51,300 nucleotides of DNA from positions 68,939-120,238 of the forward strand of contig MHVH01000006.1 in the NCBI GenBank assembly GCA_001825155.1. The letters are read 5' to 3'. A program made the translations under genes and the position numbers. This DNA comes from Candidatus Zambryskibacteria bacterium RIFCSPHIGHO2_01_FULL_46_25. GTDB lineage: Bacteria; Patescibacteriota; Minisyncoccia; Phycocordibacterales; Zambryskibacteraceae. Positions 1-51,300 of this stretch are shown here, in pieces (within the stretch, counting starts at the first letter, position 1; each line of letters starts with the position of its first letter). The notes beneath the pieces were generated by a model that ran no database searches, was not told the origin of the DNA, and worked only from the letters and a program-made list of their open reading frames with translations.

Positions 1-1038
1 AAACAATATAAACGCGACGCACTGCTTGCCAACGGAATTGATCCTAATAAAGCTGTCGAACTGACAAGATTTTATACTCTACCGGGAGCTCCGACCAATG
101 CCGTATCTCTTATGGACGGACTAGTTGCGAGATATTACAGGCAAAAAGGGATTGAGGCTTTGTATACAACCACAATGCCTATGTATTCCAAAACCAAGAG
201 TACAACCATAGCGGGCGGTATTAATAAACCTCTTTTAGTAAAAGATTTACGACACAAATTTATTCCAGTAAAGATAAAGGGCAAGGTTAGTTATCGTCAC
301 GTTACGACTATTCCAGAAGATCATGATGAAATAGAGGTAATCAAAACTCATCCGAATTTCCCGACCATGCTTGTGGTTGAAGTTTTTAGAGTTATTGATA
401 CTCCTAGTCTAGAGCCTATCTCCGTGTTGGCAGATGGTTCTAAGGTTATATACATAACACAGCGTGAAAATTCCAAAACTGAAAAGGAGATAAAGATTCT
501 TGTCCACGATATTCCCTCTGTGCTCAAAAAGATTAGGTTTGTTTCGAAGTATGTGCGTACGGCGTATGTTCGTGATATGATCTTCGGGAGAAAAAAAGAT
601 GACAAGAAAATACGTTTGCGGGTGGAGGATAATTTTGAATACAGATTGGTAAATGCTACTCATAAATATAAATACGCAATCGAGCAAGGTATAAAAAAGG
701 AAATAGAAGAAACTCTTTATCACGGGCACAGCGTAGAAGATGCCATGGCAATGATTTCCTCCCAGGGAAACTTTGCTGAAGAAAATTCTTATGAAAAGAT
801 CAGAACCCTTTTCTTGAATCCGCAGGATACAGAAATAACGCTGGATATCTATCCATATGGGGCGATTATTGAGATAGAAGGGGAAGAAGACGATATCCAC
901 AAAACTGCCAAAGAACTAGGATTCTCCGAGAAAGAATACAATCAACAGAGCGCTGATGACCTGTATCTGGATTGGATTAAGAAATTTTCCTTGCCGGAAA
1001 TGTGGGATGTACGCTTCGGTCTTTCCGGGAAGAAATAA
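1..1038 (+). CDS. hypothetical protein with CYTH-like C-terminal region, 5' truncated by window edge
   Basis: Frame is open from base 1 (KQYKRDALLANGIDPNKAVEL...) through the 308-aa ORF; C-terminal TLDIYPYGAIIEIEGEEDDIHKTAKELGF resembles CYTH/adenylate cyclase IV segments. Confidence 0.6.
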   Translation, partial: KQYKRDALLANGIDPNKAVELTRFYTLPGAPTNAVSLMDGLVARYYRQKGIEALYTTTMPMYSKTKSTTIAGGINKPLLVKDLRHKFIPVKIKGKVSYRHVTTIPEDHDEIEVIKTHPNFPTMLVVEVFRVIDTPSLEPISVLADGSKVIYITQRENSKTEKEIKILVHDIPSVLKKIRFVSKYVRTAYVRDMIFGRKKDDKKIRLRVEDNFEYRLVNATHKYKYAIEQGIKKEIEETLYHGHSVEDAMAMISSQGNFAEENSYEKIRTLFLNPQDTEITLDIYPYGAIIEIEGEEDDIHKTAKELGFSEKEYNQQSADDLYLDWIKKFSLPEMWDVRFGLSGKK

Positions 1039-1120
1039 ATCTGGGTTGCGAATATTTATCCTTCAACCAAGCCATATTTTTGACATACGAGCGGAGTTAT
1101 CCACAAGCCAGAGCTTGCAC

Positions 1121-1149
1121 TTGACTTTTCAATATAAAGGGGGTATGAT
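1121..1149 (+). promoter_or_regulatory. sigma70-like promoter TTGACT-N17-TATGAT
   Basis: ttgact tttcaatataaaggggg tatgat. Confidence 0.7.
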
Positions 1150-1239
1150 AGTGACAGACTGAAAGGGCGGGGTAAGGTGCCTCGTCTTGGTCCGATAGAC
1201 TTCGTAAACCGCCCAATCACGGGCAGGAAGTAGGGTCTC

Positions 1240-1767
1240 ATGACCAGCATTCGACAGTTTTTCGTCGTCGTGGCGCTGGTTGTGATGACCAGCGCTTGCA
1301 GCAAGTCCCCGAGCGGTCCCTCTCAGGTGCCGCCTGGGCCAACCCCCTTCCCAGGCACCTCGATTCAGACCGTTCCGTTGTCCGAGAACCAGACCTTCAA
1401 ATTCTGGATTATCTCGGCTACGCCGGCAATCGGCGGTCAGCTGGTGGTGGGGCAGAAAGCAAACATCGCCTGGACTGGTAGTGGTCCAAGCGTATTCCAC
1501 GCCTGTGTCAGGAGTATTTTCATCCTTGAGGGAGTGGCAGAGGAGCACTGGAGTCGGATTGGTGGCATGGCCATCAACTCCTCTGCTGATATCCCCCTTA
1601 CTGCGGGTCGGTCAATCGACGTGGACGATAACACTCCCAATGTGGTGTCGTTCAAGTGGTACATCTGGGTCAGCACCAGTCCTATTGTCAGTGTTGGTGA
1701 TTGTTCCAACCGAGACCCCGATTTCACCATCAAGCAGACGCTCAATTGGAGGGCGCCGGCAAAGTAA
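1240..1767 (+). CDS. putative secreted lipoprotein (175 aa)
   Basis: Signal peptide with lipobox-like LVVMTSAC; SD-like sequence upstream; terminator downstream. Confidence 0.65.
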   Translation: MTSIRQFFVVVALVVMTSACSKSPSGPSQVPPGPTPFPGTSIQTVPLSENQTFKFWIISATPAIGGQLVVGQKANIAWTGSGPSVFHACVRSIFILEGVAEEHWSRIGGMAINSSADIPLTAGRSIDVDDNTPNVVSFKWYIWVSTSPIVSVGDCSNRDPDFTIKQTLNWRAPAK

Positions 1768-1792
1768 AGCGGTTTGCACCACAGTTCGACCC

Positions 1793-1820
1793 CTCACGTG
1801 CATGCATGTGAGGGGTTTTT
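1793..1820 (+). terminator. rho-independent terminator
   Basis: cccctcacgtgcatgcatgtgagggg followed by ttttt. Confidence 0.8.
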
Positions 1821-1839
1821 CTTATGCTACAATTTATAT

Positions 1840-4533
1840 ATGGGTACTTTCAAAATTTTTAGAATTATTTTATTTACCTGTATTCTTTTTGCTATATCTC
1901 TTTCTCCATTGCTCTTCCCCAAAAAGGCTTCGGCTATTGTTTATTGCAGTTATGCGTCAACGCCAACCATCATGATTGATATTGGCGGGCAGATGTTCAA
2001 CAGTAATACCGGCGATGGCTCCATTGCCGTTGACCCTGGAACTGTTTTAGATTTTACAGTTTATACCTTTGCTGAACCAAGTTCTCCGAATGGAATTATT
2101 TATCCTTATCAGAACCAGCAGTTATACCCTGGTCCCAATCACAATGGACGGTATTACCCAGCAACCGATGCAATTACCAGCAATACCAACGTCAATGTTT
2201 GGGTTAGCCAGAATTGCGCGCCAAATACCATTGATAATGTGTATTATGTTCAACCCGAGGCTTCCTTGGACGTTTTGATCAATTTGAATCAACCGGCCAC
2301 CATAAATGTCACATCCAACATCTCCACCACTTGGTCTATTACCGGACAACAGAACTTCGGCCCCACTACAGGCACTTCGGCGTCCTATTCCGGCTCCGCG
2401 GGCAGTTACACCATTAGCGCGAGCGACAAAACCTGTTACAGCAAAGCCGTTTCTCCGTCTGCCACCCAGAGCGTCGGCGCGGGGAGCTCAATTACTTTCA
2501 ACATCGCTTACACTTATAATTGCGAACCGCCTCCATCGCCCGCGACCATAAACGTTCAATCCAATATCTATACTTCCTGGACGATTGTTGGACCATCCAA
2601 CTTCTCCGGTAGCGGCACAAGCGCAAGTTACAGCGGCCCCGCCGGCAGTTACACTATTACCGCCGACAACCTCGCCAATTACACCAAGAGCGTTACTCCT
2701 TCCGTGAGTCAAAGCGTTAGCGCCGACGGGGCTATTACCTTTACCATCACTTATGTCTCCAGCGCTTCTCCACCGGTTTCTTGCAGTCCTGCTTCTCAGA
2801 CGGTGAATAAAAACGCGACGGCCAGCATCTCGGGAGTGGGTGGCTCGGGTTCTTTCTCCTGGTCGGCATCGGGCGGCAGTCCTTCCTCCGGCTCGGGTAG
2901 CAGCTTCTCCGTTTCGTATAGCACGACCGGCACCAAGACAGTAACCGTTACCAGTGGTGGCGTTTCCGCCAATTGTTACGTGGAGGTATCGCCCGGACAA
3001 CCTCAAGAGCCACAAGCGCCGACATGCACCAGTTCCGCGCCGCAAAGCGCCGTTACCAGCGACACTTCCGGCACTTTCTACCTGTATGCTTACGGAGTAG
3101 AAAACGCCACTTCCGTTTATTTCCCAACCTGGTCCAATGTTAACGGTCAGGATGACATTGTGTGGTATCCGGGCACCTTCATCGGCAATAATACATGGCG
3201 GGGGGGCGTCAATCTCGCTTCTCACCGCAGTGGCAATCCGGATTACGGTCTTTTCAACGGTCACGTCTACATGAATAATGAGACTTACGCTAATACATAC
3301 TGCGGCGCGGCTTACTTTACCAGAGAGACGTCGGGCGCTACCGCGCCAATCGGGTATCTCGACGCGGCTAATTGCTCCATTATCGGCGGTTGGACATTCG
3401 ACTCAGACACCCCAAACAGCGAGATACAAGTGGATATTTACTATGACGGACCGGCAGACAGTGGCACCTTCCTCACCAACATGTCCACGTCAGGCTTGCG
3501 TCCGGACGTCAACGCGGCCTTTGGTATCTCCGGCAATCACGGATTCACCTTAAGCACATACAGTTATCCCGAGCTTATCGACAATGACCCGCACACCATA
3601 TATGCCTACGGCATCAATAACAACGGTACGGGTCCGCACACACTACTTACCAACTCCGGCACCTCTGGCACTACGGTGCAATGCGCTCCGTCCGCGCCTT
3701 CCGCCGATATCAAAGCGGGCGGACTGGACGCCATAACAATAGGATATGGCACGGGCACGACAATCAGCTGGGGTTCGGAAAATGTCTCAGACTGTACGGT
3801 AACTCCCGGCGGCTGGACAGGCACTTCGGGCAGTCAGCCGAGCGGCAATCTGTTTTCACCCGTTACGTATTCTTTGAACTGCACCGGACAATGGGGGACG
3901 GCGTCAGATAGCGTGGTCGTGAGCATCTCATCATCCTTCAACTACAGTCTTTCAAATTCCGGCAACTTGAGCGTGACCAAAGCGGGTGGCGATGTCTACG
4001 CTCAGAACACGATTACCAAGACCCTCATTTCCGGCACGACACAGCCCGTAACTCTCTCCCTCTCTGGCGTACCCTCTGGCACCTCTTACTCCATATCGAA
4101 CAGCTCATGCTCTCCAACTTGCTCCCCCTCCCCGGTAATCACCTTCACTATTACTCCTTCTACTCCGGCGGGCACGCATCCTATTATCGTAACGGGCTCT
4201 CCTCTCGGTAAGACCACGAGCTTCAACCTCATTGTTTACGCTAATCCGGTTGGTAACGTCTCCTGCGTGGCTTCACCGCAACCGGTGCTTCTGGGTCAGA
4301 CCGTAACTTGGACAGCGAGCGTCTCCGGTGGCACTCCGCCATACACTTATTCCTGGAGCGGCACCAATATTCCCACCTCTCCGGCGCCTACTTCCAATCC
4401 TTACACCAAGATTTACAGCACCATAGGACAGAAGAGCGCCCAAGCTACCGTCCGCGACAGCGACGGCCTCCAATCCACTTGCCCGGTAGGGACAGTTCAG
4501 GTCAATTTCAATCCCGAGTTTGAGGAGTTTTGA
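1840..4533 (+). CDS. large secreted repeat / PKD-like surface protein; start revised to MGTFKIF
   Basis: The ORF-track start at 1774 reads through the preceding terminator; ATG at 1840 gives a clean signal peptide (IILFTCILFAISLSPLLFPKKASA) directly after a TACAAT -10; Ig/PKD-like segments. Confidence 0.75.
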   Translation: MGTFKIFRIILFTCILFAISLSPLLFPKKASAIVYCSYASTPTIMIDIGGQMFNSNTGDGSIAVDPGTVLDFTVYTFAEPSSPNGIIYPYQNQQLYPGPNHNGRYYPATDAITSNTNVNVWVSQNCAPNTIDNVYYVQPEASLDVLINLNQPATINVTSNISTTWSITGQQNFGPTTGTSASYSGSAGSYTISASDKTCYSKAVSPSATQSVGAGSSITFNIAYTYNCEPPPSPATINVQSNIYTSWTIVGPSNFSGSGTSASYSGPAGSYTITADNLANYTKSVTPSVSQSVSADGAITFTITYVSSASPPVSCSPASQTVNKNATASISGVGGSGSFSWSASGGSPSSGSGSSFSVSYSTTGTKTVTVTSGGVSANCYVEVSPGQPQEPQAPTCTSSAPQSAVTSDTSGTFYLYAYGVENATSVYFPTWSNVNGQDDIVWYPGTFIGNNTWRGGVNLASHRSGNPDYGLFNGHVYMNNETYANTYCGAAYFTRETSGATAPIGYLDAANCSIIGGWTFDSDTPNSEIQVDIYYDGPADSGTFLTNMSTSGLRPDVNAAFGISGNHGFTLSTYSYPELIDNDPHTIYAYGINNNGTGPHTLLTNSGTSGTTVQCAPSAPSADIKAGGLDAITIGYGTGTTISWGSENVSDCTVTPGGWTGTSGSQPSGNLFSPVTYSLNCTGQWGTASDSVVVSISSSFNYSLSNSGNLSVTKAGGDVYAQNTITKTLISGTTQPVTLSLSGVPSGTSYSISNSSCSPTCSPSPVITFTITPSTPAGTHPIIVTGSPLGKTTSFNLIVYANPVGNVSCVASPQPVLLGQTVTWTASVSGGTPPYTYSWSGTNIPTSPAPTSNPYTKIYSTIGQKSAQATVRDSDGLQSTCPVGTVQVNFNPEFEEF
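2293..2756 (+). repeat. two tandem ~75-aa domain repeats inside the surface protein
   Basis: PATINVTSNISTTWSITGQQNF...AGSYTISA...SVGAGSSITFNIAY versus PATINVQSNIYTSWTIVGPSNF...AGSYTITA...SVSADGAITFTITY. Confidence 0.75.
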
Positions 4534-4598
4534 TTTCAGCAAAAGGCGAAATAAATTGTTTTATTTGATGGTTTGAGGCATCATATTGAGCAAGAATA

Positions 4599-5480
4599 AT
4601 GGCTCAACACAAAGAAAATAATGCACTCCAAACCGTGTTAAATGATCGTTTCGGCGAAGAAATTTCCAGACTTCTGCAGGGAGTCATCCCGTTGTCGAAA
4701 CATTTCGATAAGCTCAAATATGAAATACCTTACATTCTCCAACTAAAATCAGATAAACAAAAGTTTATCTACTTTGGAATGGATCATTCGAAAGAGCCTA
4801 GTCTCGAAGAGCTCAATATGATGGAGAATCTTTTTGAAGAATTCATCAGCAATTCAAATAAAAATGGTTCGGTACTTGCCTTGGAATTTTTGAAAAAATA
4901 TGAGGCAGATAAAACTGGAGAAGATAAAGAGATGCGTGGACAAAAAAAAATTTTAAACTTAGCAAAAAATAGTGGCATGGAAGTCATATGCCCGGAAATG
5001 CACGGTGATGATATAAGCTCGGCTGTATTAAAAAGCAAGAAATTCACGCCAGTGCAAGTAGCTTCATGGATTTTCATTAACTCCCTTTGGGGAATCTTGC
5101 TGGCGGGAATCAGTAAGGATGCTATTCAGAAGGTCGAGGCCTTACTAAGTCAACTGAAGGAAGATTTCGACATAATTTCCATAGACGAAATAAATCAAGA
5201 ACTTTCACGGTCAACCGATCTGAATATCCGAATACCTATGAAAGCAGGCCAAATAGAATTGGAAGATATTAATAAAGAAATATTACGCAAAGCGCAAAGT
5301 CCGTTTCAAAATCATGGGAGGATGAATGAAATAGGCGTTGAAATGAATTATGTAAGGGAATTATTCATCACGGCGAATATATTAAAAGTCTTGTTGGAGG
5401 GGAAAAACCTTTTTGCCGTTTACGGGGCGAATCACGTTGTTTCTCAAGAGCCAGTATTTAGGAGATATTTTAGCAAATAA
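4599..5480 (+). CDS. hypothetical protein, possibly TraB/TIKI-like
   Basis: 293-aa ORF with FIYFGMDHSKEPS, GMEVICPEMHG and GANHVVSQEPVFRR; family guess only. Confidence 0.45.
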   Translation: MAQHKENNALQTVLNDRFGEEISRLLQGVIPLSKHFDKLKYEIPYILQLKSDKQKFIYFGMDHSKEPSLEELNMMENLFEEFISNSNKNGSVLALEFLKKYEADKTGEDKEMRGQKKILNLAKNSGMEVICPEMHGDDISSAVLKSKKFTPVQVASWIFINSLWGILLAGISKDAIQKVEALLSQLKEDFDIISIDEINQELSRSTDLNIRIPMKAGQIELEDINKEILRKAQSPFQNHGRMNEIGVEMNYVRELFITANILKVLLEGKNLFAVYGANHVVSQEPVFRRYFSK

Positions 5481-5484
5481 TAAA

Positions 5485-5512
5485 AGCGGTCACCTGTCCG
5501 TAGGTGACCGCT
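5485..5512. terminator. hairpin terminator
   Basis: agcggtcacctgtccgtaggtgaccgct inverted repeat between convergent genes. Confidence 0.65.
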
Positions 5513-5534
5513 GACGACGGCGAGGCTCTGTAAC

Positions 5535-5708
5535 CTAGTCGTCGTCCGAAGTGTACTCAGTCTTGCTGGTCCACGTGATGGTGTCGCGCGACCGGACACC
5601 CTCTTCGAACACCAAGTTCTGCGGGACCTCCCGCGCGAGGCTGAGCGGAAGAGGAAGTTCAAGGGTTTCCGTAGCATTCTGGACCTGTGTCGACGCCTGG
5701 TTCTGCAT
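5535..5708 (-). CDS. putative graspetide (omega-ester peptide) precursor, 57 aa
   Basis: MQNQASTQVQNATETLELPLPLSLAREVPQNLVFEEGVRSRDTITWTSKTEYTSDDD; SD ggagagg before ATG; immediately downstream of an ATP-grasp maturase on the same strand; Thr/Ser plus Asp/Glu-rich C-terminus. Confidence 0.6.
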   Translation of the reverse strand: MQNQASTQVQNATETLELPLPLSLAREVPQNLVFEEGVRSRDTITWTSKTEYTSDDD

Positions 5709-5755
5709 CTTGGACCTCTCCTTTTCTCCTGGTGTACTGGGGAACGAATTACTTT

Positions 5756-6760
5756 TTAGCATTTTTCCACCCATTCTGCAAGGTACCTCGCGAATGCCAT
5801 GGAAATTGAAATGCCAGTCGCTTCCTCCAACCAGCCCCACTGACCATTAGGATTATCTTCCAGGAAAATAATCCTATCGTCCTTAGCCACGATAAGGTCT
5901 ATTGCACTGAAGGCAAGGCCGAAGCTTTTCGTGTAAGCGACAAGTGCATCGTTTACTTTTCGACCTAAATCGATACCCTCGTGTCTGAGTTTTTCTCCAA
6001 ATATCGCCGCTGTTCTAAAATCTGTTTTGCCCCTTTCAGTTTCCTGAGAGTGGATGGCAAATGAGAACACTTCGTTTCCTACTACTATCGACCTCACGTC
6101 GTACTTCTTCTCGATATGGTTCTGAAGAAGCAGGGGAGCCACTTTAGTGCACTGCATACTGTCGATATTTATCAGTCCCTTCGGAATTACCGAAGTATGC
6201 AGCAGTAAGCGTCGTCCATCCTTGAGTGTTACCAAACCTTTTCTGATTTTCTTCAGAATGAACAACATGTTCTGCTCACCGACTGTGCAGAAATCAAGGG
6301 CTGATTCTGGTTGGTTTGTCAGACAAGTTCTCGGGACCTCGAACCCCATTTCTGAAGCGCGTCTCATCTGGACTAGTTTGTTGAACTTTATCCTCTCATT
6401 ATTCTCAAACGGGTTTACGATCGGGGCGTCTATTAGAGTAAAAGAGTTGTAGAGCGCATACCTAGTTTCCTGCAGCGCCCAATCGCGAATTTCTGGATCA
6501 GCGAATGTTTCCTGCAGGCTAGGGTCCTTCACTCTTCTATTCCAGACAACCCCGACGTCGACAAAATCGAGGTCCCCATCGGGGAAGTGGTAGTGACCTT
6601 GTAACTTCCCTCGACTGTCCATATATATAGACAGTGTGATTGTTTTTTGGAACTGGTCAGTGTTGAATCTCTTGTGGCTGACCCCCATGTTTTTTAGGTG
6701 TCGGATAACCATACCCGCGGTGTCGTCTTCTGAATGGGTAAGAATCAATATAGTCGACAT
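5756..6760 (-). CDS. ATP-grasp ribosomal peptide maturase (MvdD/MdnC-like)
   Basis: 334 aa; ends FLEDNPNGQWGWLEEATGISIS, the characteristic ATP-grasp peptide maturase segment; N-terminal LILTHSEDDTAGMVIRHL. Confidence 0.75.
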   Translation of the reverse strand: MSTILILTHSEDDTAGMVIRHLKNMGVSHKRFNTDQFQKTITLSIYMDSRGKLQGHYHFPDGDLDFVDVGVVWNRRVKDPSLQETFADPEIRDWALQETRYALYNSFTLIDAPIVNPFENNERIKFNKLVQMRRASEMGFEVPRTCLTNQPESALDFCTVGEQNMLFILKKIRKGLVTLKDGRRLLLHTSVIPKGLINIDSMQCTKVAPLLLQNHIEKKYDVRSIVVGNEVFSFAIHSQETERGKTDFRTAAIFGEKLRHEGIDLGRKVNDALVAYTKSFGLAFSAIDLIVAKDDRIIFLEDNPNGQWGWLEEATGISISMAFARYLAEWVEKC

Positions 6761-6864
6761 TTGATACCTCCTCTTTCAATTTTCAATGATCTTTTTGGCT
6801 TGGGCCGTCTCGATGCATAATACATAAAATATGTAGTCTTGTCAATAAATCGTAAATATTTCCA

Positions 6865-6909
6865 GGTACAGTCCAGGTCATCTTCGACCCGCAGTTTGAA
6901 GAGTTCTAG
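6865..6909 (+). pseudogene. C-terminal remnant of a paralogue of the 1840-4533 surface protein
   Basis: GTVQVIFDPQFEEF* versus GTVQVNFNPEFEEF* at the end of the intact gene; in-frame stop just upstream. Confidence 0.7.
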
Positions 6910-6955
6910 AATCCGTAAGATTGACATATATACTTCGTTTATATACTATATAACT

Positions 6956-7192
6956 ATGGTAGAACAAGTAATATTCAAAATTGACAAGAAACTCAAGGAT
7001 CAGGCGATGAAGAAAGCCAAGCGCGACGGGCTTTCTTTTTCAGCTGTCCTTAAGCGTGCCACTCAAGCATATGTAGAAGATCAGTTTGAGATTGGCCTAG
7101 TTTATAATCCCAAACTTATTAGAGCTGTGCGACGCGCGGAAAGGGAGCCAACCATTAGAGGAAATTTGCGCAAGCTTCTTAAAGCACAATAA
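6956..7192 (+). CDS. RelB/RHH-type antitoxin-like protein
   Basis: MVEQVIFKIDKKLKDQAMKKAKRDGLSFSAVLKRATQAYVEDQFEIGL, RelB/DinJ-like; TTGACA promoter upstream. Confidence 0.65.
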   Translation: MVEQVIFKIDKKLKDQAMKKAKRDGLSFSAVLKRATQAYVEDQFEIGLVYNPKLIRAVRRAEREPTIRGNLRKLLKAQ

Positions 7193-7197
7193 GCTTT

Positions 7198-7284
7198 ATG
7201 TATAGAATCTCTTTCAAGCCCTCTTTTATCAGACAGGTGAGGCATCTTGAAAAGAATCTTCTCGAAGAAGTTCTTGAAAAATAG
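7198..7284 (+). pseudogene. truncated RelE/YafQ-like toxin
   Basis: MYRISFKPSFIRQVRHLEKNLLEEVLEK* looks like the N-terminus of a RelE-superfamily toxin ended by TAG. Confidence 0.55.
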
Positions 7285-7352
7285 GAGAACATGATATTTA
7301 TAAAAGGTGAAAATGCCATTATCGATAATATTGTTCGTATTTTGCTTGACAG

Positions 7353-7381
7353 ATAGAATTGAAAGTGCTATAATTAACATC
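7353..7381 (+). promoter_or_regulatory. sigma70-like promoter TTGACA-N17-TATAAT
   Basis: ttgaca gatagaattgaaagtgc tataat. Confidence 0.75.
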
Positions 7382-7457
7382 AGATCGTGAATATACGGCT
7401 CATTTCAAGCAGAAATGGGGTATCTCACGAGTTTTATCTTTGACAGGAGCACAAGAA

Positions 7458-8351
7458 ATGAAGACTCCCCGATTCGTCGTGGTGTTGACCGTCCTGATGG
7501 TCATCGCCTTCGCAACGTCAGCATCGGCACAAGGCGCCTCACGCCCCGGAATGGTCATCAGTGGAAGTGGTGGCGGTGGTGGTGGTGGAACTTCTGTTCC
7601 TCCCATGCCGATCAAGCCGACTGGTCTCGAAGTGCAGGTCATGTCGTACTACGGGATGCCGATCAGTGGCGCGACCGTCACGATTTCCCTCGTCCACCAG
7701 GACGCAGGAACCGGCGAATGGTTCGCCGACCACAGCACATCGAAGAAGTTCGGCAAGTGCGAAGCCGCCAAGGTGGTGGACTGCATCCGTAAGGATGGCA
7801 GGGGTACCATCTCGAACCCATCTCTCCCGCCGTCTGACAACCCGTACGACTCTTGGCGGGTTCTCGACGTTCGCGCAGAAGCCAACGGCTTCGTCCACCA
7901 CCTGACCAGCGTGGTCTGGGTGGGTACGGACGGCGACATGATCGTCACAGCACCGACGATTTACATGTACGAGAGTGGCTTCGCTACAAGCGACGCCTAC
8001 GCCTGGTACACAAGCGACCGCATCATCGCGGTCGGGTTGTGGGCTCGTCAGAATTGGGACGAGAATGTCATCGTTGATTTCTCATTCAAGGGTAGCTCCT
8101 GGACGAAGGTCCAGGTTGACTACGGGACGACCTACTCCACTTCGGAGCAAGTCGGACCGAACGGCGTCTGGATCATCCAAGAATTCTGGGCACCGCAGAA
8201 TGCGACCGCCAGCTATGGTGGATCAGTCTGCGGAACAATTCAGGTTCGCTCGGCCTACGAGGCCGAGTCGGTCAAGGCGCAGACGAAAGAAGTCTGCGTC
8301 AAGCTCCGCCGGCCGAGTGTCGTCCCGGTGCCGGTGGGAAAGGGTTTCTAA
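7458..8351 (+). CDS. secreted protein of unknown function
   Basis: MKTPRFVVVLTVLMVIAFATSASAQG signal peptide, Gly-rich linker, GC-rich coding; terminator downstream. Confidence 0.7.
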   Translation: MKTPRFVVVLTVLMVIAFATSASAQGASRPGMVISGSGGGGGGGTSVPPMPIKPTGLEVQVMSYYGMPISGATVTISLVHQDAGTGEWFADHSTSKKFGKCEAAKVVDCIRKDGRGTISNPSLPPSDNPYDSWRVLDVRAEANGFVHHLTSVVWVGTDGDMIVTAPTIYMYESGFATSDAYAWYTSDRIIAVGLWARQNWDENVIVDFSFKGSSWTKVQVDYGTTYSTSEQVGPNGVWIIQEFWAPQNATASYGGSVCGTIQVRSAYEAESVKAQTKEVCVKLRRPSVVPVPVGKGF

Positions 8352-8383
8352 CCCTCCGCCGACACCTCCTCGTCCTTTCGGAA

Positions 8384-8416
8384 GGCCAGCCCCTAACAGG
8401 ACTGGCCTTTTCTTTT
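8384..8416 (+). terminator. rho-independent terminator
   Basis: ggccagcccctaacaggactggcc followed by ttttcttttt. Confidence 0.8.
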
Positions 8417-8431
8417 TGCTATAATGAGCTA

Positions 8432-8521
8432 ATGTCAAAACCGATATTGGTGGCAAATTGGAAGAATCATCCTGGTTTTGTTTGTAACCTTATTCATCTC
8501 CCACCACTAACAAACTTTTAA
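8432..8521 (+). pseudogene. tpiA N-terminal fragment forming a short leader ORF
   Basis: TATAAT at 8420-8425, then MSKPILVANWKNHPGFVCNLIHLPPLTNF*; first 14 codons homologous to TpiA at 13032; stop overlaps next ATG (TAATG). Confidence 0.75.
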
Positions 8522-9747
8522 TGAATTTTGTTTTAGTAAAGAAAGATTTTGACAGTTTGCCTTATGAATTTGTGGAAAGAAAAGGCAAGGGCCACCCCGA
8601 CACCCTATCGGATGGACTTGCAGAGTATTTATCAGCACAATATTCTATGTATACAAAACAGAACTATGGGGCAGTGCTTCATCATAATTTTGACAAGGTA
8701 GGGTTATTGGGGGGTGCGTCAGATGTAAGATTTGGGGATGGTAAATTAACGAAGCCGATACGGGTACTTCTAAACGGTCGCGCCTCTACTAAATTTGGCA
8801 ATCATGATATTGATGTGAAAACACTTTTAATTGATTGGTCAAAGACCTTTCTTGCTAGTCAACTTCCTTTTAAAAATATTGAAAAAGAATTGGAATTTCA
8901 CTACAACTTAAGTACTCAAAGTAGTCCAGGTACAATTGGAGAAAAAGAAAACATACAAAAAAGCTCAAGGAAATATTGGTTTGAACCAAGAAATTTGGAT
9001 GACGTGCCAGAACTCAAGAGGCTTTTTGCAAACGATACTTCTATGGGAGTGGGTTTCGCACCGTATTCCTCACTAGAAAACCTAATATTCTCAATCGACC
9101 AGTCGTTAACTTGTGAACAGTTTATATCCATGAATCCTTGGATTGGAAGCGATATAAAAATAATGGGTTTTAGACATAAAAATGAATATAAAATAACAAT
9201 ATGTATTCCACAAATTGCAGACCAAGTTTCGTCAATTGAAATTTATAAGGAAAACATACACGCGGTGCAAAAGGAAATTTACACCATTTTCCAAAAATTA
9301 GGTATAGAGGAGTATGAATTAAATATAAATACCAGAGATAATTACGACAAATCAGAACTTTATTTAACAGCTATCGGATCATCTATTGAAAGTGGTGACG
9401 AGGGGCTTGTTGGACGTGGAAACCGAGTTCAAGGAATAATATCACCGATGCGCCCAATGAGTATGGAAGGAGCAGCGGGCAAAAATCCTGTCTATCATAT
9501 AGGCAAGATATATTATGTTGCTGCTCAAAAGATTAGCGAAGCTATTTATAAAAAATTTAACATACAAAACGAGGTTGTTCTGGTAAGTCAAAGCGGTCGT
9601 GGCTTGCTAGATCCCTGGATAGTTTTTGTTCATGTGCCAAATGACTTTCTTATGTCCGACGATCTCGAATATCTGGTAAAAAAAGAAATAAAAAATATAC
9701 CTCTTTTGACTGATGATCTTATAAAATTGAAAATTCCGATTTCTTAG
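8521..9747 (+). CDS. archaeal-type S-adenosylmethionine synthetase
   Basis: GDEGLVGRGNRVQGIISPMRPMSMEGAAGKNPVYHIGKIY and ERKGKGHPDTLSDGLAE match the archaeal MAT family. Confidence 0.9.
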   Translation: MNFVLVKKDFDSLPYEFVERKGKGHPDTLSDGLAEYLSAQYSMYTKQNYGAVLHHNFDKVGLLGGASDVRFGDGKLTKPIRVLLNGRASTKFGNHDIDVKTLLIDWSKTFLASQLPFKNIEKELEFHYNLSTQSSPGTIGEKENIQKSSRKYWFEPRNLDDVPELKRLFANDTSMGVGFAPYSSLENLIFSIDQSLTCEQFISMNPWIGSDIKIMGFRHKNEYKITICIPQIADQVSSIEIYKENIHAVQKEIYTIFQKLGIEEYELNINTRDNYDKSELYLTAIGSSIESGDEGLVGRGNRVQGIISPMRPMSMEGAAGKNPVYHIGKIYYVAAQKISEAIYKKFNIQNEVVLVSQSGRGLLDPWIVFVHVPNDFLMSDDLEYLVKKEIKNIPLLTDDLIKLKIPIS

Positions 9748-9754
9748 CCACTCA

Positions 9755-10456
9755 ATGTCTAGTAATATTTATCTTTCTGGTGGAGGTTCTGTTAAGGACA
9801 GTTATCAACTAGATGACTTGTTTCTTAGGGCAGCTGGAGAGAAGATACTTTATTTACCAGTTGGATTGAAAAGAACTTTTACAGGATATGATGAGTGTGT
9901 GACCTGGTTTACAGATATGATTTCTTTGCATAATTTATCAAAACGAGTATCGGTTTGGATCGATATAAAAAATAAGTCACACGCATTAAACCGGAATAAT
10001 TTTGATGCCATATATATAGGAGGAGCCAGCGACACATCTCGATTGCACGACTTGTTGCAGAGAAATAATTTTTATCCACAATTTAAAATCTTTATAAAAG
10101 AAAAGGGTTTGATATATGGAGGTAGTGGAGGAGCATCAATTTTGGGTAAATCTATAAACTATGATCAAATTGAAAAATCATTGCCAAAAATCAATGAGAG
10201 TGCGGCAGATTTGTGTGGAAATTATTCTGTATTTGGTCATTTGGATGAAGAAAATAAAAATATAATCGAAGGGTTTTCGGAGGGGGATGTTATAGGGATT
10301 CCGGAAGGAGGAGGTTGCTTGTTAGATACTTTTCAACAACTCATAACATATATTGGTATTCCTGACGGCATGATAATTAATCAATTTGGCATCCGGATAT
10401 TGAAAAACATACAATCTATACAATATGGTACTATAGGAAATAATAATGAAAGTTAA
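9755..10456 (+). CDS. peptidase S51 (dipeptidase E-like) family protein
   Basis: IYIGGASDTSRL and GLIYGGSGGASILGK nucleophile elbow. Confidence 0.65.
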   Translation: MSSNIYLSGGGSVKDSYQLDDLFLRAAGEKILYLPVGLKRTFTGYDECVTWFTDMISLHNLSKRVSVWIDIKNKSHALNRNNFDAIYIGGASDTSRLHDLLQRNNFYPQFKIFIKEKGLIYGGSGGASILGKSINYDQIEKSLPKINESAADLCGNYSVFGHLDEENKNIIEGFSEGDVIGIPEGGGCLLDTFQQLITYIGIPDGMIINQFGIRILKNIQSIQYGTIGNNNES

Positions 10457-11909
10457 TGAAAAAATGGCAGCTGGAGAGGTTAAGATTACTCCTCGAGATG
10501 AGGACTATTCTCAGTGGTATTTGGATGTCATCTTCGGGGCAGATCTAGCTGAGTACGGGCCAACAAAAGGCTCTATGATTATTAAACCATCTGGGTATGC
10601 ATTATGGGAGAAAATCCAAAACTTTCTAGATAAAAGTTTCAAAGATATGTCTGTACAGAATGTTTATTTTCCAATGCTTATTCCAGAGAGGCTGTTAAAA
10701 AAAGAGGAGAATCACGTTGAAGGTTTTTCTCCAGAAGTTGCCGTAGTTACTTATGCTGGTGGAGAAAAGTTGGAAGAAGCATTAATTGTAAGACCCACTT
10801 CAGAAACAATAATGTACGAAACATTTTCAAGATGGATCCAGTCTCATCGCGATCTTCCGTTGCTCATCAATCAATGGGTCAATGTGGTTCGTTGGGAACT
10901 TCGTCCCCGTCTTTTCTTAAGAACAACGGAATTTCTTTGGCAAGAAGGTCATACTGCTCATTCAAACCATGAAGAAGCAGATTTATTTGCCAGAAAGATA
11001 CTCGATCTTTATGCTACATTTGCGAAAGATATTATGGCTATTCCAGTTATACTTGGTATTAAGACGGAAAATGAGAAGTTTGCCGGAGCTTCCAAAACTT
11101 ATTGCGTTGAGGCCATGATGCAAGATGGCAAAGCATTACAATTTGCCACTTCTCATAATCTTGGGCAAAATTTTGCTAAGGCTTTCAATATACAATTCAC
11201 AAACGAGAACAACCAGGGGTCTTTTGTTTGGCAGACGAGCTGGGGCTTGAGTACTCGAACTATTGGTGGCCTTATAATGGTACATAGTGATGATAAGGGT
11301 TTAGTGCTTCCACCCAATATTGCTCCAATAAAAATTGTTATAATTCCAATCTGGAACTCGGAAGAGAGTAAAAATCTTGTGTTAAAACATGCTCTAGGGT
11401 TGCATGATGAGTTAATTTCTGAGTACGGAAACACTGTCGTAATTATTGATGACAGGGATATGAGATCTGGGCAAAAGCATTATCAATGGGAGAAAAAAGG
11501 TATACCAGTTCGAATTGAAATCGGCCCCCGAGACATAAGTGGTGGTACTGTGGTTGCTGTGCGAAGAGATACTTCCAAAAAGATTGTTTTACCAGCTTTA
11601 GAATTGTCGCGGTCACTCAGAGAACTTTTTACTGATATACAAAACAGTCTTTATTCAAAAGCTCTTGCGCTAAGAGATCTAAAAACTGTTGATGTTGAGA
11701 ATTGGAATGATTTTCTTGAAAATATTGAAGCTGGAAATTTCATCCAAGCCTATTGGGATGGCTCATCCGAAACTGAAAAGAAAATTAAAGAAGAAACAAA
11801 GGCAACAATTCGTTGCATTCCGTTTACTCTTGAAAAGGTGCCAGAAGGAAAATGTATATATAGCGGTAACCCAACTGCTATAAAAGTAATTTTTGCTCGG
11901 AGTTACTAA
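10446..11909 (+). CDS. proS: prolyl-tRNA synthetase, archaeal/eukaryotic-like (short) type
   Basis: RPTSETIMYETFSRWIQSHRDLPLLINQWVNVVRWELRPRLFLRTTEFLWQEGHTAH; C-terminal zinc-domain-like tail. Confidence 0.92.
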   Translation: MKVNEKMAAGEVKITPRDEDYSQWYLDVIFGADLAEYGPTKGSMIIKPSGYALWEKIQNFLDKSFKDMSVQNVYFPMLIPERLLKKEENHVEGFSPEVAVVTYAGGEKLEEALIVRPTSETIMYETFSRWIQSHRDLPLLINQWVNVVRWELRPRLFLRTTEFLWQEGHTAHSNHEEADLFARKILDLYATFAKDIMAIPVILGIKTENEKFAGASKTYCVEAMMQDGKALQFATSHNLGQNFAKAFNIQFTNENNQGSFVWQTSWGLSTRTIGGLIMVHSDDKGLVLPPNIAPIKIVIIPIWNSEESKNLVLKHALGLHDELISEYGNTVVIIDDRDMRSGQKHYQWEKKGIPVRIEIGPRDISGGTVVAVRRDTSKKIVLPALELSRSLRELFTDIQNSLYSKALALRDLKTVDVENWNDFLENIEAGNFIQAYWDGSSETEKKIKEETKATIRCIPFTLEKVPEGKCIYSGNPTAIKVIFARSY

Positions 11910-12945
11910 TTTCAAGTATTTTTCTGTATAAATCTATATGTTTCTTCATAATTGAGTTCATCTCTAATTTCCTGTTATTTGGTTGTGGTGAAAGTAGAGG
12001 TAAACTCTTCGCTTGAATAAGAGATTTAATTAAATTATCGGTAAAAATTGAAATATCGTTATCATAATCAAAACTTATTACTTCGTCATCTTGTTCTTTA
12101 TAGAATCCAACATTGGATATAACAGAATAGCATCCACAATCTTTTGCTAATTCAACCTGACCACTGTGCGTTCCCCATAGGTAAGGGAGCATACATACAT
12201 GCTGTTCACAAAAAATCTCAGTGAGGTAATCGTTTGAAATTTCAGGTTGAGAGATAAGATTTATCCGTCGTGATGAATGGATAGCTTTAAAAAATCTAGC
12301 CGTTCTCCCATCTCTATTGATAGAGTTTTCGATTAATGGCTTAGTTATGATTGTGAGCGTACAGTCTGATAGCTGGGGGCATTTTAAAAAGCGTTCGACA
12401 GAATGATTAATTTCCTTGTTTTGTCGCATATCACCAACTAGGTAAATAAAATTACTCTTTTTCTTTAAATTTAGAGCCATGTGACTTGATAGCACAGCAT
12501 CAGGATTAGCCATATACCCCAAAGGAATCACTTCTATGTGTTTATTATTTCCATATGTATTTATAATCCAATTTTTACAACCATGCGTAGGTGTAATTAA
12601 TACATTTGAATAAAGGTGAAGCATTTTTTGAAACTCACCATTTCCTAAACCTTTTTCTCTCAAACTTTCTCTACTGTGGCACGTCCAGACAATAGGTTTG
12701 CCAATCATTTTAAAATAATCTAATAAGCTTTTTAATTCCAAAACTGTAAGTTTATCAAAAGAAAAGTGAATATGAACTAAATCATAAGAGTCTGGTTGGT
12801 GTCTGTTTTGGATGAATTCTGGAGTAGGGTTACCCCCAATACGGTTAAAATAGTCAGTTTCTGGGTTAACAAAAACTATCTCTCCAGATTTCTGGAATTT
12901 CGATGTATACGGGTGTCTTGAAGGTAGGCTGAGTATCCTTATCAC
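11878..12945 (-). CDS. glycosyltransferase family 4-like protein
   Basis: YDLVHIHFSFDK, IVWTCHS, LPYLWGTHSGQVELAKDCGCYSVISNVG. Confidence 0.6.
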   Translation of the reverse strand: MIRILSLPSRHPYTSKFQKSGEIVFVNPETDYFNRIGGNPTPEFIQNRHQPDSYDLVHIHFSFDKLTVLELKSLLDYFKMIGKPIVWTCHSRESLREKGLGNGEFQKMLHLYSNVLITPTHGCKNWIINTYGNNKHIEVIPLGYMANPDAVLSSHMALNLKKKSNFIYLVGDMRQNKEINHSVERFLKCPQLSDCTLTIITKPLIENSINRDGRTARFFKAIHSSRRINLISQPEISNDYLTEIFCEQHVCMLPYLWGTHSGQVELAKDCGCYSVISNVGFYKEQDDEVISFDYDNDISIFTDNLIKSLIQAKSLPLLSPQPNNRKLEMNSIMKKHIDLYRKILEISNSEQKLLL

Positions 12946-13031
12946 AAATCGTATTGTACAAGAGAACCCTTATTTTTAGTACACTTTTCGAGGAAAAATT
13001 GCTCGGTACGTTCTTTTGCTATAATACAAAC

Positions 13032-13793
13032 ATGGCAAAGCCCATACTTGTTGCGAACTGGAAGAATCATCCGGCATCTCTTGAAGAAGCCAAGAGTCTT
13101 ATAAGGGAATTATCGAAAGCAAAACTTGTTCTCAAGAAAACGCGCCTCTTCATCGCGCCACCCTTGCCTTACTTCGAGCTTGTCTCCTCTGGCGCGAGAA
13201 GCTTCGCCGGCCTCGCTTCCCAGAACATGTTCGCGCATATGAAGGGGTCTTATACCGGTGGCATAACTCCGGGAATCCTCAAGAGCTTCGGTGTGAGGCT
13301 CGCCATAGTAGGACACAGCGAGAGGCGAGCGCAGGGAGAATCTTCCGAGGCGGTATCTCTGAAGGTCAAAGCCGCTCTGAAGGCGGGCATCGCGCCTCTG
13401 GTCTGTGTCGGCGAGCCCTCAAGAGACGCGGATGGCGAATATTTCGAAGTTTTGCGCGATGAGATTAAGGCGTCTCTCGCCGGCTTGAGCAAAAGTAATG
13501 TCTCATCGGTTATCATTGCCTACGAGCCGGTTTGGGCCATAGGCAAGAGCGCGAAGGAGTCGCTTGCTCCAGCGGAGCTCGCGGAGTCGGTCATATTTAT
13601 AAGAAAGGTTCTAAGCGACCTCTTCGGCAGGAAGGCGGCCGAGAGCGTGCATATCCTCTACGGCGGCTCGGTCGAGTATGCCAATGCGGGCACCCTTGCG
13701 CGCGAGAGCGGGATAAGCGGTTTCCTCGTCGGTCACGCATCACTCAATGCCAAACAATTTGTGGCTATCGCTAAATCTCTTACAGGAAAATGA
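13032..13793 (+). CDS. tpiA: triosephosphate isomerase
   Basis: MAKPILVANWKNHP, VGHSERR, AYEPVWAIG, YGGSVE; TATAAT immediately upstream of ATG. Confidence 0.95.
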   Translation: MAKPILVANWKNHPASLEEAKSLIRELSKAKLVLKKTRLFIAPPLPYFELVSSGARSFAGLASQNMFAHMKGSYTGGITPGILKSFGVRLAIVGHSERRAQGESSEAVSLKVKAALKAGIAPLVCVGEPSRDADGEYFEVLRDEIKASLAGLSKSNVSSVIIAYEPVWAIGKSAKESLAPAELAESVIFIRKVLSDLFGRKAAESVHILYGGSVEYANAGTLARESGISGFLVGHASLNAKQFVAIAKSLTGK

Positions 13794-13889
13794 TTATGGA
13801 AATTTTTCTCTATTTACACACCCTTTTATTTATTGTCTAAATGTGGTATAAATAAAATAGAATCTGGTCTTTAGAAAAGAGGCAAAGGC

Positions 13890-15107
13890 ATGACAAAAAA
13901 CGAGTACGTGAGACTCGCAAATACCGAGCCGCTGGTCCAGCTACACGGAAACATCTCAGGTAAGGATTTTGTTGTCCGAGAGTACACTTACGGAGTACTT
14001 GTTCCTGACTACAACCATCCGCTGTCGTGCGTAAGTGTGGCTAACAGTTCGCTTTCCATCGACCTGTGGGTTGGCTGCAAATGGCAGTGTGCCTATTGTC
14101 AGGTTCAGGGAAGCAAACAGGATTTAGCAAATCAGGGTACGATGCCCCTGAATCCCCAGAGGAGAAACCAGGCTACCATCGAGGAAATTGTGGATGCCCT
14201 CGTCGATCATCCATTTTTTCTCCCCAATGAGACCGTGATCAGCATTGGCACGGCTAGCACCGAGCCGCTCGCTCCAGGCGCCGTGACCGACAGTACGTTC
14301 GCGCTCATGGACTACTTCGTCAAGAAGGGACTCAAAAATCCGTTTTAGATCGTCACCAAAGGCGGAGTTCCCAGAAGCCATAAGCTTGATTTCGCACGTA
14401 TCGCTAATGCAACACAAGGAGTGATGCTCTCCCTGTGTTGGGCGGACAACCCTCCTCACATAGAGCCGATACGTAACAACCGTTTCCTTAACATTGAAGA
14501 GATCAAGGAAGCGGGTGTGGCAATCGCCTGGTACATGCGCCCCATTACTCCCGAATGGAGCGGGACACGCGAACGCGTTGAGATGATGATGTTGTGGGTA
14601 AAGCAACATTACGCACCATACATCAGTTGCATCGTTCCTGGTGGTCTTCGCTGGACTGAGGGAATTGAGCGTGGCCTCGTCGAGGTTCATAGAGTTAGCA
14701 TGCCCGACATTCCCAAGATGGAAAATGAAAAGGATCTTCCATATGAACTGGCTCAAACCATCCTAGAGCTCGCTGGGGAACATTTCCCGGACACACCAGT
14801 CTACTTCAAGTCTTCTTGCGCCATCACGCACATGCTGAAGATCCCCAGCATTTCTTCAGTGCAGGTGCTGTCCCGTCCCGAATGTGAAGCATCCCTCTGC
14901 CCGTTTGCCCAAAGGCAAATCTGTGGACAGGGGTCGATCTACTCGATAACGAGTGCCGATGCCCAAAGAGTCATTGATAGGCTCGGCATTCCCACTGCCG
15001 TAAAAAGCTGGGATCCCATAAACGGGCTCATTACTGACCCGCCACTCAAGAGTTTCACCTACGCTCTCCAGCAGATTGTGCTCAATCAGCTCGGGCGCGG
15101 ACGGTAA
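13890..15107 (+). pseudogene. radical SAM protein interrupted by an in-frame TAG at 14346-14348
   Basis: CKWQCAYC cluster motif in the first half; the frame continues after TAG as IVTKGGVPRSHKLDFARIANATQGVMLSLCW and on to 15107. Confidence 0.7.
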
Positions 15108-15116
15108 AGCAACACA

Positions 15117-15145
15117 ACAGGTGCCACTCTTTGGCACCTGTTTCT
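15117..15145 (+). terminator. rho-independent terminator
   Basis: aacaggtgccactctttggcacctgtttcttt. Confidence 0.8.
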
Positions 15146-15700
15146 TTATTCAAACCTACTGAAAGTAAACCACCGCATTTTTCCTATAGGTATATTGTAT
15201 TTTTTTTCTATAACACTCTTGGCATCGTCAAAAACAGCAGAGCCCCAGCTAAATCCTAATGATGCTGAAATTTGTTGTAACTCATCTTCAGATTTTCCTT
15301 CAAGCTCAACATAAGGCGGGATGTTAGGCCAGGTATCAATGTCGATGGCAGTATCGCCCAGTAAAAAACTGTGGCGCTTTTTTTCCTGACGACGATATGC
15401 TATCAAACCAACATTCTCAAGAAGTTTGGTCATTTTTTCTGGATTATCGACAATAGACTCTACTTCATGGGCACTATCAATTGTCTGGCCCCTATTTTCC
15501 TTATAGGTCAAAGTTGTAACATTGCCAATTGTACGCAATCTGACAAATCTTTTTTCTTCGAGCCAAGAGAGATCTGAGTCGTAAAAGATAGTTTCATTTA
15601 GAATGTTTTCTCCCTTATCCTTTGCTCCGAGTTTAATGAGCTTCTCTGCCAACTCATTTTTATTTATCTCCAAAAAACGAACCTCTATCTCTTTGTTCAT
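15146..15700 (-). CDS. CYTH domain protein (class IV adenylate cyclase / thiamine triphosphatase-like)
   Basis: MNKEIEVRFLEINKNEL...VRLRTIG...LTYKE...YVELEGKSEDEL. Confidence 0.8.
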   Translation of the reverse strand: MNKEIEVRFLEINKNELAEKLIKLGAKDKGENILNETIFYDSDLSWLEEKRFVRLRTIGNVTTLTYKENRGQTIDSAHEVESIVDNPEKMTKLLENVGLIAYRRQEKKRHSFLLGDTAIDIDTWPNIPPYVELEGKSEDELQQISASLGFSWGSAVFDDAKSVIEKKYNIPIGKMRWFTFSRFE

Positions 15701-15751
15701 AGTTTTTCTACTGCCTTACTATTATATATCAAAAACCTTATTTTTTATGAA

Positions 15752-15780
15752 AAGGCCCGGGCGTTGTTGCGCTCGGGCCT
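15752..15780 (-). terminator. terminator for the NDK-like gene
   Basis: aggcccgggcgttgttgcgctcgggcct with T-run on minus strand. Confidence 0.75.
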
Positions 15781-15783
15781 GTG

Positions 15784-16203
15784 TTACAGTTGGTGGAAAA
15801 GCCGAACATCGTTCTCGGCTTCCTGTTGGTTTTTGGGACGGTGAATTGCATTGGCGTAGTATCTTACCTCGCCAATAATGAACGGGTTCTTCTGGCCGAA
15901 TCGGATCCTTATACTTTCAGGCTCGCAATCGCCAGGAGCAGTAGCGGTCCCCGAAAGGCGGAAAAGGGTTGCTACCGCATTTTCGCCAATCACCAATCCG
16001 GCCTCTGCCAATGAAGCAAAGGCGAGGCATGTAGCGCTCCAGAGATCTTCGGAAAGATCCGGATACAGCTTTTTCAGCGCCCACTTAGGCATGACAAGAA
16101 CTTTGGTGTCTATGATGATAAGCCCAGCTTTTTCGATGATTGTCCTGATTTCACCAGAGTATGCCATGGCCTCGGGCTTGATAACGTACAAGCTCGTTTC
16201 CAA
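15784..16203 (-). CDS. divergent nucleoside diphosphate kinase-like protein
   Basis: TSLYVIKPEAMAYSGEIRTIIEKAGLIIIDTK; NAIHRPKNQQEAENDVRLFH corresponds to the NDK active-site His region. Confidence 0.7.
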   Translation of the reverse strand: METSLYVIKPEAMAYSGEIRTIIEKAGLIIIDTKVLVMPKWALKKLYPDLSEDLWSATCLAFASLAEAGLVIGENAVATLFRLSGTATAPGDCEPESIRIRFGQKNPFIIGEVRYYANAIHRPKNQQEAENDVRLFHQL

Positions 16204-16340
16204 TCATCACCCCATTTCTTTAGTAGTTATTAGTGGCAGGAACAGTCTTGATTGAACTACAAGTAACATACAGATTTTCTATCCCTAAGTCAACCACTTG
16301 TAATGGAGAATTCTGATTCTGTTTTGCTATAATTCATCTG

Positions 16341-17246
16341 ATGAAATCAGTCACCGAAGCTGGGGATTTGCAGGGCAAGCGCGTCTTGGTGCGCGTGGAT
16401 TGGAGTATTCCTGATTTAAAAAACGATTTTCAGATCAGAGCAACGCTTCCTACATTGGAGTATTTGGAGAAGATGGGAGCCAAAATTATTGTAGCCACAC
16501 ATTTGGAAAACGAGACCATCGAAGATTTAAAGAGATACCTGCCCGAAGGCGCGGAACTCTTACCGAATTTGCGCGATAATCCGGGCGAAGAAGCGAACTC
16601 CGAGGAGTTCGCGAAAGAATTGGCAAACAAAGCAGACATTTACGTCAACGAGGCCTTCTCTGTCTCGCATAGAGAACACGCGTCTATAGTTGGGGTGCCG
16701 AAATTTCTGCCAAGTTATGCCGGCATCGAGTTTATGGAAGAAATAGCTGCGCTTTCGAAAGCCTTCCACCCGCCCCATCCGTTTATTCTTCTCTTGGGCG
16801 GAGCAAAATTCGATACAAAACTGCCTCTTGTCCAGAAATTCGCCCAAATTGCGGACAAGGTCTTTATCGCCGGAGCCATGGCGGCGAAAGTGCCGGAAGT
16901 CATGACCCAAAATCCGAAAGTGGTATTGCCCGTGGGCGACATCGCGGCACTTGATGCCGACGACAACGTCATCAATCAGATTTCCGGAATAATTGCCGAT
17001 GCAAAATTTATTTTGTGGAACGGACCTCTGGGCAAATATGAGAAAGGCTATACGGAAGGGACGCTGAAGCTCGCGCGCCTTCTCGCCGAGAGCGGCAAAG
17101 AGGTGATAGTCGGCGGCGCGAATACTCTGGCGGCGATTAAAGAATTGAATATTTACGATAAATTCACTTTCGTCTCCACCGCCGGCGGCGCTATGCTCGA
17201 ATTCTTAGCCACGGAGACTCTGCCCGGCATTCAAGCTTTGGAATAA
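16341..17246 (+). CDS. pgk: phosphoglycerate kinase, reduced (301 aa)
   Basis: GKRVLVRVDWSIP, NEAFSVSHREHAS, LLLGGAKFDTKLPLV, LWNGPLGKYE, STAGGAMLEFL. Confidence 0.9.
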   Translation: MKSVTEAGDLQGKRVLVRVDWSIPDLKNDFQIRATLPTLEYLEKMGAKIIVATHLENETIEDLKRYLPEGAELLPNLRDNPGEEANSEEFAKELANKADIYVNEAFSVSHREHASIVGVPKFLPSYAGIEFMEEIAALSKAFHPPHPFILLLGGAKFDTKLPLVQKFAQIADKVFIAGAMAAKVPEVMTQNPKVVLPVGDIAALDADDNVINQISGIIADAKFILWNGPLGKYEKGYTEGTLKLARLLAESGKEVIVGGANTLAAIKELNIYDKFTFVSTAGGAMLEFLATETLPGIQALE

Positions 17247-17342
17247 AGTAATTTGAAAAATCGCGCTAGCATTTTCTGTTGAAAATGCACGCTCCACTCG
17301 CGCCGTCGCGCTCCGTGACGATTTTTCCTCTTACTTTATTCC
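17240..17342. terminator. nested inverted repeats between convergent genes (bidirectional terminator-like)
   Basis: ggaataaagtaa/ttactttattcc and gaaaaatcg/cgatttttc arms, inner gcattttc-tgtt-gaaaatgc. Confidence 0.55.
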
Positions 17343-17725
17343 AGCGCGGCACGAATCTTGTTCGCGTTTGTATCAAAATCTTTCGGATCGCCTGAAGCGT
17401 CATTTGGCCAGACCCAGATGTGGGCGTGGGGGACTTCGTCACCGAAGATTTGTGAGCGAATCATCTCTGTATTGAAAGCTTTTTGCTGCGCTAACGCAAC
17501 TTTTCTCACTACTTCGAAATACGCTCCAATCGATCCTTGCCCTCCCCCGGAGGGCAAGTCCCATACCCAGCGATAATGTTCCTTCGGAATAACTTGCACG
17601 TGGCCCACTCCGTGGGGATTAATATCCAAAAAGGCGAGGAAATTCTCATCTTCATACACTTTGTACGAAGGAATTTCGCCTTTTGCTATTTTGCAGAAAA
17701 TGCAATTCGTTTCATTCGTACTCAT
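17336..17725 (-). CDS. HIT family protein
   Basis: CIFCKIAKGEIPSYKVYEDE...HAHIWVWP. Confidence 0.9.
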   Translation of the reverse strand: MSTNETNCIFCKIAKGEIPSYKVYEDENFLAFLDINPHGVGHVQVIPKEHYRWVWDLPSGGGQGSIGAYFEVVRKVALAQQKAFNTEMIRSQIFGDEVPHAHIWVWPNDASGDPKDFDTNANKIRAALE

Positions 17726-17743
17726 TCGTATATTAGTATCGTG

Positions 17744-18637
17744 TTAGTAATTCTCGTAATCTACCAACTGCCCGTTCGTGTTATAAAGCTCAATCGTTTC
17801 ATACTTATCCGCCCACATCTCCCAACCTCGGCCGAGGAAGATTCTCCAGTTCTTGCTCTCGAATCCCTTGTCAGAGCTGTGATAAGCGAGACAGCCCCGG
17901 TAGCTGTAATGCTCTTTGATAAAGGCTCTGCAAACGCCGGAGAGACGCTTGCCGTCAATGCAGTCGTCACATCGTTCGCCGAATTTATCCTTGCCGCCGA
18001 AGACGGGAGTCTGGCAGGAAGGCATATAGGAGAGGAAGTCACGACACTCCCGATCCAGGTTCTCTACGCCCGGTTCATCGGATGGTCTGGGGCAGTTTCG
18101 CGAGAGAGAGGGGGTGAAGGCGTAATCCGGCAGAGCCTCGATATAGCCCGTGCATATATTCTCTTTGAAATTGGTAATCTTGTAAGGAGTTTGCACTCCG
18201 ACTGAACCGGTGGTGATGACAGCTCTACCGCCCGCCTCGAGGACGAAGGCTGGCAAGACTGCCACGTCTGCCGAGAAGCGTTGGAGGATATTGCCGCTAT
18301 AGTATGGACGCTCGTCCTTGCCATTCCTTAGCTGCCAGCCGGAGAGATTTACTGCGGAGCTGCCTGTGTTGTCTATAGTGATGTATTCCTCATACGATTG
18401 ATACGCGTAAGCCGCGTTGCCGGAGCCAATGGATATATATTGCGCTTGCGCGGCCGTGCGCGAAGAATCGGATGAAGGCGCATACAATAACCCCGAGGAT
18501 GAGAAAGGGCTTCCGTTCGGGTTGATGGAGCCGAGTTTGCGGTCGCCTGAGGAGGTGGAGAATACGATGACGAGAAGCACGGCAAGCACGACAATGCCCT
18601 GTATTACCCCTTGGCCGGTTTGTAGGTTTTTTCTCAT
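17744..18637 (-). CDS. lamin-tail-domain-like membrane-anchored protein
   Basis: N-terminal TM; YEEYITIDNTGSSAVNLSGWQLRN. Confidence 0.65.
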   Translation of the reverse strand: MRKNLQTGQGVIQGIVVLAVLLVIVFSTSSGDRKLGSINPNGSPFSSSGLLYAPSSDSSRTAAQAQYISIGSGNAAYAYQSYEEYITIDNTGSSAVNLSGWQLRNGKDERPYYSGNILQRFSADVAVLPAFVLEAGGRAVITTGSVGVQTPYKITNFKENICTGYIEALPDYAFTPSLSRNCPRPSDEPGVENLDRECRDFLSYMPSCQTPVFGGKDKFGERCDDCIDGKRLSGVCRAFIKEHYSYRGCLAYHSSDKGFESKNWRIFLGRGWEMWADKYETIELYNTNGQLVDYENY

Positions 18638-18667
18638 AAATCTATCTTACCATGCTAAAATACTCGA

Positions 18668-20305
18668 ATGCATTTCCCCGAACTCTTGGAAATTCTCCTA
18701 AAACAGAGAGGTATCTCGCCTGAAGAAAAGGAAAACTTTTTCAATCCGGACTATAATCGACTGCATGACGCGCTTTTGCTCCCAGACATGGAGAAGGCTC
18801 GCGATAGGGTGATAAGAGCGATGAAGGAAGATGAACATATTGTGGTTTTCTCGGACTACGATGCCGACGGCATACCGGGAGCGGTAGTGCTCTCGGACTT
18901 TTTTAACAGAGCGGGGTATAAAAATATTTCTTTCTACATTCCTCACAGGCACGACGAGGGCTTCGGCTTGAATGAGGACGCGATTGAAGAATGCGCGAAG
19001 AAGGGAGCCAATCTTATAATCACCGTGGATTGCGGTACGGCGGACGCAGAGGAATTGGCGCTTGCGAAAAAACTTGGCATGGATGTAATCGTGACGGACC
19101 ACCACGAGTCATCCGAATTGCCAAAAGCGTTTGCCATAGTGAATCCAAAACTCAAAGACTCCAAATATCCCTTCCGGGATATTTGTGGCGCGGCTATCGC
19201 CTTCAAACTGGTGCAGGCGATATTGGCGAAAGAAAAATCCGCCAGCTGGCGGATCGGCATCAAGGAGGGTATGGAGAAGTGGTCTCTCGACATGGTGGGC
19301 ATCGCCACTCTCTCGGACATGGTGCCGCTGGTGGGGGAGAACAGGATTTTCGCGCGCTTCGGCCTCGATGTATTGAGAAAGTCTCCGAGGCCGGGGCTCG
19401 CGGCGCTCTTTAACAAGCTTAATCTGGATAGGAAAACGCTTACAGAAGACGATGTCACCTTCATGATTACGCCAAGGATCAATGCCGCTTCCCGTATGGG
19501 CGTGCCGTATGACGCCTTCAAACTTCTTTCGACGAACGACCCCGAGGAAGCGGAAAAGCTGGTAGTTCATCTCGAGAAAATCAACAATGAACGCAAGGGG
19601 ATGGTGGCAAGCATGGTAAAAGAAGCGAAGAATCATCTCGAAAAGCGGGAAAGGGTCGGAGAAGTGATTGTGGTCGGCAATCCGGAGTGGAAGCCGTCTC
19701 TTGTGGGTCTTGTTTGCAACTCTTTGGTAGAGGCGTATGCAAAACCAGCTTTTGTGTGGGGTCGGGACGGAGATGGGGTGATTAAGGGTTCGTGCCGGTC
19801 GTACAACGGTTACAACTTATTTAAATTGATGGAGAGCGCGAAGGATTCCTTCATAGAATTTGGTGGGCACACGGGCGCGGGCGGATTCTCGGTCACTTTG
19901 GAAAATCTGGCAACACTGGAGGAGAAACTCTCAGATGCGCTTCAGGCGGTTTCTCCGCCACTTGGCGGTGAAACCGCCAAGTCCCTCGCGGTCACTCTTC
20001 CCGATATTTGCGAGGATCTTTGGAAAGTTGTTGCGCAATTCGCCCCGTTTGGAATTGGCAACGAGAAACCGGTTTTCAAAATCGCCAATGCGCCGATAAA
20101 ATCGCTTCGCCAGTTCGGCAAAGAGAATAATCACATGGAACTCGGCCTCGGCAATGGGCTCAAGGCCATCTCTTTCTTCTCTTCTCCTTCTTCTTACTCC
20201 ATACTTCCTACTGCTACCCAATGCACCCTCTACGCCCACATTGAAAAATCCTATTTCAGAAATCGCCCGGAGATACGTCTGAGGATAGTTGATATAGAAA
20301 GTTAA
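18668..20305 (+). CDS. recJ: single-stranded-DNA-specific exonuclease
   Basis: FSDYDADGIPGAVVL, TVDCGTA, VTDHHE, GGHTGAGGFSVT. Confidence 0.92.
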   Translation: MHFPELLEILLKQRGISPEEKENFFNPDYNRLHDALLLPDMEKARDRVIRAMKEDEHIVVFSDYDADGIPGAVVLSDFFNRAGYKNISFYIPHRHDEGFGLNEDAIEECAKKGANLIITVDCGTADAEELALAKKLGMDVIVTDHHESSELPKAFAIVNPKLKDSKYPFRDICGAAIAFKLVQAILAKEKSASWRIGIKEGMEKWSLDMVGIATLSDMVPLVGENRIFARFGLDVLRKSPRPGLAALFNKLNLDRKTLTEDDVTFMITPRINAASRMGVPYDAFKLLSTNDPEEAEKLVVHLEKINNERKGMVASMVKEAKNHLEKRERVGEVIVVGNPEWKPSLVGLVCNSLVEAYAKPAFVWGRDGDGVIKGSCRSYNGYNLFKLMESAKDSFIEFGGHTGAGGFSVTLENLATLEEKLSDALQAVSPPLGGETAKSLAVTLPDICEDLWKVVAQFAPFGIGNEKPVFKIANAPIKSLRQFGKENNHMELGLGNGLKAISFFSSPSSYSILPTATQCTLYAHIEKSYFRNRPEIRLRIVDIES

Positions 20306-20307
20306 AC

Positions 20308-20769
20308 TTAATTTAAATAATCTTCAATCTCTTTTATTCTTTTTAAATCGTCTTGTTCTTTTTTCTCTTTCCTAAGTTTTCCTTGAAGGCCGATTTCATA
20401 AATCTTTAAATGCTGATCGGGGGAGATATTGAAAAAATTGGCATTCTTTAACGAAGCCGGTTCTAATTTAAGCGGTTCTCCTATTAATGTTTCAATATCT
20501 TTCTTGTCTATGAATGAGACATAAACATCACTTCTGATTAATTCTCTTTCATGATCCGGATCAGTTCTAAATCCGTTTTTTAACAAAACTTCTTTGCATG
20601 TTAAAAAGTCCTCAGGCTTATTTATGATAAAGTCGATGTCATTGACGTCATTTTTACTATTCAACGCCAAATATAATCCCAAAGAACCATAAACAATCGG
20701 GCGGATACTCTCTTTGTTGAGTTTTTCTGTTATCTCTACGAAAGTATTCACTAATTGGGAATCAGACAT
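20308..20769 (-). CDS. nucleotidyltransferase-like protein
   Basis: YGSLGLYLALNSKNDVNDIDFIINKPEDF. Confidence 0.5.
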   Translation of the reverse strand: MSDSQLVNTFVEITEKLNKESIRPIVYGSLGLYLALNSKNDVNDIDFIINKPEDFLTCKEVLLKNGFRTDPDHERELIRSDVYVSFIDKKDIETLIGEPLKLEPASLKNANFFNISPDQHLKIYEIGLQGKLRKEKKEQDDLKRIKEIEDYLN

Positions 20770-20832
20770 ATCCCTACTTTAGCTCATATTTCATAAAAAA
20801 TCCTTTAACTTGCCTATGCTAGACTTTAAGTA

Positions 20833-21309
20833 ATGATTACTATTTATACAGACGGAGCATCGAGAGGGAATCCCGGTCCGGGAGGCTGGGGCGCTATTAT
20901 CATAAACACCGTGAGGGTGGCGGAGCTTGGTGGCAGGGAAGAACATACGACCAACAACAGGATGGAACTCGTGGCCGCCATTAAGGCATTGGGCTTCGCC
21001 GGTAAACTCGACGATACTCCGATGGAAGTGCATACCGACTCCGAATACGTGATGAAAGGCATGACTTCCTGGATTACAGGCTGGCAGAAGAGGAACTGGC
21101 GTACCACTTCGAAAAAGCCTGTGTTAAATCAGGATTTGTGGAAAGAACTCTTGAGGGTGGCTGAAGGCAAGGCGATAGAATGGAAGCACGTTGCCGGCCA
21201 CTCTGGTCACAAGCCGAACGACCGATGCGATGAGATAGCAACTTCTTACGCGGACGATATTTCTACGCCTCTCTACAATGGACCGCGCGATTTTTACAAG
21301 CATCTTTAG
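20833..21309 (+). CDS. rnhA: ribonuclease HI
   Basis: IYTDGASRGNPGPGGWGAII...NNRMELVAAI...HTDSEYV. Confidence 0.95.
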   Translation: MITIYTDGASRGNPGPGGWGAIIINTVRVAELGGREEHTTNNRMELVAAIKALGFAGKLDDTPMEVHTDSEYVMKGMTSWITGWQKRNWRTTSKKPVLNQDLWKELLRVAEGKAIEWKHVAGHSGHKPNDRCDEIATSYADDISTPLYNGPRDFYKHL

Positions 21310-22729
21310 CTTCGCTTCGGGCATTCTCGTGGCGTCTTTTGTTTTCATCTCGCCTATTGTAAGCATTTTTCTCATTCTCGTCGCGTTTGCGGTACTTCTC
21401 GCGGAGAAAATTTATCAAAATCATATCGGCAAAGAAGTTTTGCTTGTCACTTTTGCTCTGATTGCTTTCGGATTGGGCACATTGCGCTACGCGGTGAAAG
21501 ATTTTCACGAGCTTGTCACGCCTTCGGGCGAGGGAATTGTCGTAAGCGAGCCAGAACAGCGGGATAACGCGACCCGGTTTGTACTGCGCGCGGACAATGG
21601 GGAAAAAGTTCTGGTGAGCGCCGGGTTATACGAAGAAATTTTATACGGAGACAGAGTGAGAATAGAAGGGAAGCTCGAAAGGCCCGGCATGTTAGAGGAT
21701 TTCGACTACGCGGCGTATCTGTCGAAAGACGATATCTACTGGACCATGGGCTTCGCCAAGACGGAGGTTGTCTTGAGCGGTCATGGCCAGCCTATAAAAG
21801 CAGGTCTGCTTAAAATTAAGAAAAGTTTCGTAAACAAGATTAGAGAAACCTTCGCCGAGCCATACGCGTCTCTGCTCGCGGGGCTCATTGTCGCCGGTCG
21901 TGACGCCATGCCGAAGAATATTCTTGAAGAATTCCGCCGCGCGGGCATTATTCATATCGTGGTGCTCTCGGGCTACAACATTACCATTATCGCCGATTTC
22001 CTGCGGAGAATGTTCGAGAAACTCTTCTTGCTTTCTTCGAGAACCGCCGTGCCGCAGCTTGCTTCGGGGGCGTCGATTGCAGGGATTCTACTTTTCGTCA
22101 TCATGACCGGAGCGGAAGCGACGGTGGTGCGAGCGGCTATCATGGTGCTTACGGTCATCGCGGCAAAAATGTTGGGGAGGAAGTACTCCGCGCCCCGCGC
22201 CTTGCTTCTGGCCGGCACGGTAATGCTCATTCATAATCCGAAAATACTTGTATTCGACGCTTCGTTCCAGCTATCTTTCCTCGCCACCCTCGCTCTTATC
22301 TATGTCGTGCCTGTTGTCGAAAAATATTTGGAATTTATAACCGAGAGATGGGAGTTGCGCATGACGGTCACGACAACTATAGCTACGCAAGTGACGGTGC
22401 TGCCACTCCTTGTCTACTCGGTAGGGGATTTCTCTCTCGTTTCACTGCCGGCAAACGTTCTGGTGCTCCTCATTATCCCTTACACCATGCTTCTCGGCTT
22501 TCTCGCCGCCGTCTCTGCTTATATTGGCGCGCTTGTCGCTATGCCTCTCTCGTATCTCGCGTATATTCTCCTCTGGTGGATACTCGGTGTCTCAAGCTTT
22601 CTCGGTAATCTGCCCTTCGCCACTATCGCGGTTCCGCACGTTTCCGCGTGGATGGTTATTTTGGTTTACTTGGTTCTAATTACTTTCGTGTGGCGCTGGC
22701 GAAGTTTTCCTCGCAAGATTGCCAGTTGA
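21278..22729 (+). CDS. comEC: ComEC/Rec2-type DNA uptake channel, membrane module
   Basis: Multi-TM; FRRAGIIHIVVLSGYNITIIADFL; DASFQLSFLATLALI. Confidence 0.85.
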   Translation: MDRAIFTSIFSFASGILVASFVFISPIVSIFLILVAFAVLLAEKIYQNHIGKEVLLVTFALIAFGLGTLRYAVKDFHELVTPSGEGIVVSEPEQRDNATRFVLRADNGEKVLVSAGLYEEILYGDRVRIEGKLERPGMLEDFDYAAYLSKDDIYWTMGFAKTEVVLSGHGQPIKAGLLKIKKSFVNKIRETFAEPYASLLAGLIVAGRDAMPKNILEEFRRAGIIHIVVLSGYNITIIADFLRRMFEKLFLLSSRTAVPQLASGASIAGILLFVIMTGAEATVVRAAIMVLTVIAAKMLGRKYSAPRALLLAGTVMLIHNPKILVFDASFQLSFLATLALIYVVPVVEKYLEFITERWELRMTVTTTIATQVTVLPLLVYSVGDFSLVSLPANVLVLLIIPYTMLLGFLAAVSAYIGALVAMPLSYLAYILLWWILGVSSFLGNLPFATIAVPHVSAWMVILVYLVLITFVWRWRSFPRKIAS

Positions 22730-23303
22730 GATTCTCGAAGAAGTCTTCGACATATTGCTTCTTGCCGGAAGGCTGATAATCGGCGACGAAGGAGTGTTCC
22801 CACATGTCGAGAGCGAGTATGGGAGCAAGGCCTGTGAGATGACCCAAGTGCTGTTCATCTATCCAAGCGTTTAGAAGTCTCTGAGATTGCGGGTCATAGT
22901 AGAGCATTGCCCAGCCGATGCCGCGCGTAGTGGCGAGCGTCTTGAATCTCTTGAGCCATCTGTCGAACGTGCCCCATTCACCCTCAATTGCTTTCATCAA
23001 AGAGCCGTCCGCGGTGAGCGTAGTCGAACCACCTTCTAGGTGTGAAAAATAATATTCGTGATTCCTCATGCCATCGAACTCGAAGCCGAAGCGTCTGCCA
23101 ATCTCGCCTAAAGCATAGGCGTGTTCCTCGCCCGCTCCGACAAGTGGGCTCGAATCTTCAGAATATTCGTCAATCTTCGCTAATATGATATTGGTGTTCT
23201 TGACGTAGCCGGCATAGAGCTTGAGATGCTCCTCGACAGTTTTCTCCGAAATGCCTTTGAGCTTGGGGATATTGAATTTCTTTTCTTCGAATTGTTTCGC
23301 CAT
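22680..23303 (-). CDS. Fe/Mn superoxide dismutase family protein
   Basis: FNIPKLKGISEKTVEEHLKLY, NHEYYFSHL, LALDMWEHSFVADY. Confidence 0.9.
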   Translation of the reverse strand: MAKQFEEKKFNIPKLKGISEKTVEEHLKLYAGYVKNTNIILAKIDEYSEDSSPLVGAGEEHAYALGEIGRRFGFEFDGMRNHEYYFSHLEGGSTTLTADGSLMKAIEGEWGTFDRWLKRFKTLATTRGIGWAMLYYDPQSQRLLNAWIDEQHLGHLTGLAPILALDMWEHSFVADYQPSGKKQYVEDFFENLNWQSCEENFASATRK

Positions 23304-23321
23304 ATATCGATTATATACTTA

Positions 23322-24194
23322 ATGACGATGGAATACATGCAAACCTTCCGTGCCAGATGGAAAGAGTGGCTGGCGGGGCTTCTCCTCCTGGCAAACATCC
23401 TTGTCTGGGCCGCTGTTCTGGGCAGAAGGGCGGATGGCAATCTCCGTGTCTATTTCCTCGATGTTGGACAGGGCGATGCCATACTCATAGACTCGCCTTC
23501 GCATGGCAGGGTGCTCATAGACGGTGGCAGGAATAGGACTGTGCTCTCGCAGTTGGGTAAAATTCTGCCTTTCGCTGACAAAAGAATTGACGCCATTATC
23601 GCCACGCATCCGGACGCGGATCACATAGGCGGTTTGCCAGAAGTGGTAAGGCGCTATGATGTCGGGCTTATCATCGAACCGGGCGTCGAGAGCGACAACG
23701 ATATAGATGACGAGCTCGCGAAAAGAGTAGATGAAAAAAATATTGAAACCGTGCTCGCGAGAAGGGGACAGGTTATAAACTTCGGTGATGGAGTAAGACT
23801 TACCATCCTTTTTCCGGACCGGGATGTCTCAAACTGGGAGACGAACGACGCTTCGGTGGTGGCAAGGCTCGAGTATGGGGAGTCGTCGTTCCTCTTCACC
23901 GGCGATTCGCCGATTCGTATTGAAAATATTCTGCTTGGATTAAATAAACAAATTCTCGATACGGATGTTCTGAAAGCTGGGCACCACGGCTCGCGCACAT
24001 CCACCTCGCTTACCTTCGCCGAAGCTGTTTCTCCGGAATATGCCGTAATCTCCGCCGGCAAGGACAATACTTACGGCCATCCGCACAAAGAAGTTTTGAA
24101 TATTTTAGAAAAAGTCGGGGCAAAAATTCTATCGACGATAGATTCCGGCACCATCGAATTCGAAACGGATGGCAAAACTTTAAAAATTAAATGA
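23322..24194 (+). CDS. ComEC-type metallo-beta-lactamase module as a separate gene
   Basis: LRVYFLDVGQGDAILIDSP, IDAIIATHPDADHIGGL, VLKAGHHGSRTSTS. Confidence 0.85.
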   Translation: MTMEYMQTFRARWKEWLAGLLLLANILVWAAVLGRRADGNLRVYFLDVGQGDAILIDSPSHGRVLIDGGRNRTVLSQLGKILPFADKRIDAIIATHPDADHIGGLPEVVRRYDVGLIIEPGVESDNDIDDELAKRVDEKNIETVLARRGQVINFGDGVRLTILFPDRDVSNWETNDASVVARLEYGESSFLFTGDSPIRIENILLGLNKQILDTDVLKAGHHGSRTSTSLTFAEAVSPEYAVISAGKDNTYGHPHKEVLNILEKVGAKILSTIDSGTIEFETDGKTLKIK

Positions 24195-24198
24195 GGAA

Positions 24199-24224
24199 GG
24201 CGCTGCCGCGTACGCGGCAGCGCC
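24199..24224 (-). terminator. GC-rich hairpin terminator
   Basis: ggcgctgccgcgtacgcggcagcgcc, near-perfect palindrome. Confidence 0.7.
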
Positions 24225-24235
24225 CAGGTTCTGCA

Positions 24236-24589
24236 TCACGGCTTGTGCTCCGCGACACCATTGTCCGGGTGGCGCTTGATCCAGAGGATGAAGTGGATTA
24301 ATCGGAGTCTCGAGCAGCGGCGAAGCAATGCCCCGCGCACCATTCCCGCGTAGACATCGTCGACACTGATTTCTGGGCAAGTGCCGAGATCGATGATGAA
24401 CACGAGAGGTACGAGGTTCACCGAGAGTTCGACTTCCTCGCGCGTGAGAATCTTGGCTTCGAGCAGGATGTCATCAGGCTTGTATGGACTGAACTCGGCC
24501 AGGATACGGACGATGTCTTCCTTGTGAACCTTGAGCGCCTCGCGTTCAGCGAAGGCGTTGAACGGCAGAGTGGCGTGAATGTGAGGCAT
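24236..24589 (-). CDS. hypothetical protein, 117 aa
   Basis: SD aaggagaa before ATG (MPHIHATLPFNAFAERE...), terminator downstream. Confidence 0.55.
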   Translation of the reverse strand: MPHIHATLPFNAFAEREALKVHKEDIVRILAEFSPYKPDDILLEAKILTREEVELSVNLVPLVFIIDLGTCPEISVDDVYAGMVRGALLRRCSRLRLIHFILWIKRHPDNGVAEHKP

Positions 24590-24717
24590 GAATTCTCCTT
24601 TCTGTCTGTTTTCTGCCGCCCAAATTACCACTTCCACCTCACCGCGTCAAATTCGAAACGGATGGGAAGGTCCTCCAGGTAAAATAGTCCACAGCTAATA
24701 ATGATTGGTATTCATAC

Positions 24718-24755
24718 ATACGTTATAATTTCACTGTGGTGAGCTAATAACGTAT
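24718..24755. repeat. 38-bp interrupted palindrome, upstream copy of PaaX/Cas2-like unit 1
   Basis: ATACGTTATAATTTCACTGTGGTGAGCTAATAACGTAT; overlaps the start codon of the enclosed gene. Confidence 0.9.
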
Positions 24756-25320
24756 GGGTAAACTGGAGCAACAAAGCAGAAAAAGAAGCAAGAGGAAACA
24801 TTTGCAGCAAATTATTTTAGCTACGGTAGCCGGTGCCGGTATTTTGGGTATTGGCCTCCTGGCTCCAAACGTGTTAGGGGCTATGGCGAAACTCGGTATT
24901 ATTCCAAATAGGAGGCAAAAAGAATATGTTAGTTCTTCCGCGAGCAAGATGGTTAAGAAGGGTCTTATGAGATTTAATGGAAAATTTTATGAACTTACCA
25001 TGGCCGGCCAAGAAAGGCTTCGCAGATGGGAATTTAATCAATTCAAATTCGAAAGACCGAAAAAATGGGATAAAAAATGGCGAGTGATTATTTTCGACAT
25101 ACCAGATAAAAAGAGAAAGGAGCGCGATCAGATAAGAACCCTTTTTAAGTCCGCCGGGTTTTATCTGTTACAAGAAAGTGTTTGGGTCTATCCTTATGAC
25201 TGCGAAGATATCATTGCACTATTGAAAACTGATTTCGGGGTCGGGAAAAATCTTCTCTATTTAATTGTTGAAGAGTTGGAAAACGATCGATATCTTAGAG
25301 ACGAATTCGACCTTGTCTGA
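24754..25320 (+). CDS. PaaX-like protein with Cas2-like C-terminal domain
   Basis: KKWDKKWRVIIFDIPDKKRKERDQIRTLFKSAGFYLLQESVWVYPYDCEDIIALL; N-terminal hydrophobic/HTH-like region. Confidence 0.7.
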   Translation: MGKLEQQSRKRSKRKHLQQIILATVAGAGILGIGLLAPNVLGAMAKLGIIPNRRQKEYVSSSASKMVKKGLMRFNGKFYELTMAGQERLRRWEFNQFKFERPKKWDKKWRVIIFDIPDKKRKERDQIRTLFKSAGFYLLQESVWVYPYDCEDIIALLKTDFGVGKNLLYLIVEELENDRYLRDEFDLV

Positions 25321-25347
25321 AATTTCTTCTACTATATAAATTATTGT

Positions 25348-25385
25348 GTACGTTATTATCTCACTGTGGTGAGTTTATAACGTAT
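25348..25385. repeat. 38-bp interrupted palindrome, downstream copy of unit 1
   Basis: GTACGTTATTATCTCACTGTGGTGAGTTTATAACGTAT; 33/38 identical to the upstream copy. Confidence 0.9.
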
Positions 25386-25432
25386 TAGAAATATATGGTC
25401 GCGGAGCCGGAACGTTCCGGCTCTTCTTTTTA

Positions 25433-25675
25433 TTAAATAACCCCTGTTTTCTTTAAGACAGAATGCGCGCCGCGCTTGGCGATAGTCTTCCAGCCCTTGG
25501 TTGAGAGGGTGAGGACGAGAGTTTTCTTGAGTTCCGGTACGTAAAGGCGCTTCTTCTGGAGGTTGGGGTACTTGCGTACCATGCCGGTGGGGTTGAATTG
25601 GGTAGCACGAGTCCTGTTGGAGTAGCCGCCTCCAATTCTTGAGCCCTTCTTGGTTACCGCGCAAATTCTTGCCAT
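25433..25675 (-). CDS. rpmB: 50S ribosomal protein L28
   Basis: MARICAVTKKGSRIGGGYSNRTRATQFNPTGMVRKYPNLQKKRLYVPELKK. Confidence 0.85.
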   Translation of the reverse strand: MARICAVTKKGSRIGGGYSNRTRATQFNPTGMVRKYPNLQKKRLYVPELKKTLVLTLSTKGWKTIAKRGAHSVLKKTGVI

Positions 25676-25714
25676 TAGGGCATTAGACTAACATACTTGC
25701 TATAATTCGTCTAA

Positions 25715-26338
25715 TTGAACATGGACCTTCCTTTCCAAATCGCCATTCTCATCATGTCGGTCGTCATTCACGAGGTCTCGCATGGCTATGCCGCAAGCTA
25801 CCTGGGCGACGATACCGCCCGTTGGCAGGGAAGGCTGACCCTAAACCCCTTTAAGCATCTCGACCTTGTGGGTTCTTTCCTCGTGCCGGTTGTGGCCTAC
25901 ATGACGGCCGGATTCATCTTCGGCTGGGCGAAGCCTGTGCCGTATAACCCTTACAACTTGCGCCCTGGTCGGTGGTCCGAGGCCATAGTCGCCGGAGCCG
26001 GGCCTGTATCCAACATATTCCTCGCTATCGTCTTCGGACTCATACTGCGTGCGGCTACCGCCAGCGGGGCAAGCTGGGCGAACGAATCCTTCGTATCCAT
26101 TACGGCCATAATCGTCTTCATCAACATTGTTTTGGCAATCTTCAACCTCGTACCCATACCGCCGCTTGATGGGTCGAAGCTCCTTTTCGCCATCTTTCCC
26201 GAGAATTCGCTCCGGCTCAGACAGTTTTTTGAAAAGTATGGGCTTATACTGGTGCTCTTCTTCATCTTCTTCCTGTGGCAGTACCTCTTCCCTTTAATTG
26301 TCCTTATTTTCAAGCTTATTACGGGAATCTCGTTTTAA
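25715..26338 (+). CDS. M50 family site-2 protease-like membrane peptidase
   Basis: VVIHEVSHGYAASYLGD, AGAGPVSNIFLA, FNLVPIPPLDGSKLL. Confidence 0.9.
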   Translation: MNMDLPFQIAILIMSVVIHEVSHGYAASYLGDDTARWQGRLTLNPFKHLDLVGSFLVPVVAYMTAGFIFGWAKPVPYNPYNLRPGRWSEAIVAGAGPVSNIFLAIVFGLILRAATASGASWANESFVSITAIIVFINIVLAIFNLVPIPPLDGSKLLFAIFPENSLRLRQFFEKYGLILVLFFIFFLWQYLFPLIVLIFKLITGISF

Positions 26339-26342
26339 AGTA

Positions 26343-26371
26343 TTGACAAACTCGACCATTGGGTGTATGAT
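26343..26371 (+). promoter_or_regulatory. promoter TTGACA-N17-TATGAT with TTGGGTG element
   Basis: ttgaca aactcgaccattgggtg tatgat. Confidence 0.75.
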
Positions 26372-26388
26372 ATAAAAAGAGGTATCCC

Positions 26389-26496
26389 ATGATACACTGG
26401 ACAGAGGGCTGGGATGAGTCTTTCTGGTACTGGGTTGCCGGCACGGTCGCGGTTCTCATTGTTTTCATACTCGTGTGCCGGCATTTCGTACCGTAA
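26389..26496 (+). CDS. 35-aa single-TM small protein
   Basis: [37 protein letters not shown] agaggt after the promoter. Confidence 0.6.
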
Positions 26497-26587
26497 TACC
26501 CTGGGCCCCTCGCAACGCGCGGTGGGTCCAGTTTGCTTTTTATGGCTTCATTTAGTACAGTATTTGTCTCCAAAGGGAGAGTTTTTA

Positions 26588-27004
26588 ATGTCTACAATCA
26601 ACCAGCTGGTCAAGAGAAAAAGGAAGAAGCTCCGCCGCAAGTCGAAGTCGGTTGCTTTGACGCGCGCTTTCAATACCCTTAAAAACAGGCCGGTCTACTT
26701 CAACTCCCCGTTCAAGCGAGGCGTGGCTACCAAGGTTACAACCAAGACTCCTAGGAAGCCGAACTCCGCCGTTCGCAAGATTGCTCGTGTTCGTCTGACC
26801 AATGGCATGGAGGTGACTGCATATATCCCGGGTATTGGCCACAACCTGCAAGAGCACTCGGTGGTACTTATCCGCGGAGGACTGGTGAGAGATGTTGGTC
26901 TCCGCTACTCTGTCGTACGAGGCGTTCTTGACGCAACCGGCGTAGAAAGCCGAAGACAAGCCAGAAGCCAGTATGGAGCGAAGAAGCCAAAAAAAGTTAA
27001 ATAA
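26588..27004 (+). CDS. rpsL: 30S ribosomal protein S12
   Basis: [13 protein letters not shown]...[20 protein letters not shown]. Confidence 0.97.
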
Positions 27005-27030
27005 GTTGTATAAGTTGAATAAGCAAGAAA

Positions 27031-27501
27031 ATGCGACGCAAACTCAAGACTAAGCCGAAAATAGAACCCGATTACCTCTACGAATCCGAGAGGGTGACTA
27101 AATTTGTAAATTACGTCATGGAAGAGGGGAAGAAGAATACCGCGCGCAAAGTCGTGTACCAGGCACTCGATTTGATAAAAGAAAAGACGAAGAATGCCAA
27201 CCCGCTTGAAGTGTTCGAAACTGCTTTGAAGAACACCGGCCCCTTGATGGAAGTGCGCAGCCGCCGAGTCGGAGGCGCGAACTACCAGGTGCCGAGAGAG
27301 GTGCGTCCCGAACGTCGCCAGTTTCTCTCCATGAAGTGGATTATAAATGCCGCCCGCAATAAAAAAGGCAAAGCTATGCACGAAAAATTGGCGGAAGAGA
27401 TTATCGCCGCGTCAAACAACGAAGGAGAGGCCATAAAGAAGAGAGAAACCATGCATAAGATGGCTGAAGCCAACAAGGCCTTCGCGCATTTTGCCTGGTA
27501 G
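27031..27501 (+). CDS. rpsG: 30S ribosomal protein S7
   Basis: VEVRSRRVGGANYQVPREVRPERR-like core. Confidence 0.97.
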   Translation: MRRKLKTKPKIEPDYLYESERVTKFVNYVMEEGKKNTARKVVYQALDLIKEKTKNANPLEVFETALKNTGPLMEVRSRRVGGANYQVPREVRPERRQFLSMKWIINAARNKKGKAMHEKLAEEIIAASNNEGEAIKKRETMHKMAEANKAFAHFAW

Positions 27502-27593
27502 ATACCAATTTACAAATGATCCAAATTATACAAATGGCAACGAATTATTCGCAGGCATTAGCAGATTGGTGTAATTCGTAGATTAGTACTTAT

Positions 27594-29783
27594 ATGCAAA
27601 GAGACTATCCATTGGAGAAGGTGCGCAACTTTGGAATCATAGCGCACATTGACGCGGGGAAGACCACCACTTCCGAACGCGTGCTTTTCTATACCGGTTC
27701 GCAACATAAAATCGGCGAAGTGCACGAGGGAGACACTACCACCGACTGGATGGAGCAGGAGCGCGAGCGCGGCATCACCATTACCGCGGCGGCTATCACT
27801 TGCTTCTGGCAACCGACATATAAAGGCCCGGCCTTAAGTACTGATTCCCAAGGCCGGGCCTTGGATGCGGACAAATACCGCTTCAATATTATCGACACGC
27901 CGGGACACATCGACTTCACCGTGGAGGTGAAGAGGTCACTCCGAGTGCTCGACGGCGCGGTAGTTGTCTTCGACGGTGTGGCGGGAGTAGAGCCACAAAG
28001 CGAGACTAATTGGCGTTACGCGGAAGAAGCACTTGTGCCGAGAATCTGTTTCGTGAACAAGCTCGACCGCACGGGGGCATCTTTCGAGCGCTCGTACCAA
28101 TCTATTTTGAGTCGGCTTTCGAAGAAGGCGGTGCGCATGCAAATTCCCATCGGCGAAGAAGAGAAACACGAAGGGGTCGTCGACCTTTTGAAGATGAAGG
28201 CCTTCTACTTCGAAGGCGAGATGGGCAACAAGGTTATCGAGAAAGAAATTCCCGAGAATCTCAAAGCCGATGCCACGAAGTATCGCGCCGAACTTGTCGA
28301 GCGCATTGTTGAGAATGATGAAACTTTGATGAACGATTATCTCGAGGGTAAGCAGGCATCGCTTACAGATTTGAAGCGTGTCATGAGGAAGGCGGTGATA
28401 GAGAACAAAATTTTCCCGGTTCTCGCTGGTTCCGCGCTTAAGAACAAGGGCGTCCAGCTTGTGCTCGACGCGGTGGTTGATTACTTGCCTTCACCTCTCG
28501 ACATCCCACCGATTAAAGGTACTCACCCTGTAACGGGCGAAGAAGTGGTGCGTCATGCTTCAGACGAAGAGCCCTTCGCGGCACTCGCCTTCAAACTCCA
28601 GGCGGACCCATTCGTGGGCCAGCTGACATTCTTCCGCGTATACTCCGGCACTATCGAGAGCGGCACTTATATTTATAATTCCACTACCGGCACCAAGGAA
28701 CGCCTCGGCCGTATCGTGCGCCTGCAGGCGGACAAGAGAGAAGAGGTGAAAAAAGTTTTTGCCGGAGAAATTGCCGCCGCCGTGGGTCTCAGGGACGCGA
28801 AAACTTCACACACTTTCTGCGATGAAGAGAACCCCATTGCTCTCGACCAGATTAAATTCCCCGAACCGGTCATATCTCTGCGTATCGAACCTAAGACCAA
28901 GGCAGACCAAGAGAAGATGGGCATGGCTCTTAAGCGCCTCTCGGATGAGGACCCGACATTCAAAATTAAATCCGACCAGGAAACTGGCGAGACCGTTATC
29001 ATGGGCATGGGTGAACTTCACCTGGAAATTATCGTGGACAGAATGAAGAGAGAATTCGGTGTCGAAGCAAATGTCGGCAAGCCGCAAGTTTCTTACAAAG
29101 AGACTATTCAGGGCGAAGCGGAAGTGGAGAACAAATATATCAAGCAGACCGGAGGCAAGGGACAATATGGGCACGTGAAGATTAAGATTAAGCCTCTGCC
29201 GGCTTATGACCCGGAGGAGAAGGTGCCGAAGAACGCGCATAGGGAACCCGGATTCGAATTCGTCGACGCCATCAAGGGAGGCGTTATCCCGCAGGAATTT
29301 ATCCCCGCCGTGGAGAAGGGCGTGCGCGAGGCTATGGACCGTGGCATTCTCGCCGGCTACAAGATGACAGACATTTCCTGCGAGCTCAACTACGGCTCCT
29401 ACCACGACGTTGACTCATCGGAAATTGCCTACAAGATTGCCGCTTCGCAAGCTTTCCAGGAAGCGGCAAAGAAGGCGAAGCCTGTGCTCCTCGAGCCTAT
29501 TATGAAAGTGGAAGTAGTGGTACCGGAGAAATTCATGGGCGACATTACCGGCAATTTGAGTGGCAAGCGCGGCCAGATAGAAGCAATGGAAGACCGCGGT
29601 GATCTCAAGGTAGTGAAGGCGAAAGTGCCTCTCTCCGAGATGTTCGGCTATGTGACCAATCTTCGCTCAATGACCGAGGGCCGAGGTTCCTCGACCATGG
29701 AGTTCGACCACTACGCTGTGGTGCCGCAGAATGTGGCGGCTACCATCATCGAAGCGAGAACCGGCTCGATGGCGAGGGTTTAG
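27594..29783 (+). CDS. fusA: elongation factor G
   Basis: NFGIIAHIDAGKTTTSERVLFYTG...DTPGHIDFTVEV. Confidence 0.98.
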   Translation: MQRDYPLEKVRNFGIIAHIDAGKTTTSERVLFYTGSQHKIGEVHEGDTTTDWMEQERERGITITAAAITCFWQPTYKGPALSTDSQGRALDADKYRFNIIDTPGHIDFTVEVKRSLRVLDGAVVVFDGVAGVEPQSETNWRYAEEALVPRICFVNKLDRTGASFERSYQSILSRLSKKAVRMQIPIGEEEKHEGVVDLLKMKAFYFEGEMGNKVIEKEIPENLKADATKYRAELVERIVENDETLMNDYLEGKQASLTDLKRVMRKAVIENKIFPVLAGSALKNKGVQLVLDAVVDYLPSPLDIPPIKGTHPVTGEEVVRHASDEEPFAALAFKLQADPFVGQLTFFRVYSGTIESGTYIYNSTTGTKERLGRIVRLQADKREEVKKVFAGEIAAAVGLRDAKTSHTFCDEENPIALDQIKFPEPVISLRIEPKTKADQEKMGMALKRLSDEDPTFKIKSDQETGETVIMGMGELHLEIIVDRMKREFGVEANVGKPQVSYKETIQGEAEVENKYIKQTGGKGQYGHVKIKIKPLPAYDPEEKVPKNAHREPGFEFVDAIKGGVIPQEFIPAVEKGVREAMDRGILAGYKMTDISCELNYGSYHDVDSSEIAYKIAASQAFQEAAKKAKPVLLEPIMKVEVVVPEKFMGDITGNLSGKRGQIEAMEDRGDLKVVKAKVPLSEMFGYVTNLRSMTEGRGSSTMEFDHYAVVPQNVAATIIEARTGSMARV
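27823..27862. repeat. in-frame palindromic insertion in fusA
   Basis: AAGGCCCGGCCTT-aagtactgattccc-AAGGCCGGGCCTT, perfect 13-bp arms. Confidence 0.85.
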
Positions 29784-29855
29784 TATTGCCTTTTTATAAA
29801 AATTGGTTCATAGTGCGGCAGGACACGGGCGAGAGCCCTTACAAGGAGCAGTTCA

Positions 29856-30257
29856 GTGAAAAGACTTCTCATGTTTTTCGTCGTCTACTCTATAACAGCG
29901 ACCGTCATCGGCGTGCATTTCGTCCGTAAGAACCATGCATGGCAACAGTCAGCAGAGGTCACGGTGGACCTCTTCCAGAACGCGAGGCTGGGGCGCATCG
30001 AGAAGATGGAGGTTACGCCGGAAGTTTTCCGGTCCGAACTGATTACCGCTCGGATCTGGTCGCGCAGACTCCAAAACGAGCTCGAGATGGCCAAGAAGGA
30101 GAACGAGGCGTATCGGCTTCTGGCGAAGCAGTTCGCCACGACCGTAATGCCACCGCCATCACGAGGGCTCCTCGTGATGGAACCGATTTCGGACGCCGAG
30201 TATGAGCCCAGCGGGCTCAAGTTCTACATGGAGGAATGTCTGGGACGCAAGTTCTAG
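29856..30257 (+). CDS. small membrane-anchored ORFan (133 aa)
   Basis: MKRLLMFFVVYSITATVIGVHFV TM, SD aaggagc upstream, terminator downstream. Confidence 0.55.
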   Translation: MKRLLMFFVVYSITATVIGVHFVRKNHAWQQSAEVTVDLFQNARLGRIEKMEVTPEVFRSELITARIWSRRLQNELEMAKKENEAYRLLAKQFATTVMPPPSRGLLVMEPISDAEYEPSGLKFYMEECLGRKF

Positions 30258-30277
30258 GCGCTCCGGCGCTTCACAAA

Positions 30278-30311
30278 GGGCGTCCCACCGCAGGGACGCC
30301 CTTGACTTTTT
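30278..30311 (+). terminator. terminator overlapping the next promoter
   Basis: agggcgtcccaccgcagggacgccct tgacttttt. Confidence 0.75.
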
Positions 30312-30330
30312 AATGGTTTGGGTGTATAGT
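30302..30330 (+). promoter_or_regulatory. promoter TTGACT-N17-TATAGT with GTTTGGGTG element
   Basis: ttgact ttttaatggtttgggtg tatagt. Confidence 0.7.
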
Positions 30331-30347
30331 AGAGATTGGAGGGTTCG

Positions 30348-30524
30348 ATGCCACAGTATCAGCTGTTTTTCACCGCCGCGTCGGACTTCGCGGCGCGGCA
30401 GATCGTCGGCGAGGTCGAAGGGATTGGCGGGGTCGTTCACATGGAGAGGGTGGCCGACAGGCCCCTGACTCTCCTGGAGATCGAAGAGATCATCCAGAAG
30501 CAGCGGGAGGAGGTCGCGAAGTAA
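30348..30524 (+). CDS. 58-aa ORFan
   Basis: MPQYQLFFTAASDFAARQIVGEVEGIGGVVHMERVADRPLTLLEIEEIIQKQREEVAK; SD ttggagg. Confidence 0.55.
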   Translation: MPQYQLFFTAASDFAARQIVGEVEGIGGVVHMERVADRPLTLLEIEEIIQKQREEVAK

Positions 30525-30625
30525 CCTCGCGGGCGGGAGGAGGAGGCGTCCAAGTGACGCCCCTTTACTTTTATACAGGGGTTGTATAATATGGCGCTTA
30601 CGTCTATAGGTGCCATGCTCTTTGA

Positions 30626-30641
30626 TCCGCCAGCTGGCGGA
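30626..30641. repeat. 16-bp perfect palindrome upstream of tuf
   Basis: TCCGCCAGCTGGCGGA; also present in recJ at 19237-19254. Confidence 0.8.
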
Positions 30642-30764
30642 CTCTCAATAAGGTATAGCACTTTTATGACGCGCTTATGAATCAAAGAAGGCAATGGTTC
30701 TCGCGCGCTTTCTTTTTTTCAGAAGAAGTTACTAACTACTATCTACTAATAACTAATTACTAAT

Positions 30765-31955
<1,191 letters not shown>

Positions 31956-32062
31956 TAATTTTGGAAGCACCAAATCCTAAACCCTAAACTCTAAATAATT
32001 TTCTAAATTTAAAATTTGGAATTTGTTTAGGATTTAGAAATTAGGATTTAGAAATTACTCGA

Positions 32063-32431
32063 ATGGCAACAAAAGTACCTAAAAAAACAAAAACGTCATC
32101 GAAAGCCAAGGCGGCTGAAGAAGCGACTGCCAAGTTGCGCATTCGAGTCATGGCGTACGAGTCGAAGATACTCGACCTCTCGGTCAAGCAGATAATCGAC
32201 ACCGCTCTCCGCTATGACGCGAAAATCCAAGGCCCGATTCCTTTGCCGACAGAGATAAAGAAATATACGGTGAACCGCGCGGCGTTCGTATACAAGAATG
32301 CGCGAGAACAGTTCGAGATGCGAATACACAAGCGGCTCATCGATATTCTGAATCCCAGCGCCAAGGTCATAGAAGCTCTGACTAACATGTCGCTTCCTTC
32401 TGGCGTGAACATAGATGTGAAAATGATATAG
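32063..32431 (+). CDS. rpsJ: 30S ribosomal protein S10
   Basis: IRVMAYESKILDLSVKQIIDTA...GPIPLPT. Confidence 0.95.
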   Translation: MATKVPKKTKTSSKAKAAEEATAKLRIRVMAYESKILDLSVKQIIDTALRYDAKIQGPIPLPTEIKKYTVNRAAFVYKNAREQFEMRIHKRLIDILNPSAKVIEALTNMSLPSGVNIDVKMI

Positions 32432-32439
32432 AAATAGAA

Positions 32440-32889
32440 ATGAAAGCCAAGAAAGTAAACATGACGCAAATATTCGACGAATCAGGGGAAGTTTTCCCCG
32501 TGACTATCGTCGTGTTACAGAACCAAGGGGAGGGCTTAGATGCCGATTCCCAAGCCCTCCCCTTGGCTGTAGGAGACATGATTACTGTTTCCGGCATTTC
32601 TAAAGGCAAGGGTTTCCAGGGGGTGGTCAAACGCCACAAGTTCGAGGGAGGCCGTCGCTCCCACGGCCAAAAGCATTCCGAGCGCGAGGCCGGCTCCATT
32701 GGCGGAGGCGGACGAGCGGGAGGACGCGTAGCCAAAGGTATGCGCATGGCCGGTCGGATGGGCGGAGAAAAAGTTACGATAAAGAACCTAAGAGTAATAA
32801 GAGTCGAGCCGGAAACTAGGGAAATCTTCATCCGGGGAGCTATTCCCGGCAGACGTGGAACGAAAGTAGAAGTAAGAAGTATGAAGTAA
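32440..32889 (+). CDS. rplC: 50S ribosomal protein L3, shortened (149 aa)
   Basis: MTQIFDESGEVFPVTIV...SKGKGFQGVVKRHKFEGG...SHGQKHSEREAGSIG. Confidence 0.95.
   Translation: MKAKKVNMTQIFDESGEVFPVTIVVLQNQGEGLDADSQALPLAVGDMITVSGISKGKGFQGVVKRHKFEGGRRSHGQKHSEREAGSIGGGGRAGGRVAKGMRMAGRMGGEKVTIKNLRVIRVEPETREIFIRGAIPGRRGTKVEVRSMK
32523..32566. repeat. in-frame palindromic insertion in rplC
   Basis: CCAAGGGGAGGGCTT-agatgccgattccc-AAGCCCTCCCCTTGG, perfect 15-bp arms. Confidence 0.88.
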
Positions 32890-32896
32890 GAAGAAT

Positions 32897-33577
32897 ATGG
32901 AAACCCCAGTCTACAACCAAACAGGCAAGGTGATTGGAAGGTTCGCGCTTCCCGAGAGTATTTTTGGTTTGCGCTGGAACGCGGACTTGGTAAAACAAAT
33001 TACCGACTCTATTCTTTCCTCGAGGAGAAAGAACGTTGCCCATACGAAAAATAGAGGCGAAGTAAGAGGAGGAGGCAAGAAACCTTGGCAACAGAAGGGA
33101 ACGGGTAGAGCCCGTCACGGCTCAACACGAAGTCCTATCTGGGTCGGTGGTGGTGTCACTCACGGTCCGAGAAACGAAAAGAATTATGCCCGCACGATTT
33201 CGAAGAGCATGAGAGTAAAAGCTCTTCACACCATCCTCGCCGAGAAATATCGCGATGGGGAGATACTCTTCGTCGATTCTCTCGCGCTCGCTGAGCCGAA
33301 GACGAAGTTTGCGGTGCAAGCTCTTGGCGGACTCTCGGAAGTGAAGGGTTTTGAAAAGATGTATTCCAAGAGGAAGAGCTCAGCGGCCATCGCGCTTGGA
33401 AGCAAGAACAAGGAGACTGAGAGAGCCTTCAAGAATCTCGGCAATGTTGAAGTGCTTGAAGCGAGGAACCTTGACCCCATAACACTTCTTCAGTACAAGT
33501 ATCTGGTTATCGAGAATCCGGAAGTTGCGTTCAAGGCTATTCCCAAAACTAAGAAAGCCAAGAAGCCGACAAACTAG
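32897..33577 (+). CDS. rplD: 50S ribosomal protein L4
   Basis: KNRGEVRGGGKKPWQQKGTGRARHGSTRSPIWVGGGVTHGP. Confidence 0.97.
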   Translation: METPVYNQTGKVIGRFALPESIFGLRWNADLVKQITDSILSSRRKNVAHTKNRGEVRGGGKKPWQQKGTGRARHGSTRSPIWVGGGVTHGPRNEKNYARTISKSMRVKALHTILAEKYRDGEILFVDSLALAEPKTKFAVQALGGLSEVKGFEKMYSKRKSSAAIALGSKNKETERAFKNLGNVEVLEARNLDPITLLQYKYLVIENPEVAFKAIPKTKKAKKPTN

Positions 33578-33578
33578 C

Positions 33579-33872
33579 ATGCAGAAGCTAAATATAAAAC
33601 CGAATAATGTTCTCAAGGGACCTCGTATTACCGAGAAGGCCGCCATTTCCGCCGACAAGCACAATGTCTACGTTTTCGAGGTGGAGAAATTTGCTACTAA
33701 GGCATCTATCATCGCTTCCATCAGAGATGCTTACAAGGTAGTTCCGACAGATGTTCGCGTGGTAAACATTCCGGCGAGAAAAGTTATTGTTAGAGGCAAG
33801 AGAGGCGTGAAAAGTGCGGTTAAGAAAGCGTATGTCGCGCTCAAAAAAGGCGATAAGATAGAACTTCTATAA
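33579..33872 (+). CDS. rplW: 50S ribosomal protein L23
   Basis: GPRITEKAAISADKHNVYVFEVEKFATKASI. Confidence 0.93.
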   Translation: MQKLNIKPNNVLKGPRITEKAAISADKHNVYVFEVEKFATKASIIASIRDAYKVVPTDVRVVNIPARKVIVRGKRGVKSAVKKAYVALKKGDKIELL

Positions 33873-34711
33873 TGAAACACTACAAGCCCACAACAAAATC
33901 CCGCCGCAACACCTCCGGCATCGATTATCGGAAGATTGTTACAACGAGCGAGCCGCATAAAGCTCTGACCAAGGGCTTCCACCGGGGCACAGGCAGGAAT
34001 AATACCGGACGCATCACCACTCGCCACAAGGGAGGCGGGCATAAGAGATTGCACCGGGATGTTGATTTCCTTTTCGACAAGTTCGACGTGCCATTTGTCA
34101 TAAATACGGTTGAGTATGATCCGAGCCGCTCGGGCTTCATCGGTCTCGTGACGTACAAAGATGGCGAGAAAAGATACACCCTTTTGCACAACAGCGCCAA
34201 GGTGGGAGATGAGAATGTTGTCTCCGAGAAAGCGCCCATAATCCCAGGCAACCGCATGCCTCTAGGCAATATGCTCGTGGGCACATTCGTTTACAACGTG
34301 GAGCTCAAGCATCGGGGTGGCGCCAAGCTTGCTCGTTCGGGCGGAAACTACGTGGAAATTCTCGCCAAGGACGGCGGTTACGTGGATGTGAAGCTTCCTT
34401 CAAGCGAAGTGAGGAAAGTGCCCGCCAACGCGTGGGCAACCATAGGCGAAGTTTCCAATAACGAAAACAGGCTCGTGAAGCTCGGTAAGGCCGGACGTTC
34501 ACGCTGGCTCGGCATCCGTCCGACCACCCGCGGCACAGCCATGAACCCTGTTGATCATCCGCACGGCGGAGGTGAAGGTAGACAGGGTCGCGGTCGCCGA
34601 CGCGCCATCTCTATCTACGGCAAGCCTACTGGCAAGGGTCAGAAGTCCCGCCGAGCCAAGAAATATTCAAACAAGTTTATTGTTAGTCGCAGAAGGGTAG
34701 GAAAACGCTAG
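33872..34711 (+). CDS. rplB: 50S ribosomal protein L2
   Basis: GRNNTGRITTRHKGGGHKR...NPVDHPHGGGEGR. Confidence 0.98.
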   Translation: MKHYKPTTKSRRNTSGIDYRKIVTTSEPHKALTKGFHRGTGRNNTGRITTRHKGGGHKRLHRDVDFLFDKFDVPFVINTVEYDPSRSGFIGLVTYKDGEKRYTLLHNSAKVGDENVVSEKAPIIPGNRMPLGNMLVGTFVYNVELKHRGGAKLARSGGNYVEILAKDGGYVDVKLPSSEVRKVPANAWATIGEVSNNENRLVKLGKAGRSRWLGIRPTTRGTAMNPVDHPHGGGEGRQGRGRRRAISIYGKPTGKGQKSRRAKKYSNKFIVSRRRVGKR

Positions 34712-34822
34712 TAAATAATAAGTAGTAAATAGAAGTAACAAAGTTCCCATTAGGGGATTTTGTTTTGTCAGAAATCACTACTCACATCGTCTCTTGCGTA
34801 TGTAGATACAATGTATATACTT

Positions 34823-35062
34823 ATGCCAATGACTACTAAAATACGCAAATGGGGCAACAGCGCTGCGGTGCGCATACCCAAAATAGCTATGCGTAAGGGC
34901 GGATTTCGCTATGGGAGTGAGGTAGAAATAACTCTCAAGCCTATCTACAATAAATACAATTTAGATGAGCTCATAGCTAGTATCAATCCAAAAAATCGAC
35001 ATCCGGAAACAGATTGGGGTCCTGACGTTGGTAAGGAAATTCTACCAGAATGGGGAGAGTAA
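34823..35062 (+). CDS. MazE/AbrB-type antitoxin
   Basis: TTKIRKWGNSAAVRIPKIAMRKGGFRYGSEVEI. Confidence 0.85.
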   Translation: MPMTTKIRKWGNSAAVRIPKIAMRKGGFRYGSEVEITLKPIYNKYNLDELIASINPKNRHPETDWGPDVGKEILPEWGE

Positions 35063-35391
35063 ACTATATACCAGAGCGAGGGGATATCGTGTACACATCG
35101 TTTAGTCCCACAAAAGGTCACGAGCAAAGAGGTCGCCGTCCTGCATTAATATTGTCTACGCATGCCTACAATCTCCGTAGCCAACTGGCTATAATGTGTC
35201 CCGTCACCTCAACCATTAGAAATTCACTTTTCGAAGTGATCATCGAAACTCCAAAAGTTAAAGGAGTAATCTTAAGCGATCATGTCAGGTCAATGTCCTG
35301 GAAAATCAGAGGAGTGAAGTTTGTTTCCAAGTGTCCGGCAGATATTTTGCATGAAGTATCAGGTAAACTTGTAGTATTAATTCAAGGATAA
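35050..35391 (+). CDS. MazF/PemK-type toxin
   Basis: YIPERGDIVYTSFSPTKGHEQRGRRPALILS...CPVTSTIR...ILSDHVRSMSW. Confidence 0.92.
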   Translation: MGRVNYIPERGDIVYTSFSPTKGHEQRGRRPALILSTHAYNLRSQLAIMCPVTSTIRNSLFEVIIETPKVKGVILSDHVRSMSWKIRGVKFVSKCPADILHEVSGKLVVLIQG

Positions 35392-35478
35392 TAACTGGAA
35401 TAATTTGACTGTCGCGCTCGGGTCTAATATTATCTGGAAGGACTTTGTATAAACGCAATATTTTACGTTGGGGGGTAT

Positions 35479-35817
35479 ATGGAAAAATCGGAATTCCTGC
35501 GTGGGCTCATGAATGCCAAGGAAGCGTATCACAGAGATCGGATGACGGGCGTTCGGGCGGCGAGTGCTGCCGCGTGTGCGAAACAGTTCGGCATTTTGCC
35601 GAAGAGGGCGCACGAACGAAGTCCGATTCCGGCGGCGATCCGCAAGCTTCAAGCTCCCCGGAACTGCGGGAAGCTTACGATCGATGAGTATCTGATGATC
35701 GAAACGTGTTGGGAAGAGTTCCTGGCACAGACGATCTTCTGGCGGCGGGTTGCCCGCTGGCTGAGAATGCTCTTCTATCGGACTCCAGCGTCGGTGACTG
35801 TGAACATCCAGTCTTGA
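35479..35817 (+). CDS. ORFan, 112 aa, GC-rich
   Basis: SD ggggggtat before ATG; strong terminator downstream. Confidence 0.5.
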   Translation: MEKSEFLRGLMNAKEAYHRDRMTGVRAASAAACAKQFGILPKRAHERSPIPAAIRKLQAPRNCGKLTIDEYLMIETCWEEFLAQTIFWRRVARWLRMLFYRTPASVTVNIQS

Positions 35818-35822
35818 ATTCG

Positions 35823-35856
35823 GGCGGCGCCACACCGTGGCGCCGCCGTTGCTTTT
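35823..35856 (+). terminator. rho-independent terminator
   Basis: ggcggcgccacaccgtggcgccgcc gttgcttttt. Confidence 0.85.
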
Positions 35857-35976
35857 TATAATATTTCCTGTAATGTATTCCTCGTAAGGTCAAAGATAGC
35901 TGGCATTCCATAAGTCCGGCCGAGATCAGAAACTCCTTTGCCTTATACGTGCGATTAACAGCTTTAGCTATTTTGA

Positions 35977-36465
35977 ATGGCTATAACAAAGCAGAAGAAA
36001 GAGGAGATAGTCGATAAGCTCAAGAGCGCTTTCAAGAGCGCCACTTCGGTTATCTTCGTGAACTTCAAAGGGCTCTCTGTCAGCAACACCACAAACCTGC
36101 GCCGCACTCTCAAAGAAGGAGGCGTATCTTATACTGTGGTCAAGAAGACTTTGACAGACAGAGCGCTCGACGCGGAGAAGTTTGAAGGTGACAAGCCTGA
36201 ATTACCGGGTGAACTCGCGCTCGCTTGGGGCGATGACCTCATCGCTCCCGCCCGCGAGGTGTACGACTTCATGAAGAAGTTTCCGGAGAATCTCAAGATT
36301 CTCGGAGGTATCTTCAAGGGCAAGTATGTCGCCGCGGAGGAAGTGCTTGAGATGGCGAAGATTCCGACGCTCGATGTGCTTCGGGGTAAGTTCGTGAACA
36401 TTGTGAACTCGCCAATTCAGCGATTTGCTATCGCACTGAATGAAATCGCTAAATTGCGCTCGTAA
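35977..36465 (+). CDS. rplJ: 50S ribosomal protein L10
   Basis: MAITKQKKEEIVDKLKSAFKSATSVIFVNFKGLSVSNTTNLRRTLKE. Confidence 0.95.
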   Translation: MAITKQKKEEIVDKLKSAFKSATSVIFVNFKGLSVSNTTNLRRTLKEGGVSYTVVKKTLTDRALDAEKFEGDKPELPGELALAWGDDLIAPAREVYDFMKKFPENLKILGGIFKGKYVAAEEVLEMAKIPTLDVLRGKFVNIVNSPIQRFAIALNEIAKLRS

Positions 36466-36567
36466 TTATCAATTTACAATTCTCAATTTTCATTGAATTT
36501 CCAATGACCATTGAAAATTAAAAATTGATTGAAAATTCTAAATTAAAAATTGAAAATTAATAATCCC

Positions 36568-36936
36568 ATGTCAGACAAATTACAAAAAATTCTTACTGAA
36601 GTTGAAGGTCTCACTGTTCTTGAATTGAATGAACTGGTGAAGGCCTTCGAAGAGAAGTTCGGCGTCTCCGCCACGGCGGTAGCAGCTGGTCCGGCAGTAG
36701 CCGCGGGTCCCGCGGAGGAAGAGAAGTCGACAGCCGATGTCGAGCTCACCGATGGTGGTGCCAATAAGATTGCCGTCATCAAGGTGGTCAAGGAAGTGCT
36801 TGCTCTCGGTCTCAAGGAAGCCAAAGACCTTGTCGATGCCGTTCCCTCTATGCTCAAAGCGGGTATGAAGAAAGAAGAAGCCGCCGAATTGAAGAAGAGA
36901 ATAGAAGAAGCGGGTGGAAAGGTAACATTGAAATAA
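36568..36936 (+). CDS. rplL: 50S ribosomal protein L7/L12
   Basis: [31 protein letters not shown]. Confidence 0.96.
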
Positions 36937-36960
36937 CACACAGGATTTTCCTGTATAGAG

Positions 36961-36992
36961 AAAAGCACTACGATATATCGTAGTGCTTTTCA
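36961..36992 (+). terminator. rho-independent terminator
   Basis: aaagcactacgatatatcgtagtgctttt. Confidence 0.85.
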
Positions 36993-36999
36993 ACTTCAT

Positions 37000-37326
37000 T
37001 TAAGAGTGGTCCTTAACTATGGCTAGACGTTCAGCCAAGTCTTCGAGAAAAGTCAGTAGCAACTCGCTTGCTGTAAAAGTTGTACCAGCTGGCACGTAAT
37101 TTCTATCGAAAGATAATCGTGATAGAACAACCTCGTAATCTTGTTTGAAATTACGTGGGCCAGGAATTTTTAAGCAGAATTTTTTGTCACCCCTTTCACC
37201 TCTGTTCGATAATTCGATCATTTCTTGACCTCCTGCAAGACCGAGCAAGTTTTTGGCAAGCAATTTCTCCAGTTCGCTCAGCTCATCTAAATTCAGATTG
37301 AGGCCTTTTAGAGTTTGGTGAATCAT
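37000..37326 (-). CDS. hypothetical protein (108 aa) downstream of a SAM-I-like riboswitch
   Basis: MIHQTLKGLNLNLDELSELEKLLAKNLLGLAGG...; SD ctggagaag. Confidence 0.6.
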   Translation of the reverse strand: MIHQTLKGLNLNLDELSELEKLLAKNLLGLAGGQEMIELSNRGERGDKKFCLKIPGPRNFKQDYEVVLSRLSFDRNYVPAGTTFTASELLLTFLEDLAERLAIVKDHS

Positions 37327-37342
37327 TTTCTTCTCCAGCAAA

Positions 37343-37369
37343 GCAAAACCGCCGATATGGCGGTTTTGC
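37343..37369 (-). terminator. expression-platform terminator of the riboswitch
   Basis: gcaaaaccgcc-atatc-ggcggttttgc on minus strand, then T-rich, directly upstream of the SD. Confidence 0.75.
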
Positions 37370-37387
37370 GAATTAGGCTTCCACCTC

Positions 37388-37514
37388 CACATCATCTCTC
37401 CTCGGGTCCACCTTTGCTAAAGCTTCGGCGGGACAAGGCTGAATGGAGCACCCAACTCAATGGGTTGCTGGAGCGTCACAGGGTCAGTACCCTCGGCTCA
37501 CTCTTGATAATATG
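37388..37514 (-). promoter_or_regulatory. SAM-I (S-box)-like riboswitch aptamer
   Basis: Minus strand: catattATCAAGAGtgagccGAGGGtACTGaCCCTgTGAcgctccaGCAACCcattgagttGGGTGCTccattcagcc...GATGATGtg; P1 CATATTATC/GATGATGTG, P2 AGGGT/ACCCT, P3 ACCCA/TGGGT. Confidence 0.85.
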
Positions 37515-37605
37515 AAATTGTGAAAGAACAACACTACTATAGTAGCTGACGTAATAGGATTGTCAATTCGTCATAAGACTTGACATGTCATGGTACAATA
37601 GCAAC

Positions 37606-37935
37606 ATGAACATACAACAGGCTAAGGCCAACCTGGAAAAATTCCTGGGGGATAGGATGTTAACTTTCTCTATCATGAAGTATCAAAATGGTGAGTGGGT
37701 GGCTGAATGCAACGAGCTTCCAGCCATTATGACCGGAGGTATGGGGGACGACGTTGCTGAAATGGACAGAATGATAAGAGACGCCATTCTTACAGCAGCA
37801 GGAATCGATCCAAAATATTCTCAACAGGTTCTGAGGTTTGTTGATCTAAAAAGCCCCTTCCGCTGGGGTACAAACTTGTTCTCCCATTCATCAATGAGGA
37901 CTGCCGAGCGGGAAGCGGAGTATGTCATCGCCTAA
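37606..37935 (+). CDS. HicB-like antitoxin
   Basis: FSIMKYQNGEWVAECNELPAIMTGG...AEMDRMIRDAILTAAGI, paired with the downstream HicA-like ORF. Confidence 0.5.
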   Translation: MNIQQAKANLEKFLGDRMLTFSIMKYQNGEWVAECNELPAIMTGGMGDDVAEMDRMIRDAILTAAGIDPKYSQQVLRFVDLKSPFRWGTNLFSHSSMRTAEREAEYVIA

Positions 37936-38251
37936 CCTCCACTCAAGCATAAAATTAGCCGAGGGGAAATTAGTGGATAGAATTAAGGGATGTACACAAA
38001 AAGATTGGATAAAAGCTTGTGAAAGGCTCGGTCTTTGTGTGTTACCTAACGCTGGGAGAGGTTCCCATTGTGCTGTATACAAAGACAATACCTGTCCACC
38101 AGAAGATAGCAGTTGCTGTGTCGTGACCATACCTCAGAATGTTTACCCAAATTTTCAAAGAGATTTAGTAAAGAAAGTTGTTGCGTACGGATTAGCAAGC
38201 GGAAAGTATACTGAAGGAGATGTTTGGAAGGCTCTGGGGGTGAAAAAATGA
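37922..38251 (+). CDS. HicA-like toxin
   Basis: CERLGLCVLPNAGRGSHCAVYKD...CVVTIPQNVYPNFQRDLVKKVVAYGL. Confidence 0.55.
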   Translation: MSSPNLHSSIKLAEGKLVDRIKGCTQKDWIKACERLGLCVLPNAGRGSHCAVYKDNTCPPEDSSCCVVTIPQNVYPNFQRDLVKKVVAYGLASGKYTEGDVWKALGVKK

Positions 38252-38255
38252 ATCA

Positions 38256-38281
38256 AAAACCGCGCATTGCGCGGTTTTTGT
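38256..38281 (+). terminator. rho-independent terminator
   Basis: caaaaaccgcgcattgcgcggtttttg. Confidence 0.85.
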
Positions 38282-38308
38282 TTGGGGGTACAATACGGGC
38301 ATAACAAC

Positions 38309-38884
38309 ATGAAGTCAGTTTCCTTAATTTTCGGCGGGGAGGCGAAGGTAAAAATTATGAGACTCTTCATATTCAACCCCGGATTGACTCTCTCGGCATC
38401 CGAGGTTTCCCACAGAGCCAAGGAGCGGTCCGAAACGGCCAGGCGCGAACTCAATAATTTGTCTAAAGCGGGTCTTATCAAAAGGCGAGCCAGAGGCTAC
38501 GTTCTCAACCCTACGTATATCTATCTTCCGGCTATCGGGAACTTCCTAGTTGACGCCACCCCCATGTCGGAGAAGGAGATAGTGAAGAAACTTAGCCGAG
38601 CGGGTAACATAAAACTCGTTCTTATTTCCGGAGTCTTTCTCCATGACCCGGACTCTAGGGTGGATATGCTTGTGGTAGGAGATGACATTAGCCAAGCGAG
38701 ACTAAATCACGTCATTGGTTCTATAGAAGCGGAACTTGGTAAGGAATTGCGCTACGCCGCCTTTGAAACAGCTGACTTCCAGTACCGCATGGGTGTGTAC
38801 GATAAGCTCATACGCGACATCCTAGATGCCCGCCACAGACTTATTCTCAACAAACTAGGGCTAGAAATCGCAAAGAAGGCGTAA
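38309..38884 (+). CDS. wHTH regulator with nucleotidyltransferase-like domain
   Basis: LFIFNPGLTLSASEVSHRAKERSETARRELNNLSKAGLIKRR; then VLISGVF...SRVDMLVVGDDI. Confidence 0.6.
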   Translation: MKSVSLIFGGEAKVKIMRLFIFNPGLTLSASEVSHRAKERSETARRELNNLSKAGLIKRRARGYVLNPTYIYLPAIGNFLVDATPMSEKEIVKKLSRAGNIKLVLISGVFLHDPDSRVDMLVVGDDISQARLNHVIGSIEAELGKELRYAAFETADFQYRMGVYDKLIRDILDARHRLILNKLGLEIAKKA

Positions 38885-38988
38885 TTGTTGTCCACAGGGC
38901 TAAAATATCCTTTATTTACACGGTGTATAATATTTACATACCCCTTTTAAAGTGGTAATTAGCAGTTAAAGTCATTCCGTCTAGACAT

Positions 38989-39681
38989 ATGTTATTAAAT
39001 ACATGGAGCGAAGTTTTGCAACTCTCTTTCCAGAACCTCTGGGTGGGAGTAGTCAACTTCGTCCCGAATCTTGTAATCGCGATTGTCATTCTCGTCCTCG
39101 GCTGGCTCATAGGAGCTCTCCTCGGACGCGCTATCGCGCAGGTGTTCAAGTCTCTTAAGGTCGACGAAGGACTTCGTCGCGCCGGCCTTGAGTCATTCCT
39201 TCGTCGCGGAGGCGTGAATCTCGATTCCGGAGAATTCATCGGCGCTCTGGTAAAGTGGTTTGTGATTGTAATGTTCCTGGTTGCGGCTTTCGACATTTTG
39301 GGCCTGGTCCAGGTAAACCTCTTCCTCCAGGAAGTCGTACTTGGCTACTTGCCCCGCGTACTCGCCGCAGCCCTAGTGCTCCTGGTAGCCGGTGTTGTGG
39401 GTGATGTTACCGGCCGAGTAGTAGTTACGGCCGCCCGCACAGCAGGCGTACACTCCGCTCACTTCGCCGGCGCTATCGCCAAGTGGGCCATCTGGATCTT
39501 CGCGATCCTGGTTGCTCTCTCACAGCTCGGCATCGCAGCCGCCTTCAGCCAGACTCTCTTTACTGGCATCGTCATCGCTCTCTCGCTTGCTCTAGGCCTC
39601 TCCTTTGGTCTTGGCGGACAAGAGGCAGCCGGTCGCTTCATCGAACGCCTTAGAGGCGAGATGAGCGGCAGGAACCAATAA
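38989..39681 (+). CDS. membrane protein with MscS-like conserved TM helices
   Basis: NLVIAIVILVLGWLIGALLGRAIAQVFKSLKVDEGLRRAG; ALGLSFGLGGQEAAGRFIERL. Confidence 0.75.
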   Translation: MLLNTWSEVLQLSFQNLWVGVVNFVPNLVIAIVILVLGWLIGALLGRAIAQVFKSLKVDEGLRRAGLESFLRRGGVNLDSGEFIGALVKWFVIVMFLVAAFDILGLVQVNLFLQEVVLGYLPRVLAAALVLLVAGVVGDVTGRVVVTAARTAGVHSAHFAGAIAKWAIWIFAILVALSQLGIAAAFSQTLFTGIVIALSLALGLSFGLGGQEAAGRFIERLRGEMSGRNQ

Positions 39682-39718
39682 TCTGGTATTAATCTAGCTA
39701 GGTAATACCGAGAATAGG

Positions 39719-39746
39719 CAAAACCCCGCTATTGGCGGGGTTTTGC
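39719..39746 (+). terminator. rho-independent terminator
   Basis: caaaaccccgctattggcggggttttg. Confidence 0.85.
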
Positions 39747-39827
39747 TATATTGTCCATCGCGCTAGGGGATTTTGCTGGAAATTATATATTTGATCACCC
39801 TAATTAAAAATGGGGTATAATTATTAT

Positions 39828-40304
39828 ATGGATATTTTAAAGGCAAAAGATGTAGCCAGTTTTCTTATCGACCTGTCTTTAAAAGAGGGGGCTGATAAAG
39901 GTCTGCCTACTCCTGAAGGCATAACAAATTTGAAACTACAAAAGTTGCTTTACTTTGCACAAGCTTCGCATATGGCACTTTTTAATAAACCACTTTTTAC
40001 TGAAAAGATTGAAGCTTGGAAATGGGGCCCAGTTATTCCTTCAATTTATCATCACTATTCAAGCAACAAGAATAAACCATTGCCCCTAGATAAATCTTTT
40101 AAGGGAATCGATAACGATAAAAAATCAGAGTTTATTAAGGGAGTATGGGATTTGTTCGGCAAATACTCTGCTATTGAACTTATGAAAATAACTCACAAGC
40201 ATAAACCATGGATTGAAGCTTTTCAAAAAGGTAGTGGAACTACTATTGAAAATAGTGTATTGAGAAGCTACTACAAAAATCTGTTTACGCTTGCGAATGA
40301 ATAG
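39828..40304 (+). CDS. Panacea (DUF4065)-domain putative antitoxin
   Basis: NLKLQKLLYFAQASHMALFNKPLFTEKIEAWKWGPVIPSIYHHY. Confidence 0.85.
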   Translation: MDILKAKDVASFLIDLSLKEGADKGLPTPEGITNLKLQKLLYFAQASHMALFNKPLFTEKIEAWKWGPVIPSIYHHYSSNKNKPLPLDKSFKGIDNDKKSEFIKGVWDLFGKYSAIELMKITHKHKPWIEAFQKGSGTTIENSVLRSYYKNLFTLANE

Positions 40305-40728
40305 GAATAAACCTTATTTAAAAGGAAGTATTGGCGAGAGTAGAGAAGGCATACTTCAAGCCCAAGTTGCTCCAGCCCACTTTGAAAGTCCCATAAGGTT
40401 CAGTTTTCGTCATTGCAAAACACACAAAAATTGGTGTATTAGAAACCTTGGAAAGTCTCACTTAGAAAGGTTGTATGCCACATTGGGAAAGTTTGAGGAT
40501 ATGACTTTTAAAGATGTTATTGGCATGAGGCATGATAAAGGATTTAGTATTGAGAAAAAAGACAGTTTCAATGCAAATCTTTTTGCTGATACAGACGCAG
40601 ATTTTAGCACCTACCTCCACTTCAGAGTAAATGGTGCACCAACTATAGTTAGGGTATTTGGTGCACTAAAGGGAAGCCTCTGCTATATATTAGGAATAGA
40701 CCCCGATGGGAGTGTAAATCATGACTAA
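40297..40728 (+). CDS. putative toxin paired with the Panacea antitoxin
   Basis: Overlaps the antitoxin 3' end; FSFRHCKTHKNWCIRNLGKSHLERLYATLGKFEDMTF...IVRVFGALKGSLCYILGIDPDGSVNHD. Confidence 0.6.
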   Translation: MNRNKPYLKGSIGESREGILQAQVAPAHFESPIRFSFRHCKTHKNWCIRNLGKSHLERLYATLGKFEDMTFKDVIGMRHDKGFSIEKKDSFNANLFADTDADFSTYLHFRVNGAPTIVRVFGALKGSLCYILGIDPDGSVNHD

Positions 40729-40738
40729 AAGTGCACTC

Positions 40739-40766
40739 GATAGGATTTGAACCCACAAATCCTATC
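40739..40766 (+). terminator. rho-independent terminator
   Basis: gataggatttg-aaccca-caaatcctatc then tttcttttt. Confidence 0.8.
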
Positions 40767-40801
40767 TTTCTTTTTATGGTGTGGTAATGTAAAATGGGTA
40801 G

Positions 40802-40966
40802 ATGGAATGGATTTTGATAATTTTGGTCGGGGCCATTTTATTTGCCATCAGTGATTTGAATAAAAAGATAAATGCTCTGCATGAATTGCTAGAAGAATGG
40901 AGAAGTGGATGGGAAGATGCACATCCAGGATCTGATTTTGATGGTATAGACTTCCCCAGCGCCTAG
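40802..40966 (+). CDS. 54-aa small single-TM protein with acidic tail
   Basis: MEWILIILVGAILFAISDLNKKINALHELLEEWRSGWEDAHPGSDFDGIDFPSA*. Confidence 0.5.
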   Translation: MEWILIILVGAILFAISDLNKKINALHELLEEWRSGWEDAHPGSDFDGIDFPSA

Positions 40967-41007
40967 AGGTCGGAGTAACTTTGTATATAGTTCCCGCCTT
41001 GCTTTAC

Positions 41008-41036
41008 TTGACAAAAAAGTTGTTTGGGTGTATGAT
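41008..41036 (+). promoter_or_regulatory. promoter TTGACA-N17-TATGAT with GTTTGGGTG element
   Basis: ttgaca aaaaagttgtttgggtg tatgat. Confidence 0.8.
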
Positions 41037-41039
41037 AAA

Positions 41040-41462
41040 CATAGACTAAGGAAAGGAGGCCCGGATTGAGGCGTTTCTCGACGGGATTTGTCTAAGCGGG
41101 GTTCCACAAGAAAAAACCCATCTGAAGACGGGTCCCACCGCGCTTTCGTGTTCGACCGGCTGACCCTGCCGGGGTTGTCTCCCACGACTTTGTCGTGCGG
41201 ATGACGGCCAAAAGGGTTTTGACAAAAGACCGGTGTAGACCGGTCAGCCCAGCGCCGATTGGCAACAGTGATGTTCCAGTAAGCACCTCCCGCCTTGCGC
41301 GCGAGGCATGGCATCCGAACGCCTAAGTAAGGCCAGTGGCAAACGTTCCAACGAACCGTTGACGCCCAAGAAAGGCTACGGGTTCAGCCGAAAGGTGAGG
41401 TTGGGACACCGTGTTCCACAGGTGGGGGTCGCCAAGCTTGGACCCCCACCTTTTGTTTTGTC
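41040..41462 (+). ncRNA. candidate orphan structured transcript or short-peptide mRNA of unknown function
   Basis: Strong promoter and strong terminator bracket ~400 nt without a convincing long ORF; internal hairpins such as cacgac-ttt-gtcgtg. Confidence 0.4.
41423..41459 (+). terminator. rho-independent terminator
   Basis: aggtgggggtcgccaagcttggacccccacctttt. Confidence 0.9.
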
Positions 41463-41530
41463 CAATTTGACTTCAAGCCCTATTTTCTATACTATATTCC
41501 AGCTAGCTCGTACGAGCTTTTATTTTTGAA

Positions 41531-41869
41531 ATGTCGCGATCATCCACCAAAGGCCCATATGTTGACCCCCGAGTGTTGAAGAAAATCGAGGGCAAGAAGC
41601 CGACAGAAACCGGCATTATTAAGACGTGGTCGAGGGCGTGCCAGATTGCCCCCGAGATGGTGGGATTCACCTTCGGGGTCCACAACGGCAAGAATCATAT
41701 AGAAGTATTCGTCACCGAGGACATGGTTGGACACCGCCTCGGTGAATTTGCGCTTACGAGAAAGTTCGTCCGCCACGGAGGTAAGATGCAGAAGGAGCTT
41801 GAGACCAAGCAGAAGGAAGCCGAGATTACGGCTGCCAAGGCAGCTAAGGGCGCGGAAGCGAAGAAGTAA
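41531..41869 (+). CDS. rpsS: 30S ribosomal protein S19
   Basis: [21 protein letters not shown]...[31 protein letters not shown]. Confidence 0.96.
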
Positions 41870-41874
41870 GATTT

Positions 41875-42210
41875 ATGAATGAAGCAAAAGCAATACTCAA
41901 TACTTACCGACAATCGCCCCGAAAGGTGCGGATTGTCGCAGACCTCGTCCGCGGCAAGAAGGTGAAAGACGCGCTTGAGCTTCTCTCTTTTGTACCCAAG
42001 CGAGCAGGCCTTCCTTTGCAGAAGCTTATCGCTTCCGCTCTTGCCAATGCCAAGGCTCAGAATCTTGCTTCCGAAGATATGAAGATTAAGGAACTGAAGG
42101 TGGATGCTGGCGCCACACTCTATCGCCGCCGACCCCGCTCAAGAGGCATGGCAAATCCCATAAGGAAGCGCACTTCCCACGTGACCGTGGTGCTCTCCGA
42201 GGCAAAATAA
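41875..42210 (+). CDS. rplV: 50S ribosomal protein L22
   Basis: YRQSPRKVRIVADLVRGKKVKDALELLSF. Confidence 0.96.
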   Translation: MNEAKAILNTYRQSPRKVRIVADLVRGKKVKDALELLSFVPKRAGLPLQKLIASALANAKAQNLASEDMKIKELKVDAGATLYRRRPRSRGMANPIRKRTSHVTVVLSEAK

Positions 42211-42213
42211 TTT

Positions 42214-42870
42214 ATGACGCACACAGTACATCCATATTCGCATCGCTTGGGAATTCTCCGCGACTGGAAATCGCGCTGGTTCTCTCCCAAAGGCAAATAC
42301 AAAATCCATTTGAAGGGCGACGTTTTGATACGTCAGTTCTTGGAGAAGAAGCTTAGCGGTTTCTATGTCGCTGATATCGAAATTGAGAGGAGCGCCAAGG
42401 CTCTACGCGTCATTGTCTCCACTTCGCGCCCGGGCATGATTATCGGCCGCCAAGGCGACGGAACGGAAACGTTGCGAAACTCAATCAGGAAGCTTCTCGA
42501 GAAACATGGTCTTCTCGATGAGAAGGTGGACCTTAAACTCGATGTGAAAGAGATTAAGAATGCTGAGGCCAACGCGGCTATCGTCGCTCAGATGGTGGTT
42601 GAAGGGCTTGAGAAGCGTTTGCCCTTCCGCCGGGTGATGAAGCAGACAGTCGAGAAAGTTATGGCGAATCGCGATGTGTTGGGAGTGAAGGTCGTGCTTG
42701 CCGGTATGATAGGCGGTGGCATGTCGAGGACGGAGACGCACAAGAAGGGACGCATCCCGCTCCAGACCTTCCGCGCCGACGTGGACTACTGTTCGTCCGT
42801 GGCGAATCTGCCTCTAGGCACCGTGGGCGTCAAGGTCTGGATATATCGCGGAGACATTTTCAATAAATAA
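42214..42870 (+). CDS. rpsC: 30S ribosomal protein S3
   Basis: MTHTVHPYSHRLGILRDWKSRW...TSRPGMIIGRQGDGTETLR. Confidence 0.95.
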   Translation: MTHTVHPYSHRLGILRDWKSRWFSPKGKYKIHLKGDVLIRQFLEKKLSGFYVADIEIERSAKALRVIVSTSRPGMIIGRQGDGTETLRNSIRKLLEKHGLLDEKVDLKLDVKEIKNAEANAAIVAQMVVEGLEKRLPFRRVMKQTVEKVMANRDVLGVKVVLAGMIGGGMSRTETHKKGRIPLQTFRADVDYCSSVANLPLGTVGVKVWIYRGDIFNK

Positions 42871-42876
42871 ACTTCC

Positions 42877-43296
42877 ATGTTATTCCCAAAGAAAGTTAAA
42901 TACAGGAAATGGCAGACGATGAGGAAGAACGTTTCCAAGCATAACAGGCCAGACACACGAGGTGTAACGGTCGCCTTCGGTTCTTTCGGGCTCAAGGCTC
43001 TGGCTGGTGCGCGCATCAGAAGTAACCAAATAGAGGCCGCGAGGAAGACTGTTTCCCGCGCCGTAGGTAAAACTGGACGTCTATGGATTAGAATTTTCCC
43101 CGATATGCCTTATACCGCGAAACCAGCGGAAGTGAAGCTCGGTAAGGGCAAGGGGGAGCTCCAGGGATATGTGGCGGCCGTTCTGCCTGGGCGCATCCTC
43201 TTCGAAGTTGACGGTATTCCGGAGCCAGCGGCTCGAGAGGCCTTGCGCAAAGCGGGGACCAAACTTCCTTTGAAGACTAAGATAGTTGCTAGATAA
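42877..43296 (+). CDS. rplP: 50S ribosomal protein L16
   Basis: MLFPKKVKYRKWQ...VTVAFGSFGLKAL...GKTGRLWIRIFPDMP. Confidence 0.96.
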   Translation: MLFPKKVKYRKWQTMRKNVSKHNRPDTRGVTVAFGSFGLKALAGARIRSNQIEAARKTVSRAVGKTGRLWIRIFPDMPYTAKPAEVKLGKGKGELQGYVAAVLPGRILFEVDGIPEPAAREALRKAGTKLPLKTKIVAR

Positions 43297-43324
43297 AAGC
43301 ACAAAGCACAGGATACAAAGCACA

Positions 43325-43507
43325 ATGAAAAAGACAATTTACAAAGGAAAAAATGAGAAGGATCTTGCCAAGGCTCTTTATGAGCAGAGGGAAATCCTTT
43401 CGAAATTTCGCTTCGGTGCCGCTGGCTCGAGGACAAGGAATGTGAAGGAGGGTCGCGCCGCCAGAAAAGAGATAGCGAGAATCATGACTGAATTAAATAA
43501 ACAATGA
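43325..43507 (+). CDS. rpmC: 50S ribosomal protein L29
   Basis: [47 protein letters not shown]. Confidence 0.9.
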
Positions 43508-43758
43508 ACAAGGAAATATTAACAAAAAAGGGAAAGGTGCTCACCGGTACCGTCGTCTCAGACAAGATGAAGGATACGGTTACCGTGCTTGTCGAGAGCT
43601 ACCAAAAGCACCCGAAGTACGGGAAATACATTAAATCCCGCAAAAAGTTCAAAGCGCATGATGCTGGCAATAGTGCCAAGATTGGTGATAAGGTACAGAT
43701 TGTTGAAACTCGCCCGATTTCGAAAGACAAGCATTTTAAGCTAGTAGCTAGAACCTAG
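43504..43758 (+). CDS. rpsQ: 30S ribosomal protein S17
   Basis: [41 protein letters not shown]. Confidence 0.95.
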
Positions 43759-43777
43759 CCCCTAGAACCTAATCTTT

Positions 43778-44149
43778 ATGATCCAGCCGCAATCAATAGT
43801 CCAGATAGCAGATAACTCCGGAGCCAAGATTGGCAGGGTTTTCAAGGTGCTGGGCTCTTCGAAGAAGCGCTACGCTTCTATAGGCGAGATTGTGGTTCTC
43901 TCCGTGCAGAAAGCCGAGCCGAGAAAGGCGGTCAAGAAGAAGGACGTGCTCTTCGCCGTCGTGGTGAGGCAGCGAGCGCCCTTCAGAAGGAAGGATGGCA
44001 CATATGTGCGCTTCGACGAGAACGCGGTAGTTATCCTCGATAATGCCAAGAAGGAGCCTATGGCTGGGCGCGTCTTCGGCCCGGTGCCGAGAGAAATTGG
44101 AGAGAAGGGTTTCCAAAAAATCATTTCACTTGCGCCGGAAGTTGTCTAG
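43778..44149 (+). CDS. rplN: 50S ribosomal protein L14
   Basis: MIQPQSIVQIADNSGAKIGRVFKVLG. Confidence 0.97.
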   Translation: MIQPQSIVQIADNSGAKIGRVFKVLGSSKKRYASIGEIVVLSVQKAEPRKAVKKKDVLFAVVVRQRAPFRRKDGTYVRFDENAVVILDNAKKEPMAGRVFGPVPREIGEKGFQKIISLAPEVV

Positions 44150-44239
44150 TACTAATCTACGAATTTATGCTAATCTACAAATCACTACAAATATTCGCAG
44201 ACATTCGTATCATTCGATCTAATTCGTAAAATTCGTATC

Positions 44240-44464
44240 ATGCATGTAAAGAAAGGAGACAACATCATAGTGCTCGCGGGCAAGGACAAGGGAGTTGTCG
44301 GCAAAATTTCGCGTGCCCTGCCCAAAGAGGATATGGTGCTAGTCGAGGGTGTAAATTTGAAAAAGGTTCATCAGAAATCGAAGAAAGGCAAGGGCAAGGG
44401 GGAAATAATCGAGAAAAATTTTCCGATACACGTCTCTAACGTAAAACTCCATGGCAAAACTTAA
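44240..44464 (+). CDS. rplX: 50S ribosomal protein L24
   Basis: MHVKKGDNIIVLAGKDKGVVGKISRALPKEDMVLVEGVNLKKVHQK. Confidence 0.95.
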   Translation: MHVKKGDNIIVLAGKDKGVVGKISRALPKEDMVLVEGVNLKKVHQKSKKGKGKGEIIEKNFPIHVSNVKLHGKT

Positions 44465-44963
44465 AGAAAAAACAAAATTAATGCCGGGCTACAAGAATCC
44501 GATGCAGATGCCGAGGATTATGAAGGTGATTGTTTCTTCCGGTGTGGGTTCTTTCAAAGACAAGGCGAAATTTAAGATTGTCGAGGACAGGCTTGCGCGC
44601 ATTACCGGGCAGAAGGCCGCTCCTCGCGGGGCAAAGGTTTCTATCGCCACTTTCAAATCTCGCACAGGCGACATTGTGGGCTACCAGGCGACACTCCGAG
44701 GCAAGAGGATGCACGACTTCCTCGAGAAGCTTATTCATATCGCTTTGCCAAGAACCAAGGACTTCCGCGGTATTTCTCCCGCGGCCGCCGATGAGATGGG
44801 GAACTATACTTTGGGTATCAAAGAGCACACCATTTTCCCGGAAACCTCCGACGAAGAGCTCAAGGACGTCTTCGGCTTCGCTATCACTATCGTTACCACC
44901 GCAAAGTCGAAGGACGAAGTCGTAAAATTCCTTGCCCATCTCGGCTTTCCCTTTAAGAAATAA
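44451..44963 (+). CDS. rplE: 50S ribosomal protein L5
   Basis: NPMQMPRIMKVIVSSGVGSFKDK...ARITGQKA. Confidence 0.95.
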   Translation: MAKLKEKTKLMPGYKNPMQMPRIMKVIVSSGVGSFKDKAKFKIVEDRLARITGQKAAPRGAKVSIATFKSRTGDIVGYQATLRGKRMHDFLEKLIHIALPRTKDFRGISPAAADEMGNYTLGIKEHTIFPETSDEELKDVFGFAITIVTTAKSKDEVVKFLAHLGFPFKK

Positions 44964-44995
44964 GTTGTAGTTTTAGTAAAAAGTAGTTTTTGCAG

Positions 44996-45033
44996 ATACA
45001 TAATAAGCCAGCTATAGCATTGTTATTATGTAT
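44996..45033. repeat. 38-bp interrupted palindrome, gene-3' copy of PaaX/Cas2-like unit 2
   Basis: ATACATAATAAGCCAGCTATAGCATTGTTATTATGTAT; 11-bp outer arms plus GCTATAGC core. Confidence 0.9.
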
Positions 45034-45057
45034 ATAGTGAGGCAGTATTTTAGATTA

Positions 45058-45627
45058 TTAGATGAGGTCGAAATCCATGCGTAAAAATCGATCGTCTTCT
45101 ATCTGGTCTACAATCATATAAAGTAAATTTCTCCCGATCCCGAAATCGGTTTTCATCAGTCCTATAGCATCTTCACAGTCGTAAGGATAAACCAATACAC
45201 TGTCCTGCAACCGGCGGAAGCCTGCATTTGTAAGTATTTCTCGAATCTGCTCCCGTATTTTCTTTTTCTTTTCCGGAATGTCAAAAATTATCACCCTCCA
45301 CTTCTTGTCCCATTTTCTGGGTCGCCTGATTTTGTACCTGGAAACTTGCCAATCGTTCAAGATATCTTCTCCGGTGCGAGTCAATGAATATCGCCCGTCT
45401 TTAAACACAACTAATCCTTCATTGCTTAACCGGGTCGCCGCCGTCTTTACTATTTCGCTCTTTCTGGGGGAAGATGTCGAGAGGTCGGTGCCTAATAGCG
45501 AATCTACGACTTGTTTTATCAGCAAGTCTCCCCCTATCCTCCCGCCTGAAGCAATAGTCAAAAGAATTGCCTCTTGCATTCTTGTTTTTCTTATATTCTT
45601 CCGGTTTACTGCCTCAAGTTCTCCCAT
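45058..45627 (-). CDS. PaaX-like protein with Cas2-like C-terminal domain (second paralogue)
   Basis: RRPRKWDKKWRVIIFDIPEKKKKIREQIREILTNAGFRRLQDSVLVYPYDCEDAIGLMKTDFGIGRNLLYMIVDQIEDDRFLRMDFDLI. Confidence 0.75.
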   Translation of the reverse strand: MGELEAVNRKNIRKTRMQEAILLTIASGGRIGGDLLIKQVVDSLLGTDLSTSSPRKSEIVKTAATRLSNEGLVVFKDGRYSLTRTGEDILNDWQVSRYKIRRPRKWDKKWRVIIFDIPEKKKKIREQIREILTNAGFRRLQDSVLVYPYDCEDAIGLMKTDFGIGRNLLYMIVDQIEDDRFLRMDFDLI

Positions 45628-45641
45628 GTGTAAATATTCTA

Positions 45642-45679
45642 CTACATAATAAGCATGCTATAGCATTGTTATTGTGTAT
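45642..45679. repeat. 38-bp interrupted palindrome, gene-5' copy of unit 2
   Basis: CTACATAATAAGCATGCTATAGCATTGTTATTGTGTAT; 34/38 identical to the copy at 44996. Confidence 0.9.
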
Positions 45680-45812
45680 ATTGACAGAATCATGGCTGAA
45701 TTAGTTATCCCCTTTCCTGGTTGCAAGCAGATTCATGGGGGCTATGATTAATACATCCGGCACGAGCTGGTAACCGTCGAATCGAGGCGAAAGTCTCGGG
45801 GAGGGTGTGCGT

Positions 45813-45860
45813 ATGATGAAGAGGAAGTTCAGCAAACACAAGGCACCGATGAAGCGCTGA
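45813..45860 (+). CDS. 15-aa highly basic peptide ORF
   Basis: MMKRKFSKHKAPMKR*; SD gggaggg; -10-like TATGAT at 45743-45748; strong terminator downstream. Confidence 0.35.
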   Translation: MMKRKFSKHKAPMKR

Positions 45861-45882
45861 GCGCCGTCGCGCCGGTCCGGGG

Positions 45883-45912
45883 GGCAGCCACGGCTGCCCC
45901 CTCTTTTTATTT
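45883..45912 (+). terminator. rho-independent terminator
   Basis: ggggcagccacggctgccccctctttttattt. Confidence 0.85.
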
Positions 45913-46010
45913 GATATTTATAACCGAGGCTGTAGCTGGTGCCTTCTTGTATAAGAATAATTCTTATGTTAAGCTGGGTTCTGCTCGAAAGAGCCTATTT
46001 TTTCGCTTAA

Positions 46011-46196
46011 ATGGCCAAAACATCGGTAATAGCAAGGTCGAAAAAGAAGCCCAAGTTTAGCACCAGGGCCACTTCGCGTTGCTTTAAGTGCGGACGGGGA
46101 CGTGGCTTCATGAGAGACTTCGGTCTCTGTCGCATCTGTTTCCGAGAGCTTGCTAATGAGGGGAAAATTCCGGGTATCAAGAAATCATCCTGGTAA
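46011..46196 (+). CDS. rpsN: 30S ribosomal protein S14 type Z
   Basis: [38 protein letters not shown], zinc-ribbon cysteines. Confidence 0.95.
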
Positions 46197-46201
46197 GTAA
46201 T

Positions 46202-46588
46202 ATGGATCAAATCTCAAATTTCATAATCCAAATCAAGAATGCTGGTGCTGTCGGACACGATAGCACTACTGTGCCGTATTCGAAGATCAAGCACTCCATC
46301 GCCCAGGTGTTGAAGAAGGAGGGATTCATTAAGGACGCGGGAGAGAAGACAGAGAAGGGTAAGAAGGTTCTTGCCGTCGAACTCTTGTCCGAAGGCAGGG
46401 CGACAAGAATCCAGGGTGTGGAAAGAATCTCCAAACCGTCTAAGAGGATATACAAGAAGGCCTCTGAGATGCGTCCGGTCAAGAATGGTTACGGCGCGCT
46501 CATAGTTTCCACTTCCGCCGGTGTTATGTCTGGCAAAGAAGCAAAAAAAATGAAATTGGGTGGAGAAGCATTATTTTCAATCTGGTAG
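46202..46588 (+). CDS. rpsH: 30S ribosomal protein S8
   Basis: MDQISNFIIQIKNAGAVGHD...GYGALIVSTSAGVMSGKEA. Confidence 0.95.
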   Translation: MDQISNFIIQIKNAGAVGHDSTTVPYSKIKHSIAQVLKKEGFIKDAGEKTEKGKKVLAVELLSEGRATRIQGVERISKPSKRIYKKASEMRPVKNGYGALIVSTSAGVMSGKEAKKMKLGGEALFSIW

Positions 46589-46613
46589 ATTCGACAAGCT
46601 CACTATAAATAAC

Positions 46614-47147
46614 ATGTCAAGAATAGGCAAAAAAGGAATAACGCTCCCAGAAAAAACGGAAATAAATGTTTCCGACGGGATTATTTCTGTCAAAGGTCCT
46701 TTGGGCGAACTTTCTCGCCCCCTGCATCCGGTGATAGAGGTAAAGGTTGAAGGCAATCAGGTCTCACTTACGCCGAAGAAAGAGTCTCTCGAAGCAAATG
46801 CTCTCTGGGGCACATACGCTTCGCACATCTCCAATATGGTCTCGGGAGTGAATAAGCCGTTTGAGAAGAAACTTATTCTCGAGGGCATAGGCTACAAGTC
46901 TGAAGTAAAAGGAGATAAGATAGTCTTCGCCCTTGGCTTCTCGCATCCGGTTGAGGTAGAGATACCCAAAGGACTCAAGGTAACTGCCGAGAAGAACAAC
47001 ATCACGGTCTCCGGCTCGGACAAGGAGCTTGTTGGTTCTTTCGCCGCCAGTATCCGCGCGCTAAAGAAGCCTGAACCGTACAAGGGCAAGGGCATGCGCT
47101 ATCACGACGAAGTAATAGCGAGAAAGCAGGGTAAGAAATCTGCGTAG
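46614..47147 (+). CDS. rplF: 50S ribosomal protein L6
   Basis: MSRIGKKGITLPEKTEI...KPEPYKGKGMRYHDEVIARKQGKK. Confidence 0.96.
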   Translation: MSRIGKKGITLPEKTEINVSDGIISVKGPLGELSRPLHPVIEVKVEGNQVSLTPKKESLEANALWGTYASHISNMVSGVNKPFEKKLILEGIGYKSEVKGDKIVFALGFSHPVEVEIPKGLKVTAEKNNITVSGSDKELVGSFAASIRALKKPEPYKGKGMRYHDEVIARKQGKKSA

Positions 47148-47172
47148 CAGATTTCCTGCGTAAACCAATAAC

Positions 47173-47490
47173 ATGGCATTAATCAAAGCAACAGCAAGAG
47201 ATAGAAAAAGGAAGAAAATCAGAGCCAAGATAAGTGGCACCGCTCTTAGGCCGCGCCTCTCTGTTTTCAAATCCAATACGGCGATTTATGCCCAGCTTAT
47301 CGACGACGTGGCAGGCAAGACTCTCGCTTCCGCCAAAGGCAAGGACCCGAAAACTGTCGGCGCCGAAGTGGCAAAAGCCGCCCAGGCGAAGAAAGTTTCG
47401 GCGGTTGTCTTCGATCGCGGGGGATACATTTATACGGGCAAGGTTCGCGCGCTCGCCGAAGCGGCACGCGAAGCGGGGCTAAAATTCTAG
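47173..47490 (+). CDS. rplR: 50S ribosomal protein L18
   Basis: [33 protein letters not shown]...[28 protein letters not shown]. Confidence 0.95.
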
Positions 47491-47493
47491 TTT

Positions 47494-48027
47494 ATGGAAG
47501 AAAAAAAATCTACAACAGAAAGAGGTCCGAGAAGGCAGGGTCGCCGACCACAGAGGAGAGAGGCTAGGGTGAAGCCGGAATTCGACCAAAAGATTGTTTC
47601 CATAAGGCGCGTAACTCGCGTTATGGCAGGCGGCCGCCGCTTCAGCTTCGCTGTCTCTCTGGTTGCCGGCAATCGTAAGGGTCAAGTCGGAGTGGGTCAA
47701 GGCAAGGCGACCGATACGCCGCTTGCTATCGAGAAGGCCTTTCGCGATGCCAAGAAGAATATGATTACCGTCAATATGACCAAGGACATGTCGATACCGC
47801 ACGATGTGGAAGCCAAGTACGCGGCTTCATGGGTAAAGATTCGCCCGGCCAAGGGTAAGGGAATTCTCGCCGGTTCTTCCGTCCGAACAGTCCTTGACCT
47901 CGCCGGCCTCAAAGAGGTTGGGGCCAAACTTCTCTCAAGAAGCAAAAATAGCGCCAACAACGCATACGCCGCGATCAAGGCGTTGAAGAAGCTCGAATCA
48001 ACCAAGCTCAAAAGTTGGCACAAATAG
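47494..48027 (+). CDS. rpsE: 30S ribosomal protein S5
   Basis: EFDQKIVSIRRVTRVMAGGRRFSFAVSLVAGNRKGQVGVGQGKA. Confidence 0.96.
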   Translation: MEEKKSTTERGPRRQGRRPQRREARVKPEFDQKIVSIRRVTRVMAGGRRFSFAVSLVAGNRKGQVGVGQGKATDTPLAIEKAFRDAKKNMITVNMTKDMSIPHDVEAKYAASWVKIRPAKGKGILAGSSVRTVLDLAGLKEVGAKLLSRSKNSANNAYAAIKALKKLESTKLKSWHK

Positions 48028-48052
48028 TTCGACTGCGCTCACCATAAATAAT

Positions 48053-48313
48053 ATGCAATTCCACACTCTCAAAAGAAAAACGCCCAACCATAAGTCCAAG
48101 CAAGTTGGACGCGGCGGTACGCGCGGCAAGACTGCCGGTCGAGGTACCAAGGGCCAGAACGCACGAGCTGGCAGGAAGAAGAGACCGGAGATTCGTGACG
48201 TTATCAAGCGCGTGCCGAAGCTTCGCGGCAGAGGCAAGTCGTCGCTTAAGTCCCGCCAATTCAAGCTCTCCGGAAGCGCTCTAAAGGAGCATCTTTCGAA
48301 GAATAAAAAATAG
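48053..48313 (+). CDS. rplO: 50S ribosomal protein L15, strongly shortened (86 aa)
   Basis: KQVGRGGTRGKTAGRGTKGQNARAGRKKRPE N-terminal L15 signature at the rplO position. Confidence 0.88.
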   Translation: MQFHTLKRKTPNHKSKQVGRGGTRGKTAGRGTKGQNARAGRKKRPEIRDVIKRVPKLRGRGKSSLKSRQFKLSGSALKEHLSKNKK

Positions 48314-48337
48314 TTCGATAAACTCACTACAAGTAGA

Positions 48338-49609
48338 ATGTCTAAGATAGTTGAAAAATTGGGATTAATTTTCGGAGACCAGGTTCTCCGCAGGCGCATA
48401 TGGTGGGCGCTTGGTCTTCTTGCTGTTACTCGAGTCTTCGCCGTCATTCCAATTCCTGGTATCGACGCTTTGAGGCTCCAGTCGCTCTTCTCCGGCAGTG
48501 AATTTCTGAATCTTTTAAATATTTTCTCCGGTGGCGGGCTCTCTAACCTCTCGATAGTCATGCTCGGAGTCGGTCCGTACATCACAGGCTCGATTATCAT
48601 GCAGCTTATGACTGTCATGTCACCCAAACTCAAAGCAATGTACCAGGAAGAAGGGGAGGCGGGCAGGAAGCGCTTCGCTCAATACTCAAGACTTCTTACC
48701 GTGCCTCTGGCTCTTGTGCAAGGATACGCCTTCATCAAGCTTCTGCAGGGTCAGGCGGTGCTGGGCCAACTGACTATGGGCGAGCTTGCCGTAGATTTGC
48801 TTGTGATTGTCGCAGGCTCGATGCTTCTCGTCTGGATAGGCGAGCTTATAACGGAGTTCGGCATCGGCAACGGTATTTCCCTCATCATCTTCGCCGGTAT
48901 CGTCTCCCAGCTTCCCGCGACACTCTCACAGCTTACCTTCACTTTCGATGTTTCCCAGCTTCCCGTATATGTCGCCGGGCTTGTGGTGGCGCTTCTCGTT
49001 ACCTTCGGCGTGGTGGTGGTAACGGAAGCGGAACGGCCGATACCCATTACTTATGCCAAACAGGTGCGTGGCGGGCGCTCCTTCGGTGGACTCTCCACTT
49101 ACTTGCCGCTTAGGGTAAACCAGGCGGGAGTTATACCGATAATCTTCGCTCTCTCCTTACTTCTCTTCCCTCAAATGATTTTCCAATTCCTGTCGCAATC
49201 GAGCGTTGTAGTTGTCGCCGGTCTCGCGAGCTTCTTTCTCGCTCTACTTGCCAACACTTGGTTTTATACTTCGGCCTATTTCGTGCTCGTAGTGCTCTTC
49301 ACCTACTTCTACACGGCCGTGACCTTCGACCCCGATACCATCTCAACCAATTTGCAGAAAACGGGAGCCTTCATTCCCGGCGTGCGACCAGGACTTTCAA
49401 CTGCTGACTACATTTCCCGCGTACTTACAAGGCTCACGCTTGTCGGGGCGCTCTTCCTCGGCGTAATCGCCATATTGCCTCTCATCTTGCGCTCCATTAC
49501 CGGCATACAGTCGCTCGCCATCGGTGGTACGGCACTTCTCATCGTGGTGTCAGTAGTAATTGATCTAGTAAAAAAGATAGACGCTCAAATTTCAGTGAGA
49601 GAGTATTAA
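48338..49609 (+). CDS. secY: preprotein translocase subunit SecY
   Basis: FAVIPIPGIDAL, SIVMLGVGPYITGSIIMQLM, GNGISLIIFAGIV, RPIPITYAKQV. Confidence 0.97.
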   Translation: MSKIVEKLGLIFGDQVLRRRIWWALGLLAVTRVFAVIPIPGIDALRLQSLFSGSEFLNLLNIFSGGGLSNLSIVMLGVGPYITGSIIMQLMTVMSPKLKAMYQEEGEAGRKRFAQYSRLLTVPLALVQGYAFIKLLQGQAVLGQLTMGELAVDLLVIVAGSMLLVWIGELITEFGIGNGISLIIFAGIVSQLPATLSQLTFTFDVSQLPVYVAGLVVALLVTFGVVVVTEAERPIPITYAKQVRGGRSFGGLSTYLPLRVNQAGVIPIIFALSLLLFPQMIFQFLSQSSVVVVAGLASFFLALLANTWFYTSAYFVLVVLFTYFYTAVTFDPDTISTNLQKTGAFIPGVRPGLSTADYISRVLTRLTLVGALFLGVIAILPLILRSITGIQSLAIGGTALLIVVSVVIDLVKKIDAQISVREY

Positions 49610-49644
49610 AAACCCTTGTTTTAAGCCTTATTATATAGATTTAC

Positions 49645-49673
49645 TTGACATTTTTCCTGTTTGGGTGTATGAT
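49645..49673 (+). promoter_or_regulatory. promoter TTGACA-N17-TATGAT with GTTTGGGTG element, ahead of the DGR target gene
   Basis: ttgaca tttttcctgtttgggtg tatgat. Confidence 0.8.
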
Positions 49674-49755
49674 ATAAAAAGGACAGTAAGCCAAAGGCAT
49701 TCCGCCTCGTGGCTAGAGCGACACGTTCTTAGGAACAGGTCGCGGGGAGAAGGAC

Positions 49756-50325
49756 ATGTCAATCATGACGAGTCGGCAAGCTTCGGAACTCGACTTCGCA
49801 TTCGAGCGCAACGGGTGGACGTCGGAAGACGTCAAGAGGGTGAGCGGCGGCGATTTGCTCGCCACGCTTCTCCTCGTCGTGCGCGGAGCGGCCGAGGTGG
49901 TGGTGAAGATTATCACTCGCACGGTCAAGGTCGACCGCAGCCGCACCGCGGCCGAGGTGATCGACGCCACGGGCCGGGTCAAGTGGTATATCGACCAGGA
50001 AGCCCTGGCCGAGATGCCGCTCGACGGCAAGTCGGAGGACACAGTCGAGTTCTTTGAGCTCAACTATGACCCTTCCGTCGACGAGCTCGACCGCGAGTAC
50101 GAAGCTCGCGGTCTGCGTCCCGACCCCGCGGCCGTGGCGCAAGCCATGGCCGACGACCCCGCCTTAGCCGACGAGCGCCCCGTTGGTGTTCAGTGGCGAG
50201 ACGCTCGAGATCGAGCTTGCTACGCGATCTTCCACCGCGACGTTAGCGAGCACTACGTCGTCTTCGTCAACCGGTTCGACCACAGGTGGCTTCGGCACTA
50301 CCGCTTCGCGGGCGTCCACAAGTAG
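49756..50325 (+). CDS. DGR target (variable) protein
   Basis: 189 aa; SD gagaaggac; C-terminal CYAIFHRDVSEHYVVFVNRFDHRWLRHYRFAGVHK is the variable copy of the TR at 50645. Confidence 0.88.
   Translation: MSIMTSRQASELDFAFERNGWTSEDVKRVSGGDLLATLLLVVRGAAEVVVKIITRTVKVDRSRTAAEVIDATGRVKWYIDQEALAEMPLDGKSEDTVEFFELNYDPSVDELDREYEARGLRPDPAAVAQAMADDPALADERPVGVQWRDARDRACYAIFHRDVSEHYVVFVNRFDHRWLRHYRFAGVHK
50218..50317 (+). repeat. DGR variable repeat (VR)
   Basis: Codon alignment to the TR: 15 substitutions, 13 at TR adenines, plus one codon indel. Confidence 0.9.
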
Positions 50326-50331
50326 CTCCTG

Positions 50332-50367
50332 GGTCTTGGGATTCTAGTTCTTTTGGATCCCTAGACC
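50332..50367 (+). other. hairpin just downstream of the VR/target stop (DGR post-VR hairpin candidate)
   Basis: ggtcttgggat ... atccctagacc, 10 of 11 positions paired, 14-nt loop. Confidence 0.55.
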
Positions 50368-50377
50368 TTGGTTCTCG

Positions 50378-50415
50378 GGCCCGGCATTCAGAAATGGATG
50401 TCGGGCCTTTTGTTT
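50378..50415 (+). terminator. terminator between target gene and TR
   Basis: gggcccggcattcagaaatggatgtcgggcctttt. Confidence 0.8.
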
Positions 50416-50644
50416 TGCTAAACTAATATCGGTAGTAGGCAAGTGCGGGCGATTAAGGTTCCCCGCCGCTGAATCCAGTATCCATGCATCGAGAATTTCC
50501 TAGACCAAGGTTTTGGAAAGAGTGGTGCATGCAAACTCAAAAAATGAAGATACTTGGTGCGACAAGCTAACGCATTATAATGCGGAATACGATACAGCTC
50601 TGCGAGCATTCAAAGAGCAGTGGCACAGAAGGCTTGTCGCACGA

Positions 50645-50741
50645 TGCTACGCGATCTTCAACCGCAACGACAGCAAGCGCAACGTCAACGTCAACCGGAA
50701 CGACAACAGGTGGAATCGGAACTACCGCTTCGCGGGCGTCC
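50645..50741 (+). repeat. DGR template repeat (TR)
   Basis: tgctacgcgatcttcaaccgcaacgacagcaagcgcaacgtcaacgtcaaccggaacgacaacaggtggaatcggaactaccgcttcgcgggcgtcc; AAC/AAT-rich template codons. Confidence 0.9.
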
Positions 50742-50751
50742 GCAAACCTCT

Positions 50752-51117
50752 TCATTTCTCCTCTGCTTTGGCGGGGGAGTTTTGTTTAATCATCTGATTG
50801 AGCCAGCCACCAATCATTTTCCCAACTTCATCTAGCGGTTCTGATATCAAAATATACTTCTTATTATCTATAGACTTTATCTCCCATAGAACCATGAGCA
50901 GAATCTTCAAAACCTCAAGTTTGCGAGAAGAATTTTCTAGGTGTATAGACTGCTTTTCTCTGGGCGAAAAGGTTGCCACAGCAATGCTTTCTATAATTTC
51001 TAAAAATAACTTATCTATCTTATTGCCGAGCGTGTATCGATTTACTTGGGGTAAAATTACATGAATCTTATGCCAAGCGAGATAAACATTTTTGATTCTG
51101 CTCAAAACTCCCGGCAA
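50752..51117 (-). CDS. DGR accessory variability determinant (Avd-like four-helix bundle)
   Basis: LPQVNRYTLGNKIDKLFLEIIESIAVATFSPREKQ...LEVLKILLMVLWEIKSIDNKKYILISEPLDEVGKMIGGWLNQM. Confidence 0.85.
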   Translation of the reverse strand: MPGVLSRIKNVYLAWHKIHVILPQVNRYTLGNKIDKLFLEIIESIAVATFSPREKQSIHLENSSRKLEVLKILLMVLWEIKSIDNKKYILISEPLDEVGKMIGGWLNQMIKQNSPAKAEEK

Positions 51118-51300
51118 AACTCGTTGGGGGGGGGCTTTTAAGAGGTTCAGTCATAGACATGATGATATCATCTCTGTCGAAAATCTTCTCGAGGCCTGGA
51201 AAGAATTCATAAGAGGTAAGAGGGGCAAGAGAGATGTCCAAGAGTTCCAGCTTCATCTCATGGATAATATTTTTTCGTTACATGAAGATTTAAAGAATAA
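51092..51300 (+). CDS. DGR reverse transcriptase N-terminus, truncated by window end; start uncertain
   Basis: Open frame from 51086: ...FKRFSHRHDDIISVENLLEAWKEFIRGKRGKRDVQEFQLHLMDNIFSLHEDLKN; typical DGR/group II-like RT N-terminus. TTG at 51092 in frame; ATG at 51061 would need -1 nt in the G9 run. Confidence 0.8.
   Translation, partial: MILLKTPGKTRWGGAFKRFSHRHDDIISVENLLEAWKEFIRGKRGKRDVQEFQLHLMDNIFSLHEDLKN

What the first reader, a model, noticed from the sequence alone, without database searches (positions are those of the whole stretch)
49645..51300. Diversity-generating retroelement immediately downstream of secY
The C-terminal 100 nt of a 189-aa ORF (VR 50218-50317) are near-repeated at 50645-50741 (TR). 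In a codon alignment 13 of 15 substitutions fall on TR adenines (AAC to CAC, GAC, TAC or TTC; AAT to CTT; AAG to GAG), while the ~70 non-A TR positions carry only two changes. This is the signature of A-to-N mutagenic retrohoming. An Avd-like protein and the N-terminus of a DGR-type RT lie next to it. DGRs are known to be abundant in CPR genomes, so the class is established. This target, its position at the end of the spc operon, and the antisense Avd are worth describing.
Basis: partly seen in the sequence, partly recalled or inferred. Interest (0 to 1): 0.93.

Follow-up and report, generated by a model that had tools for sequence, protein, structure and literature searches.

The report
Repeat-tract switch on a protein-diversifying retroelement
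The window holds a genuine diversity-generating retroelement (a cassette that rewrites one small stretch of a gene at random), and it and most of its relatives across the Candidate Phyla Radiation bacteria carry a slippery short DNA repeat that sets the reading frame of the cassette's helper protein, which suggests that these bacteria switch targeted hypermutation on and off at random.

Summary
In detail: VR 50218-50317 and TR 50645-50741 differ by 15 substitutions, 13 at TR adenines (p = 3e-7), plus one extra codon in the VR. The reverse transcriptase continues on contig C3 (70-nt overlap); adk and map follow, so the DGR lies between secY and adk, not at the operon's end. A second, 76% identical DGR lies elsewhere in the genome.

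A simple sequence repeat occupies this junction in 79 of the 80 best CPR matches (the exception is truncated) and 29 of 40 more diverse ones: mostly G6-G14, but also (GA)n, (CT)n, (TG)14, (ATTG)7, (CTGA)8, (TTGG)11, (TGTCC)8. Long tracts are nearly absent elsewhere in these loci and rare in phage DGRs with same-strand avd.

avd's ATG lies before the tract. avd is in frame in 36 of 115 repeat-bearing loci (one third) and in 15 of 15 repeat-less loci. Best reading: slipped-strand phase variation of Avd, and probably of RT in this lineage, switches mutagenesis on and off. At n = 9 the window's copy is OFF. Length polymorphism within a population is not shown.

The parts
48338..49609 (+). secY, left neighbour of the insertion
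   Evidence: Pfam SecY E 1.9e-100; secY and adk are immediate neighbours in most congeneric genomes
49645..49673 (+). Promoter-like element TTGACA-17 nt-TATGAT before the target gene
   Evidence: Read in the sequence; its -10 part recurs at C6:95297, C3:41261 and C5:59501; function not tested
49756..50325 (+). DGR target gene (189 aa), VR at its 3' end
   Evidence: ORF; homologues in 14 of 61 related genomes; no Pfam/PHROG/NCBIfam match
50218..50317 (+). Variable repeat (VR), one codon longer than the TR
   Evidence: 13 of 15 substitutions at TR adenines, p = 3.2e-7
50645..50741 (+). Template repeat (TR)
   Evidence: TR just beyond the 3' end of avd in 68 of 75 relatives
50752..51117 (-). avd (accessory variability determinant), conserved core; ORF as listed starts at TTG 51117
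   Evidence: Pfam bAvd, PHROG Avd, NCBIfam DivGenRetAVD
51152..51154 (-). Probable avd start codon ATG, 20 nt before the tract; in frame with avd only at tract length 8 or 11
   Evidence: Conserved in the four closest DGRs; frames
51126..51134 (.). G9/C9 tract: the proposed hypermutable frame switch between avd and RT
51061..51300 (+). 5' part of the DGR reverse transcriptase gene; candidate starts ATG 51061, ATG 51070, TTG 51124, all in frame only at tract length 8 or 11; conserved frame from 51134; continues on contig C3 to C3:899
   Evidence: PHROG Reverse transcriptase E 1.1e-8; 70-nt contig overlap; full RT frame; frames

Best explanation
The cassette is a cellular CPR (Patescibacteria) diversity-generating retroelement. 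The TR transcript is copied by the RT with adenine mutagenesis and the cDNA replaces the VR at the 3' end of the target gene (TR/VR pattern shown; mechanism known from other DGRs). The new part is its control. avd and RT are head to head, and the start codon of avd is separated from its conserved core by a short hypermutable repeat, here G9. Slippage of the repeat during replication changes its length, so Avd, the helper that DGRs need, is in frame in about one of three length classes (frame dependence shown across lineages; slippage within a population inferred). In this lineage the RT also has no start codon of its own after the tract, and RT and Avd come into frame at the same tract lengths (8 or 11), so one tract may switch both (inferred). 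The window's copy (n = 9) and its paralogue DGR2 (n = 10) are both OFF in the assembled genome. The expected result is a mixed population in which a minority of cells hypermutate the target while most keep it fixed.
For: DGR anatomy and adenine bias. Repeat at the avd/RT junction in 79 of 80 best CPR matches and 29 of 40 more diverse ones. In the 80 loci, 67 of 69 G/C runs of 8 or more lie in the junction. The unit differs between lineages (G, GA, CT, TG, GT, ATTG, CTGA, TTGG, TGTCC), with several changes on the RT tree, e.g. G9 in L107 against (TTGG)11 in its sister L108: repetitiveness is kept, not sequence. An ATG with open frame lies within 45 nt before the tract in 87 of 90 loci against a mean of 33 in shuffles. 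Phase is uniform, 27/28/35. In frame: 36 of 115 with a repeat, 15 of 15 without, p = 1.9e-7. Avd under purifying selection, dN/dS 0.04-0.35 where measurable. A second G tract in this genome likewise sets the frame of a secreted surface protein. CPR clade-2 DGRs showed lower-than-average activity in metagenomes (PMC8144416).
Against: No within-population variation of tract length was seen, since one assembly per species was available. Among the four closest DGRs (DGR1, DGR2, G016, G003) all are OFF, which is compatible with chance (0.2) but also with a dead or differently started avd. A TTG codon lies at the first conserved Leu of Avd in some loci, so weak initiation after the tract cannot be excluded. 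Most repeat-less cellular loci are similar to one another, so the 15-of-15 contrast is not 15 independent events. 11 of 40 diverse loci have no repeat. The joint control of RT rests on ATGs that are antisense to conserved Avd His codons and has one exception (G003).
Confidence: 0.78

Rival explanations
1. Promoter-spacing switch: the repeat lies between divergent promoters of avd and RT and alters their -10/-35 spacing or other regulatory geometry, as the TA repeats between hifA and hifB of Haemophilus influenzae do (recalled from general knowledge). It would still be phase variation, but of transcription.
For: The repeat sits between two divergent genes in all these loci; RT has an ATG after the tract in 56 of 75 loci, so there the tract is outside the RT coding region.
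Against: The stretch between tract and Avd core has no stop in 90 of 90 loci, an ATG with open frame precedes the tract in 90 of 90, and repeat-less loci always have avd in frame. In the window no intergenic space remains for a promoter pair between the two coding regions.
Confidence: 0.1
2. Slippage in expression: RNA polymerase or the ribosome slips on the tract, so that a fraction of Avd (and RT) is made in the right frame from any tract length, giving constant low expression instead of a switch.
For: G9 and G10 are slippery; Avd stays under selection although out of frame at the assembled length in most genomes.
Against: Phases are spread evenly over all three classes instead of favouring one shift, and units of four and five bases such as (CTGA)8, (ATTG)7, (TTGG)11 and (TGTCC)8 are not known slippage signals for polymerase or ribosome but are typical of replication slippage.
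Confidence: 0.1
3. Mere decay or assembly artefact: avd is often non-functional or starts at a non-ATG codon after the tract, and tract lengths are sequencing errors, so the frames mean nothing.
For: Tract lengths come from draft metagenome assemblies; a TTG codon lies at the first conserved Leu in some loci, including the window (51117).
Against: Repeats persist through many changes of unit across CPR, including units that are not homopolymers; the junction holds 67 of 69 long G/C tracts of these loci; repeat-less loci have an in-frame ATG in 15 of 15; the broken DGR L112 has only G5; Avd is under purifying selection.
Confidence: 0.05

Closest known systems
Cellular DGRs of the CPR-restricted 'clade 2' (Roux et al. 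2021, PMC8144416)
   Same: RT with DGR motifs, TR/VR with adenine-specific changes, targets without recognised domains, CPR hosts
   Different: That paper's main text (searched for Avd, homopolymer, slippage, frameshift) does not mention a repeat at the avd/RT junction or repeat-length control. Membership in clade 2 is inferred from host and similarity, not from that paper's tree
Bordetella phage BPP-1 DGR (mtd, avd, TR, brt)
   Same: Four components; VR at the 3' end of the target gene; Avd as required helper (PMC6642488; PMC10053308)
   Different: In BPP-1 all genes point the same way (general knowledge). Here avd is antisense and head to head with RT, and a hypermutable repeat separates avd from its start codon
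Phase-variable contingency loci with coding simple repeats (poly-G loci of Campylobacter and Neisseria, tetranucleotide loci of Haemophilus; general knowledge)
   Same: Short tandem repeat in the 5' coding region; length classes decide the reading frame; repeat unit differs between genes and lineages
   Different: The switched gene is not a surface antigen or a modification enzyme but the machinery of a targeted mutator; reversible length change has not been observed here

Membership tests
Diversity-generating retroelement | Reverse transcriptase of DGR type | tested here: met
   LPLGNLTSQ and YADD; continuous frame over the contig join; aligned with 17 relatives. No dedicated DGR finder was run
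Diversity-generating retroelement | TR/VR near-repeat with the VR in the 3' end of a coding gene | tested here: met
Diversity-generating retroelement | Substitutions concentrated at TR adenines | tested here: met
   13 of 15, p = 3.2e-7; DGR2 16 of 22, p = 9.7e-8; relatives 819 against 3
Diversity-generating retroelement | Avd accessory protein | tested here: met
   Pfam, PHROG, NCBIfam
Diversity-generating retroelement | IMH/IMH* at the 3' ends of VR and TR | tested here: inconclusive
   The last 21 nt of VR and TR are identical; no specific IMH search was made
Diversity-generating retroelement | C-type lectin or similar scaffold in the target | tested here: inconclusive
   AlphaFold2 model mean pLDDT 81, no PDB match at E <= 0.001; a weak C-type lectin match at E 0.83
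Diversity-generating retroelement | Mutagenic retrohoming in living cells | not testable with these tools
   Needs reads or cells
Phase-variable (contingency) locus with a coding repeat | Simple repeat far above background at the gene's 5' end | tested here: met
   Four G/C runs of 9 or more in the genome, two at DGRs; 67 of 69 long G/C runs of 80 loci in the junction
Phase-variable (contingency) locus with a coding repeat | Reading frame of the gene depends on repeat length | tested here: met
   by translation and comparison across genomes
Phase-variable (contingency) locus with a coding repeat | Repeat length differs between related genomes | tested here: met
   DGR1 G9, DGR2 G10; relatives G6 to G14 with similar flanks, e.g. 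L169 G9 and L174 G6
Phase-variable (contingency) locus with a coding repeat | Reversible length change within one population, with ON and OFF phenotypes | not testable with these tools
   One assembly per species; no reads

The most novel reading that the evidence does not exclude
Across the Candidate Phyla Radiation, targeted hypermutation is itself under a random, heritable, reversible genetic switch: a hypermutable repeat in the 5' end of avd turns the DGR on in a minority of cells, while phage-borne relatives have lost the repeat and are locked ON. In the window's lineage one tract is read on both strands and switches Avd and RT together.
Probability: 0.55. Interest if true: 0.92.

Novelty: new variant of a known kind. 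Interest (0 to 1): 0.84.

Why it matters
How DGRs are regulated is largely open: a cell that hypermutates constantly loses good variants, and one that never does gains nothing. A phase-variable helper protein would be a simple answer, in which a slow random switch controls a fast targeted mutator. It would apply to a very large, mostly uncultured group of bacteria, would fit the lower DGR activity reported for the CPR clade, and means that gene callers will miss or truncate Avd in about two thirds of such genomes. It is directly testable with existing deep metagenomes, because reads that span the repeat show its length distribution. I found no report of it in the open literature searched.

Tried and rejected
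(a) 'End of the spc operon': rejected; adk and map follow after the contig join. (b) Inversion of avd by flanking inverted repeats: short arms (GGGGGAGTTTTG near 50771, CAAAACTCCC near 51103) were seen by eye, but no inverted repeat of 20 nt or more was found, and avd is antisense in all CPR loci with a detected avd, so an invertible segment is unlikely. (c) A fixed poly-Pro or poly-Gly coding role for the tract: rejected, lengths are not multiples of three and units vary. (d) A remnant DGR at the G10 tract C5:40146: rejected, it is a surface-protein gene with the same kind of tract. (e) The third RT (C5:174310) as a further DGR: not supported; other motifs (IPQGLAYSPLL, YLDD), best PADLOC hit RT_UG17. 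(f) A known RNA family in the cassette: none in Rfam. (g) Fold of the target: no significant PDB match. (h) Literature: DGR with phase variation, homopolymer, simple sequence repeat, slipped-strand, contingency, or Avd plus frameshift gave nothing relevant by title and abstract, nor did Patescibacteria with phase variation; subscription papers were not readable. Failed or malformed calls.

Full report
WHAT WAS CLAIMED AND WHETHER IT IS THERE. The TR/VR pair is real. VR 50218-50317 and TR 50645-50741 align with one extra codon in the VR and 15 substitutions, 13 at TR adenines; with 27 adenines in 97 nt the hypergeometric p is 3.2e-7. The ORF around the VR (49756-50325, 189 aa) has no Pfam, PHROG or NCBIfam match, but it has homologues in 14 of 61 genomes searched (own included), at least one with its own TR. 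Avd is on the minus strand at 50752-51117 and is supported by three profile libraries, in NCBIfam below the curated cut-off.

THE REST OF THE CASSETTE. The window ends at the end of contig C6. The first 70 nt of contig C3 are identical to the last 70 nt of C6, and the RT frame continues across this join to C3:899. The join is an inference, supported by the overlap, by the continuous frame that aligns with the RT of a second DGR in the same genome (79% identical over the aligned part), and by gene order: secY before, adk and map after. The RT has LPLGNLTSQ and YADD. The second DGR (C1:25111-26511, minus strand, 76% identical DNA) has the same order: target, TR, antisense avd, RT. Its VR differs from its TR by 22 substitutions, 16 at adenines (p = 9.7e-8).

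INSERTION SITE. In most of 16 congeneric genomes secY and adk are immediate neighbours, including G014, the nearest by SecY, which has no RT of this family. A DGR occupies the same gap in three of the 17 genomes: this one, G013 (a less similar DGR) and G002 (joined over a 141-nt contig overlap). So the site is recurrent within the genus, and the cassette is inside the operon rather than at its end. A consensus-like promoter (TTGACA, 17 nt, TATGAT, 49645-49673) precedes the target gene, so the cassette need not rely on secY transcription (read in the sequence; not tested).

THE UNEXPECTED FEATURE. Between avd and RT lies G9 (51126-51134). The 582-kb genome has only four G/C runs of nine or more; two are at the two DGRs. 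The same place holds G7 to G10 in most DGRs of the family. I therefore collected RT relatives. Of the 80 best matches in GTDB genomes, which carry CPR or unassigned titles (Zambryskibacteria, Nomurabacteria, Levybacteria, Woesebacteria, Peregrinibacteria, Berkelbacteria and others), 79 have a simple repeat at this junction; the one without, L155, has a truncated RT and no avd. A more diverse sample of 40 has it in 29. The units are mostly G6-G14, but also (GA)n, (CT)10, (TG)14, (GT)8, (ATTG)7, (CTGA)8, (TTGG)11 and (TGTCC)8. In the 80 loci (500 kb), 67 of 69 G/C runs of eight or more lie in the junction. On an RT tree the kind of repeat, loss included, changes 11 times, and well-supported branches alone force several of these changes; the sister RTs L107 and L108 carry G9 and (TTGG)11. 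What is kept is being repetitive, not a sequence.

FRAME ANALYSIS. avd is opposite to RT in every CPR locus of these samples in which it was detected. In 87 of 90 loci an ATG with an open frame lies within 45 nt on the far side of the tract (letter shuffles: mean 33, maximum 47 in 300), and no stop lies between tract and Avd core in any of the 90. At the assembled lengths the nearest ATG is in frame in 27, one base short in 28 and two short in 35 loci (chi-square p = 0.53). Counting any in-frame ATG within 110 nt of the core, repeat-bearing loci are in frame in 36 of 115, one third (binomial p = 0.69). Head-to-head loci without a repeat are in frame in 15 of 15 (11 cellular, 4 from viral contigs), Fisher p = 1.9e-7. 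Most of the 11 cellular ones resemble each other, so they are not 11 independent events. Avd nevertheless evolves under purifying selection where rates are measurable (dN/dS 0.04-0.35). This is the pattern expected of a gene whose frame is scrambled and restored by changes in repeat number.

THE WINDOW'S COPY. At n = 9 neither gene is in frame with the ATG before the tract. At n = 8 or 11, Avd reads MTEPLKSPP(P)QRVLPGVL... from the ATG at 51152-51154, and RT reads MNLMPSEINIFDSAQNSRQNSLGG(G)AFKRFSHRHDDIISVENLL... from the ATG at 51061. RT has no ATG, GTG or TTG between the tract and its first conserved motif here, unlike 56 of 75 relatives, which have an ATG there. In eight of nine related loci of this kind RT has a candidate start whose phase coincides with that of Avd, so a joint switch is possible. 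These loci are related by descent, the RT ATGs are antisense to Avd His codons, and G003 is an exception, so this step is tentative. DGR2, with G10, is also OFF for both. The non-adenine differences between VR and TR in the two copies of this genome (2 and 6) contrast with 3 such changes at 2,790 non-adenine template positions in relatives (those stretches were chosen to have few of them). That would fit a period in the OFF state but is only suggestive.

CONTROLS. Phage DGRs from IMG/VR with avd on the same strand as RT have a repeat near the RT or avd start in 5 of 61 cases under a lenient definition. Four viral-contig DGRs that share the head-to-head layout (L223 beside an integrase, L224 beside a RusA-like resolvase, L225 near a terminase, and L229) have no repeat and an in-frame avd ATG. 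L223, L224 and L225 sit in three separate places among repeat-bearing CPR relatives on the tree: phage copies appear to have lost the switch. Two other viral contigs (L226, L239) keep a repeat; whether they are viral is uncertain. A broken cellular DGR (L112) has only G5.

A SECOND TRACT OF THIS KIND IN THE GENOME. C5:40146 holds G10 a few codons into a gene for a 793-aa protein with a signal-peptide-like start, beta-helix and bacterial surface Ig-like domains; it is in frame at 9 or 12 and OFF at the assembled 10. This supports the view that the organism uses G tracts as switches.

MECHANISM AND ITS STATUS. Shown: DGR anatomy; adenine-specific VR change; a repeat conserved at the avd 5' end across CPR; dependence of the avd frame on repeat length; near-random phase across genomes; selection on Avd. 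Inferred: length changes within populations by slipped-strand mispairing; loss of mutagenic homing when Avd is out of frame (Avd is described as essential in PMC6642488 and PMC10053308); joint control of RT here. Not shown: any phenotype. Roux et al. 2021 (PMC8144416) found lower-than-average activity for the CPR clade, which agrees with DGRs that are off in most cells.

NOVELTY. DGRs in CPR and phase variation by repeats are both well known. I found no paper that joins them, within an open-access library that lacks many subscription papers. I file it as a new variant of a known kind: a DGR whose machinery appears to be under repeat-length control.

Noticed in passing
G000:C5:40146-40155 (L027:146-155): G10 tract a few codons after the ATG of a 793-aa beta-helix and Ig-like surface protein gene; in frame at 9 or 12, OFF at the assembled 10: a probable phase-variable surface protein.
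   Followed up: partly
G000:C7:3684-3692: The fourth G/C run of nine or more in the genome (C9); apparently outside a clear gene, context not worked out.
   Followed up: no
window 49660-49682; C6:95297, C3:41261, C5:59501: A near-identical strong promoter-like element (TTGACA-17-TATGATATAAAAAG) precedes the DGR target and three other genes or small ORFs.
   Followed up: no
secY-adk gap: window 49610-51300, L323, L321 with L101: DGRs occupy the same secY-adk gap in three of 17 congeneric genomes, with RTs only about 70% identical: a recurrent insertion site or an old insertion with later replacement.
   Followed up: partly
G000:C5:174310-175584: A third RT gene (424-aa frame) with other motifs (IPQGLAYSPLL, YLDD); weak group II maturase domain match, best PADLOC hit RT_UG17.
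   Followed up: partly
L223, L224, L225, L229: Viral-contig DGRs related to the CPR ones share the head-to-head avd but have no repeat and an in-frame ATG, as if locked ON.
   Followed up: partly
L098, L104, L105, L112, L102 at the avd/RT junction: A short palindrome (AAAAGCACCGTCGGTGCTTTT type) lies between the tract and the Avd core in some DGRs; its role is unknown.
   Followed up: no
L064, L065, L066, L068, L069, L070, L071: Homologues of the DGR target with no match to this RT in the fetched flanks: possible remote VR targets or orphan targets.
   Followed up: no
G000 C6/C3 join; G002 C28/C1 join: Assemblies break inside the DGR (in RT here, in avd in G002), leaving 70- and 141-nt overlaps; strain variation within the DGR is one possible cause.
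   Followed up: no
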